Shown here: piece by piece, positions 1 through 64,000 of the stretch
Layout: each line of letters begins with the position of its first letter
Numbering within the stretch: position 1 is the stretch's first letter
Assembly: GCF_019649055.1 (NCBI RefSeq)
Contig: NW_026570234.1
Location: 744,001-808,000 of the forward strand
DNA from: Paramacrobiotus metropolitanus
Lineage: Eukaryota; Tardigrada; Eutardigrada; Parachela; Macrobiotidae
DNA length: 64,000 nt
Direction of reading: 5' to 3'
Translations under genes and position numbers: made by a program
The notes under the pieces: generated by a model
The model's database searches: none
What the model saw: the letters and a program-made list of their open reading frames with translations, nothing else
What the model was told of the DNA's origin: nothing

Positions 1-1178
1 TTTGTTTCATAGTTTCTAAGTTGATTGTGTGGCAGTTGAACCATTTTTCAGTGGTACTACAATGACCCTTTGCAGATATATACAGCCACTCTTCTAGTGT
101 TCCTTATAAAACTTTTGCGGCTGACAGATTTAAAGCCAGGTACAGAGGCTTGTAAAAATACAAATTTAAAGCCAGGTACAAGTACCTCTGTATTGTAATG
201 CAGAAATTCGATCCGTTTCATTAAAACAGATTATTGGTTGTTGATTTCATAGTCAAGTAAACTTGACTGACTTGAGTAATCCAAACAGTTTCTTATTGCA
301 GTAAATACTAATGAATCAAAACTGAAATCACTCATCAGTCAGGATCAGTGATTCGCAACTCCACGCATTGTACCGCGTTGTCGGGCTCACGGCTCAAAGT
401 CGTGGTTGTTTGCGGTTAAGTAATGATAAAAGGTGGCCTACGTCCTGAATTCCACAGCGCTTCTATCATCTCAAAAATCAGTTTTTATTTCCACTTGTCC
501 CTCTTCTAGCCTACTTGTACATACATGGCGCAAAAATAAGAATAAAAAGCCGACTTTTCCAGTTAAGAAAATACAATCAACTATGTATAACGAAGCCAAC
601 CCGCTCGTGTAAACAACCGTGCTGAAATCTGTGACTCTTCGGTACAAATGTCTAACAAAAACAGAGTGCCAACTGCATTGGGCAACTGCAAACGAGTCAA
701 ACTGTATAAAGAATTACGAGCTGACACGAGTGCGATATAAAACCCATACAGCCGCTAGACCACAGCCGGCAATTGCCAGTTTAATCATCCAGGCTTTCCA
801 TGCTGACAATCCGTTGGGAGGGTGTTGTTGGTGTTGCTGTATGATTTTAATTTTTTCCTTCAGCTGCTCATTATGTTGTATCCGTCTGTGACGGATTTCG
901 GCATCCCTTAAAAAGCATAAAACAACTGCGTGTTATTGTGCCACTCTTTTAATATTATAGACAAATCTCTCGTACAGACAAATCCTTTCAATCACGATAG
1001 TCTGAAGAATATCCACAAGAACTCTCAAACATCATAAATAAAAACTACAAGTATGAAACGTAGGGGAAGACATGTCACAATAAAGCACACCGAAACGTAA
1101 TTCGAAAATTCTTACAATACAGTACACTGAGTACAGTAATAAGGCACTATACAGATAAGTCCTTATGCAGTGAAAATT
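1..1178. other. 3' flank of the phosphatase gene, no supported gene
   Basis: AT-rich sequence downstream of the minus-strand phosphatase stop codon. A 16-base phrase (tttaaagccaggtaca) occurs twice between about 130 and 180, a small local duplication. The 90-codon open frame at 619-891 lacks an ATG start and recognisable domains, so I do not call it. Confidence 0.5.
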
Positions 1179-3863
1179 CTACCTTTTCTGCTGTTCAGCG
1201 AATCCCGGGTTAATACCGTTAATAACAATGGCCGGGCTTGCTGTACCGCCCAGAGCTCCGTCTAACAGTTGAGATTCTTCGTCCACCAACGGGACATCAC
1301 CGTTCATGCCCTCATATTTGCGTTTCCGGTTCTGTTCCTTCTGCTTCTCCAGCTGATCGAGTGACGGAGTACGACCATCCTGGCGGAGCAGTTCACGGCG
1401 CGGCGATTTTGGCGAAGCGGGAAGCTGAGAATCTGAGCAAGAAGGTGACATCTGAGGAGGAGCCACTGGCTTCTAAAAAGGGACACCAATAAAATACAAT
1501 GCTAATCCACGCTTTTGAAACTTCATATCAACACAAACTCGTAGAATGCACTTGCAATTATTGCTGAAGGGCCATTTATTACATCACCAACTTCCAAACC
1601 AATAGCGGTAATGTTAACAGAAGCCGATGTTTACCGATACTTCTGATCTTAGTCTTACCAACTCTAATTTGTCGGGGCGTTGTTTGGATGTCGCCACGGC
1701 TGGCGATGGTGTATCCAATAAGGCGCGCTGTTTCCCACGCATTATTGCTTGATAACAAAAGCGTAGTTGTTCTGGCGTCTGCACCATTCCCATACGCATG
1801 TTACGTAGCTCCACTAACTGAGAAGGAATATCCACGACCCGATATAGTGATAACTGCAATAGGACGAGCATATATTAGCATTACCATGAGGCATTTGCGC
1901 ATGCTGATGCAAGAACTATTTCAAAACCGACAGCGACAAACAAACGTAATAGCGCGTAATATGAATGCGTAATTCACAAAAACATTACTGTACTCGAGTC
2001 GCAAAAGTCTGATTCTATGTAATAATTAAGCTACGAAGGTTTTTGATAACACATTTTTCACAATTTGAAGATGCAATCAAAGTAAGCAGTATCTCCGCAA
2101 TAAAATCATGTGCAAAACTTGTAGAGGGGTGATAAACTTTTCACAATCTAACCAGAAGTTCACTGCAAGTGCTTGCAAAAAATACATAAATAAAAACAGA
2201 AATGCTATAAAAACTATAATTACAGGTGAACTAAAATTACTGTAAGTGCTACATGCAAGCCTCACTGACCAGGGCCAAGCAAACATCCACGAGAACGAAC
2301 GTTCCTGTTCGGCCAATACCAGCTGTGCAGTGCACAACAACAGGATTGGCTTCCTCCTTGTTCACATCTACGTCGAAGCAGCCTGACTGTCTAACTGCCG
2401 TCAGGAAGTCAAGAAATTCATCGGGACACTGGGGCACACCGAAATCCGGCCAATGAATAAAGTGAAACTGCTGCAGAACTCGTTCTTTCGAGGTAGAGCC
2501 ATCCGTAGATCGATACCGTACATTGACTGTACGGGTGATAAATACGGGATTGGTGATTTCTTTTGTCAGCGTTAAAGTAAACGTGTGGCAGCCATAGTCA
2601 TCTGGAAAACTTATCGAGCTTCCTTCTGTCTCTGGCCAATACGTTGCACAGGTCGGCTACAAACAGTAATCAAAAATTATCCCAGTGCACTCAACAAGTT
2701 GAAAGCGACAATAAAAACTTTTATGAAATACAAAAAGAAACTATAGACAGGATCGTTTAAATTCTTACCATGCCTTTCTCAATCAAGTTATTTAGCATCA
2801 CAACTACGGAGACGTTCTCGTGCCAAACCATTTCCCAAAAGTGGACACTGGTGGCCGGAAGTGGACCCTATAAAACGTCATTTCGTCAGATATTTCACCC
2901 ACTTCAAATGGATACACCGAAGTATCAAGCAAACCCTCAAAACATGACTGCATGATGTATCCAACAAGAACTGCCCATGCCAGCAACAATTATTGCCATG
3001 TTAGGTAATTTTGGTCAACTAAATGAGTCGCTACATATCCATGGGAAGAATAAACATTTCACGGAACGAGCCTCAAGTACAAGGCATTTTTAAAGGCCTT
3101 TTAATGGATAATCCAATCCCGACAATGACGACAAAATGCATCTGTACCTGAGCGCATATGTAAGACCGGCGCGCTGAAGGGACTTTAACATAGCTGGCAT
3201 TTATGTAATCCGATCCTTTCTGACAAGGTCGCAGCAGAACCCTTGTGCGATCATCTTCAAAGATCAAAAACGCTCATGTAATCAATCTCATTCAGTAAGA
3301 CGATACTGCGATTCCAGACAGAAAAGAATCACAACATACAAGGCAGTACATCTTTGAAGCGGTTGCGGTTTAAACTTTCCGGTTTCTTCGATTCGTTTAT
3401 ACTGAATTCTGGAGTATGTTTGCCACTTTTGTTCCGTAATGCCTAAAACAGGAATGCTTATTTAAATTTCCAATTAATCGAGGCCTTTTAAAACAAGTCA
3501 TCCCACAAGCGCAATAAACGATGCAAGCTGCGCAGTGGCGGCATGAATATTTCGCGCTAAACGATAATAAGATTCTTGTAAACAGCTGAAAAGTTCCAAA
3601 AATACACCAGTTAGGCGATTCCCCGAAAGAAAATCGATTGCATTTTAAAGAACAGTGAATACAATGCCTGTCCCGATAAAAACGCTCACACTGCAAGCGA
3701 GCCCAGTGTAATCGTAATCACGAAGCGGCATTGCCACTCGATTTATCGTACACGCCAGGCATCCGCGCTTCCAGGAAAGTTTGACGAAACAACTTACTTG
3801 GAACAGTTTATGCCACGAACTGGCCTTATCTATCTCCTCAAACTCCTCTTCCAGAGATGGCAT
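1179..3863 (-). CDS. PTPN1/PTPN2: Non-receptor protein tyrosine phosphatase, PTP1B/TC-PTP subfamily
   Basis: Dephosphorylates phosphotyrosine on signalling proteins; this family attenuates receptor and JAK/STAT pathways. Seven exons join in phase: 3798-3863, 3340-3442, 3148-3254, 2769-2867, 2270-2656, 1659-1853 and 1179-1472, giving 416 aa. The N-terminus [12 protein letters not shown] resembles TC-PTP. Visible motifs are the phosphotyrosine-recognition loop ([12 protein letters not shown]), DYINAS, the WPDFG loop with the general acid (about D196), and the catalytic loop [11 protein letters not shown] with nucleophile about C235. The tail has proline-rich SP sites and a basic RKRK cluster near residue 368. 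It ends without a hydrophobic anchor, like the nuclear TC45 isoform of human PTPN2 and unlike ER-anchored PTP1B. The pocket tyrosine (Y46 of PTP1B) is Phe here. It lies head to head with CABIN1. Confidence 0.93.
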
Positions 3864-4695
3864 GTTGGCTCCAGAAGCAGGCAGCATATAAAGCACAATA
3901 ATTCCTGAAATAATGATTTTGAAAGATGGAAACCTAATCCCAACTGAAGTGCAAGGTCGATGCAATTAAACACGCTGCATGTCTGATCCCTGCTAGTGGC
4001 ATAATCAGTGTTGTCGACAACAGCAGGTAAGTGCACAAGTCATGGCCGAATTAACAGTCCTGTGCATCATCGAAAATTCACGTCAAAAACAAATTTTTGT
4101 ATCAAATGAAGGCTTCTCGCTAATTCAAAGCTTTCGAATCAACCACATGGTTCCAAAATGTTTTCGCTAGGATTTCTGGAAAAAATACAAAAGACTCAGT
4201 TTGACTTCAATTCAGAACTAAAGCCTGCAGCCTTGAAAACCAAAGTTCCGCTCGGTATTTTTACTGCGTGTGCTGATACTACGAAAAGGCGTGCGTAGGT
4301 TAAGCATAGCGCGTGCCGCATGAGTTAATACGGCGGTAGATACGCCACGCATACGCGCAGAAGTACGTACTGTACGCTGCGTGTATTGGAATGGCAAAAA
4401 TAAGTAACAAACAAACAGAAACAAAAGTTACAAAACCAGAGAGTTGTATTTTTCACAATTAATAATTTCTGATTCATGATTCATTAGACTTTTTTGTTCG
4501 TTTCTAGAGTTTTATAATGTTCCCTTGACGGCTTTTGCCTCTTTATTTTTAGTTTTCTGTCTTATTAATCACCGAATGCACGCAAGCAGATCCAGCAGGT
4601 GCTATGTTATGGTGTCTGGTAGATTTCTAGTGTCTAGCTGTTCTTGATTTAGTCAGCATGCTCAGTGGCTCACATGTCAGTAAGAAATCCCTGAA
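3864..4695. promoter_or_regulatory. Shared upstream region of PTPN and CABIN1
   Basis: About 830 bases separate the two divergent start codons, so promoters for both genes should lie here. No clear TATA box or coding exon was found. The core positions are inferred from gene orientation only. Confidence 0.45.
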
Positions 4696-7600
4696 ATGAG
4701 CTCGTTCAGTATTAATCAGCTTATTTCGGATGATGATTCTTCAGCACCGGCGGAAAACGCGAATAATGGCAGTGAAAATGTTCAGCGACGACCCTGCATT
4801 GAGGACGATGACGAAGACGAGAAGGAAAACACGAATGTGGACGCCGTCCACACGGCACAGATGAACGAGCTCAACGAACTGCACATCGAATCCGATGTCG
4901 TGGTCAGCAAAGTTATCAACAACGGCGTTGCGGAAGATTTTCAGTCCGACGATGCTTCCGCTGATGTTGTGCTGGATCAGCTTGATACGGAGACGGAACG
5001 AAATCGGAAGAAAGTCGATGATGGCATACGTAACGACGAAGTCAACCGAGAAAGGATGGCTGAAAATTCTCGGCCATGGGATGTAAGCAAGCTGCAAGTG
5101 GAAACTGATTTTTTTCTGCTCATGCACTCTTCTAACACTCTGGGACTGTTAAAATGGAGCATCATAGAACCTATTGTACCCTTTATTTTCGACCAAGCGG
5201 ACGTTGTTATCGCGAATAAGCATAATTTGTTGATTTTTCTTAAAGATGGATGTGATCTCACCAGTCAGGTCTGAATACAAATTTCTTAAAGAATCTTACG
5301 GCATGTCATATTTCGACTCGTTCGCGTTCGAATTATTGCGGGCATGTTTTGCTGGATTTTTTGGGTATTTCTTAATGAGATTTTTTTGAGAAGGCATATA
5401 TTTATTTTAGGGAAATTGCGCAAATGAGGGGGAAGAAATGGAAGTAGATGCCGAAATGGAGATAGATCATCGCGTATTGGAAGGCCTGGATGATCCGCCG
5501 GATGTTGAGATGAATGATGAGATGCATATAAGCTCGGACGATGAGGCTCCTGAAATTCCTTCCTCGGATTTTCCGGAGTCTGATTCCGACAGTGAAATGC
5601 CATTGACGGTAGAAGCACGGGAAGAACGGTTACTGGAACGCTATATTCATGCTCTCGGTGTTTTGCGCACGATCCCTTTGGCGGTCCACAATAGCGCTGA
5701 ATTATCGAGGAAAGTCGATAAGCTGAAGGAAAGATTTGCCCTGATCCTGCAACAAATTCCGGATGGTGAAGTGGATAGCGAGGATACCACCATTATGGAT
5801 AATCGCATGAAGGCGTTGAGATTTGCAATACTAAAAAATATTTCCAGCTTGTTTCAGCGCCAATTAAATTACGACAAGGCCTTGGAATTTCTCATGGCGG
5901 CGGCAGAATTAGACCGCACCGACGTGGTCATGCTGTACGATATGGGACGGTTAGCGGTGAAGATGGATAACTTTCCGATGGCTGCCAATTTCTTTCAGGA
6001 GGCGTTGACGGTGAGAAACAATCACTGGCCGTCGCTGGACGCCCTGATTACGCTGATGTATGCTTTAAATTTTCTGCCTGTTTGTTTGGAATATTGTCAT
6101 ACGGCATTACGTTTGGAGCCAGCGAATAAACGGGCTTTAGCTTATGTGCACCGGATTTTTGAGGAGCATGATTATTTTAAGGAGGAATGGAGGGACAGAT
6201 TTAGAAGGGTTTCGGATTTTGTGGGAAAGCCTTTAAAATTTGACAGTCAGAAATTTTTGAGTGAAGCGGATGACATCAAAAAGCGGTGGTATAGACCTGG
6301 ATTGGTCGGGGACAGTGCTGCCTCATTGGAGCTCCAAAGAGTGGAATTTCCAAAATTAACGAACTGGACATTTTTGGGCTATATTGAAGCTGTAATCGCG
6401 TTCTACGCCCATCTAAACTCCAATAGGGTAGGAGTACGTACTTATAACGAGGTTTAATACGCATAACTTATGGTTAGACCATTTTAAATTATATTCCGGC
6501 TTCGCAGTTACGTTAATTTTGCACATAGTAATAGTACCGTACATTCATGCAGTAGCTGCCGCTGCGGAAGACGAATTAATGAAACTCGAAGTCACATATT
6601 AAAACTTACTTGTTTCTTCGTCTGATAATTTAGCTGTGGAATAGCGTTATCGTTGTTTCGGAAGACCGTTTAGTACCGGAAGGCATTTATCCAATGGCAG
6701 GAGACGAAGAAACGAATAATTCCACCGCAGAAATGATCGTGGTTTGTGAGGAAACCGCGACGGTAGACACCGGTGCACGTTCTATTCAACGCTCAAAACA
6801 TCGCAAAGTCGATCCTGTATTTTTTGAATTTGCGGATAAACGACGGTCTCCGAGGGTGAGGTGCAGTTTGGAAATTTATGTTTGTCCATAAGTGGGAATA
6901 CCGATACAAGTGATACTTTCATGCTTGAGTCAGAATGATTAGTATTGCGTTTGTTTGTAGACAAAATCGCATACGAGAAATGATGAGGCTTACATTCGTC
7001 ATTTCGTCAATAAACACCTTTTACTAGTATTTGGCGATGAGCTGGCTGATAAAATCGTCGGTAATGGGAGTGAATCTTCATCTGGTATTGTGTCACCGAA
7101 CAAAATCCCATCGCGAGTAAAGCTGCTCTTTGCCAGTTCTGCCGCTGAAGTGGAAACTGTGATTGGTTTATTACAAAGCGCCAAAGATAAGTTTATCAAC
7201 GGAGTCATTCGCAGTTGCCTTCAATTCCTCGCGAACAATGTGGAATGCAAATGGTAAGTTATCAATGAATTATAACCGAAAAACACAACCAAATAAAATT
7301 GGACGCTACGCGGTAACATTGTTCACATGCAAATCTGAGCGATTGACACCAAAATGACCTTAATTTCAGGCCGGATTCGCTTGTTAGTACGTATGTCGAC
7401 CTGTATTATGTCATTGCCAGCGACGAGCTTTTTTCCTTCCTTTGCGAAATATACCCCGGTAATGGAATCACGTACAAGACATGCCGTTCTGTTTGCTTTG
7501 TGTGCCTTGGAAATAATGGTGGACCACTGGATGAATTTTGGGATTATTGGGGAATTGTAAGCACTACCTGTATCACTATCTTCGACTCCTAATGACGACA

Positions 7601-10600
7601 CACTTTTACTTGAAATTAAACGGGCTACACATTTTAAACCAGTAAAGTTTGCTAATTTTGTCACAGATCTGTTTTTGTGTAAGTACTGTATATTTGTCAA
7701 AACCGGCATATGTTTCCAGGCCGCGCAACTTTGAGAAAGATTTGGCTTACGTTACGGTTTGGCCTTTCTCAAATGAACTTTCCGCTGAGGAGGACCAGAC
7801 GATGCACTTGCGAATATTATTTCTGCTGTTTAAATGGCATGCACTGCGAAATGAACTGGAGGATATGAAGGTTTATCTGGAAGAACTTAACAAGCGTCTC
7901 GACGAGACGACAGAAATTGTCCTGCCAAACTTGAAGAATCAGAATACACTCAGTAAAGGTAAGGGCCGGTTATTATAAAGGAATTTGTTTGAAAGCGTTT
8001 TTGTGCGTATAGTCATTAAGAATGTGTGTTGTATTTATTGCCAGCCATGTTAGTTTTCATTTGTCAAAAACTTTGCGCAACTGCTTGTATTAGTTAGTGA
8101 CTGCTTTAGGTATCGTTGCGCGTTTATTGACTGGTAACGAAACTGGGGATCGTCTTTCGGAAATGGAAAAGCTTTTCGTGAAGAAAACTACGAAGATGTG
8201 GTTAAAATTGCTGCCGATTTGGTGGAGAACCGCAATGAACACGATGTAAGATATCGATTTAAGCTAACCATGTTCGCTGACTGCTGAACACTTATTTTGT
8301 ATTGGATAATTGCAAACCGTTTTGTGTTTTCGCAGCGATCAGCCGATGGTCCAGTTATCGCTTCGTTCCACGCAAAATTTGCATTATCATCTGCCCTGAT
8401 ATTGAAAAAAATGGACCTGTACTTGAATTTTGCTGCATTTTTCATCCAGAATCTTTTGGATCAGATTATACCACCTGTGGACGAGAAGGAACTGGAAAAG
8501 CGAAAGCTTTTAAAGCAAACTCTGTTGGAAATTTGCGATGATATAGCAAAGTAATTGCTTATTTTGAACGAGTGTCTCCACTTTTACGGAGCGTGGTTTT
8601 ATAACAGGATGGACAAGGATCCGAAGTCCTCACTGCAGTTCACATCTTTACCGCGAGATTTGTTGTCCGCATGGGCCAAATCGATGATGGAACTGTGCAT
8701 AATATTGGTACATACGGCTGATGGAAACACTCGGCGTCCGACCACCTTGTCGCCTTTTTGCGTTCTTTATAAAATATTGCTTGCGTAAGACGAGGTTTTT
8801 TGATTGCTTGCTTGGCCACCTTTCCAAACGCAGTTTGCCGTTTACAGTGGTGAGATAAAGCTATCCGGCTCACCTGGCGATGCGTCCGTTCATTTTCTGG
8901 AAGAGCTGCACGAATACCTTGGAGGGTACGCAGTTATTACGACTGCATTTTCTCCTTTTGCTTGATTTTGATGTGCATTTTTGCAGGCATAATTGGTGTA
9001 CGGTGGGGAATGGTCAGTTGCTCCATGTGGCTGTGGAGCGGCTTTGCAAGGAATTTGCTAAGCGCCGTAATGAAGAAACCGAGGATCATGCCATCCCCAC
9101 GGCCGATATTGAATATGATTTGGATCAGTGCTTCTCTTGTCTGTATGGCTTGACTAAGAACACGGATCGCTATGTACAGTTTCACAACGCCAACAAAGTA
9201 AGTTTTTCGAAATTGGGACACTGGGATGTGTAATTACTTAAGTACAATGTTTTATGACTGCACGTATTTATTGGCTTTAAAATTTTCCACTTTACTTTCC
9301 AGTTCGCTACTACGAATATATGTGCATAAGTTTTTGTCACTGTTTTTCAGTGCAGTTGTGATACAAAATATGCAATATTTTGTTTTGCTTGTTCAGGTGG
9401 ACCTTACGCTTGCCCACGCGGTTTCTTTGTACCAGTTTTATGAGCCGGTGGAACTTCCTGAACATGACGGTTTTCGCAGTGACTGCATTTCCCAGGAGAC
9501 GGTGAATGCACTGACCAAGATCCGACCGCTGATTGCTACTATACCGTACTCAGTATCTCGGGAAGAATTACAGGATTTTATCCATGAATTCGATTCCATC
9601 AGTGAACAACCCGACGTACCAAGCGGGAAATCCTCCTTTGACGGCTCAACATCGGAAGCGATTATTTGCAAAAATCTTTTCTATCTGTTAGCGGATTTTT
9701 ACCATAAGAGCGGAGAAAATACACGCGCACTGAGGCTTTATCTTTCGGATTTGTGTGTCAATCCGGATCGTTTTGATTCATGGGCGGGCTTGGCGCTCAA
9801 TAAAGCCGCCGAGGTGGACAAAAAGCTTCGCTCGGTAAAAGTCTTCGGCTTTTGCCTTTGCTAGTCAAGCATTTCGGGTGCTTTATCTAATTCAGTGTAT
9901 TATTACGTATTATACACATGCGGTTTTTTTGGGTAGTTTGAACTAAAACCGGATCCTAAAATTTTTGAAGAAGCCATGGAAGCAGTTGCATGTTTTGGGA
10001 TCGCTTTGAAAATGAAACGCAGTTCAGAGCACTTATGGATTGAATGCTTGAACGTGGTATATCCACTGCACACATACCTCAGTCGGCAGCTCGTACAGGT
10101 GAGTGTTCTGTTTCGAGGTCCTCTTTTTAAAGAAACTGTTTAACTTCATGTTCTTGGAAATTCGAAGTCGATGCATTTTTCTAACTAACGGTTGTATTGT
10201 TCCGTATTTTGGTAGCATGATTTATTAAAGTTTGACTTGATTTATTTGCAGAGTGCTCAGTTCCGCTTGAAACCAGAAATAAAAAAGGAATTAAGACTCC
10301 ATCGCCATAGTCTCCTGAATCTGGCTCAAAAAGTCTGTTTGAATGCTGAAGATTGCGAAGAACGGCATGAGGGCTGGCTGAGCCAGTATATGTTGGGCAA
10401 AACGTATGAAAAACTGGAAAAGAACAAACCATGGAAATATTTGTCACAATATGTAGCAGCCGGTCGTTGTCTTCATTTGGACAAAGCTTCTTATCCTGCC
10501 AAAATTGCCTATTATAAAGCTCCGCGTTTGTCTGTGGAAGCACTGGAAATGTATTACCGCGTGATCGCATCATCACTGAAATATATGTCCAGTCGAAATC

Positions 10601-12695
10601 GTGCCAGTCATGTCACGGCGGAAGGACTGCAGGCGGTAGAGTTTTATCTGACGGTGATTTCCAAGAGTTCACTGGCTGCTAGTAAAGAAATGGGAAGAAG
10701 GGAAGCCGACCGAGAAACGGAAGAGTAAGATCGCTAAAAATGTGTGGACGAAATATGAATTGATGCCCATATGGATACGTTTGTGCGATACGTGTTTGGT
10801 ATTCCAGCAGAATGATCGACGATTTGATATTTACCAAAACGTACAGATTTTATAATAATTACAAGAATCGTATGGCAGCGGTAGTCAGCCGATTATACTG
10901 ATCTGTTTGTGACAGGGAAATGTTTGTGATAAAGCGATCCGTAAATGCGTCCATACTGGAGCGACTGCAATGGACGGATATTGAGATCAAGGAAGACTTG
11001 GAAAAATGGAAACTCGAACTAATCCAGAAATGTGTCGCGGGATTACATTTATGTTTGACGCGATACCCGGAGCATTACAAGTCCCTTTACCGCCTGGCCA
11101 GATTGTATTATGATTATCCACCTTTAAAGGTTGGCCGCATTTTTATAGCATGTGCGATATTTTATACGGTTGACAATCTTGAATTTTGTTGTAGGATTTG
11201 TCGAAAACCAAAGATCTGTTGATGGGTTCAGCGATCTCCTGGCAAGATTGTCCACATTTGCCTTCGGCCGGATTGTTTCAAAACCGTAAACCAAATGCCT
11301 TTTTCCGTGGTGTTTGGCATATAAAATCTGAGGAGATCCAGAGGCCATTGAGCTTTCCTTCGCATATGTACCGCTCGGTTTTGCTAATGATCGACGTGCT
11401 AACAGAACTTCGCGAAAATCTCCAGTTATTGCAGATTTTTCAACAGTTAGCCAAGCCGCCAGATGCACTTAACAAGTAAATTCGCTATGACCTCTTGCTG
11501 TATTTTTAGCAGGCGACCTCATTAGTTTTTCGCATTACGCTTTGCTTGGTAATAAGTTACATTTGTGAACTTGTTTGGTGTCGCTGGTGTTGAGAGAATT
11601 AGACAGATTAGTAGACAGTAAGGTTGCATTCATAGCTGGTATAAATTTTTCACATAATGGAAGAGTAATCTTATTTTATCTTTTTAGGCGGTATTTACGT
11701 ATCGATGATTACCATTATTTGTCGGAATATGCGCTGAAATCTTCGCTGCATTCGGTCATGAACCGCATTGATGATTATGAAACGGAATCATGCTCGGAAG
11801 ATGTGAAAATTACTTTCCTCAAAGAGGTTTTGAAAGTTTGGCAAGCCGCCCGTAAAGAGAACCTTAAAGCCAGTCACGTAAATCTGGCCAATTCCATGTT
11901 GTCCCACGCCTATCTGCGTATAATTGAGGGAGTGCACAAGACTCATTGCCCGGTAAGAAAATTTTGCCTGTGACCTTAATGAAGTCTTTGTTACCGGTCT
12001 TTTGAAAATTCTAACGTATATTATTTCTAAAGATTACTAGAAATATAGTGCCACACTGTTTAGCTTTCGTGCCACTTTGTTTAGGTTTCGGGATAGATTT
12101 TACGTACAAATGTACTTTCCGTAGAAGCATGTTTTCCATAAGGACTTGTTTTCTGAAACCTGATCTTGGTTTCTGGCGAATTTAGAAAACTGTATACTGT
12201 TTCGCTTTCTTGAGTTTCTCTATAGTGACGTAGGTATTTTTTCCTTGCTTGTCGTGTTAAGCAGAACTGTTCGATTTCTAGGTTGTTCCTCCGCAAGATT
12301 TAGTAGAGAAATCCGCTAAATTCATCCAACAAGTGCAGTTTCGTGCTCCTAAACCCCCGCAAAGACCGGTCGTTACTATTAATTTATCTACCGGATTACC
12401 GGAAGAACCAGAAACGGAAAAGAATCCAGTGGGAGAACCCGTACATGCTTCGTCTTCGAAACTTGACCAGATGGAACCCGAAACAGAACCCAGTGGTTCA
12501 ACAGTTAACCCGGCAGAAAACGAGATAACGGCGCTGGAATTGGAGCGCATGGAAGACAACTTGGAAGATGACGCCGATTTAATGGCGGCTATTGATTTTG
12601 GTCTGACTCCCGGTAACCTGAACACCATTAATCTGGCGGCAATAGATATGGATGCTCTTGATCGGGATACCGAGATGTTGGACGGACAGGGTTGA
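4696..12695 (+). CDS. CABIN1: Calcineurin-binding protein cabin-1 (HIRA-complex subunit)
   Basis: CABIN1 is the TPR scaffold of the HIRA/UBN/ASF1 histone H3.3 chaperone complex and also binds calcineurin. Exons in phase: 4696-5082, 5411-6427, 6634-6855, 6961-7253, 7370-7556, 7667-7958, 8172-8245, 8336-8550, 8608-8784, 8848-8925, 8987-9197, 9397-9834, 9937-10098, 10252-10724, 10916-11129, 11195-11475, one at about 11575-11955, and 12282-12695. The product is roughly 1,800 aa (human about 2,200). After an acidic N-terminus come TPR helices (NYDKALEFLMAAAELD, HWPSLDALITLMYAL). Cabin-1 signatures follow: CLYGLTKN, YLLADFYHKSGE, NPDRFDSWAGLAL, YPEHYKSLYRLARLYY and FFRGVWHIKSEEI. The last exon carries PVVTIN (12366-12383), which fits the degenerate calcineurin PxIxIT motif. 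The junctions near 10.7 kb and 11.5 kb are not fully settled. The 57-base intron 8551-8607 contains an in-frame stop. Confidence 0.93.
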
Positions 12696-13611
12696 TCTCA
12701 AAGGTTTTTTTACTCATTGTAAATCTCAGTTTATTTTTTGCATTTGTGTATACTTGCTTGTTGTATGGTTTGAATTTTTTTGATTGGTTTTAAAATGGTT
12801 TGCTTTTCGTTGTATTATACAGAATTACGTACGTGGATGACGTTTGTATTGTCCTTTTCGTTTATATTTCGTTGAAATAAGGAGTGGTAGTATTGGGTTG
12901 TGCTCACGCTCGGCTAGCTTGTTTTAGCTGGCTAAATTGTCAATAAACAGTGAAAAGCAGTGATTAGCTGTTTGTGGAAGACATATTTTTGCCATGTAAA
13001 TGAGTGACAAGTGCTGGATTTTTCTCACAACCCTCCATTAGCTGTGCCGGAAATGCAGTTTAACCTGGGATGACTGGTGCGGGCAGGAATCTGGACGTGT
13101 CTATCAGTTGTCTGCTTTCACTTACGCAACAAACTGAATTAAGACGTTTGAACAAACTCTATCTCCGTACATTAAGTGCGAAGGCACACTGATACGAAAA
13201 TCTCTTTTACGAGGAAACAGATCCAAGTGTAAAAGATGTGGGTAATTACCATCATGTCCGTAGAGATGCAGTTAGAGTTATATAAAGAGCGCCGGAGATA
13301 AGTGACTTGGAAAGGATGTATATGACAGTAGTGCAATACGCTTGCACTGCGTAGCGTAACTTGAGCTTATTAACTGCCGTGCATCAGTTACAACTGCTGG
13401 TCATTTATGAAGATTAAAATCCCATCCGCACTATTGCAAAATAAGTAGCACACTGATTATGGCGGGAGTGTAATTATTTTTCTTGAAATGTATATGTTTA
13501 CTTGCGAAAAGGCATTGCTAGATGAGCCGCAAAACTGTATGAGAAATGTTCTATGTAGTCTGATTAATCACCTATTTATGTTAGAGGTTTATGCCATAAT
13601 TTATTTCGGGC
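12696..13611. other. CABIN1 3' region and GPCR upstream region
   Basis: Contains an AATAAA hexamer at 12942-12947, a candidate CABIN1 poly(A) signal. A TATATAAAG-like sequence near 13279 lies about 330 bases upstream of the receptor start codon and is a possible core promoter element. No coding exon was seen. Confidence 0.35.
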
Positions 13612-16057
13612 ATGTTCGTTTCTGACGACCTTAATCAGATTTTTAACAACGACACCCTAGTAATTCCGAAGAACATCAGCCTGATACTGGAAGATGAAAA
13701 ACGCGACAGGTGTGGACGACCGCGAGATCTGATGTTCACATCGACGTATAAGGACTGGATATGGATAACCAGAATCTCCTTCCCAGTGTTTTTGGTTGTT
13801 GGAACTCTCGGCAATGTGCTCGGAATCGTGACCTTATACGGTGATCATAAAGGGCCTAAACGGACATTTCTGTTAGGCTTGTTCATCACAGATTTATGGT
13901 TCCTGTAAGTAACCTAGAACACCCGTTTCTTGATCGATTCCATAAAAAACTATCTATAATCTATCTGTATGGAATCCAGCGCTGTTCTGAATATAGAGTA
14001 GTACAGTACTTCAAGGATACGTACAGATTTTTGTTAACGCATTGTGTTAACAAAAACTGTATACGTATCTTGCAAAACAACTGGGCTTATTTCTAAAAAC
14101 ACCTGAAGACCGTTAGAGCATAAACAATAACTAGAGTAGACAGTAGAATGTGGGCAGCAATGCAAGTGGGTATTGCTATAAAACGTATTTAAAACATGGT
14201 AGCAATAAAAGTACCACGCAAAATTGCGAATACACTTTTTGTGAAATTACTGACGGCTTTTGCAAAATAAAGTCGTGTGCAAATAACATAAACGGTGGCA
14301 GCACAAGGCTGCTGCTCAGTTGGTAATAATTATTTATATATTGCCGTTTGACAGCTTTATAAAGCTGGCAAAGTGTTATAATAGTACTTAAATGCTTTTT
14401 AAATCAATATATCGTTTAAGAGCAATAATGTGCTTTTGGTCTTGGAGTGGGGAACTTTGATAATATTTTTACAATTAGGAGTCGTTATACGGAGATGGCA
14501 GTAATGCACATTGAGACAAAAAATAATAAAATAAAAAATTGTGGAATATATGGAGAGACACACAATTATAACAAAGAACTTCAATTGCTAAATTGCTGCA
14601 AGCAGCACTCGCATATTTTATAAAAATGCCGTAATTCAACTAATTGTAAATTATATATATTTACGAGTACACGAAAATCCAGTGAGCTTTTTCAGTCGTA
14701 TAGTTTTCTTACGCCTAGGGGCATGTTGTAATTAAAAGTTGACCATTTCGCGGTTTTTTAATTTTGATGTGCACACGATTAACAGCTCGCTTTCTTATTT
14801 TGTGTGCAGATGGAATAGATTGGCAGTTTATCTGGGTTCCAGAGTATGGGGATCCTCTGAAGCTGGGTCAACAGACTTGTATGGCGGATTTTATCAAGCT
14901 ACTGCCGGAGTTTGGTTGTATCTGGAATCTGTGCTTTTCTTTTCTTCCCAGTGGTAAATATATCAATATTTCTAAACAAATTTCTAAAAAATAGTTTATG
15001 TGACCATAAGGCTACAGCAGTCAGTCAGTTGAAAATACTGGGCGTAAGTATTAACAGCGCAGGCAGTTCTCAAAGGAATACCTGCAATGTATCATCTTTA
15101 CGGATTTATATTCGTTTAGGATTCTACTGGCATTCTGCATTGATCGTTTTCTGGCAATTGAACTTCCGGTGCAACATTACACGCGTAAACGACGCCGCAG
15201 TTTTCGCCTCTTGGGAATAATTTGTGTGGCATCTGCTGTGAATGCTCTGTACATTCCCGTGGTATATTATTGGATATTCAGCAACAGTAACCTTCAAGCC
15301 GGCCAAAGAGTTCCAGAATTCCCAATAGCCTTTCGCCAATGGCGGCACGTGGAAATGTGGTGGGAGGTAAGTCGCCTGTTTTATGTTATTATGTTTTATG
15401 TTTTATGTTTACGGTCATTTGCAATTTATAATTTTTGAAATTAAGATTTTTAAGTTACAGTACTTGTATCTGCATTAAAGATTAACGGCCGATGGCATTT
15501 ATAGAAGAAACATTTTAACTATGCAATTATAAAAGATCAGTTTTCACTGGAACGGAACATGTACTGCATATATAAAACATATTTCACAATTCCAGGTGGT
15601 GGATAGATTATTCGCATACTGCAGCATCGCGACCTTTAACTATATGATCATAGCGCGCATCAGGAAAGCCGCTAATCCAACGGATGCTGCAGGAGCACCG
15701 CGAAAATCCTCGCATCCAAATATAAAAAATCACAGCGGTCACCGGACGCTTTTTCGGACAACATCCCGCACGGGTGCCACCAAAATTCTGATTTTCAGCT
15801 CTTTTTTCTTTCTTGTGACTCAATCCTTGGATTTCGTCATGTCGCTGCTGGTAGCCTTCAGCCAAGCGCCAATATGTCTATTCCATATCACCAACAGTTT
15901 TCTGCATGTGTATGACCCGTTCAGAAATCTTCTGGTAAATATGAATTTTGCAATGGGATTCGTGTTTTATTTGTGCTTCGGCACTAATTGCCGAGTACGG
16001 CTGCGAAATTCTTTATGCATTCCACCACGCACAACCAGGTTGACCTCGTTGTCATAG
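13612..16057 (+). CDS. Orphan rhodopsin-family GPCR, peptide-receptor-like
   Basis: A seven-helix plasma-membrane receptor. Exons 13612-13904, 14810-14953, 15120-15366 and 15596-16057 join in consistent phases, giving 381 aa. Two N-glycosylation sites (NDT, NIS) sit in the N-terminal tail. TM1 (about residues 50-76) carries the GN motif at N68. TM3 ends in DRF (about 154-156) rather than DRY, followed by the usual hydrophobic loop and a basic RKRRR stretch. TM6 lacks CWxP, and TM7 has NFAMGFVFYLCFG in place of NPxxY. The position expected for the conserved TM3 cysteine (3.25) is Ala, so the common extracellular disulfide seems absent. Another frame of exon 2 is open and supplies a cysteine, but it does not fit the flanking phases. 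The style recalls invertebrate FMRFamide/myosuppressin-type orphans; no ligand can be named. Confidence 0.8.
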
Positions 16058-17311
16058 CTGTTCAGCTGCAGCACTGGTTCTCCAGTAAGTTTTGCTTTCA
16101 AATACGTAAACTGCTGATAAATGTACAGTATAACTATGTACAATACTTGTTGTAATAAATTGTATCGTGAACAATAAAATTTATCTTGACCGCATGATCA
16201 GACTCTTCACTGAAGCTTACAATCAGTCGAAAAATATAAATAACCCCACTTCTTCGAAGTATACAGTACAACCGCGAGTTCAGGCGTCCTTCAGTTATAC
16301 TTTACTAAAATTAATTGCAATTGTTTGTGGGTATTGCTTGTCGCCCATCGGCTTGTTCATCAGCACGTCCAGAAAACTGAAACATCAGTGCTAATTCGCA
16401 CTTTGTGTTTTCGGTTAGAGTGTAATTTAAGGTCAGGCGCCCCGGCAGTCAGGACGTGGAAGTTATTTGGCTGTGCGTCCCGAATTTTAGGGGTGAAGAT
16501 GCTTATTTCAATTTCTAGTTAAAGTACGTACAGAAAAGCGGTAGCTTTGCACAGAACCAGAGCTAGTTTTTCAGTATTTCAGTTTATCAAAGTGGCTGCG
16601 AGCCGCTTTGATAAGTTATTGTGGTAATCTTATAGTTTCAGATTTATAAAGTTTTAGATGCTGATACAGCATTTCATAACCGAATAAGCAATTTAACATA
16701 ACCTTTACAGATAACAGAACGATAATAAAAGTTTTAGTTAAGTTTTAGTTATTTAAAGTTTAGTATCTGTATCTGTGCGTAAACTGCAAGTTACAGTACT
16801 ATGTAGTTCGGCTGCTTAATTTGTAAACGAATATAGTTTTCGAGTACAAACTTCGAGCACGGAGCGCATTTGATTGCGAAAAGGAACAAAACAAAGCAGA
16901 GGTTTTAATTATCGTGTGAAAAAACTTTAAATAGAAGTACTGGAACAATGAAGTTTTATCTCGAATTAAGCGTAACCGATGCCGCAGAATTGATATCATT
17001 AACATCCTTAACACAATAAACTAACTCAACCTTGCAGACGCAAAATTAAGAGTTATCGGACATCCTGTATGCGGAACTAATGCGAAAAGCAATTATAAAG
17101 TGCCGAAATACATCGCCCTAATTTAATCCTTCCATCAACATAAAGCAGTTATAGTTCGTTATATAATTCCGATTCGACTGCAGCCCTCATAAGCACTCTC
17201 ATGTTCGGTACATCTACATGTTTCAAGTAAAAGAAAGGCGGGTGTCTGAAAGTCAACAAATATCTAATTTCAAAACACTTCCATCACTTTCTGCTGGCAC
17301 CGAATTACGTA
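16058..17311. other. GPCR 3' region and intergenic
   Basis: AATAAA hexamers at 16154-16159 and 16173-16178 are plausible receptor poly(A) signals. The rest is AT-rich with only short, unconvincing open frames. No RNA gene was recognised. Confidence 0.4.
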
Positions 17312-17961
17312 ATGGAAAAACTTAATCCGATCTCCACTCTTCTCTTGGCTGTTCTATGGATCCTTGCAACTTCTTCAGGTAAATTGTCGTGTTTCTGTGT
17401 TTGGCAATCGCGCAGCAATAATAAGTAAGTAATACACCGTTTGCTGTAGCGGGTACTGACGCGGCATTGGTCAACAACATTCGGATTCCAACCAGCTTGG
17501 CCAGCTTGTTAAATGGTAATATTACCATCAACGGCAACAATATCACGGTGACCGTTGGCGGACTGGGCAACTTGACAACTGCCCAACAACAAGTCGTGGC
17601 TGGACTGTTACTGCGCAATTTATTACCGGGCGGTTTCGGTTCCGGGTATCCATTTGATCTGGGTGGGTTGGGCTACCAGTACGGCTTTAATGTGGGCGAT
17701 TATCTGGGAACATCCGGACCGGCGGCAGCAGCGGCGGCAGCCTACGTTAACCCACTTCTAGCGGCCGGTTACCAACAAGCACCGGTCGTGACCACGTCGT
17801 TATTCCCTTTCCAGAACCTGGTGGCCGGGGGAGTAGGGAATTTTTTTGGTTATGCACCGAGCTCTTTGGGAGCGGTTTTGTCGTCACCGAATCCGTCGCC
17901 GCTATACACACCGTACGCGCCGACGCTCGGGAGTTATAGTGGAGTTCTTGCTGGAAGATAA
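17312..17961 (+). CDS. Secreted Gly/Ala-rich protein, unrecognised
   Basis: Two exons (17312-17378 and 17450-17961, phase-1 junction) encode 192 aa. The first exon is a textbook signal peptide (MEKLNPISTLLLAVLWILA). The mature part has asparagine-rich segments with N-glycosylation sites (NIT, NIT, NLT). A hydrophobic Gly/Leu stretch follows, then a run of seven alanines and a Tyr/Pro/Ser-rich C-terminus. There are no cysteines and no domain I recognise. Composition suggests a structural extracellular or cuticle-type protein, but that is inference. AATAAA lies 24 bases past the stop. Confidence 0.7.
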
Positions 17962-18511
17962 CGTCTTAATTGTTCTCAGTGTGCAAATAAATGTGATTAC
18001 GAGCATAAACTTTATTCACGTTCGTGCGCACCCTTGCTTTGTTCGCCGGTATTCTGTTGACCTTATTAAGCATGTCTCACAGTCACAATAGATGGTGGGA
18101 AAGCTAGGCAGTGCCTACACGCGCGTGCGTCGAATGGACGTTAACAAAAGGGTTTCTTCTTCAGCAAATATGTCTTATACTGTTTTCGCATAACATTAGC
18201 AAACAAACATACAGACAATTTTGCAACCGGCAGCGCATGGAAAAATTATTTTGCTGTTGATTTCCGGCTTGTGCTGAAATTATTCATCACACAGTACAAA
18301 AAAATAAAAAAATGCGTAATCCACGCGCTTTCATAATTTATTAATAACAATAGCAGTTACGAATGTTGGTTGATAGTCGTGATACAAATAATATGTCCTA
18401 AATTATTGACCACGGCTATTTGTGACATGCACGTTCAGAGGATTTACCGTTCTTAGCACTAATCGTCTCAAATTTATTCATGTGGTCAGTAGTCTGTGAT
18501 TGACCCGTATC
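17962..18511. other. Intergenic, no gene seen
   Basis: Besides the poly(A) hexamer at its start, only short AT-rich sequence with no supported feature. Confidence 0.4.
17986..17991 (+). terminator. Poly(A) signal of the Gly/Ala-rich secreted protein
   Basis: Canonical AATAAA 24 bases after the stop codon. Confidence 0.55.
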
Positions 18512-19665
18512 ATGAAGGCATTAACTGGCTATTTGCTCATCTTCATTGCCTCACACGTGGGTAAGTCAAAAAGCTTCCAGTACCACACGTCAAGGAGAAA
18601 AGTAAAGAAAAACTGTCAAGACATCGAAATTTTTTCAGGTTTCAGTGAGGGACAACGTACAACACTGAAACCGGTTTCTCCAGTTTTTGGATTAACAGAT
18701 CTGCCGGGAACCAAAAAGCCTGTTTTGACCACTGGTAAGCGACCCATGTATGCAAATTTTTTGGGCATTTCCCACGTAAGGGATCCTTCCCCAATGAGAA
18801 TATGAAATCAACATTGATGGTTTCCGCAATCCATATTACAATGAACAACCATCAACATCCTGTACTTATTCTTAAACCATCTTACTTACAAATTTCTACC
18901 CTGCACTGGACATATAATCATACTAACACCCCAACATTATTATAATTATGATATTAAAAATATGAAAAATAGCATAGCAATTGGACCTTTTATGGCGTAA
19001 ACTTTTACCACATTAATAACAAGGCATTCATTTTGAATACCTTTCCGATTCGATAAAATATTTATCAGACTAATTATAACTTCAACTAACACACAGCCTC
19101 TCCCAAAACCACGGCAACTCCAACATGGGATCCATCAATAAAATTTGCAACGACGACTCCTTTCACCTCGCATCAACTACGCCAGCCGAATAATATTACG
19201 GCGACGGCACCACTAAGCGATCTTGTAACCACCGTTCCACCCGTAAGAAAATTCCAAAATATTCCATCCCGTGAACTGCCGGATTTCGGATTTGACAATC
19301 CCGATCCGGAGCATAATTTTCCCATTGAACTATCCAAACCGCTTCCGGTTTTTGTACCTCGTTATCACCGTCGCACCATGGACTGCCTGCGATCCACAAA
19401 CTTCTTCAAGCAAGCCATGCGATTAGCACTGGTTAAAGTGCTCAACCAAATTCCTCCTTATTCACCGGTCTTCCATGCGCTGTCCGGATTGATCGAGTTT
19501 TTTGGCCGGCCAATGAATTTCGGAAGCGCTCCTTCCGACGAATTCCTAGGTTCCAAACGATCATTAATTCTTAAGCGGAAAGACCGAGACTTCACGAAGA
19601 AACAACAATGGATTAATTTCCTACGTTTATTGAACAGATCGAAATTTAACAGAACTGCAGCATGA
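18512..19665 (+). CDS. Secreted protein with Thr/Pro-rich N-terminus, unrecognised
   Basis: Three exons (18512-18560, 18639-18734, 19097-19665; both junctions phase 1) encode 237 aa. It starts with a signal peptide (MKALTGYLLIFIASHVG). A Thr/Pro-rich mucin-like stretch follows with one N-glycosylation site (NIT). The C-terminal third is basic, helical-looking, has one cysteine and several dibasic sites (KR, KRK). The dibasic sites could mean a processed precursor, but no repeated peptide or amidation signal (GKR) is present. No family was recognised. It converges on RPP21 with about 340 bases between stop codons. Confidence 0.65.
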
Positions 19666-20007
19666 AGGAACAACAGTACTCTAACCACCACAGCGGTATT
19701 TTGTGTTTAACAATCTGTACACCATCCATGAACCGTTGTCAATTATAGCAAGAGTTCATTGGTACTATTGTTTACCAATTAATTTTTTAGATCCCGCATT
19801 AACGGGGTACAAGCTTTCACAGTGTCCTGCAAGTCTTAAAACCGAGCTATTAAGTACAGAGTGCAGACTCGTACAAGTGATACAATTTACTAACATGTTA
19901 TTGTTGCACTATTTATGTTATGGGGAAACGCGGTGTATTCAGCGATAACAAAACCAATTAAAGAACTAACTATCACGATTTAGTATATTTTCGATTCAAA
20001 ACGTTAC

Positions 20008-20744
20008 TTACAAATCAGAATTCGTAACTTTAGCAGGTGGTTTTTTCATTCGTAAACGGAATGAATATCCACAGGCTTTGCAAGTGGTCGTCATGTACAA
20101 AATCCTACTTTTTCCTCGACGAAATCGGACGCTGCACGATGATCCAGCCACGAGAAGAGCCCAGCAGCGACGACAAATTGTGCGTTTTGTATCTGCAGAT
20201 CTGGGAATGCAATATTCGTTAGTGGCACACAAATGTACAATGGTAAAGTAATCTTACAATCGTAAAACAGCTTTCCTTGCAACTTGCTTTGCTTGCTGCA
20301 AGAAAGAGCGGCCTGCATTCAATCGAGGCAAATCCAGAGCTTTGTTATTCCGTAGTATTTTCGATGTCGAAGATTCCTCGCCGATAGTATGCTGGCTCTT
20401 CGCTTCCGTGGTTCGAGATACTGGAGAAGAGTTTTGCGCACCTGTTACGCCTTCCATCATCGCGGAAGCCTACATAAGTCAAATTATTAAATCGAAGCAT
20501 GCGGACAGAGAACGCAGCTCAATTCACTCAATGCAGACGCGCATGCAAACGGAAAGCCTTCGCACCGATGGATGAAAATTTCAAAATCGGAAACTGTTAC
20601 AGATTCTCATTTCACAAACAATTGATGTAAGCAGTTCACGTTACCAGTTACCTGCAGTAAGAAGTTGATCCTGTGGTATTCGGTCCGCGATGTCAGAGGT
20701 ATTCTCGCAGGCACAGCATTTCTTGGATCTGCAGGCTGGCTCAT
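20008..20744 (-). CDS. RPP21: Ribonuclease P protein subunit p21 (Rpr2/Rpp21 family)
   Basis: A protein component of nuclear RNase P, which removes tRNA 5' leaders. Three exons (20652-20744, 20258-20469, 20008-20200) join in phase to 165 aa; human RPP21 is about 154 aa. Matches to the family are the N-terminal helix (YHRINFLLQ, human FQRLNFLYQ), the second helix (FLQQAKQVARKAVLRLS) and the linker ADTKRTICRRC (human PSVKRTLCRGC). Two CxxC pairs, ICRRC and TCKAC, form the zinc site. A Ser/Thr-rich insert of about 45 residues separates the two helices, longer than in the human protein. The basic C-terminus (FRLRMKKPP) suits RNA binding. It is head to head with mitochondrial thioredoxin, 402 bases apart. 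Confidence 0.92.
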
Positions 20745-21146
20745 TTTCAAAACTCCAAAAATTCGTAGGCAAAGTTTTCAGAACTGAGGCTTTCAAGTTT
20801 CAGCAAAAGAACAGTAATTAAAAGTTTTATTAATCGTAAAAAATAATTTATGCAAAAGTTCGGATAAAATTAAGTAACTAACTGTAAGTAGTACAAAAAT
20901 AAGGGACCGACCTTGCAAAAGAAGGAGGGCGGTTACGTGTGTTCTGTTGATTCTTTTCCGGTTGGAGTTTGAAGTCTCCTAACTCTTCTTTCAGCTTTCT
21001 TCACATTTATGATTTCATATTAGGATAAATAATTAAGTAGTCTTTTTTAGACGAATAGCGTGAAATCAATTATTCCTCTCCCTAATAGTTAACGAATATA
21101 ATTTTGATCGTGGGAATCTCTTTCCAGGGATTGTTATTATTCCACG
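20745..21146. promoter_or_regulatory. Shared upstream region of RPP21 and TXN2
   Basis: A 402-base interval between divergent start codons. No coding exon or clear core element was seen. The promoter role is inferred from the arrangement. Confidence 0.4.
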
Positions 21147-22236
21147 ATGCGATCGTTGATGCGGTTCCGACAACTTGTGCGGCTGAGCGCGCTCCAGCCA
21201 AGTAAGGCAGTCATCAGGAACAGAAACCGTGGGATTTCGTTAGGAACCTAGACGGTTACCTAGAGTAGGATACTCGTAATTTCGTATAATTACGGTTGCA
21301 CGATATTGTGGCCACGATAACCCATGACGGTCTTAACTGCACACTTCTGGTATCTGTTTGCAGGATCTGCGGAAACGGAAGTAGCTTAGGAATATCTTTG
21401 CAATTCATACTGAATTCAGCTAGCGTCAACGATATGATACGTACTTAGTGCTATGAGATTTATATTATGCTGAACAATCACTGAACATTTTGTAGACGGG
21501 AAAGCACATTCAGTAATAGCGCCTAGTGGGACTACGCTTTCTCGGATTCCTGTCCCTGTTCTTCATCCACTCAGTTCCAAGTCTTTTCATACAGCCCAGT
21601 ATAATTTTGCCAAAGCGGATGAGAAAAAGGCCGAAAGTCCTGCTTCATCAATTTTTAACATTCAGGACGAAGAAGACTTTAATAAAAGAGTCCTGCAAAG
21701 TGAAACTCCTGTAATTGTGGATTTTCATGCCACGTAAGTCTCGCGGCTGGATTTTAATACTAGTATCGAAATTGCTCACGTGAAAAGCGAACAAATTTGG
21801 TTCATGCTAGCCCAACGGGAGATCCTAGCAGTTGTAATTTTGAATTTACGTTTTGTGATATTTTGTAGAATTTGTTGGTATAGTTAACTAATGGTTTGTT
21901 TAATTATACTTAGATGGTGTAGACCGTGCAAACTACTGGGCCCTCGTTTGGAAGCTCACGTTGCAGAAGGAAAAGGAAAAGTGAACATGGCCAAAGTCGA
22001 TATTGACGCATTAGACGACATTGCCTGCAAATACAATGTATGTTGACTGGGTTTGCTACTTGCGTGTATCATCGCGCTACAGTTCTTGGAAGTACAGTAA
22101 ACACGGAATGATTTTATTGTAGGTTAGAAGCGTACCGACCGTCATTGCTATGAAAAACGGAAAAATTGTGGAACAGTTTATCGGTCTTGTGGACGATGAC
22201 AGAATTAAAAGCGTGATTGAAAAACTGTTACACTGA
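21147..22236 (+). CDS. TXN2: Mitochondrial thioredoxin
   Basis: Disulfide reductase of the mitochondrial matrix that supplies electrons to peroxiredoxins. Four exons (21147-21201, 21496-21733, 21914-22037, 22123-22236) join in phase to 176 aa. The N-terminus is arginine-rich without acids ([17 protein letters not shown]), as expected for a mitochondrial targeting peptide. The thioredoxin fold follows: [36 protein letters not shown], the cis-proline motif [14 protein letters not shown], and a C-terminal helix. The active site reads WCRPC (about residues 99-103) instead of the usual WCGPC. Everything else follows vertebrate TXN2 closely. Confidence 0.95.
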
Positions 22237-23188
22237 TATCATGATTGTACTAGCATTACAAGTAGAAGTACATACCTTTAGAATATTGTGCATAGAATGG
22301 ACTGTGTGAAAAAGATGTTAACGCGGTTAATTTGCTTTTCCTTGTAAGTTGTGTAGCGATGGAATTTTATTTGTTATTATGCTAGCATCCCTGTGGAACA
22401 TGGCCCAGGAATATGTGGTGTGTGGAAATTTTCATGTCGAGTACATAACACGAAATATCATTTGCTGGCTTTGTGCAAACTGTGAGCGTTTGACTTAGCA
22501 TTCTCTTGCGATATAAGGAGAGTTCACGCTTTTTAGGTTGACAGAAATATTTTTTAATTACTCATAACAGTTTTTATAAGTTTTTAAAACGTCAATCAAA
22601 AGCATGTAGTGGTAGTAACGAGCCGAAAAACACCTTTACATTTGCTAATAAGTCAGCTTGAGTGCTAAGGACAATTACTGTTCTGATGTTCAATTAAGGT
22701 CAACAGCTTCTTCATAAAAGCTAACACGAAAATGCTTCACCTACAGAGGTTTCGGATGTAATCGCATGTAATACCAGAAACGTTACTTATAATTTTATAA
22801 CGAAGGCTGACTAAGTAAATCCATCCCTTACTGTGACGATTGACTGACTATTTCGAGAGATCTCAATGTACAAAGTGATTATTCGATTTCGTTCGTTCCT
22901 TTGTGTAAATGCGAAATCCGGAGCATAGACTGGTACATTTTTTCACGACGCCGGTATAATAATAATGAAAATATGGTTTCTTGTTTGTTTGGCGCTACTA
23001 TCGGTAAGCTTTTGTGGTGGCTGAAAAGAAGGTGTCAGTCCATGTTGTGCGGATGCTGACAAGACTTGGAAAATTAAGAACATTCGTCCACGCTTTTGTC
23101 GCTTTTAGCGATCGCTCGTCTTGGCTTATTCTTCAGGCGTGAATCACTGTCGGCATGATGAGATTATAACACCGGCCTACGTGTGAAA
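22237..23188. other. Intergenic, with a possible alternative signal-peptide exon
   Basis: Mostly AT-rich and non-coding. At 22965-23003 an ATG opens a 13-codon hydrophobic stretch (MKIWFLVCLALLS) followed by a good donor (gtaagc). It could be an alternative first exon of the next gene, or chance. Nothing else was seen. Confidence 0.3.
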
Positions 23189-25430
23189 ATGATTTTTCAC
23201 AATTTAATACGAAATGACCTAAGCAACGTATTGCGGAATGTTTTGAATGTGATCATTTTATTTACGTCTCTCTCCAAAGCACAATTGAGTTCTCCGCCGC
23301 AGAATTACCCTTCCTGGTTCGTAATCCCTCAACGGCTAGCTGGATACCCATTATGTAAGCGGTAGTACAGTAACCTTAACGTTTTGGCCACGCTGTTTTG
23401 TTGTTGAAGATAGTAAACTACCCTTCTGGTGCTTATCTTCTTTCAACATAAATGTCAAAATGGTTTTTATCGGTCTAAACTGATTTTCATAATGTTTTCA
23501 CAATGTTCGCGGTGCGAGTGTGCTTACACTTCCACACAGTTCCGGATAAATGTTATATGTATGAAAGGTCAACACAAACTCTCTGATAACGCGTTACTGC
23601 CTTACTGGTATACCATGCAGTTGGATCATTTTGTTGGGGTAAATGGGTATTCACTGGACTTTACTTAAACACTGATTGCAGATTTACCACAGCAGCCAAT
23701 TTTTGCTGCCAGCGGAACAAGCGATTATGTTCGATCATGGGGCGATTTCACATTCAACAATTTTTATGATTCGGTAATACTACTTGCTGCGGCAGCCTGC
23801 TGGAGTCAGTTTTCGAATTAACGGTGCTGTTACTCGTGCATTAATTTAATAGTTCTTTTACTTTTTTTTAATGCAAAAAATACAGTACTTTACCGATATT
23901 ACAATAATAAGTAAAAGGGTAACGTCACGCTTTCCCAGATTAAGGTTTGAAAAATGTAATATAAGCCGCCTTAACAAAACAAATTAGTAACGATAATTTG
24001 AGATTATTATTCAGGGTGGCTACAATGAACCGGATTCGGATCCTTTCTATGATCATTTTCAAGAGTATGTAGCCGGCAAATGGACACCTCCTCCGGCGGG
24101 AGCAGCGCCGGCCGACCAAGCGGCAGAGGCACGAGCAACTCGCGAATTCGTGGATAAGAACCAAAAACGTACTAAATCTGCAAAAGCCAACCGTGCCTTA
24201 GCAGAATCTCTTGCAGAGGAACTGGTGCAGACATTAATGAAGATTGTAGCTGCCAACGCGAGTAGCGCATCGCCTACGAGCGCTGGACAAGTCGGTGGTG
24301 CCGCAAGTATAGCGTCGCTTTTGATGCCCGCGTTGGCGAAATTAGCCGCTAATTCTCGGCCAGGAAACGCATCAGCTGTCACACCCAATACAACGGACTC
24401 TTCGTCGCTTAAGAGTAATAATACTTCTATAACAGCGGACACCACATCTCAGCAAAACAGCTCTACGGGGTTATTAGTGGATTCCTCCCCGAAACTAGCC
24501 GTTGCAAGCGTCCCTGTTGCGAGGAATATCAGCGAGAATCCGCAAGTCACAGAAGATCTCTTTCAACTGGCACTTTCATGGCCCCCATTATCGGCTCAAC
24601 GGGGCGTTATTGCATTGCCCAACCCAGTTGGCCCGCGGCCGGTGGAAATCCTGAACGATTTAACGGGCGGTCGTCTTGCCGATGTGGAGCGGCGCGAACT
24701 TTTACCAAACAGCGATGGAAATGCAGTCAGTAATGCATCAACCTTTCTAAACAAGGATTTTGCCAACCTGGTGCGATTAGGTTTGAATCGCATGGGCAGC
24801 GCAGCACAAGTTCCTGTAGGGAGCAACGTCACCCGTATAATGCATAAGATCGTTGTTCCGGCCTATTTAGCCGACTTTGCTGTAGTGCCGTTTGTGTCAC
24901 CAGCCAATTTAACTAACGGTGCCGGATCTCCTAGCGTGACCGGTGACGAGAGTGTGACCTACAGCCCGAAGAAAAACAGCAACAGCGACAGTCTACAACC
25001 TGTTGATCAACAAACACTGTTGGCCAATATGCTGGCCATCATGCAGTCGCAGAATAAGAAGATGCCCAATCCAGATGCGGTGTCTACCGTTCCTCCATTC
25101 AATTTAATGGACACTGCACAGACCCAGCTAGGTGCAGATGATACTGAGGCACGAGGTCAGCAGACTGGGGGCTTTCCGTTCTTTACGGAAGTGCAGCCGA
25201 CACCGAAGCCATTCAAACCGTTGCGCCCGAGGCCTTTACCGACAATGACCAATCGTGTGGGACAAGCGCGTGGGGAGCTGTGCGCGGTGGCCTTAGCTTC
25301 GGGTCGGCAGTATTTAGGCGTCTGTGTCAGTAATGCCGTCGTACCGACGCAGTGTGATGGAATGGGGATTAAAAAGTCCCAGTTTTGTAATCCAACAGCG
25401 TCGTGCTGCTTTTCGGTTTCTAGTGAATAA
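23189..25430 (+). CDS. Secreted protein with one C-terminal six-cysteine CLIP-like module (paralogue 1)
   Basis: Three exons (23189-23354, 23682-23773, 24015-25430) give 557 aa. A hydrophobic segment ending at ...SLSKA is the likely signal peptide. The long middle is Ala/Ser/Asn/Thr-rich, with several NxS/T sites, and has no cysteine until the end. The last 50 residues hold one module with spacing C-x13-C-x9-C-x10-C-x5-CC (first Cys about residue 509), including GVCV and SCC. The exon-1 junction (phase 1, Y split, then LPQQPI) matches that of the next gene (LPNQPI), showing tandem duplication. Cysteine order resembles the CLIP domain of arthropod protease cascades, but spacing differs and no protease domain exists. 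Function unknown; extracellular matrix or immune binding would be guesses. Confidence 0.8.
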
Positions 25431-25443
25431 ATAAAAAAATAAA
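25426..25443 (+). terminator. Overlapping poly(A) signals
   Basis: One AATAAA (25426-25431) overlaps the TAA stop codon of the preceding gene and a second lies at 25438-25443. This implies a very short 3' UTR. Confidence 0.5.
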
Positions 25444-26941
25444 CTTATCCTGGTAAACTTGGGTGTTCTTTATTGGCATAAATACTTCCTGTAGATCTTT
25501 TGTCCAGTCCTGTCCATACTTTTGATTTTGTTGCAAGTACATACTTAATTATGTATAGATATTTAGGTTTGGATGTAGAAGTCGGCAGATACTGTTAAGT
25601 ATGCGCTACAGCGCCGTTAGTTATGATTTTCTGTGATATGAGAAATCAATAAAATTCAATTTATTTCGCGTGATACAGTCAAGAACTTACTATATGTGTA
25701 TCTCAATGATTCTCACACTATACCTGTAGTATCACTCTCACAAGAATTTGAGAGAGTATAACAAATAATATTATTATGACCTCAAATTCAGCCTTAAGAG
25801 AAAAACACAATATGAAGAAGGATTTGTTCTTGTACTGAGCATTTCTGGATATACCGCAGTATTCTCACGCTTCATGCTTCAGAACAATAATCGTACTGAT
25901 TCGTACATAATCACCAGTATGACCGTCAGGAACTGCAAAAATGACGGTATTAATCATATCAGCTTCTGGGTTTGTGAGCGAAAACTGATTGCGCTTTCGT
26001 CCATGAAGAGAACAATTTTTAACCAGAGCTCTTATTGTCGTATATTCATTATTTGCGGCAAACATTTTGAGCTGATTGTAAGTGCGAACGTCTTTTGATA
26101 AAGCGACCTGTGGAAATACTGTAGTAATGGGATTTTTTGATGGACATTAATTGTTGTGGTGGTACTGGCCATTTCCTAAGTGGGCCAGTAAATTTTAGTC
26201 ACGCTTTGTTTTGATTACGATATTACAAAAATGTTGTGTTGTGTAACGCATAACATATTGTACAACGACTGAAATCTTTTCAACGTGAACTAATTAATGC
26301 CAAGGGCTTGACCATCAATTCTTTTGGTAACAGAAATTGTCAGGATGCGACTCCATCATTAGCTCTTCGGCAGCGCCGGCTTTTGTGAGCACGCAACCAT
26401 GGTTACCTTAGACGGACGTAATTGCTCAATTGCCGAAGAAGATTCTCTAACGTTTCGGCAGAAAATAGCGGAACCACACTAATATGTGTTGAATGATTTG
26501 ACCGGCACTTTATACTGACAAGCAAATATGTGTACCAATAAGTGGCAATATCGCTTCTGACCTCGTGTGAGTAATTAACTACAGCGCCATTCTTTAGTTG
26601 TCCATGCCCAATACTTTTTAGTTGTACTGTGCTAACTTGAAAGTGAAGGGCAGTCACCTGCAACAATATGATGGCCAAATCATTTTTCGTCACAATTTTT
26701 GCCGCTTTGAAAACTGTACTGACCTGATCGACAGTCGTAGCTCTGTAATCTGTTAAATTACATTATATTTGTCATAAGTTCACCCGCACTCTGCGTTGTC
26801 TGACAGAAACAGTTCGTTTGCGAAGATCATTAATTTAAATATAAATTACAACGCTAATTTTGATACCGAAATAAATTCCCATAAAATGCCTCAGGGCCAG
26901 GAGGTTGGCTTGGTACACCGATACAGTTACAGCGGCGTAGG
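25431..26941. other. Intergenic with an unresolved possible minus-strand gene
   Basis: Two minus-strand open stretches look protein-like. One runs from 26693 to 26403 (GHGQLKNGAVVNYSHEV... with a good donor after LSNYVRL). The other runs from about 26100 to 25865 after an acceptor (ttccacag) and ends VRISTIIVLKHEA. The reading phases of this donor and acceptor do not match, and I found no ATG start exon. It may be a real gene with an unseen exon or a decayed one. Confidence 0.3.
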
Positions 26942-29900
26942 ATGATCTGCATAATATCTCAACAGATTTCCGGGATTCTTGGATTATTATTATCGAGTAC
27001 ATTCTTCGCTGTTGCTGCCCAGAATTTAAGCTCCCAGTATGGTTACAGTAATCGGTATGGATATAATGGCGGTGGGACATACAATCGCCCAAGTCGACCG
27101 GCGCTCCCACCGCGTCCGCCCTACGACCTCACTATACCCTCGTACATGTATGTTCCTGAAAGGATTACAGGGCATATGCAATGTAAGTTGACGTTTGCCG
27201 GTCAAGACTTATCTTGCATTAAAAACTTAATTAGCGCATTTGAAAATATGAACAATCAGATCAAGAAAAGTATGTTTTAAAATGTTCGATATGTATACCT
27301 GCTCGCAGCTCATCTGTTAGAGCAAAAATCAAACGGTATTATTTGAAAATACTGCTGCCAAAAAGTTTTCAGGGTGCAGAATTTAAATTATACGTAAATA
27401 TTTTGTCGACATTAATAGCACTGAAAATTTAGAATAGTTTCGAACACTAAAAGTCAAAGCTTTTACTGTGCATTGAGTACACAGTAATTATTACCCTACG
27501 GATCTATACAACGGAAGTCGTATGCTGATTGGCAGCATTGTCGACGGGACTGTCGTGTACGTTGCTTTCCTAGCAACTACTGTTTTACTTCTTACTTCTT
27601 TCTGTTGTACTTTCTGTCATTCTACCTGCTGCGCAGTTGCTGTTCACATCATTAATTATGTAGTATTAATTAACTATTAAAGTATTACTTATACAATACT
27701 TCACATTGGCGTGAAGAATTCGAATTCATGCTTACTAATTTCTCCTACGACTACACTCTACGGTCATAATCTGCCATGGGAGGGATCCGATGCCGATTCC
27801 GCATGCACTCGCCTGGCAGACTGCCACCGTCCCACACCTTTTCGGCAGCGGATGCCCTGCCACCCTTTTCCCCACGATGCTGGTGGATATTATTTACGGC
27901 TGGTACCGCCCTGCCAGTACCATAGCGCTACCAACGGATATTCGTTCCGTGTAGTTGCCTGAACGTGCATTGCCAAACTGCTCAACGTAATGCCAATCTT
28001 CCTTCTGGATGATCTGGATGGAGCGAATTCTTCGTAACGCCCTGATGACCTTGCAGAGCGCTGTTTCGCACTACACGTCATTTTCGGGAATTTCCATTCA
28101 GTTGCTGTTGGTTGTTGTCATGGCCTGCGTTCACCATTGTTCTATGCAGCGTTTGCTCTGCAATCCAGTAATTCCGTACAGTACGTATCCTTGCTTACCT
28201 CCTTCCGCATTCCGCAGAACAACCTGAACGCGTTATGTACGAATGTACAGTACGTCCTTTCCTGGAGTACAATACACAGTATCGTACAATGTTACACCGT
28301 TATTCGAGCCGACTACGCAATGATTAAATCCTTCGTATGGCGCCTTACACTTTGAAGTTGGATAACCTTGCTACTACGGTTCGTATGGTTTACACCGTAT
28401 TTCCTGCACTTGGATGATGCGATGAATTTCAACTCGCATGTCTGTTGCCGTTCCAGTTCGGTTGCCTGGATCCGGGATCGTACTCCTATATGCACCTTAC
28501 AGTGCAGTGCAATACTTTTACTTATACGGATTAATTCTAATAGCTACTTTCATAATGGTACAGTTCGCGTACGCTACTATAATTACTTCCTATTAATTTT
28601 TACATTCCTTGCAAATTCAATGTACGTGTAAATTACAGTTCCGATACTTAATTCCGTATCACTTTCGATACGTGGGGACGAGTTGTCGTGTACGTTGCTT
28701 TCCTAGCAACTACTGTTTTACTTCTTACTTCTTTCTGTTGTACTTTCTGTCATTCTACCTGCTGCGCAGTTGCTGTTCACATCATTAATTATGTAGTATT
28801 AATTAACTATTAAAGTATTACTTATACAATACTTCACAGGGACTACTTGAGTACTGCCGGTGCGCGGGAACTTAGTTGAGCAACTAGGTATGCGACGTGC
28901 CTTTATTATGACTCTTAACCTGCTCGAGCACTGTCATGCAAAACCCAAGTCGTGTTGTCTCGTATGTTGCTCCTGCCAACTGCCAAAGATGCCTTGACGT
29001 GCGATGTAGAGAGTTCTGAGATTTATCTGGAAAAATTTCTACAAATTGCTTCACTGAATCACGAATGGGTGTTAGAATTTTTGGTTTTGATTGTAATGGT
29101 TTTTGATTCAGCTTATCTGTATGCCGCTGTTTCGATTTCCGATCTTTTTGGTCGTTTTCATATGCCCGTTAATCCGCAAGTTAAAAAAAGAGATTGCACA
29201 CGATCAGCAAGCAATTAATAACAATTAATTTATCTTGACCCTGAAAAACACTGCTCTGATACTCTTGACCTTGAACCACGAGGGTGCTATCCGCGCATGT
29301 CATGCTCACAAAAGAGAGAAGAATACGAGCCGTGTTGACCTGAATTCATTGTAATTACAGATCTCCCTAATCAGCCCATTTATTCGGCGGAAGGAGTTGG
29401 TCCGTATGTCGGACTGTGGACATTATATCAGAACGAGTTCCACCAAAACGTTCCAGCAGTCGCCCAACCAACATTTGACCCTGTTTACGAGAACCCTCTT
29501 GCGTACATAGACGGGCATCCCGTGACCCCAAGTACGTCAGCCGCCGGAGCCGGGACTAACCCTGTTGATGTGAGAGGTTCCTCCGCTCAGGCATCTCAGA
29601 CTTCCCAAACCAATCCAAAACTGCGAGGCCCAGCGCTAGCATTCATTGATCCGACATTAAATAAAAACGGTGCCAAAGAGAAATTTCGACCCTGTGCAGC
29701 CAAACCAGGCAGTCTGCGGTTTGGTGTCTGCGTGAGTGATTCTAAGGTCACCGAGTTATGTGTGCGAAAAGTTGTTGTTCGGTCAGTTATCTGTGGTAAA
29801 AGTCAGTCGTGTTGTCTGGACAATGATACCGAAAATACAACAACTAGTGTGGAGTCAGCGCCGTCATCCCATCGAAAAATTCCTTCTTTTGCAACGTCTT

Positions 29901-30277
29901 TAAACACTGATGCAACTGATCAACTTGTACCCAGTGACCAGTCAGATTCTTTCAAATCTTGCCGGTCATCGAGCGGATTCACGCAGTTTGGTATCTGTGT
30001 AAATGACAGATCTGTGACAACGCTATGTACGAATAAAATTGTGGAACGATCGGTGGACTGTGCTAAAGCTCAGTCGTGCTGCATTGACGGAAGTAATTCA
30101 TCCAGTATCTCTAATACTCTATCCGACCAGGATTTAGAGGACAATAATTTGCCAACGACCGTTACTAGTGTCCCCACCCCTACAACAACTTCTACGGCCA
30201 GACCAGTGACTAATCGGTTACGAGGAAGCATGCGGAGAAAAGTATCTGCGTCACAAAGTCCCCCTTCTACAGGTTAG
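26942..30277 (+). CDS. Secreted protein with two six-cysteine CLIP-like modules (paralogue 2)
   Basis: Two exons, 26942-27182 and 29361-30277, are joined across a 2.18-kb intron (phase 1) to encode 385 aa. The signal peptide ends near FFAVAAQ. The next segment is Tyr/Gly/Pro-rich (RPALPPRPPYDL). Exon 2 opens with LPNQPIYSAEGVGPYV, homologous to the same position of paralogue 1. Two modules follow, both C-x11-C-x9-C-x10-C-x5-CC, with GVCVSD/GICVND and QSCC. They are separated and followed by Ser/Thr/Pro linkers. The stop is GGT TAG; the sequence there also resembles a donor (gttagt), so a further exon cannot be excluded. The next gene has its own signal peptide. The long intron is mostly explained by an inserted LTR element. 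Confidence 0.78.
27551..27705. repeat. Left LTR of the miniature element
   Basis: 155 bases beginning tgtcgtgtac and ending acttcaca. The same sequence lies at 28684-28838. Confidence 0.9.
28684..28838. repeat. Right LTR of the miniature element
   Basis: A base-for-base copy of the left LTR as far as I can read. It is followed directly by the GGGAC duplication. Confidence 0.9.
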
Positions 30278-30727
30278 TAAAGGCTTGAGGTCAGTGAAGT
30301 AGTAAATACTGCCATACGGCATCCGTATAACAAAATGACAGAAAACAATTCCCAGATTGTAACCAGCCTCGAACCCTGGAGTTGTGACTGAAAACTGAAA
30401 GTTAACAAACACACTGGAAAATTTTGCATAAGATGATTGGCTTGTCAGCAATTCAGAGTTAGCCGAGTAAAAAATTAAGCGGGGGCGCGTTGACAAGGAA
30501 CCACATTACGAGAACATTCACGTAGAGATGTAGACAATAAATAATGGCCACTTGGCTATATTTTAATTTTACTCTTGTAATAAGCTTAGCTGTGGGCGAT
30601 AATTATTCGCACGGATTCATCCGACAGAAGATAACATGCTGCGCTTCTTGTCGCAGCAGCGAAACCTCCTACGGTATATCAGATAAAGTGCTGAGATCTG
30701 CGCTTATGTAGCTTTGAAATAATAAAA
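30278..30727. other. Spacer between paralogues 2 and 3
   Basis: About 450 bases without a supported coding exon. It should contain the promoter of the next gene, but I see no clear element. Confidence 0.35.
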
Positions 30728-32299
30728 ATGGTACGAATAGCGATAAAGCGGAATCGCTTTACAAATGCTTTCTATCTGCTTTTGTTTCTAGTTCTTATGA
30801 CCAGTGTCCATGTTGCAGATCAATCTGTCCCAATGAAGTTCACACCGTGCGTGTCATTTCGTGACTCCAAATTAGGTATCTGTGTGCCGGATAACATTCT
30901 GGGACAGTTATGCGTAGACCAGTTCATTACGAAATCCGCCAGTTGTTCATTTGCAACGCAGTCCTGCTGCATAGAAAATGGAGCAGCTACAGCGCCGGAC
31001 AGCGATCAAGACAGTTTTGCTTTACAAGCATCGATACCGCAGCAATCACCCAACGTCCGATTTAGATTCGGTTCAGCCGGTCAGGGAAACCCGCGTACAA
31101 GATTTCCCGGGTCTGTTCCTGCATTCCCGGTTTTTGCCGAAACCGGCAGCAGCACTTGTTCAGACGGTGATCTGCAACCAGGAATTTGTGTCGCCAACGC
31201 CATGATTCCGACACTGTGCATAGGAAAAGCATTATCCCAATCATCGCAATGCCGCAGTGGTCAGTCGTGTTGTACCGATCTACCGGTTCGCGCTACGACC
31301 CCCTTCAGTCGCATGCTACCTTTCTTCCGACCTGCCGTCACGACGACAATGTCGCCCGCGAATTCTTTCATTCCATGCAGAAATCCACAGATGCCCTCCG
31401 TGTTAGGAATTTGTATAGACAATCAATTCCAATCGCAATTTTGCAGCGGGAAGTTTAGCACTGCCAGCCAAGACTGCTATGAGTTCCAATCGTGTTGTTT
31501 AGACGCGGCTCCTCCATTGGCCCAAGTGGCACCGACCACACTGGCACCATCCGAATTTGCACCCGACGGCATTTCCCTCACCAATTCTCTGGACTGTACA
31601 ACACCGCAACATCCACTGCAGTCCGGCCGTTGTGTTCCTGACTCCATCGTCCCATCTGTATGCGGTGGAAAATTTATATCGAAAAGTAAAGACTGTGGTG
31701 CGGCACAGACTTGTTGTACGGATCCCATGGCATCATTCGCTGACCAATCGAATGAACTCAACGGGCGTGCCGGCTTTGGTTTCTTCCGGATGACGCCACC
31801 AACCACAACTACACGACGACCCACTACGCGTCCGCTACTCCAGTTTACTGCTGCATCAATTTTTCAGCAGTGTATCCCCATTGTGAACAACTTTGAGGTT
31901 GGTCTATGCGTAGACGAAAGCCAAGTGAGTACACTGTGCGCCGGTCGGCTTGTTGCGCCCTCCCGCAGCTGTACATTTATGCAGTCGTGTTGTTCGTACT
32001 TTCCGGAAGTGATAGCTCCGTTAACACCGCCCCCGACAACCACCACCACCACAACGACTACGACGGCGACTACCACACCAGAACCGGCTAAGACGCAGAG
32101 TCCATTTTTAAAAACACCGAATAATCGAAAACTGAATTACTTCCGACCTTGTGTGGCCACCAATCCAGACGGGATAACGACGTTGTTAGGCGTTTGCATC
32201 CAGGAGGAATCTGCCATGGATTACTGCACTGGAAAAGTTTTATCACCTTCGGATGACTGCGAATACACTCAGTTATGCTGCAGCGAAAATACAAGGTGA
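30728..32299 (+). CDS. Secreted protein with six tandem six-cysteine CLIP-like modules (paralogue 3)
   Basis: A single intronless frame of 523 aa starts with a long signal peptide (hydrophobic core FYLLLFLVLMTSVHVA). Six modules follow, beginning about residues 38, 140, 216, 292, 378 and 475. Spacing is C-x9to14-C-x9-C-x10-C-x5(6)-CC, and the second Cys is always preceded by Gly-x (GIC, GRC, GLC, GVC). C2-C3 (9) and C3-C4 (10) never vary. Linkers are Pro/Thr-rich, one a run of nine or more threonines, suggesting O-glycosylated spacers. Nothing else is present: no protease, chitin-binding or membrane segment. Canonical CLIP domains have a short C2-C3 and long C3-C4 gap, so this is CLIP-like at most. 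Stop codons of this gene and METTL23 are about 290 bases apart. Confidence 0.88.
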   Translation: MVRIAIKRNRFTNAFYLLLFLVLMTSVHVADQSVPMKFTPCVSFRDSKLGICVPDNILGQLCVDQFITKSASCSFATQSCCIENGAATAPDSDQDSFALQASIPQQSPNVRFRFGSAGQGNPRTRFPGSVPAFPVFAETGSSTCSDGDLQPGICVANAMIPTLCIGKALSQSSQCRSGQSCCTDLPVRATTPFSRMLPFFRPAVTTTMSPANSFIPCRNPQMPSVLGICIDNQFQSQFCSGKFSTASQDCYEFQSCCLDAAPPLAQVAPTTLAPSEFAPDGISLTNSLDCTTPQHPLQSGRCVPDSIVPSVCGGKFISKSKDCGAAQTCCTDPMASFADQSNELNGRAGFGFFRMTPPTTTTRRPTTRPLLQFTAASIFQQCIPIVNNFEVGLCVDESQVSTLCAGRLVAPSRSCTFMQSCCSYFPEVIAPLTPPPTTTTTTTTTTATTTPEPAKTQSPFLKTPNNRKLNYFRPCVATNPDGITTLLGVCIQEESAMDYCTGKVLSPSDDCEYTQLCCSENTR

Positions 32300-32553
32300 C
32301 CAGAAATACCGCAGTGCGAATGATGTGATAGAACAATGACTGGTGTCTGTAAATACCGCACTTATTATTTTTTTCGCTGTTCGGATTTGTTTAATTTTCT
32401 CCTTTTGAACCTTTACAAGTCAGTGTTATGCTTGTTACTTATCGAATCAGATCAAATTCATTTCTGTTTTTGCAAGACATTCATTACTCTAATTAATTAC
32501 CAATATTTAGCAAAACAGCAAGTGCTGAACTGGTGAGCGGCATCGGCCCCTTC

Positions 32554-32559
32554 AATAAA
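32554..32559 (+). terminator. Candidate poly(A) signal of paralogue 3
   Basis: AATAAA about 255 bases past the stop and just before the converging METTL23 stop. Confidence 0.4.
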
Positions 32560-32587
32560 TTTTGATTTTTATTAATTTTGCTACGTA

Positions 32588-33668
32588 TTACAATAACTCA
32601 AACTTGAACAGAAAAATATCACTGTGAACAGTTCCTGGAAGACCACTACGAGCAATATCACATTTATCGGCATCAAAACTGCTCAACGGCACAATTATCA
32701 ATTTTAACGAAAATCGCTGGCACAAAGATTTCAGTCTAAGATTCCAGTCTTCATCCCGCAACTGGTACGAACAATAACAAGCACATTTAAACCTTTCTAA
32801 AAAGAAGCGAACTGTCATGAAAACTCGATCAAAATCCTTCTCAAAAAATAAAACATCCGAAAGGAAAACATAATCGAGGGGCGGTAAACATAGCATCGCG
32901 GAATTCACTTGGCCCCAGTTGAGGTTTACCGTTTTGACGCTAACGCCATTCCGCTCGCAATTTCGTCGGCAACATGCCACGGCTGCGGACTCCACGGAGG
33001 ACGACCAAGGTTGGATATCGCACTCCGACACAATTACCCGACAGCCAAGCTTAGCGGCGATTATGCTTGGTAAGCCAGTTCCTGCACTGATCTCCAAGAT
33101 CGTACAACCGGAAATAACGTTCCGGTGGTGCCAAATAAATTGGGCCATAACTGCCGCGCACGGCCAGGTGTAGCAGTGCATGTGCGCATTCAACGAAGAT
33201 GTTGAGTGCTTGCTCGAAAATCCGTTGTTTCCTTGCAAGCAAGTTTCCGCCAACGCAGAAATTGTTTCTTCGATCTCCACATTGAGATAATCCGGCATAA
33301 ATCTGACCAATGGAGTTTCGGATTCCGTAAGTGGCTTCGAAAATCTCTTGCCTACGAAGACTGGTTTATACAGATAGGCTCACTGGTTACAGAATACAGA
33401 TTAATCTACAATATATGGTAGCCATCCGCTGCTTACAGGTTCTCGAAAGATGTCCATATAACCATTATAATGACTTTCAAATCATAACCGACGGTAACGT
33501 ACCTTCCGAATCTAAGGATTTAGAAAGCGTTTGCGACTGTGGCTTCTCAAACGCGATAGGCGCAGAAGTTGACGGTTCCCGATCCAATTCATGAAGCTTT
33601 CGCTTATTGTTAATTCCGAAATAAAATTTCCGAGCATACAAATCTCTGGTACGTTTTACTGACTCCAT
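32588..33668 (-). CDS. METTL23: Methyltransferase-like protein 23
   Basis: A seven-beta-strand SAM-dependent methyltransferase; the mammalian protein is reported to methylate histone arginine and acts in nucleus and cytoplasm. Exons 33503-33668 and 32588-33351 (phase 1) encode 309 aa. Matches to human METTL23 include MHCYTWPCAAVMAQFIWHHR, the SAM loop ILEISAGTGLPSIIAAKLG, the NLNWGQ strand, PLDYVFLSDVLFFEKDF, and the C-terminal PLSSFDADKCDIARSGLPG. The first exon is a charged, low-complexity N-terminus absent from the human core. A further upstream exon is possible: an ATG frame at about 33902 (MAQASKIELRKFPP), spliced through a 57-base intron, would reach this exon in phase and move the start codon upstream. 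Confidence 0.92.
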
Positions 33669-34152
33669 CTTAAGAACAACGTGAGAAACTTTAACAGCTT
33701 CCGAAAAAAACCAGTATGTGTGTAGTACTTACCTTATTAGTCACGCTCCGTTCCGCTGTTTGCGAAGTCGCACAGAAAGAAAGACAACAGACAAAAGTCC
33801 CGAAAAATGTAAACACTGGCAGCCTTGGTATACTGCGACAAGATACCAAGAAGCAGAGTTGGCGGAAATTTCCGCAGTTCAATTTTACTGGCTTGAGCCA
33901 TGTTGAGTAAAGCATGTTTGAAATGGAAAATTTTTAATGATATATCAATAAGTTCGATATCTTGGTAACTTTGTTGTCCTGCTGACTAATTAAAGAAGTC
34001 GTTTTTTTTCTGATACTAATGAAATCTAATAATTTATGAGCCAAAAGTGAGCAAGAGTCTGGAATAGGTGGGCAGGAAACTACCTGCAAGCTGCAACTGC
34101 AATTGGCACTGGCAGTCGTAGCAATCCAGCTCTACTCCTCGAAACAACGGAT
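33669..34152. promoter_or_regulatory. Shared upstream region of METTL23 and DCLRE1A
   Basis: 484 bases between divergent starts, or about 250 if METTL23 begins at 33902. A purine/T-rich stretch is present but no clear core element. Promoter role inferred. Confidence 0.4.
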
Positions 34153-36515
34153 ATGTTAAAAAGTAAGTTGAAAATTCGTTGACTTTGGTTGTGTTATTAG
34201 TTCTGATTATTAGCGTTCCCTAAAGCAGGCATAGTTGTTGGGAAATGGGAACATGTTACGAATTGGACCTAACCATATGTTTGTACTCAGAAGTTCCGAA
34301 CCGGACTTTTGCCATTTTAAACTATTTATGATTTTGACCGTTTATGATTTTATCGGTTTAATATTTACCCCTTTCAACGTGGTGCTTGCATTTATTACTT
34401 CCTTTTTGACAGTGACAGCTGTACGCAACCTGGAAACGAATTTGCATTTTGTTTTACTGCGGCAGTTTGTGATTTTTCGTGTTGTTTGATTTTTAGACAG
34501 AGGAAATAAGCCTACGGTAGAAGACGATGATGATATCCAATGCGTTTTTATCGAAACAGCGAAAACACGAAAACCAGCTGAGCCGTTGAGAGCACCGGCA
34601 GCTAAACGGAAATACTCCGCACCAGGCATTCCCAAGAGACAGAAAGCATCTCATAATGCTGTACAAAAAAGCATCAAGGATTTTTTCGGTTCAGCAAAAG
34701 TCTCGAATGGGGACGCGGTCAGGCAGTCGCACGCTAAAATGGAATCTACGATTTCGAGGGAAACAGACGGTTCTGGCAAAGCATCTTTTGTCGCGACTGT
34801 CTCTTTATCAGAAACGTTTCCGTTGGCGGTTTCCTCTTCAGGATCGTTCAAAGAAGAAATTGATCCCGTCCGTGGCGATGATTTGCTAACAGACAATGAC
34901 GGTTATCTGTCTGGCGATGATCTTATTTCCAGTGTTCCTGAAAGTGTATTTACTGACATTGTTACGGGAAGCCCTACCGGCCAAACGACGCAGACAGCCA
35001 CATCTAGCGCATCTTCCGAAGTGGACTCAAAACTGAATTTCCGCTCCCGAAGTTTTCCTTTTCCTCGGTCTTCGGGATTAGCCAAACGGAAATGTCCTTT
35101 CTATAAACTGCTTCCCGGGACAAATTTTTCAGTTGATGCATTTAATTTTGGCGAAATTCCTAATGTTTTTGGATATTTTTTGAGCCATTTCCATTCGGAT
35201 CATTACATCGGATTGACGAAGAGATTTTGTCGGCCAATTTATTGCAGTGCTATCACTGCCCGCTTGGTTGCTTCTCGACTGGGAGTGGACGCTCAATGGG
35301 TTCGCATGATAAAATCTTCCGAACGGAATAAGTTTTAAAATTAGTGCAATACAAAATTTTCCCAGAGGAAAAGATGTACATAGATAGACTGTAGATTATG
35401 AAAGTCTCTGCTGGCTGTTACATTGCTTAAATATTGTTATTAATAGTTGCATTTTAAATATGTTATTAATACTTAAATATGGTATTAATAGATTGAAGCA
35501 GGTCAGGTTACTTTTTCGGTCTGTACAATAGATTCTGAAAATGCAGATTTCTTTCTAAATTCATTCTTTAATTCTGCGTGCATACGCATGCCTTTCGCTG
35601 AATGGATACATGTATTTATTTTTAATGCTGCAGATCAATGCTGTGCCGATGGATGTCCCTGTTACGGTGGATGGGATCGAAGTAACGCTGCTGGAAGCCA
35701 ATCACTGTCCTGGTTCCGTATTATTCCTGTTTCGTATGCAGAACGGAACAGTGTATTTGCATACCGGCGACTTTCGTGCCGATCCGTCAGTTATTGGAAA
35801 AAATCCTTTCCTGCAAAATCTCAGAAATATCTCTAAGTTGTATCTCGACACCACATATCTCGACCCATATTACGATTTTGTATCTCAGGATGCTGCGGTG
35901 GAATTCGCTGCCGAGCTGGCCCAACAGTATGTTAAAAGGAACCCGAAAACGCTGATCATCTGCGGAACATATTCAGTGGGCAAAGAAAAAATTTTCATGC
36001 GCATTGCAGAGTGTCTCGGATGCAAAGTGGCTGTGATGAATTATAAACTGCAGTTGTTAAAATGTTTCGAATGGGAAAATTTAAACGCCATGTTGACCAA
36101 TGACTGGCAGTCTGCTCAGGTGCATGTGTTACCGATGCGATCGCTCAACCTGGCTTCGCTGGAAGAACATTTGATGAAGCACCGAAATTATAATGAAGTC
36201 CTGGCTCTTTTGCCAACCGGATGGGAGTATAACAAAAAACTGCTTTCCCTGAAAGATATTAAACCCAAGAAGATGGGTCCGGTATCTCTCTACGGATTGC
36301 CTTATTCGGAGCATTCGTCGTACCGTGAACTGGAGTGGTTTGTGAAATTTTTACGACCGAAAGAGGTTATCCCAACTGTCAACGTGGGCAATCCAAAAAC
36401 TCGACAGAAAATGCAGGAGCATCTGAGAAATTGGTTAATGGATCCCTCCAGCAGACCCAAACCCATTCTAAAGCAGAACTCCATAACGAATTTTACGTCT
36501 CCTTTTTCTGTTTAA
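34153..36515 (+). CDS. DCLRE1A: DNA cross-link repair nuclease SNM1A
   Basis: A 5'-3' exonuclease of the metallo-beta-lactamase/beta-CASP family that repairs interstrand cross-links. Three exons: a 10-base coding first exon (34153-34162), 34497-35299 and 35634-36515, giving 564 aa (human about 1,040). The second donor is gttcgc; using it restores QWINAVPMD, which aligns to human QYIHPLPLD. The N-terminus has an acidic, possibly SUMO-binding stretch ([12 protein letters not shown]) and a PCNA-binding PIP box QKSIKDFF (residues 60-67). The catalytic core shows HFHSDH (234-239), [41 protein letters not shown], the beta-[12 protein letters not shown] and PTVNVG. I see no UBZ zinc finger, which human SNM1A has upstream of the PIP box. 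Confidence 0.95.
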
Positions 36516-37479
36516 GCATAACCAGTTGACGTGTTGAATAACGAACTGGCGTCAGGATACGTGAAGTTTTATTTTGTTCAGCATACTCGCATTTTTTGTT
36601 CTTGATGCCCTCTATCGTTGTCATATCTCTAACGCACTGCCTTGACCTCGTATTTATGCAAATGAAGATAATTTTTTGCATACTGTGAACGCCGTCGTTG
36701 CGCAATGCGAAACTGCGAATAATGCAGCATTGTAGAAAAAAAATTGTATTTTGCCAGCGTGGATAACAGTTATTTAGTTAATGGTAGTGACTTTCACAAA
36801 TAAGTGCGGAGAGCAGTATGTATACAAATTTCAGCAGTCCTACTGGGTGGGTAGTTACTGACGTCGAAAACAAATTATAATAAGTCTTTTTTCGCCACAT
36901 ACAGATACATATAAATTCGCTTCGAGGTACACTACGAAGTACGAAGACTAATTCGGACTTCGGTCCAGGAGAGTTTCTCCTCGGATAAGCAGTTCCAGTA
37001 CATTTTCAAGACGACCCAAATAAACATCGAACGACTTGCTCCAAATAGCAGCTCTTCTTAAGACAAAAGCAAGAGAATGCAAATTTTATCATACAAGATA
37101 TATGTAGACAGATAAGTATACGATAATTATAAAAGCTGCCCATGCATAAATGCGATAGAAATAATCAACAAAAAGAGTGAATGAACGCGAACAAAACTTT
37201 AATAGCACCATAACTAGCTACAGGTTATCGAGGTAAGTTAATATCCATTCAGCATCGCAAAACAAAACAGCAACTCGAAAACCAGGAACAGAATTCAGTA
37301 ATATAAAGGTTAGTATACTAAAACTCGTAACGCTGTACACTCCGTCAGTAAGTTAGTTACTAGACGCTAGTTAACAAATGAAAACCTTAAACGCAAAAAA
37401 TGGTCGATCCAGTAGTTATTCAGTCAAGAAAAATGTTTCCGTCGCCATTGCTCTTATCAAAACAACTACATGAGCAGAC
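36516..37479. other. Convergent 3' flanks, no gene seen
   Basis: About 960 bases between the stop codons of DCLRE1A and the Tudor gene. AT-rich; the open frames present are short and lack domain character. Confidence 0.4.
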
Positions 37480-39600
37480 TTATCGTTCCTTAAAAAATCG
37501 CAAAACTGGACGTCCAGAGTGTCCGTATCCAACGCATTCCGCTTCAATAATCGTCCCCATCTGGTCAACCAGATCGTATTCGTCAGTAATGGCCACCGTA
37601 TTGTTCTTCAAGGGAGCTGTTTTCAGCGCAACACTGCCAACCATATACTTTTTCGAAACCGCAAGAGCACGAGGAAGTCCACAAACCGGGATGCATTTCT
37701 TTCCTGATTCTCTCTCCTTGGAGATTTCGTCTTCCTCGTCCAACGTATATTCCGCTTCAAACGCTCGTCTGGCAATCTGCACTGGAATTACGCTGGGCAA
37801 CTGCATTAAATCCTCCACCCCGATTTCCATACGAACACCCGAATCGATCAACACGATTTCTACGCGCGTGGGAGATAGATAGTCAACATCCAACGCAAGG
37901 ATACAGCAAACTTCGGCTCGCCTGCATTTACCCTCGTGAACCACAATATACGAATTCTTTTCCATAATGAGTGTCGCCGGTGTCGGCGTGGCAATTTCCC
38001 GTGTCCAATTCTTTTCCAACGATTCCACAATATCCGCATCGCCATAAAACATCTTCCTCCAACGAGATTCCCAGGATTCAACGTCGATACCCGCCGGATA
38101 GGAAACGATGACGCGGTTAGAGTAAACATACTGCAGCTGCAAGGTACATCGCTGACCAGCGGGTAAGAGATGCGCTTCGGGGAACTGCAAGGCGGTGCAC
38201 GATCGCATCCCGATACTGGAGTACAAAGTCACTTTCTCCTGGTAGAACTGTCGCATTTCAATTTCGGAATCCAATTGAAGAAGACTAGTGGCTACATCTG
38301 AAGACGGAAACCTATATTATTATTGTATCATGCTTAAAGCGATAACCGCGCAAATGCTAATTTCACTCCTCTACATTTATTACTATAAGATGTTTGGAGC
38401 GATATCCGCGCAAATGTTTAAGTATTTAATTCCAACCCACGATATTTAATTTATTAATTTCTGACCTGGCTAGAAATACCAATAACCGTGAGATCGGGCA
38501 TTAGCAGTTAGCAGCACCACTGCACCAATATGACATCGACCTCTGGCTCAGTGACCTGTTGCCTACGACTAGTAAAAGCCTATGAAAGGTCACTGTCAGA
38601 GCAGCTGTTTTTGCGCCTATTACTTTTCATTGCAGTACTCCACTGCTGTCTACCGCCGCTAATATGTGACAAATTTCGACTGTCCTTCTTTAGCAATCCT
38701 TAATAGTTCGCTGCATCGAAGATCGTAAGTTATATATTAATCTGGTTTGGTGAGGAGCTCGGAAGTACATGAGTAATACCATGCAGCGATAAACGAGGCG
38801 AAAACACATTACTGCATAATACTGCCTTCGCTAGTGAATCAACAGGAAAACATCTAAACGTACATACCTTCTTCCGGGTTGTCTTCTGAAAACAGAAGCA
38901 CCGCCAGACAGGGCCGCCAAAGACCCGGAGCCACCTCCATATGACGGTAGGCCACAACTTCGCCGTCCACGGGGCCACCGTTGAAAACAGACCTCAGGTA
39001 CTCCAGATGATTGTCCGCCAAAACCAAGTATTCCGCCTCGTTCTTCGGATTGACCAGCAAACAGGAATACACTGTAGTCGGAATTTCATAACCCGTTGTG
39101 AGGTCCGGATCGACCACTTTGATACTGTTCTCATTTGACAACGCTTCAACAGACCCGAAATCTTCATAGAAAACCAGTTTCTCACGTCCGCACACACCCA
39201 AATATGTGGCACGGTACCACTTTCCGTCCGCTGGATAGTTGACCAAACAGGGGGCGCCAAAAGACACAATGCGCTGACTAAAGCTCAAGGTCGGATAGCT
39301 GGAGAATGCAGACTGCCACTTGTTGACGTGAGACGCGAATTGCTTCTGCAGGAAGTCCGTACGAATGTGAACGAAGCCCTCAGTGTTCATCAAGGCAATC
39401 CGGCCGTAAAAACTGGTCCTGACTGCTGGGAACGGCGGGGATGGAAACGCCTTCGGCTCATAAAATGATCGCACCGATGATGTCATCACAGGGCCAACTG
39501 CCTCTTCGGGTTCCGGTGCGTCATTTGATGCGGCGGATGAAATAAGTCTACGCTTGAATCGCGTAGTTGGACTACGCGCGCGATGCTGTAATCCATTCAT
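37480..39600 (-). CDS. Tudor-domain protein (TDRD-like)
   Basis: Tudor domains bind methylated arginine or lysine; multi-Tudor proteins of this style act in germ granules and the piRNA pathway. Exons 38868-39600 and 37480-38297 (phase 1) encode 516 aa from MNGLQHRARSP. An in-frame ATG further upstream lies before a splice acceptor, so the true 5' exon is probably non-coding. The first Tudor core (about residues 110-170) reads FGAPCLVNYPADGKWYRATY followed by VFYEDFGSVEAL. A second, more degenerate one (about residues 370-420) reads RRAEVCCILAL and VEIVLIDSGVRMEIG. The aromatic cage looks intact in the first (W, Y, F) and poor in the second. No helicase, KH or zinc finger was seen, so the exact orthologue is uncertain. 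Confidence 0.72.
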
Positions 39601-40430
39601 GTTTCCTAAAAACAGACAATCGTTAGTTAATGAACTCATAAAGTGATTTTCGACACAAAAAAGGCAAGACTTACACCTGCACTCCTGCAGTATCTTTAAA
39701 TCCAGGCTTTAGCAAGCAGCCTAGCACTGTATTAATACCAACCAATCTCTTATAATGTCAGTCTAATTTTAAAAATACACGTTACACGTATAATATATTC
39801 CGAAAACGAAAGTTTTAATTAGGTACGCTCTGTGGCTGACCGAGAATACAAAACGCACACTAATTCTGTAAAACGCAAAGCAATCCTAATCAGAAAATAT
39901 AGCATTGGTCTTCGACGAACTTTTCGTCAAGCCTGTAACCAATCGAAACATGCCTGAATACAGCCCTGATCTATCTTTTATATCGAAAGCCAATTACCAA
40001 AAAGCACATTAAGAAGGCAACAAATATCAAAGCTCCTACCTTTTTCTTTGGTTTCTCAGCCAATATGGAGGCAGCAGGGCCGTCTCAAAAGTACGTAGCT
40101 TTGAGTAAATTTGTTTCCAACTTGTACAAGCAGATGCCATTCACACTTTCAGCAGAATTATCCAATAACTAGAACAAGTAGTAGATAACAAGACTGGCAA
40201 ATGTAATACAAGAGTACCAGCTAACAAGAACAAAATCATAACATCATTTCCATTCAGCTAAATGAAAGGCAGAGCATACATCTTCCTTCTCTATCATGTC
40301 GCTAAACGTACCGAGAACAGAAACTGCATTTCCTCGCCGAATACCAATTCTTCGGCGTAAAAACTCTCCTCAGCGGGGGTTGCCTGTACAGCTCTACTGT
40401 CGATAATCTTTCTCGACAGCTCTTTGAAGA
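39601..40430. other. Upstream of the Tudor gene, no gene seen
   Basis: A likely 5' UTR exon and promoter region of the Tudor gene. AT-rich with no supported coding frame. Confidence 0.35.
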
Positions 40431-40479
40431 ATTTCTTCGTCAATGGTCCGAATGTACCCGTACTTTCGAACGCCGGCGG

Positions 40480-41051
40480 TTAAACGATGTAACTTTCGAC
40501 GAGTTAGGCCGGCATGGACTTCGCTGTAAGCGGTCTGCCGGAAGACTACCACGACATGACGGAATCAGCGCGGAATTTGCCCGAGGATTGAAGTCAGCCG
40601 GTTTCCCTTCTAGAACGGAACCAAAAGGTCTGTCTGTGAAGGATAAGAAAAGGCCGGACGTGATCACACTAATACCGTGGGCGCGCGGAAAACCGCTGGC
40701 CATAGGCGTTACCTGCGTGGACACGCTGGCGGCTCGTATATCGACCGCCTTTCCGTGAACGCCGGCGCAGCAGCCGAACTCGCTGAAAGGAAGAAACCAG
40801 CGAAATAAGCTTGGATGCAAACAAGATACGATTTCGTTGCTGCTGCCTTCGAAATTTACGGACCTTATGGAGACGGTACTAAAAAGCTAGCGGAAACGGT
40901 TGGAAACGGTATAACGACTTCAACTGGCCAAAAGCGGGCGATAGAGTTTTTTAAACAGCGAATATCTATGCAAATACAACGGGGAAACGCGATTCGTGTA
41001 ATGGGTACGATCCCCGATCAGGATAGCATGGAGGAAATGTTTCTTTTGTAA
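40480..41051 (+). mobile_element. Decayed retroelement 3' fragment A
   Basis: The plus strand encodes the tail typical of animal non-LTR retroelement polyproteins: GRHGLRCKRSAGRLPRH, then LKSAGFPSRTEPKGL, then a restriction-nuclease-like block KRPDVITLIPWARGKPLAIG. The frame breaks at a stop near 40757. In another frame it resumes as YDFVAAAFEIYGPYGDGTKK and ISMQIQRGNAIRVMGTIPD, the usual C-terminus of this family. No reverse transcriptase core lies nearby. It is a broken, non-functional remnant. Confidence 0.7.
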
Positions 41052-41099
41052 ATGCCGTTTTGGTCTGGTGCATAGTTTGTACTCGTACCATGATACTTA

Positions 41100-41500
41100 T
41101 TAAAGGCTTTGAGTCCTGTAACGGTCTGCCAGCCCGCTATACTTTCCTAACTTCCGGTTTTCCCGTAATTCCGCTTCGCTACCCGGCACTCTGAACGTCT
41201 GGGCGATGTACGTTTGGGCAAATGTGTCCGCCACGGTTACATCCCACACTAGCGGCTTTCCATTTTTCCAAGGGAAAGCTGTCACACCATCGGGCCGCTT
41301 TCCATCGCCTCTGTCTAAACCCATCGGCTCGAGCGAGGATGGCACTTTTGTCGAACTCAGCGCCCGCTTGGTGGCTTCGTTCAAGACAGCGTGGACACGG
41401 TGTCATCCTTTCGCTAACTTGCGTACCAATCCATGGTGTCCAAGACTGTCTACGGACTACGATACCTGCACCGCACCGACAAACATGCTTTTCACAGACT
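41100..41500 (-). mobile_element. Decayed retroelement 3' fragment B
   Basis: The minus strand encodes the same tail block as fragment A: HGLVRKLAKG, a stop codon, HRVHAVLNEATKRAL, LEPMGLDRGDGKRPDGV, and LVWDVTVADTFAQTY, ending KYSGLADRYR. The RPDG...WDVTV pattern is the PD-(D/E)xK-like nuclease signature of these elements. Opposite in orientation to fragment A and clearly degenerate. Confidence 0.7.
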
Positions 41501-41749
41501 GGAGCTCCTAATTATAATCGCCGCGCCACGGCAGTGCGCAAGTGTGCGCCTTCCAGTACATTTCCGAAAATTGAAACCGGTAAAGCTGATAGCCAGGTAT
41601 AACAAGGGCTTACAAGGGATAACAAGATAAGAAGATGTATTTTGTTCAGCTATAGCCAGTCACATACAAATAAGCCCGCGCTGATGGACACAAATAAAAC
41701 CATTCAAATTTAAACATTAAAAAACAGCCAAAATTGTCATACGTCATCT

Positions 41750-41945
41750 TAGGACGAGTATTCAGTGTCCCAAGAACGGCTGCTGCATTTCCTCTAGCTA
41801 CCGCTAAACTTAAACACTGTCTCAAAAACGCCACTGATCGAGGCTCCCCGGTAGCTTCCCGGTTTTTCGGCCGATGAAACGAGTCATTTCGGCAGAAGCC
41901 GTGCCAAATGCTCCGAGCGTCTCGACTACCAAATTAGTCTCATTT
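41750..41945 (-). mobile_element. Decayed retroelement C-terminal fragment C
   Basis: The minus strand encodes VVETLGAFGTASAEMTRFIG and, after a frameshift, FLRQCLSLAVARGNAAAVLG. This is the stretch that should follow fragment B in the intact protein. It lies on the wrong side of B for one continuous copy, so it is a separate insertion or a rearranged piece. Confidence 0.65.
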
Positions 41946-41999
41946 CCTCGACGGAAACATGCTTCCGACACTTACTGCTTCCAGCGAACTGGGCCGCTT

Positions 42000-43318
42000 T
42001 ACGGGTTTGAAATACGCTAGCGTGGATGTAAGACAAAGACAGCAAGCGTCCGAGCATGTACTCACACTACTCCCTTACCGTCACGCATGGGAATCAAGGT
42101 CATACCGTCCGGCCACCGCGATCTGATGCGATCCCGTCCTCGATGCTTGTGGTCAACACGCATTTTACTTGGATCACCACTCCACTTCTAATGCGTACCT
42201 GGAGGTACGAAGGTGCCTCAACTTTGTTACGGATGCGATTTGGAGTGCTGCTGATCTTGTTGTTCTGTGGCTTTGTGCCTTGTGATTTTCGGCCGATGCT
42301 CATTTTGGTTTGAAAAGTACAAGAAAATGTTACTTTCGATTTAGCTATGCCGGTAACTTAAATCCAAAAACAAGTGTTACCAAATGCCCTTGGATTAGCA
42401 TCCAGCAGACAAAATGTGTTGGAAGTTCATATGCGGCTTGATCATGAAGCGAAAAAAAACGGGGGCTAACTAATTCACCGGTAGCCATCAACGACCAACA
42501 CCTAACCATAAACACTACTCTACACTGTATGCGATATACCTTGGAGTCGAAGTCAACACTTAAAGTGCGACAAGCAGTCCCAAAAAGGATTAAAGGGCAA
42601 CATCAACATTGGTACCCACAAGATTAAGCGCATCAAGCCCGGTCTCATCGATCCCAGCGAATTAGTGGTCACCCTTCACCACGCTTTCGTCCAGCCATAC
42701 AAAGATTGCTGTGCTATGGCATGGTCGCCAGCGTTTCTGGGAGAGCATGAGAAGCGGATACAACGGCAGCACGCAGTCTTACGGCATCACCGATATTAAT
42801 ATTATCAGGAAGCGGGCAACACCGGAACTGTACCAACGGCTGGGTGCCGTCGTAGCAGTCGACCGATGGCGCCAGAAGGAAGTAGGGTGGTTTTTGGTTG
42901 TACTAGATCCGAAACCGGCACAATTGTACCGTACATTACAAGCGTATAAATAATATGTTTGAGTTGATTTTGTTTAAGGATACCAGACCGCTTCGCAACA
43001 AAAAATCGATTTTCTTTCTTGTTTTGTTAAGTTGGTTTTCACTATTGGTCCGCTTTCGCTCAAATCGAGTAAGTTAAACATTCTAACTGCAACTCCAAAT
43101 TTACGAGTTACTGTACCAAACATTACAAAATTGCTAATCCACAGTGCAATACTGCCAGCCGGCCACTGCCACGAATATCACGACTCCTAACATTGAGTAC
43201 TTGACATTCGGTAACACGTTCTATCACACTGTCGCTCCGGACTTCCGAATGAAATACAACGTCAGCAATATACGGAACATTTCCGTCAGCCGCAATAAAT
43301 AAATATTATCCACCGTTT
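42000..43318. other. Unresolved coding-like fragments
   Basis: Several plus-strand stretches look protein-like but do not join. A signal-peptide-like start lies at about 42234 (MRFGVLLILLFCGFVPC). A frame near 42600-42790 contains IKPGLIDPSELVVTLHHAF. A frame at 42711-42953 ends WFLVVLDPKPAQLYRTLQAY. An Asn-glycosylation-rich stretch at about 43143-43302 reads NITTPNIEYLTFG and stops at TAA. They could be exons of one secreted protein or a decayed gene next to the retroelement debris. I could not find consistent splice phases. Confidence 0.25.
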
Positions 43319-44890
43319 TTAACTGGGCTTCTTCAGAGTAAATGGCACAAAGCTATCCTCTTCGCTATCGTCACTATCCTGGTGGTTTTCGGTTAATGAA
43401 GCCGCTGGTTTCTCTCCCGGGGCTCTGGGAATGGTTAACTGTCCCTCTTGACACATGTTCACTGGTTTGGTTAATTTATATTCAGGCCCATACTCCACTT
43501 CTACAATTCGATCATCAAAATCGCGTTGTCTTTCAATATCTTCTGTGAAATCAATATCAGACAGCGTCTCGAAATATTCCAACCCAGGGGACAACTCCAG
43601 TTCGTCGTCTTCCTCTTCTTCGTCCTCTGGGCCTTCATCTGCAAACGCAGCAATAACCAAGCTAGCCAAGGCATGAAACGTTGAAACAGCAATGTTACGG
43701 CAGAAGTCATGCCTTCTGAAAGCTCTTCCAAATCAACCCGGAAACCCACGAACAATTTTGCGGGTTCTGATGCAGTTGCTGTGTCCGGAGTAATCCCATA
43801 ATCTCTGAGCGATTTCTGATTCTCGAGAACAATATCCGGCTTCATATAGATTCGCATGTCATCGGGAGATACCTACGGTAGGAAATTCAAAGTCGATCTC
43901 GTCATTATATAATCGATCGTCAACACTGAAGACTGGCTACCAGTTTCGCGAATTATGCTTACCCCAACTACATCTTCGATAGATTCTTTCACAGTAATTA
44001 CGGGAACAATGTCCCATAGCTGCATTTCGTACGACTCGAACATTCGGTGAACGGTCAAAAACACACACGACAAACTACTTTCCGACAGCTTTTCCATCTG
44101 CGCCGACCGTGATGCAGCACTGGATTCGTTAGGCAAATTCGTCTCACCATGCATCTCATGTAGATCCTAAGGAAAGCAACGAATAAAAAATTAGCGAAAG
44201 ACAAAACGCGGCGATGGCATGTGTTCCTGCTTATTCATTTACCGCAAAGTATAGCACAGTAGTTGAAATTATTACTCCAGCATTCGTAAAGGTCGACAGG
44301 AAACCGGCGTAACTTTGCGCCTTGATACCGCCTAAACTTTCATAAACAAGCTTAACATTCTGAACTTAAAAAGTACTACTAGTACTTGCTTGGGTAGCTA
44401 CTGCACAAGCCTGTATCAATTAATTCTCTTATGTAGGCGCAGCACAATAAAATCGAAGCACGCAAAACAGGATCGAACTACTCAATAGGATATATTTAGC
44501 GTTGAGGACTTCGAGGCTGACTGACATGCGAGTTATCCTGCAAGTTGCAAGTTCCTCAAACAAAGGAAGAGCTATCACAAGTTTTTACAGTACAGTACTA
44601 TGAATATACGTCTTACATAAAATATTATTGCCACTCGTGGCTACTAAAATTTCCAAACGAAGTTAAAACTAAACCTTACAATCAGAGAAGCTAAAATGCG
44701 TACGCACGTGGAAAATCTCGTTTAGGTCCAGAATATCTTCACGGTTCTCCTCTTCAGGAAACATCGTTTTATAAAAGTAGTCTATCTCGGCTTCCAGAAT
44801 GGGGTTATAGGCTGTGGGGTTCGTGGGGTTCTTGTTAGCAGAGCTTTCCGATTTTCCAGTCTTAGTTGTATCTGGTATGCGCTCGTCCAT
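43319..44890 (-). CDS. Protein with an Elongin-B-like ubiquitin fold and acidic tail
   Basis: The first three exons join in phase: 44675-44890, 43963-44166 and about 43699-43872. The middle matches Elongin B: VFLTVHR..., TVKESIEDVVG, DDMRIYMKPDIVLENQKSLR (human [20 protein letters not shown]), DYGITPDTAT and KLFVGFRVD. Elongin B is a 118-aa adaptor of Cullin-RING ligases and the Elongin complex. Here the domain is preceded by about 85 unrelated residues (MDERIPDTTKTGKSE...). It is followed, across an unresolved junction near 43660, by a strongly acidic tail (EDEEEEDDELEL ... DSDDSEEDSFVPFTLKKPS). I could not find a splice that joins the tail in phase, so the C-terminal boundary is uncertain. 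It may be a diverged paralogue rather than true ELOB. Confidence 0.55.
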
Positions 44891-45712
44891 AGCGATTCTT
44901 TAATACACGGAACGGATAAAACAATCAGATTCCTTCCCTGCGAACAAACGCAACCATAAAGTGTAAGTTCAAAAATTTATGGTACACAGAAAACAGTAAA
45001 TCGAACTCTCAAGGAAATGCTAACATACCAAACGAAAATCTCAAAAGTCTATGACTTATTTCAGCCCATACATGAACAAAAAGGTTTCAAGGTAAAGGTA
45101 ACAAAGAAGAAAAATTAACGGTAATTGTCCAGTCTACCCACTTTGTTACTACGTGACGGAACGCATGATGTATCGGATGATACTGGAAGTACTTACTAAC
45201 TTACTTTCGACAGCTGGATTGTTTTATTCTGTTCTGATTGTGAGGTATTCGCACAGTATTACAAAGCAGATGCTGCGCCATTAAATCACCATCACTCCAT
45301 CAGTATCGTAGGGGTACTGTATTCATTGTAGACGACGCGGCCATGTGTGTACGCATACTTCTCTATCGGTAATGTTGCTCAACAAAAATATAAATATTCC
45401 ACTTACTTCCACTTCCATATTTCAAATTGTTTTCATTCTGGGGGAGCCCATTCCAACGTCAAAAAATCTCTCCGACGAGAAATTTCCAAACTGTCTGCAA
45501 GATTTTATTCGTTACTATTTCAACTGTATCTGGAGCATCGGTTTTCGGGGTTCCAGGCACTGCACCCGAATCCTCATGTACGAAACATTGACCTACAACC
45601 AACCCAACGATTTTAAATACAACTACAACTAAAAACAACAACAAACTTTTACAAAACAACTACTTTACAAGACTACAACTTTTACAATTTTAAATACAGT
45701 TACAACAAACCG
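44891..45712. other. Intergenic, no gene seen
   Basis: Upstream of the Elongin-B-like gene and downstream of PIGQ. The overlapping open frames at 45345-45632 are short and contradictory; none was accepted. Confidence 0.4.
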
Positions 45713-47375
45713 TTATGCCAAGTTGCCAACTGTAGCAAACAAATCACATCAGTGAAATCCGTGTTCAACCAAACAGTTACCACGATAAGATGTGAACCGC
45801 TTATTTAAAACGTTCGAACGTGCAGCCGGTTCGATATGCTACTCGTAACAAGTAATTCAAACAAAATGTATCCGAATGGATGAACAAATTCTATAAAGTA
45901 GGACGACATTACTAACCAAATCGGAAACAAAATTCCAACCATCTGCTGACCAGTATGACAGGAATCTGCAGCACTTTCACGGCAACATGAAGCTGCAAGC
46001 ATCAAAACAGACGATGCTAAAATCTTTCCGACAAAAATTCGTACACGTCAAGCGCCAAACTGAGCAAAGCAGAAGTGACACTGCAATAGCGTACAAAATA
46101 CATTTGCCGTTCTTTACTTACGGTTGCGAATACCACATAAAATGTTAAAACTGTCGGCAAAAGGAAGAGCATGATGGTCAGTAACATGGATCCCACAAAT
46201 AACTGATCAACTGAGCGTGGAATATGATCCACCCTTTCACGCAAAGGATTCCATTTCTTCCCGCGAAATAAGCGGCCCAATGCCAGCAACCCTCGCAGCT
46301 GCATGTTGTACAACCTAAAACGGCACAACTTTTGAAATGATAAAGTCAAGGTTTCAAGAGTACTCGCGCCATTTGAAAATTAAACTGGAAAATGCAATTT
46401 TTTGTTTTTACAACTACTACCTGTTTAGCGAAACAAGAAAATGAGAGAAATTAAATGAACTACGTAAATGCCGTATAAACAAAGTTTCCATACCGCCCCA
46501 TGTAGATGTAAAAGCAATGAATGTGAATCGTGAACAGCGCAATAATATCCGTCAGCAATGCCATTTGAACAGACACACCCATCAGACCCGCAGAGCACAC
46601 GAAATAGCCACAGTCCTCCCAGATCGAAGTCAGTGCGTTAATATACACTGTGAAGAAGAAAAGCATTTACTATCTCTTTACAAAAAATAAAGATTAAACA
46701 TAAACTGATTGGAATTATAAGCAAATATTAGTAAATTTAGCAAATATTAGTAAATTTAAACTATAATACCAAAGTATTTTTCACGATGTATTTTACTTTA
46801 AACAAACGTACTCTGCCACAAGGAAATATGGTGTTTGAAAAACGTTCCAAGAGTGGCCTAGAACACAAACTGTATATGACAAACATTCGAAAGCAAACGC
46901 CAAAACAGCTCGCAAAATATGCAAGAAAAAAACATACCGCGAGTTCTTTGTTGAGTTTTAGTCCAACCGGATTGCCCATCAGCCAATCCAGCACGCCACT
47001 AAGGCTAAACGTGCTATTCTAAAACAAACGAAAAACAGGATGTTTTAATCTATAAACAGTGTATCGATAACACATACGGTGACATACTCTGAGAATCGCC
47101 AAGCAGCGAACTGAAACATTGTGACAGATCTGCTGGTCTTTGCCAAGCACGAACGATACGAGCAGTCCGCCAAGACCGATATCAGCTATAAGGAGAAAAA
47201 CGGCAACGGCGAGATAACGGTAACGTCCGCTACCTCCACGTTCCTCGAAAAACAATGTCCGTAGGTGGGATAAGAACGCAGCACGGGATTTAAACAATCT
47301 CAACACTTCCGAAAAGCGAGCCATTTCGGACATTCTGCATCTTCGTGGTGTTACGCTCGGAGCGATGTCGTCCAT
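45713..47375 (-). CDS. PIGQ: GPI-GlcNAc transferase subunit Q (Gpi1)
   Basis: Part of the ER-membrane complex that adds GlcNAc to phosphatidylinositol in the first step of GPI-anchor synthesis. Seven exons join in phase: 47088-47375, 46938-47018, 46812-46857, 46494-46647, 46122-46314, 45917-45992 and 45713-45729, giving 284 aa. Family blocks are DWLMGNPVGLKLNKELA, LGTFFKHHISLW, MALLTDIIALFTIHIHCFYI, the hallmark LFRGKKWNPLRERVD, and LTIMLFLLPTVLTFYVVFAT, with about six hydrophobic segments. The human protein is much longer at both ends; this one is nearly the bare Gpi1 core, and the last coding exon is only 17 bases. Head to head with NDUFA2. Confidence 0.94.
46721..46758. repeat. 19-bp tandem duplication in a PIGQ intron/flank
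   Basis: gcaaatattagtaaattta occurs twice in a row between PIGQ exons. A simple local duplication with no coding role. Confidence 0.6.
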
Positions 47376-47909
47376 AACTGCCACTTGATACTACACCTAC
47401 TGCTTGATCTGGCAGCAAAATAGAAAAGTTTTAAAGTGTCTTAATAGTATCAACTAGCGCCTTTTATCTCGAAAGTCGAAAGAAATAACAACAAAGTTTG
47501 ACAAGGAGGAAAGATGATGGAAGAAAGACGAAGAAGCTGCGCTTAACCGTGCCGCCCTGTGGTGCCAGTGTGTTGTTTGGACCGACTTCAAAACCGAATC
47601 ACTCAGCACAGTTTTTGTGCTTACTTAACTGTTTTTCGGGTTTTGCTTTGAAATAAAAAAATTAAAAATCATAGTATTGAAAATTTTAAAACTTTAGTCA
47701 CTGGTTTGAAGTCCACAAACGAGGTTATCGTGAAGTTACTGCTGATCGTGAAATCCAGGATTGCAGGTAGGTACGTGCATGTAAGCGTAGGTTAGCTTGC
47801 AGCTGCTTGCTGCTGCTTGGGCCAGCGACTTTTAGCTGGGCCTTGCTGCTTGCACTTGGGACATTAATATTTGGAGTCTCTAGACTCACCCCATTTTATT
47901 TTCTGTAGA
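47376..47909. promoter_or_regulatory. Shared upstream region of PIGQ and NDUFA2
   Basis: 534 bases between divergent start codons. A splice acceptor (ttttctgtag) lies two bases before the NDUFA2 ATG, so NDUFA2 has a non-coding first exon within this region. No clear core promoter element. Confidence 0.45.
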
Positions 47910-49175
47910 ATGGCTGGAGTTCGTGCTTTTAGTGCTTCGCTGAAAGAACTTAGGATAATTCTTTGCCAGAAAGGAGAATCGAGCAAGGGTGTCAGGTTAA
48001 TAGTTTGTTGCTGGAATTGTGTCTGATACTCGTAGTGGTCTTTTATGCCAGAATCACATTAGTGGTGCAGCAGTAATTAAATTTTTTTTATAATTTTTTT
48101 TCTTCGTAACGTTCTTGTTGCCTTGCAGAGATTTTTTAGAGCAATTCTATATCCCTTTAAAGCAGCAGAATCCTAAACTGCCCATTTTGGTTCGCGAATG
48201 CAGTGGAATAACTCCGAAAGTACATGCGCGTTACGGTGAGTGACAAACATTATTATCGCAGACCGTGCCCATTATTCATTGGTAATGTAAACCCATCGGT
48301 AATTTGGTGCTTGTTTATGGGAGGCTTGTAGCCTTGCATATATACCTACCAACTGCCTTCATATTTAATCAAAAATTTCGGACAGCCGACTGTTTTATAA
48401 AGCAGAGTTTTTTTCTGCAATTTTGCACATCATTGACCTTGATCTTCGGATGCAGTTATCCTTGCTAATCAAAATGTGCATTTTCTTCAGTCTTTTTTGA
48501 TTTAAAAAAGCGCCTGTTTTGTACAAATTTTTGCTTATTTTCAGTTTAATACTTTAATGTTATGTGAGAAAGTGATTGACTTGTAAGCCCCATAGCATTT
48601 AGCTAGATCTGGATTTAACGGGTTTCGTTCACTGGTTTAGGTTACGTTTTCGTTGAACAGCTTTAGGGTTTTACTTTTTAGTGTTTGTGATCTTTTAAGT
48701 CTTTTTAAGATTTTTTTGTTTTGAATAAATACAGAAAAGGTGTATTTTCTGGTAGATTTGGCGCTTTATTATCTTGTTTTACAACATAACATACAACTGT
48801 GTAGAGACGTTTCCTGTGATTTATACAGCCTCAAAAAATCCAAACGGTGCAGCATGCAAGTACACGTTCTTACGAATTTTCGAATCAGCTTTGCGCATTT
48901 TCTTTGCTTTTTTTGTCAAATGAAACCGAAATACTACCTGTAAAGTGTGAAGGAACTTAATGTGATCGGTTGAACCTCAGTTTCTTCCACTTTTTGTGAG
49001 TTTCTAGATAGATGTGTGGCTTTTGCGTGCATGATCTTCGATTTTCAGCGCTGCAGTATAGGATTATATATTTTCGAATTTTTCAGACTACGGGCAGGAA
49101 AATTCTGTGGACCTTTCAGGAATGCACAAAGAGCAGGTTTTAAACACTGTGAACACCTTAGCGGATGCACGTTAG
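47910..49175 (+). CDS. NDUFA2: NADH dehydrogenase 1 alpha subcomplex subunit 2 (complex I B8)
   Basis: A small thioredoxin-fold accessory subunit of mitochondrial complex I on the matrix arm. Three exons (47910-47995, 48129-48235, 49087-49175) join in phase to 93 aa; human is 99. Conserved parts are [19 protein letters not shown] (human LREIRIHLCQRSPGSQGVR), [35 protein letters not shown] and a C-terminal [17 protein letters not shown]. The cysteines in LCQ and RECS, the pair able to form a disulfide in mammals, are both present. The gene is easy to miss because no exon exceeds 36 codons. Confidence 0.94.
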
Positions 49176-49938
49176 TCTTCCTGGTGGAGTCGCATGCAGT
49201 GAGCAAGAAAGAAGCATTGGCAGTTTGCTGCAAAGTTTGGTTGATGTACATTTTAAAACAGTGTGTGTACATTTTAAAACAGTGTGCTTTGCGTTTTTGC
49301 ATTTATGTTTAGTAAATCTGTAAATCTGGAAAATTTTACGGCTTACCGGCTTGGTGCTGCGGCAGCCGACAGACGAAATTTAATGTTGGCTTTGTTTAGA
49401 TGGGAATGTGTAACATAATTCAATAAGCGCTCGAGTTTTCCGTTGCTACATGGAAGTGTACGCTCTGGAAAGCTATTGTGTTGTAGTTCAAATGCTGGAA
49501 TAGTTTCCTGAAATTTTGAAAATGTGAATAAACTTTGTAAACGGAAATAAATTTTTAGATGTTAGCAGCCAAAATATTTGCAGCTAGCAGCATCTACCTA
49601 AATTTATTATATACAGCATATGTAGCACATAAATGCACTCAACAATTTTATAGAAGTTAGCATTTCTGCATGCCATGAGTAATCGGCTGCACTTTTGGCA
49701 GCACCGAATATCTAGAGTAGTAAATATCAGAAACGTTTTGAATAAAACTGCAAAATTATTCACAATGCATTGGATCAGGTAACTACACGATCTCGCTTAG
49801 GAAGGCGCTAAGAATTCTCCATCGACAGTATAATTCAATGTTATTCCTTATTCGTTTGTTAGCGGAAACGAACAGGAGTGAAAACGTCAGGCAGGCCGGA
49901 AGTTATCAGACAAATGCGTGCACGACGCCTGCAAAGTC
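49176..49938. other. NDUFA2 3' region, no gene seen
   Basis: Holds a 21-bp tandem duplication (gtacattttaaaacagtgtgt, about 49246-49287). Otherwise AT-rich without coding evidence. Confidence 0.4.
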
Positions 49939-50436
49939 CTAATGGTTTCCTATGTATCCATTGAAGCAGACCTCTTGATCACTATCAGCCGACCGGTACC
50001 ACTGCGTGCTGCGACGATGCCTGCCGGCTGCCGGTGTCAATCTTATTGTTAGTGTTTCCAGCATCACATTCCGTATATCCATGTACTTGTATTCTGGATT
50101 ACATCGAGAGATTTTCATGATATAATTTGTTGGATAAACCACATGAATACTACCAACTACATTAATTTCTTGGACTCCATGTGGTTTGCAAAATAAACTA
50201 CATCATTATGTCCAGTTAAAATTACAGGTAAAAGTTAGGCGTTTGACCGTAGGCGCCACTCCCATCTTTGTACATGTTCCACTACAACGGTTCCGCGGTA
50301 TAGTGCATTGCACTGCAGGCCAACTTGGTATTCCAGATGAAGCACCGTTTAAGCGCATATCCCAGCACATTTGAGGCGCTTCCTTATTACTGTAGGCGTG
50401 TGCGGCTGCGAAAATTATAACCACTTCGTAATACAT
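49939..50436 (-). CDS. Small secreted six-cysteine protein, possibly cystine-knot-like
   Basis: Exons 50226-50436 and 49939-50156, joined over a 69-base intron in phase 1, would encode 142 aa. The N-terminus MYYEVVIIFAAAHAYS looks like a short signal peptide. Six cysteines follow: MCW, QC, then RCSGTC, then SRC and VC. CxGxC is the hallmark of cystine-knot hormones and growth factors, but the rest does not let me name a family. The pattern KRLTF and the basic GRHRRS near the C-terminus could be processing sites. The splice choice was made by avoiding in-frame stops, so the model is tentative. Confidence 0.4.
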
Positions 50437-53400
50437 ATTTCGCAGTTTACTGGGAAAGGACCTACCAATAAATTTCTGCGCGACCCGACATTCCTGTTAT
50501 TATCGTGACCGTAATGGTGTTGGTTATAAATATAAATACTTCACCGACTACAGCGCACCGTCAGTGTGGTGTACGCGACTACCAGTCATCCAACAAAAAA
50601 CGACCGGCACTCTGGATCGTTGATATGGGGTGCATACAATACGGCTGAATGTCAACTGTACCTTAACTTCCCTTTGCAACCGTTTCACAGGAAGTGGCAC
50701 TGCTTATTGTCTGCTAAACGTACTCGATCGCCGAGTTGCCATCACGAAACGGGTTGTTACATCTTAAAGGTCGATCATTCTTCTCCTGGGCTTTTTTCCT
50801 AATGATCCTGCCTGTATCCACGCGGAAATGGCGCCTTGGCTCTTATAGAACGTGTATATATACGTGTGTATCGCCATCGACGTTGGCGTTGACGGTCGGT
50901 CCATGATTTGATAATACGTTAGCCACTTCCACTACAGCTCTCACACGCAATGCCATGCAATTGAGGGATAATTTACACTTTCTTTAGGGTTTATATATAT
51001 ATGATGGATCTGTGCAACAATTTCTTTTTACAGCTGACGTCCGAAGGAAACGACCTGTAAGCAGTGTTGATGTCGGTACGTGTATGTTAAAGGACACCAA
51101 TGCCGATACTTATATCGTGCACAAACGGTTTATTAGAAATACTGCTTTGTTTCCATTTGGGTAACACGGCAAGGTGTAAAAGACATCAAAATTATCCTTC
51201 CCACCAAGTGATGAGTGAATAACGTTTAGCAAAGGATCAACGCAGGGCTCTCGTCTTAGTTGCAATTCCATTCGGAGACGATTTCCCAGTTGGCTAAACG
51301 TGTGCGTACTGCGTACTATTGCAGCCGACGTATATATATGCCTGTGCGCGCATTCCTTGTTTGCATTCTGGATTCGCTTAATCCCAATATTTGTGCCACT
51401 GTTTTGTCTGTGCAAAACAGAATAATCCTTTGCGATTTTTACTCAATTGGTACATGCTTGGGATGTTCTTTGCGGGAACTATGTGAATTTGATACTTATA
51501 TGATCTAAGCAACTAGCAATATTGGTTGCAATCGATCCGGATTTTGATTTGAGCAAGAAAAAAGCTGTCATTCCGATACCGGTAAGGAAATTGGTTACAA
51601 ATGCAAATATCGTATGATGAAAATATTTCCCGGCACCAAGTATATATTGGTTTTAATTTTCGAAGCTTTCAGCAACAGTAGTGGTTATGAATGTGCAATA
51701 TACATAATCAGAAAGTTGTAAAGGTTCTAAAAAGATTAGACGAGGCTTATTACAGAAATACTTAATTTTGCTAACTGCTTCATATACACGGCCACACATA
51801 ATTATAATAACTGCAATAAGTTTCGTGTCATATGTAGTACGATCTTGGTTGCTCCCTATAGTTTGACTTTGGATATGTCTGTTTCGTGAATCCCCGATTG
51901 GATTTCCAAGGCAAATTTACGTGTTTTAATTACGAATTTCGGCCCAGTAATTTACGCTTCTGTTATACCCGTCTATTTGCGTAAATCCGTAAGCGCGCAT
52001 GTAGTGCTTCATTATTACTGCTGCTGCAAATTAATCCGGCGCGTATAATACAGTTCCTTGCGCAGGGCAATTTTCAACAGACTATTTATTAGCTTGAACA
52101 GCCAATAATAGCTTCGCGAATCACATTGCATTATTATGTTAGGTGACGAAATGATATGTACTTTTGTAATTGCTCGGTTTCTCAACTTCTTTAACTACAT
52201 AATGAATTATACTGTAGCAAAGTCGTTTTTTTACAAGATCGAATATATGGATCGCTCTGCGCAATTATTAACTATGTTAAGAAGGCACGTTGGAGCTATC
52301 TGTGTAAATATACCGAAAACAACACTTCGTGCCAATAACAGTTTACAACATCATTCGGTGCTTTTCGATCGGTCAACACTTAACAGCATCATTTGCGGGA
52401 TTGTACCGGGTCTATACCGGTGGTGCGCGCCGGTACGGCTGGGCTTCCCGCTTGTGTAAAACTGACTTTACGAGACGAGGGAAATAGAGATCGTTTTATC
52501 ATTCTATTACGTAGTGACAGAACAAATATGCATAAGATGCATTGAGGATACATTAAAATAGCTAGCTTACCTAGGTGCTACCTTGTTATAAAGAGTGTAA
52601 ATGGATCGTTTGTCCAGAGAGAGACGGACAATGCACTCCCCACATACATAGATAAACTTCGCTTTGCCGGCAAATATCGATCTCTGGAAATACAAAACCC
52701 CCGCAATCAAACTGTAACAGGAAATCCAACGCTGAAAAACGGTGCGCTTCCAGCGCGCGGCATATGCCGAAAGGAGCTAGGAAGAGAAATCTGTCCCGAA
52801 TACAGCAAGAGTGCCTTTAGTGTAAGAAAAGTTTCAAAGAGTATAACATTAAGGTTGCCAAACCAACGAATCATATTAATCCTCCAGGCAAGGCAGTCCA
52901 CTTCTCTTCCGTATCCAAATTTAAAATGAATACGGAGTACAAGCATGAAAATAAATTATTGCTTATTACTTTATCAGTTGTATGCATAAGGTAAAAAGTC
53001 AGAGAATGGTTTCCGTTTTACTAGCCTAATTACCTCTACTTTCCTGCCTTTAGAAGGCGCACCGTGGTTTCTGGCACATCTGTACTCTGATCACGGGGAA
53101 TTCAATCACTTTTAAAGTATTTAACGGGTAATTCAATCAATTGTTAAAGTATTTCACTATGCATATGTTTTCCTCTCAGTAACAGGAGTAGATGATATTG
53201 CTTATACTCGAGTAATATGATTTCTGTATCGTATGAATTTGTCAAGCTAAAAACATGAATAATTTCGCTGATTTACTTTGTAAATTGTGGCCTGGTCATG
53301 AACTGGCAAATGGCAATTTCAGAAATGTAATTAACAAGTCTTTTTTAGAAAACTGGATTAATACGGCAAAGTTTAAATAATGCAGTATCCATCGTATATT

Positions 53401-54369
53401 ATACCGTACCGGTACATTTACTCGTTATATCGCTGAAACGCACAGCATGACCGGAATAAGTGCATCTATGCGCAATCACTAGTAATTATAGTTTTAAAGT
53501 ACAAATTCATATACCTAACTAATCTTTATCATTCATATTATATTAGTGCAGCAACGATGCCAGTAGCTAACTACCAGCAGGAATTTTGGAACAGATGTAT
53601 TGTTTTATGTAAACGGCGTGTTTTGCTTTACTGCAAGGCACTTTTTCGCAGTCGTACTGGTCTGATCATTTTTCCGTTATAAGAAAGTATGAGCATGTGA
53701 TCTATCGCCGCACAAAAGTTGTCACCGGGACACCGATTTAATCATCGTTATCCGACCGATAAATACAGAAAGTTAAATGCTAACATAATTTCTAAAACTA
53801 AAGACTAAAACTAAGACTTAGGCCATTAATGCGCGCAATCTTTAGTTTTGTGGTGTTTCATGTCTTGTTTTAAAAAGGCAAGGTTGATTTATGATAGCGC
53901 TTAGTAATACATGCCGATGAAAAGGATCAATAAAAAACCGGCAATATATGGCCTTAGCCACTTCGCTTCCGTGCGTATTTTTAAAGGAAGAATTGTTTCT
54001 GCTCTTTAAAAGTGCGAATTAAGTGATCCAGGATTGCTATAACGAGCCAGATGGAATTGACATCTCTTACCAGTTCAGTGCAATCGAGACAGCCGACCTA
54101 TTCTTAGCAAATCATCTGTAGTATTTGGAATACCTTGTTTGATTTAATTCCTTTTTGTGCGCTCTTCAGTTCTTTGCATTTCCCGATATAAATGCAAGTT
54201 TTCTGAACTCCGTGACATTACCATCTGCGACGTCGAGTACTATTTAAACATTTTAAGCAATTAAATGGGTAATGGAAAAGCCTTGCTGTGGGTTAGGTGC
54301 CTCAACGCCATTACATCGAATCAAGATATCGCCGTTTCCGATTTCCGGACTAGTATTACCGTATGAATC
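50437..54369. other. Gene-poor interval
   Basis: Nearly 4 kb with only weak signals. A minus-strand stretch at about 51300-51110, after an acceptor (gtttag), reads QLGNRLRMELQLRREPCVDP and ends with a stop; it could be a last exon of an unseen gene. Frames at 52136-52459 (+) and 52707-52946 (-) show no family character. A diverged repeat lies at 53415-53513. Promoter elements of the downstream transporter may lie here. Confidence 0.35.
53415..53513 (+). repeat. Diverged dispersed repeat, copy 1
   Basis: About 100 bases (tttactcgttatatcgctga ... aaattcatat) match 54588-54679 in the same orientation with scattered substitutions and small gaps. Age and family unknown. Confidence 0.65.
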
Positions 54370-57300
54370 ATGCAGTGGAGGGAACTACTAGAAAAATTAG
54401 CGGCACTCGTGGGTGAAAACCGGAAGTTTATCCTGTTTATTGTGTTTGTGGCATTACTATTGGACAATATGCTATTGACGACGGTTGGTAAGTTTCAAGC
54501 ACCATTTTCATTTATACGCAATTCATTCATAATTGCCTGGTTCAAGTACACTGGCGACAAAGAGCCATCGCATTATTATTATACGTAGATTTACTCGTAA
54601 TGTCACTGAAGCGCGCAGTACCGGAAAAAGTGCAGCTTTGCGCAATTAATAATTATGGTTTTTAGTATAAATTCATATGTCGTATCTTTAGCACAGCTCA
54701 TCGGCTTTCCCGAGTAACGTTACGCAATACTGACCTTAAGTATCCCGTCAGTTATCACTTAATTATAATGAACAATCCCATGACGTTAGAAGAGTTCGGA
54801 AAAAACCCAAAATTAATCAGAAAAAGCGGGAAAACTTAACGTAAAAAAATTTATTGGCAAGTAATTCGTATTGACATGGATATCAGTATTTTTGGCATTT
54901 TTTAGCAACGTACTTGGCGAAGCGCCAGATTAGGTGAAATGCATGTGCACAGAGTATTACACACTGTAGGCCCAAGTGTCAGCAGTTCATGATCAGTTAA
55001 GAAAAATAAGGGGTTAATATAAGAAAGTAGCCAAAAATTTTGATTAGTAGCGCCATCACATTTTTGTAGTGCCCATTATACCAGAGTATCTATACCAACT
55101 GGATAATCCTCGGCACGCAGCCGGAAATTTTAGTCGTGGTAGAACCACTCTGGGACCAGAACGGACCACCCTGACGACGGTGCCCATTTGGGCGGAAAGT
55201 GAACTGTCGAATGGTGACGAGGACGAAGATTTCCTGACCACAACTCTGCTACCTTCCACTCGCAGGCGCCTTAAAACAAAATCCACAGCCGCCACAACAC
55301 CGGGCACAACAAATGCTACCACTCTGTCGCCGGAAGATGCTGAGCTGCAGCATGAGGAACTGGTGGAAGTCAATGTGCGAGTGGGTGTTATGTTTGCTTC
55401 CAAAGCCATTATGCAGCTGATTGCTAATCCATTTGTGGGACTTCTCACTAACAGGTCAATTAGCTCGTATTTTCGCGCCGCACGTATATACACACGTTTG
55501 AAACAAAATTTTTTTATGTGCACCGTACAGGATCGGATACAGTATTCCTATGTTCACCGGCTTTGTCGTCATGTTCGTATCCACTATAAGTAAGTACACG
55601 ATATAATAAAGTCTGTTTAGGCGTTATTTTTATGAGGAGTAAATATATTGCACACTGAAGTGACTGAACACTTAGCACGGAAAGGCTTGACCTTTCCGTG
55701 TGCTGCCGAAAATGTATCAAATGGGTGCGTTCATGTTTTGACTCTGCGTCAATTTGCACGTGTTTGCTGTGGAAGTATTGACGGAATATTTATTCAATGG
55801 GTTCAGAATATGCTTGATTCTTTTATGTTAATAGTACGAACCCATTTCTGTGTGTAACTCAGTCTTGGCATGCGTGGGATGATCATTAATAGTGAGATGA
55901 TACCATCGGCATTTGAATCCTGACAGATCATCTCGTCTGTATTTCCTTATTACTGTATACAGCATAGTCACATTGCTCCAGTTGGTGGGGCACCTGTATA
56001 AATTGCCAATACATTAGTTTGTGTTTTACAGAAAAGAAAATTTATGGTTTCGGTCAATTATAAAATTAATTGTTTAAGAAAGATCACTGAATCAGCAACA
56101 TCTTCTCTATGTTCACCAAATTTTAGTATAAACTTTATCCGGGCCAAAATTAAGATTTTATTATGCTGTAATTTTTGGTTGGGCGTTTTGCGCAATTTGG
56201 TTTTATCTAACTTTAGTTTATCTGCATCGATTTTTTTATTTCTACGGCATAATGTAAGCCACCGCGCACGCACACATTAAAATATTTCCTCATGCATTTT
56301 TCCAAAAATGTAATATTGTTTTTTTGCAGTTTTTGCTTTTGGGGGAAGTTATGCAGTACTTTTCATGGCGCGGTCCATACAAGGAATTGGGTCTGCGTGT
56401 TCCAGTGTTTCGGGTATGAGATGCAGCCTTTCGACGTTGTTATCCGCGTTACATACCATTGTGTTTTTTCTTTTGCTACTCTATTCTGCATTTTTTAAAT
56501 CTCATTAAATGGCAGGAATGGGCATGATTGCCGAGCGCTTTCCGGAAGACCGTGAGCGTGGCAATGCCATGGCCGTCGCACTGGGTGGTTTGGCGATGGG
56601 CGTGCTAATTGGACCGCCGTACGGTGGTGTCCTGTATGATTTTGTTGGAAAAAGCGCGCCGTTTCTGATTCTAGCTTTCCTGGCGCTATTTGATGGTCGT
56701 AAGTGAATACTGCGCCTAGTGCAGAGCCATTGAACTGTTAGCTGTGCTAATTATCGTTTACAGTTTTGCAACTTGTTGTGCTCAAACCGGCCATTATTCC
56801 GGCAAAGGAAGATCCGACATCCTTCAAAACACTCCTGAAAGATCCCTACATTCTCATTGCGGCGGGCTCCATTACATTTGCCAATATGGGCATTGCTATG
56901 CTGGAGCCGTCGTTACCTATTTGGATGCGGGAGACGATGCGGGCTCCAACATGGCAGACCGGAACGGCGTTTCTACCAGCCAGTATTTCCTATCTGTTGG
57001 GCACGAATCTCTTTGGTCCTCTCGGACACCGGATGGGGCGGTGGTTGGCTGCTATGGTTGGAATGATTGTTGTTGGGTTTTGCCTATTAGCGGTAAGGCA
57101 CCATATATTCGCCAACTATCGAATGATTTTAAAAGTGACCTTTGAGCTGCTATGTCGTAAAACCTGAATTCTACTAAGTATGCCATCTTACAATTATTCA
57201 GTGCTTGGATTTTATATTATTACACAGATTCCTTCCGCCAGGACAGTGAATCATTTAATTGTACCCAATGCCGGTATCGGGTTTGCTATCGGCATGGTGG

Positions 57301-58084
57301 ACTCCTCGATGATGCCCATTATGGGATATCTTGTTGACATACGGCATACAGCCGTATACGGCAATGTATACGCCATTACTGATGTTGCATTTTGCTTGGG
57401 TTTTGCTATTGGTGAGTGCGCCAGATTTAATTCGGAGCTGCATCAATCTACTGTAGAATCGTAGATACCTTTTGTAAGAACGTGTCCTTTGGTGTTACAT
57501 TATACATTAATACATAAATCTATTATTTCGAAAAACTGTAAGGAAGTTTGACTGTGCTGATTGGAGGTTCTCTGGTCAGGTCCTGCTCTGAGTGGTTCGA
57601 TAGTGAAAAATGCTGGCTTCCCGGCAATGATGTACGGAATCGGAATAGTTTGTCTGCTTTATGCTCCACTGTTGTTTAAGTTACGCAATCCCCCAGGAGG
57701 CGAAGAGCGACAGGTAAGCAATAAATTTGTAGCCAATAAAGGTCACACCAGCCGGGAATTCCTTGTGGTTTTCAATATTTTTATGTAATTTATATATTTA
57801 TACGATTTACTTACTGTAGTAATTTACGGCTGGGCTTAAACGTCATTCTAACACCATTTTGAATGTCTTTGGACTGTTTGCAGTCGTTAATCCCTAATGA
57901 CGATTGCACGGTAAATTATTCAAAATACACGGATCTGGTTGATGATTACGACGGAACGGAAGATGGAGCGGTAGCCGGCACCGGCATGCTCCATCAACCA
58001 AGCTTCCCATCGGGATATTATCCCAATCAAACCACTTACAAGCATATCAACCAGAACGGACGGGATGCCGGCTATTCGCACTGA
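54370..58084 (+). CDS. SLC18A2: Vesicular monoamine transporter (SLC18 family, VMAT)
   Basis: A twelve-helix H+/amine antiporter that loads dopamine, serotonin, octopamine-type amines and histamine into synaptic vesicles. Nine exons join in phase: 54370-54487, 55070-55454, 55531-55589, 56330-56413, 56516-56698, 56764-57092, 57228-57411, 57580-57713 and 57884-58084, giving 558 aa. TM1 reads [16 protein letters not shown] with the essential Asp. A long Thr-rich luminal loop follows, then [21 protein letters not shown] with the conserved Lys, [39 protein letters not shown], the TM10 Asp in [19 protein letters not shown] and the TM11 Asp in [11 protein letters not shown]. These match VMAT2 rather than VAChT. 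The cytosolic tail is acidic, with [18 protein letters not shown]. Confidence 0.96.
54588..54679 (+). repeat. Diverged dispersed repeat, copy 2
   Basis: The partner of 53415-53513, inside the first intron of the monoamine transporter. No coding capacity. Confidence 0.65.
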
Positions 58085-58655
58085 ACCGGCTGAGCCTGAC
58101 TGGAAACAACACGTACTACGTCAGCGGTAACATGGCTTGACTGACGACCATGGGTGAGGAATAACTGTGGGTGCACCAAAAAAAGAGCGTAACTGAAATA
58201 TCATTTCTTGATCTCTTAATCGTATTCGAATTCAAAAAGTGAACCTACTGTGAAGTTTAAGTAGGCTTCCAAAACTGCAAACCAAATCAGTCATAATTTT
58301 ATCCGTGATAAACCCGGTCTGCTTGTTGTGACAATGGTCTTCTATGCGTTTTTGAATGTAAGTACTTTTTCAAATAGATTTAATTATTTTATTAGTCCAT
58401 GATGAGTGAATGTACTGAATAGTGAATACTAATCCAGAGAGCGGGCAATGTTTGCGCTTTTAGGAGAAGTATAGACTAGATTATCGTAATAATAATGTTA
58501 TGGAAATATGTAGACAAATCAAAAATATGCACGAAGAGAAAAATACAATGTAGAAAAAAACAACACCAAAAATGCGACAAATGGTAGTCGTATCACTAAC
58601 TAAGTTGTTACAGATATAACCTGTTAAAAAACACAGATCCATTATCAATTTTGGC
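58085..58655. other. Convergent 3' flanks of VMAT and CALML4
   Basis: About 570 bases between the two stop codons, AT-rich, no gene seen. Confidence 0.4.
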
Positions 58656-59773
58656 TTAGTAGTCCGGCACTGGTTCAACGAAAAATTTCACGAAATCGTA
58701 ATAATTAACTTTTCCATTTTGAGCAATATTTCCCTCTTTAAATACGGCATCCACTAAAAACAAAACGAAACACATAAAGCTCCACTGAACACCATCGTGA
58801 AATATTTTGCATTAACGAAAAAATTGCGCTCACACTTCCAAATTATTAAATTGAAGTAACCAGTGTTCCTGTGCATCGTAATAAGCGTATACTGCAAGTC
58901 TGCAACCAACCATCTCGCCTTGACATCTTTTCGCCCGTGCTCATAAGGAAATGCCGAAGATCTTTGGCCGGTATTTCTCCATTTCCCTTTCGATCCATGG
59001 CTTGAAAGGCTTTCAAAATATCCGATGATGCCCGTTCAGATTCTTTGTGGGTGTGCATAATGTCCAAAAACGATGGAAAGGAAATATTGCTTCCTATTAA
59101 TAACAAATTTCACAAATGAGTTCTCATAATATGTTATACAAAATTAGTACACATAATTCAGCAACAAACCTTTTCCTTTGAAATATAACGGCAATTCCGT
59201 CAATGTAGGGGCCAAGCCAAGGGAGCGCATTATCAACGATAACTCGCCAACAGATGTTATGTAGCCACTTTTGGCGTACAAGTTGAAGCATTCCTTGAAT
59301 TCTAAAATCAAAGGTCTGGTTTTAGAAATGGTCGAACATGTGCTAGTATTAACAATCAAATCGCAACATAATTATAGAATTATCGTTTGTTGTGCACCTT
59401 ACCATCGATCTCTTTCTGATTAAAGAATTGTGCCTAAAACCGAGAAAAAATCGTTTTGATATATGCTTTTCAAATTGCAAAATCTAAAAGCGAAGTGCAT
59501 TTGATGAAACAAAGATGTACATATATTCAACATGCACACAACAAGTAATTCGCGTTTCTAGACGCACGATTTTTGAGCCGAGTAGTACGAGTACAGCTAC
59601 AAACACGATTTCCGCGACAAAACAATTACGAATTACTTTTCCCAGTTTAGGTATCTGCATTCTAATTCCTTTCATATGCAGTGCGGTACACAGATTAAAT
59701 TTTACAATTTATGCTTAAATTTAATCCTGCAGAAAGAGTCACACCATTTCGAAAGTAAGGTATGACTTACCAT
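58656..59773 (-). CDS. CALML4: Calmodulin-like protein 4 type EF-hand protein
   Basis: CALML4 is a myosin light chain of the brush-border and ciliary type in mammals. Five coding exons join in phase: 59771-59773 (only the ATG), 59403-59433, 59170-59301, 58911-59093 and 58656-58753, giving 148 aa. It aligns end to end with human CALML4: AQFFNQKEID, FKECFNLYAKSGYITSVGEL, MRSLGLAPTLTEL, ISFPSFLDIMHTHKE, ILKAFQAMDRKGNGEI, and NGKVNYYDFVKFF ending PVPDY (human GRDY). Most EF-hand loops lack the Asp/Glu pattern needed for calcium; only DRKGNGEIPAKD looks near-functional. It therefore probably binds a target helix constitutively, like essential light chains. Confidence 0.88.
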
Positions 59774-60646
59774 TTTCGGGTCAGCTGAAGAAGACACCCA
59801 CGGAACAATAGACTGTTGGCTTGGAAGGAAAAAATGATGAACAGAACACGATTGCCACCAGCGATCTGTTTTCATGGATGATATTGAATATACTGGCAAT
59901 GGCGAAACCTATTCAACGATATCCGGTGCACACAGCTTACGTTAATACCGCGGTGCCGTACACTCGGACGGAAGCCACAGCTCTCCGCCAAATCACCACA
60001 TAATACCGTCAACCGTTTGCGAAGAGATTATAGTCAGACAGGTACACGACCAGGTACATCAGCGGTAAGCAGCAAGAAGATACCAACAAACACAGGAAAA
60101 CCAGTTAGCAAACCTAATTCAGCTACTCTACAGTACGCTATCTGCATACGGTGTTTATGGGTCAAGGTCCAGTTGTGCAGCCAATGTAAAATGTGAAACA
60201 AAGCCTCTAGCAGCACGCAACAGTCAGCGCATCAAGTTCTGAACTACCTTTGTCATAATAAGCTTAAAGAAACCGGAGAGGATTGTACTAACTTGTAACT
60301 TAAAATTAATTTAAATCAAAATTTTTATGTTTCGTATGAAAATGTGCGGAAACCTGCTCCCATACAAACATACACCATTATTAATTTTAATTTGTTAACC
60401 CAACTGTTTTTGAGTAAAAAACATAACTCATCGCAGACAGCATCATAAAATCTGAGAGCTTTGCAGATATTATTATAAGCACAAATTTCGTTTTGAAATG
60501 TAGACATACAGAGTGCATCCAGAGCAACAAAAAGAAAGGTCAAAGTATTTCTGCGCATGCACAGGTCTTTTGTTTTCCGAGTCGGCAATGTTAAGAAATA
60601 TCGATACCTCCGAAGTCCGTGCCGGGAAAGTTTACTTTAAGGCAGA
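59774..60646. other. CALML4 upstream and SRP19 downstream region
   Basis: Contains the 5' UTR and promoter of CALML4. The open frames at 59821-60003 (+) and 60034-60216 (-) are not supported. Confidence 0.4.
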
Positions 60647-62138
60647 TTATTTTCTTTTACCACCTTTTCCCTTCGATTTGCCCTTGCTTGTCCCACCGCC
60701 TTGTGAGGACGATCCCGCTGCAGATGAACTCTGTTGATTTCCAGAACTCCGACTTTTCAGTTTAGGTATGGTTTCGCCAAGGTAATGCAATACCGCCAGT
60801 TCTGAAACAGAATTCGGTTATATCCAGTGCAATCTTAATTTTGTTTTCTGGAGAAATCAATAACCACATACAATAATTTTTGGGGCAATTAACGTCTACC
60901 TAATCACATAAGGCATGCATAAATCCCACAGAACTACAAAGTAAAAACCATACCCAGAGAGCCACAGTATAAACCGTAAACAACACCATACCAAGACAAA
61001 ATTTTATAAAAATCGTACATTACCAGTTCAACTTCCACTAGAGTACAATTTGTTACAGTACAAGTCAATCGACTTTCACAAACAATTTTATTATGTAATG
61101 TAAAGTCAGTGTAACAAGTCCATGTTGTGAATATAATTTCCTTGTTTATTGCTATTACCATGTAATGCAATTTTGAAATAAAATTTCGAATACATGCAAC
61201 AAATAACAGCTTCCTATTGCATAGTAGTTTCATTATAAAAAAGGTGCTGCAGGCGTATATTAATACTTAGGATATTTCAGTTAGTTCAATATCAAAGTAA
61301 AAAAATGAATTCCAGCAGGCACTCGCTCAACGAACAGTAGAAAAAGGACAGGAATAGGAGGATACTAATAAGCGATGGTAGCGGTAACTAGTGAACACGC
61401 CTTAACAGTCAACAGCTGTCACTAGTCACACCGTCAGTTAACTCACTATTTGGAAATTTAGGATTGACTGGTTCCTGCTGTTCTGTCAACAATTCCACTT
61501 TCACGCGCCCCTGGTAGCCTAAATCACGGCTAGCATCGCGAGCATACATTTTTCTCTGAAAAATCCAGAGCATTTTTACAGCTTTAACTTAAAAACCCCA
61601 GGCTGGCAATAGTTAATTTAAGTACTTTTAGATAGACAGAAATTTCAGAATAACCTACAGGCTCAATCATGTTCCGCAGGCCAATATTATCTAAAATATC
61701 CTTTATTTCCTGGCATGTCGGATTATCCACACACTAGTAAAAACAAACAGAAAATTGTAAGAAATTATACGCTGAGCCGTAAACAATAAGCTTATGCTGG
61801 GAATTAATGCCGTTAGAACAATACTTTGAACACTATATTGAATGGATCACAGCACAAAGGGCAAGTACGAATAGAACTAACTACAACACTGGGGACAAAC
61901 ATTCACAAAATATAAACACTGACGATGCGTACGGCGTACCTTATCTTTTCGAATGCGTCGACCTTCAGCCGTAGTTTTTCGGCTGTTGATATACACGGGA
62001 TATATGCTGCGCCACTTTTTTAGCCTGTATAAAACGAATGCTCGGGAAGACGCAAATACGTATATAAACCAAAGCGAGGGGAATAAGATCTTACGCCAAT
62101 ACAGAAGGACTGTTCGGTCCGCTACCAGCTGGATCCAT
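60647..62138 (-). CDS. SRP19: Signal recognition particle 19 kDa subunit
   Basis: Binds helices 6 and 8 of SRP RNA so that SRP54 can join; acts in nucleolus and cytosol. Five exons join in phase: 62095-62138, 61940-62024, 61659-61733, 61447-61555 and 60647-60801, giving 155 aa (human 144). Signature blocks are IYPVYINSRKTTAEGRRIRK (human IYPAYLNNKKTIAEGRRIPI), VDNPTCQEIKDILDNIGL, RKMYARDASRDLGYQGRVKV (human NKMYSREWNRDVQYRGRVRV), LAVLHYLGETIPKLKSR, and a Gly/Ser/Lys-rich tail ending KGKSKGKGGKRK. Exons are all shorter than 52 codons, so it does not stand out as an open frame. Head to head with SLC25A42. Confidence 0.95.
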
Positions 62139-62855
62139 GTCGTGAAACAATTTCAAAGCACGGAAACGAGAAATAACGAGACTGACGCTCCCAAATCAAT
62201 AACTGCTTTTTCGAAGTAACCAGGTTATAAAATATTAATAAAACATGCAGTCCACAAATTCACTAAATATGAAAGGAAAACGAGAGTTATTAGACAATAG
62301 ATATGCAATTTTTAAATTTTACAGAACTTCGCAAAACTGTTTTAGGCCGCTGCCAGAGTGTAAATCGACGTCACTGCAGAACTCATCCACAGATATGAAC
62401 TGGTCCCCGTGAGCGGTTGCTGACATGGGAAAACACAAACGTCTTTGCATTTCGCAACACTTTTGAATTTTCTGATCAGTCTGACGTGCTGGTTGTGAGA
62501 GATTTGAGGCGCTCTGACGGCTGTTTTTTTGTTTTGCTCTTTTGGAAAGTTTGAATTTATGTAGGCCTGTTGGCTGTAGCACGTTCCTTTAAATTTTGAC
62601 GCTTTATCATTTAGGGTATTCGTCTAAGCAATAGCGTTATTGTGCATATTGTGGGTTACTTTGCTTGTTGCGGGTTCTGCTTGATGTTGACTGTATACCT
62701 TGACGCGTTAAAATTATCTTTCTATATCAACTGGATTTCATTTACAATTCGTGCCTGGATGACCATACATCTTGCTGAAACCCCGATGATTCCACCATTC
62801 ATGCAGCCAATGCAATCCTTTTTGTGTCCCAGGCGTCAGCACAACAGACCGTGTC
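62139..62855. promoter_or_regulatory. Shared upstream region of SRP19 and SLC25A42
   Basis: 717 bases between divergent start codons. A minus-strand open frame at 62319-62582 has no start exon or recognisable domain and is not called. Confidence 0.35.
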
Positions 62856-64000
62856 ATGTCCACCAAAACGAAGAACCAAGGACCGACGCAGGTTCTTCCA
62901 CAAGACGCATCGCTGACTGCTCTTAACGAGAATTTAGCGAAGCCCGTAAGAAGACTTGCTTAGGCTTGCATCAGAACTGCATGGTAGCATCATGCACCAC
63001 TTAACGTATTGCATCCATTGCAGCCGCCGCTGGACAACTCCACTCGCATCTGGACATCCCTCATTGCGGGCGCTACGGCGGGGGCGCTCGCCAAAACCAG
63101 TATTGCTCCGTTGGACAGAACGAAAATCAATTTTCAGAGTAATAGTTTGTCATGATTAATTTCCGTGTCTTCGGTCTAACGACAGTGTAGATTGCATGTT
63201 ATAGTTCCTTAACAGTTGGAAATGGTTTACAATTGGTTTAATTTGCGATTTGCAGCATCAGCGAGTCGGTTTTCTATGAAAGAAGGGGCCAGATATTTAA
63301 AAGAGCGCTTCAAGCATGAAGGCTTCCTCAGTCTGTGGAGAGGCAATTCAGCAACCATGGTTCGTGTTATCCCCTATGCCGCTATCCAGTTTGCTTCGCA
63401 TGAGCAGTGGAAGCATGTGCTCAAGGTGGATGATATTAGGTAGGTAAATGGCATTATGTTATTACTTCAGTTGTTAATACATTTCTTCGTTGACTTGTCG
63501 TGAAAACGGGAAACAATACGCAGTTTTCTTGTATGGCATATTAAATTGGATTTGTGTAATTGCAACATTTAATATTTGTACAGTGGCTTACTTTGCTTTG
63601 AATTTGAACTTGCTACTGGTAGCGAAACGAGTAAACATGTTTCATCGGGCTTCGAGTATACCTCGTACAAGGTTTAAGTACGTATCACAGACGCAAAAGA
63701 AACTTTTGGAACGCTTTTCCAGATAGACTGTGGGTTGCACTGATTTTAAACAGTAAATAGTAAATTCCTCCGCAATTTAAACAGAATACACACATACCGT
63801 TTACATACTTTCGGATACAACAGTGATGACAAAAGAGCTACCCTCAAGGAAATGCTGTCTGACTGAATTCACTTGGAAGTGTTATTTTTTTATTGCAGAA
63901 TATATTCTCCCGGAAAACGTTTCGTAGCCGGATCCTTAGCCGGAGTAACGGCCTCCTCCTTGACGTATCCCCTTGATTTAGCCCGTGCCCGTATGGCGGT
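62856..64000 (+). CDS. SLC25A42: Mitochondrial CoA/ADP carrier, 3' end beyond the window
   Basis: Inner-membrane carrier that brings coenzyme A into the matrix in exchange for adenine nucleotides. Exons 62856-62945, 63024-63138, 63256-63439 and 63899 onward join in phase; the window ends inside the fourth. Visible are [20 protein letters not shown] (first carrier signature Px[DE]xx[KR]), [49 protein letters not shown], and the second repeat's start, [20 protein letters not shown]. These match vertebrate SLC25A42 more closely than the related SLC25A16. Roughly half of the expected 300-odd residues is present. Confidence 0.94.

Follow-up and report, generated by a model that had tools for sequence, protein, structure and literature searches.

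To our knowledge, CLIP domains have so far been described solely within arthropod proteases and the inactive homologs of these, and no report of clip domains in tardigrades, or of protease-free clip proteins, was among the literature matches listed. The six cysteines of a CLIP domain pair as C1-C5, C2-C4 and C3-C6. In the bee, clip domains measure 30 to 70 residues between their first and last cysteines, the C2-C3 distance is exactly five residues except in the masquerade homolog, and group 1 is marked by a C3-C4 distance of less than 16; clips are called from six cysteines, a terminal CC and a C3-C4 distance under 16 (PMC1761132). In Masquerade (Drosophila; cSPH41 in the bee), a serine protease homolog domain follows five clip domains (PMC1761132, PMC10036332). 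The formula given for the bee protein, 5[C-LC(STr)]-SPH, denotes five clips, each with a further stretch (PMC1761132) that we read as Ser/Thr-rich low complexity. A second described system is PPAF-II (PDB 2b9l), a clip-domain serine protease homolog. In clip protease homologs, Gly substitutes for the catalytic Ser (PMC10540698).

The window, a 64,000-nucleotide stretch of the genome of the tardigrade Paramacrobiotus metropolitanus, contains a cluster of three neighbouring genes encoding a compact six-cysteine module (Table 1). All gene models are open, with spliced products of 557 aa for gene 1 and 385 aa for gene 2, and they reproduce the module counts of 1, 2 and 6 along the cluster that a sequence-only reading had given. 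The 3' end of gene 2 is less sure, because its stop overlaps a possible donor. Hydropathy, composition and a Pfam scan bear out the same reading's description of signal peptides and Pro/Thr/Ser-rich linkers without an enzyme: each of the three genes encodes an N-terminal hydrophobic stretch compatible with a signal peptide (by hydropathy), the inter-module and flanking residues of genes 1, 2 and 3 are 26%, 33% and 36% Ser, Thr and Pro, respectively, and no enzyme domain was found by a Pfam scan of four window pieces. Outside the modules, genes 1 and 3 encode no cysteine and gene 2 encodes one, as its third residue.

Table 1. Exons and six-cysteine modules of the window cluster. Spacing gives the residues between successive cysteines, up to the terminal CC.
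Feature	Position	Strand	Description
Gene 1 exon 1	23189..23354	+	Signal region and PSWFVIPQRLAGYP motif; donor GTAAGC, spliced frame open
Gene 1 exon 2	23682..23773	+	N-terminal region in common with gene 2
Gene 1 exon 3	24015..25430	+	Terminates in one module and stop; the frame is open as well with an alternative acceptor (exon start 24003)
Module 1 (gene 1)	25281..25409	+	13/9/10/5
Gene 2 exon 1	26942..27182	+	Signal region, N-terminal region; donor GTAAGT
Gene 2 exon 2	29361..30277	+	Carries two modules; open spliced frame
Module 2 (gene 2)	29693..29815	+	11/9/10/5
Module 3 (gene 2)	29960..30082	+	11/9/10/5; AF2 model made
Gene 3	30728..32299	+	One exon, six modules, Pro/Thr/Ser-rich linkers; 523 aa
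Module 4 (gene 3)	30848..30970	+	10/9/10/6
Module 5 (gene 3)	31157..31273	+	9/9/10/5
Module 6 (gene 3)	31376..31498	+	11/9/10/5
Module 7 (gene 3)	31595..31717	+	11/9/10/5
Module 8 (gene 3)	31871..31993	+	11/9/10/5
Module 9 (gene 3)	32150..32281	+	14/9/10/5

A six-frame search of the window with the strict pattern C-x8-16-C-x9-C-x10-C-x5/6-CC gave exactly nine matches, all within 23189-32299, and none in 40 random windows of the same dinucleotide frequencies. The nine copies and their spacing agree with what had been described, including a C1-C2 span of 9 to 14 residues and a Gly two residues before Cys2 in 9/9. The module is not restricted to the window cluster, as 132 full copies were counted in the examined loci of the same genome: 91 on contig C26, 26 on C1, nine in the window and six single copies. 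This count comprises 132 pattern matches, minus one at C1:751761 that was rejected (opposite strand, low complexity, spacing 8/6/5), plus one copy on C71. Four partial patterns were left out, two on C26 with the CC beyond a likely intron and two on C1, one with YC for CC and the other judged not to be a module. Coverage of the C1 cluster had small gaps, and that of C26 began at 1003500. Across these copies, the Gly before Cys2 is present in 132/132, as is the adjacency of Cys5 and Cys6 among six cysteines, which the search pattern required.

The module resembles CLIP (PF12032) in its six cysteines and terminal CC, in its C3-C4 distance of 9 to 12, below the group 1 limit of 16, and in its length from Cys1 to Cys6, which at 39 to 44 residues in the window falls within the bee range. 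In contrast to CLIP, its C2-C3 distance is nine in 130 of the 132 copies and 11 in the other two, departing from the five-residue rule, and the exact spacing 9/10/5 recurs in 114/132. In scans with all of Pfam-A, including the CLIP models PF12032 and PF18398 (E limit 10, in some scans 1), no Pfam CLIP model matched the scanned window proteins, single modules or related proteins, save for CLIP_SPH_mas (PF18398) in one of the nine window modules at E 3.7. The sequence-only reading had listed a hit to a named Pfam domain of identical spacing as evidence that would count against it; these scans found no such domain. A genome search with Pfam CLIP returned two matches, both rejected: one on C45 (19.6 bits) contains an internal stop and reaches the 20-bit cut-off only with its neighbours, and one on C203 (18.8 bits) falls below that cut-off; no clip-protease gene was seen in the frames listed around either. 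The genome search with CLIP_SPH_mas gave three matches, none above cut-off. A lipocalin-family search turned up nothing beyond an ordinary fatty-acid-binding protein.

AF2 models made from window sequences only (pLDDT 81 and 83) have four strands and one short helix. No clip structure was present among all eight Foldseek matches of one list, among the best 50 of 333 of the other, or in a VIA-align comparison with 24 chains. When PDB sequences were searched with the module profile, two matches appeared at E 10 or below; the better one, a plant defensin (0.42), was dropped because its end in the printed alignment has no CC pair.

Three of the 132 modules, each a single copy, have chymotrypsin-like sequence downstream of them. 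At C6:1602081, the module and a Pfam Trypsin match (E 4.4e-7) share one open frame of 468 aa, and the next exon matches Trypsin at 2.9e-10; the exon with the catalytic Ser was not found in the stretches of this gene examined. At the other two loci, C6:2121111 and C2:3449843, the joining assumes splicing. The module frame of C6:2121111 has no Pfam match (E limit 10), while its downstream exons match Trypsin at 2.3e-4 and 1.1e-4. The last of these exons has as its best PDB match 2b9l, 'prophenoloxidase activating factor' (E 3.8e-7, the next being 0.0011), and reads CDLDGGSPLVC, with Gly at the catalytic Ser position. At C2:3449843, the next exon matches Trypsin at 3.6e-15, and a later exon, which by itself has no Pfam match (E limit 1), reads CTNDGGAPLTC, again with Gly for Ser. 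Two module-to-protease frames were also searched against PDB sequences, with no informative match.

Like PPAF-II, these three genomic relatives combine the module with a linker Cys, an R|I site and protease-like sequence; the linker Cys, and an R|I at which the protease-like portion begins, were seen by eye in 3/3 frames. Two of them read DGGSP or DGGAP in place of the catalytic motif. The particular likeness to PPAF-II concerns one exon in one of the three relatives, as coagulation factor VII and acrosin are the nearest PDB entries for exons from the remaining two genes; the window proteins differ from PPAF-II in having the module alone. Masquerade is also a secreted protein with several six-cysteine, CC-ending units and Ser/Thr-rich linkers, it departs from the five-residue C2-C3 rule (PMC1761132), and module-linked genes of the present genome, like it, read Gly for Ser. 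In contrast to Masquerade, the window proteins have no protease-like domain after their modules, one open frame elsewhere in the genome holds as many as 23 modules, and CLIP_SPH_mas gives no real match.

The window and protease-linked modules were also compared by profile. A profile of the 117 C26 and C1 modules found the protease-linked modules at 8.5e-12, 1.8e-8 and 3.4e-6 and the three window genes at 2.1e-34, 8.7e-12 and 5.7e-7, the best of 1000 shuffled decoys being 0.49. The profile of the nine window modules found the protease-linked ones at 4.5e-7, 0.0068 and 0.073, of which the weakest is no better than a decoy (0.062), and the profile of the three protease-linked modules found gene 3 at 2e-4, gene 2 at 0.034 (with a decoy at 0.042) and gene 1 at 0.94. 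In addition, 15/15 tested modules scored above all 300 of their Cys-fixed shuffles. As judged from these shuffles, residues other than cysteine are conserved between window and protease-linked modules.

Elsewhere in the genome the module precedes a serine-protease-like domain, as CLIP does, and it therefore looks like a divergent CLIP domain. The sequence-only reading had left the choice between a CLIP derivative and an independent fold; the protease-linked copies support the former, which is very probably the identity of the module, and make the latter less likely. The joining of modules to serine proteases, which that reading had named as contrary evidence, holds for three homologous copies elsewhere (one in a single frame, two by assumed splicing) but not for the window genes. 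An independent six-cysteine fold, CLIP-like by convergence and shuffled onto protease homologs in the present lineage, would agree with the lack of Pfam CLIP matches, the C2-C3 distance of nine and the clip-free fold matches listed. Such a fold is nonetheless quite improbable, given that the module holds the CLIP position in protease-like genes, accompanied by a linker Cys and an R|I site, that one of these genes has a last exon nearest to a clip-bearing homolog, and that the cysteine pattern agrees with the clip-calling rule (PMC1761132).

As a whole, the explanation we consider probable is that a divergent CLIP domain lost its protease and was expanded into mucin-like secreted proteins. A CLIP-type module would occupy the usual place N-terminal to protease-like domains in the present genome, joined at two loci by exon splicing, with at least two of its partners reading as PPAF-II/masquerade-type serine protease homologs. 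The module, presumably folding as a small three-disulfide unit, would then have parted from the protease and been amplified in secreted proteins with one to many copies on Pro/Thr/Ser-rich linkers, the three window genes being one set of such proteins. The function assigned to these strings is more tentative, with rather less than an even chance: as extracellular docking or scaffold proteins, they could bind clip-domain targets, such as other clip proteases, cofactors, or microbial or matrix surfaces, and gather or buffer them outside the cell.

Two other functions, structural and immune, would be compatible with a CLIP origin. Structural cuticle or matrix proteins, whose modules would be no more than rigid, crosslinked beads strung on glycosylated linkers and unconnected to any protease network, are somewhat unlikely; the 23-module frame, the linker composition, the lack of a detected enzyme, and the single-module, Thr/Pro-rich proteins on contigs C107 and C68 favour such a role, against which stand the conserved non-Cys residues and the retention of the module by protease-like genes. 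Tandem small disulfide-rich modules are common among protease inhibitors, and a multi-headed inhibitor would have this appearance; with no inhibitor family among the Pfam matches of the scanned proteins, this is by far the least probable role. A role in immune recognition or antimicrobial action, with the modules binding directly to microbes, would be in line with Spaetzle-family matches at 15 places in the genome and with reports that the clip and Gly-rich N-terminal region of shrimp PmMasSPH1 is antimicrobial and that whole masquerade-type homologs bind peptidoglycan (PMC4372372). This role is unlikely, however, as the gene 3 protein is near neutral overall (K+R 37, D+E 37) and the mud crab homolog showed no direct killing (PMC3665817).

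With the module in the protease place and, far more commonly, protease-free, the CLIP explanation would reveal the origin of protease-free clip proteins. In a broader form, which we put at slightly less than an even chance, the CLIP domain, the regulatory tag of extracellular proteases, has turned into a free-standing block in the present animal lineage: upwards of 120 copies, in secreted proteins that lack a detected protease, would act as a separate scaffold or decoy layer above a few clip protease homologs, perhaps for defence in cuticle or body fluid. The single modules and long arrays would provide material for finding clip-domain binding partners, and the module set would supply a model with which to look in other animals for clip domains overlooked by Pfam.

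Within the cluster, genes 1 and 2 are paralogs, with an identical first-intron phase and a common N-terminal region. The gene 1 module groups with the C71 copy, apart from the other eight window modules, so the rise from one to two to six is not a simple gradient. Gene 3 stops five residues past its final CC, and the gene that follows it, on the opposite strand, encodes a methyltransferase.

Three single modules outside the window, at C6:1602081, C6:2121111 and C2:3449843 (C6 and C2, like the other C-numbers below, are contigs of the same genome), precede chymotrypsin-like sequence. At C6:1602081, the module and the protease start lie in one frame, which matches the Pfam family Trypsin with an E-value of 4.4e-7; the following exon matches it at 2.9e-10, and no Ser exon was found in the stretches read around the gene. 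The module frame at C6:2121111 has no Pfam match and, as judged by eye, terminates in a protease-like start, while two exons further downstream, some 1.1 and 2.6 kb from the module, match Trypsin (2.3e-4 and 1.1e-4). The last exon of this gene has DGGSPLVC at the place of the protease GDSGGP, and its nearest solved structure is that of PPAF-II, a clip-domain protease homolog (2b9l, E 3.8e-7; runner-up 0.0011). This likeness is confined to the one exon, whereas the exons of the genes at C6:1602081 and C2:3449843 are nearest to factor VII and acrosin. At C2:3449843, the following exon matches Trypsin (3.6e-15), and a later exon, by itself without a Pfam match, has NDGGAPLTC. Both here and at C6:2121111, the module and the protease-like exons are assumed from their order and strand to form one gene. 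Homologs with GDGGSP or GDGGGP are on record in PMC1761132, where a disulfide is also predicted for bee clip proteases from a linker cysteine comparable to the one that stands ahead of the R|I start in all three protease-linked copies. The shrimp masquerade-like protein PmMasSPH1 is Gly-rich, as are two of the regions tabulated below.

The sequence-only reading had placed nine modules in a cluster of three genes, and all nine are borne out at their positions, with none arising in 40 random windows that had matching dinucleotide frequencies. In the gene models, the three genes carry all nine modules in open spliced frames, gene 3 being one exon. Genes 1 and 2 have an N-terminal region in common (local score 130, reached by none of 2000 shuffles, the best of which scored 62) and an identical first intron phase. 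Outside the modules, genes 1 and 3 have no cysteine and gene 2 has one, at its third residue; this near-absence fits modules that close all their own disulfides internally. The repeats of an element within gene 2 begin with TG and finish with CA, and GGGAC flanks both outer sides. At least eight further near-full-length copies of it, 91-99% identical, were among the matches listed in a genome search, and other genome matches span the repeat alone.

Features beside the modules, with their coordinates
Feature	Coordinates	Context	Remarks
Short terminal-repeat element	window 27551-28838	inside gene 2 intron 1	two identical direct repeats
Direct repeats of the element	window 27551-27705 and 28684-28838		155 bases each
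Methyltransf_16 gene	window 32591-33379 (-)	neighbour of the cluster	methyltransferase
DRMBL gene	window 35559-36512 (+)	also adjoining	DNA-repair metallo-beta-lactamase
Gene 1 paralog	C71:511000-516500		N-terminal exons resemble those of gene 1; one C-terminal module
Gene 1 paralog	C26:264500-273500 (C26:267610)		N-terminal pieces alone, stop inside the match; no module over the 9 kb covered
Second protease-like gene	C2:3450500-3454500	adjoins the module-bearing homolog at C2:3449843	FGDSGGP present; no module of the present kind in this stretch
Gly-rich region	L021:693-2096	N-terminal part of one protease-linked protein	
Gly-rich region	L023:2370-2975	exon upstream of the C107 module	
Interrupted module copies	C26:1024236 and C26:1026009		interrupted between Cys4 and CC

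A first search of the window's own genome gave four matches, and a related C1 protein as query gave 108, eight of them outside C1 and C26. Counted over the fetched loci (the C1 and C26 loci and the single-match sites) rather than genome-wide, there are 132 full modules: 91 on C26, 26 on C1, nine in the window, two on C6, and one each on C2, C68, C107 and C71. Gly stands two residues before Cys2 in every one of them, the exact 9/10/5 spacing from Cys2 to CC is kept in 114, and 23 lie within a single open frame on C26. The two interrupted C26 copies, which come in addition to the 132, probably contain an intron inside the domain, with CC in the next exon.

The relationship between the three protease-linked copies and the window modules extends beyond the shared cysteines. 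With a profile of 117 C26 and C1 modules, all three protease-linked copies and all window genes score above 1000 shuffled decoys. When the cysteines were held in place and the other residues shuffled, each of 15 tested modules (nine window, three protease-linked and three single) exceeded all 300 of its own shuffles. Additionally, the C6:2121111 region as a direct query reaches C26 modules (best E 8.8e-6). With profiles from the nine window modules alone, or the three protease-linked copies alone, the two sets are joined only in part, and some E-values equal those of decoys. In a tree of 132 rows and only 52 columns, genes 2 and 3 contribute eight modules, which form one group (92, not starred), and the gene 1 module pairs with the C71 copy (95). 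Two protease-linked copies fall together (82), the third standing weakly (59) beside gene 1 and C71. Because 79 of the 129 internal branches are open, the tree gives no order of which form came first.

Several features speak against an ordinary CLIP domain. Nine residues separate Cys2 from Cys3 in 130 of the 132 modules, in contrast to five in the bee clips of PMC1761132, the masquerade homolog excepted. Pfam CLIP models gave nothing better than E 3.7, in one of the nine window modules. Two window modules modelled with AF2 gave concordant structures (pLDDT 81 and 83), each with four short strands and a single short helix. The matches listed in the fold comparisons include no clip structure, an outcome that carries little weight in either direction when the domain is so small. 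Multi-clip proteins are known, and those described in the excerpts consulted terminate in a protease or homolog domain; no description of protease-free clip arrays was found among the matches listed in the open-licence literature.

As for their role, clip-bearing homologs are reported to bind partners, phenoloxidase being one for the PPAF-II clip (PMC4372372). By analogy, a protease-free clip string could gather, or compete for, the partners of clip-bearing homologs, which is our best guess for these proteins, though a tentative one. The same paper reports antimicrobial activity for the clip plus Gly-rich N-terminal region in a shrimp masquerade-like protein, and peptidoglycan binding by whole proteins of this type; the window proteins may bind microbes directly, or they may be structural matrix. 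The Spaetzle family has 15 matches above cut-off on nine contigs of the same genome, and these arise per exon, so the genes are probably fewer than 15.
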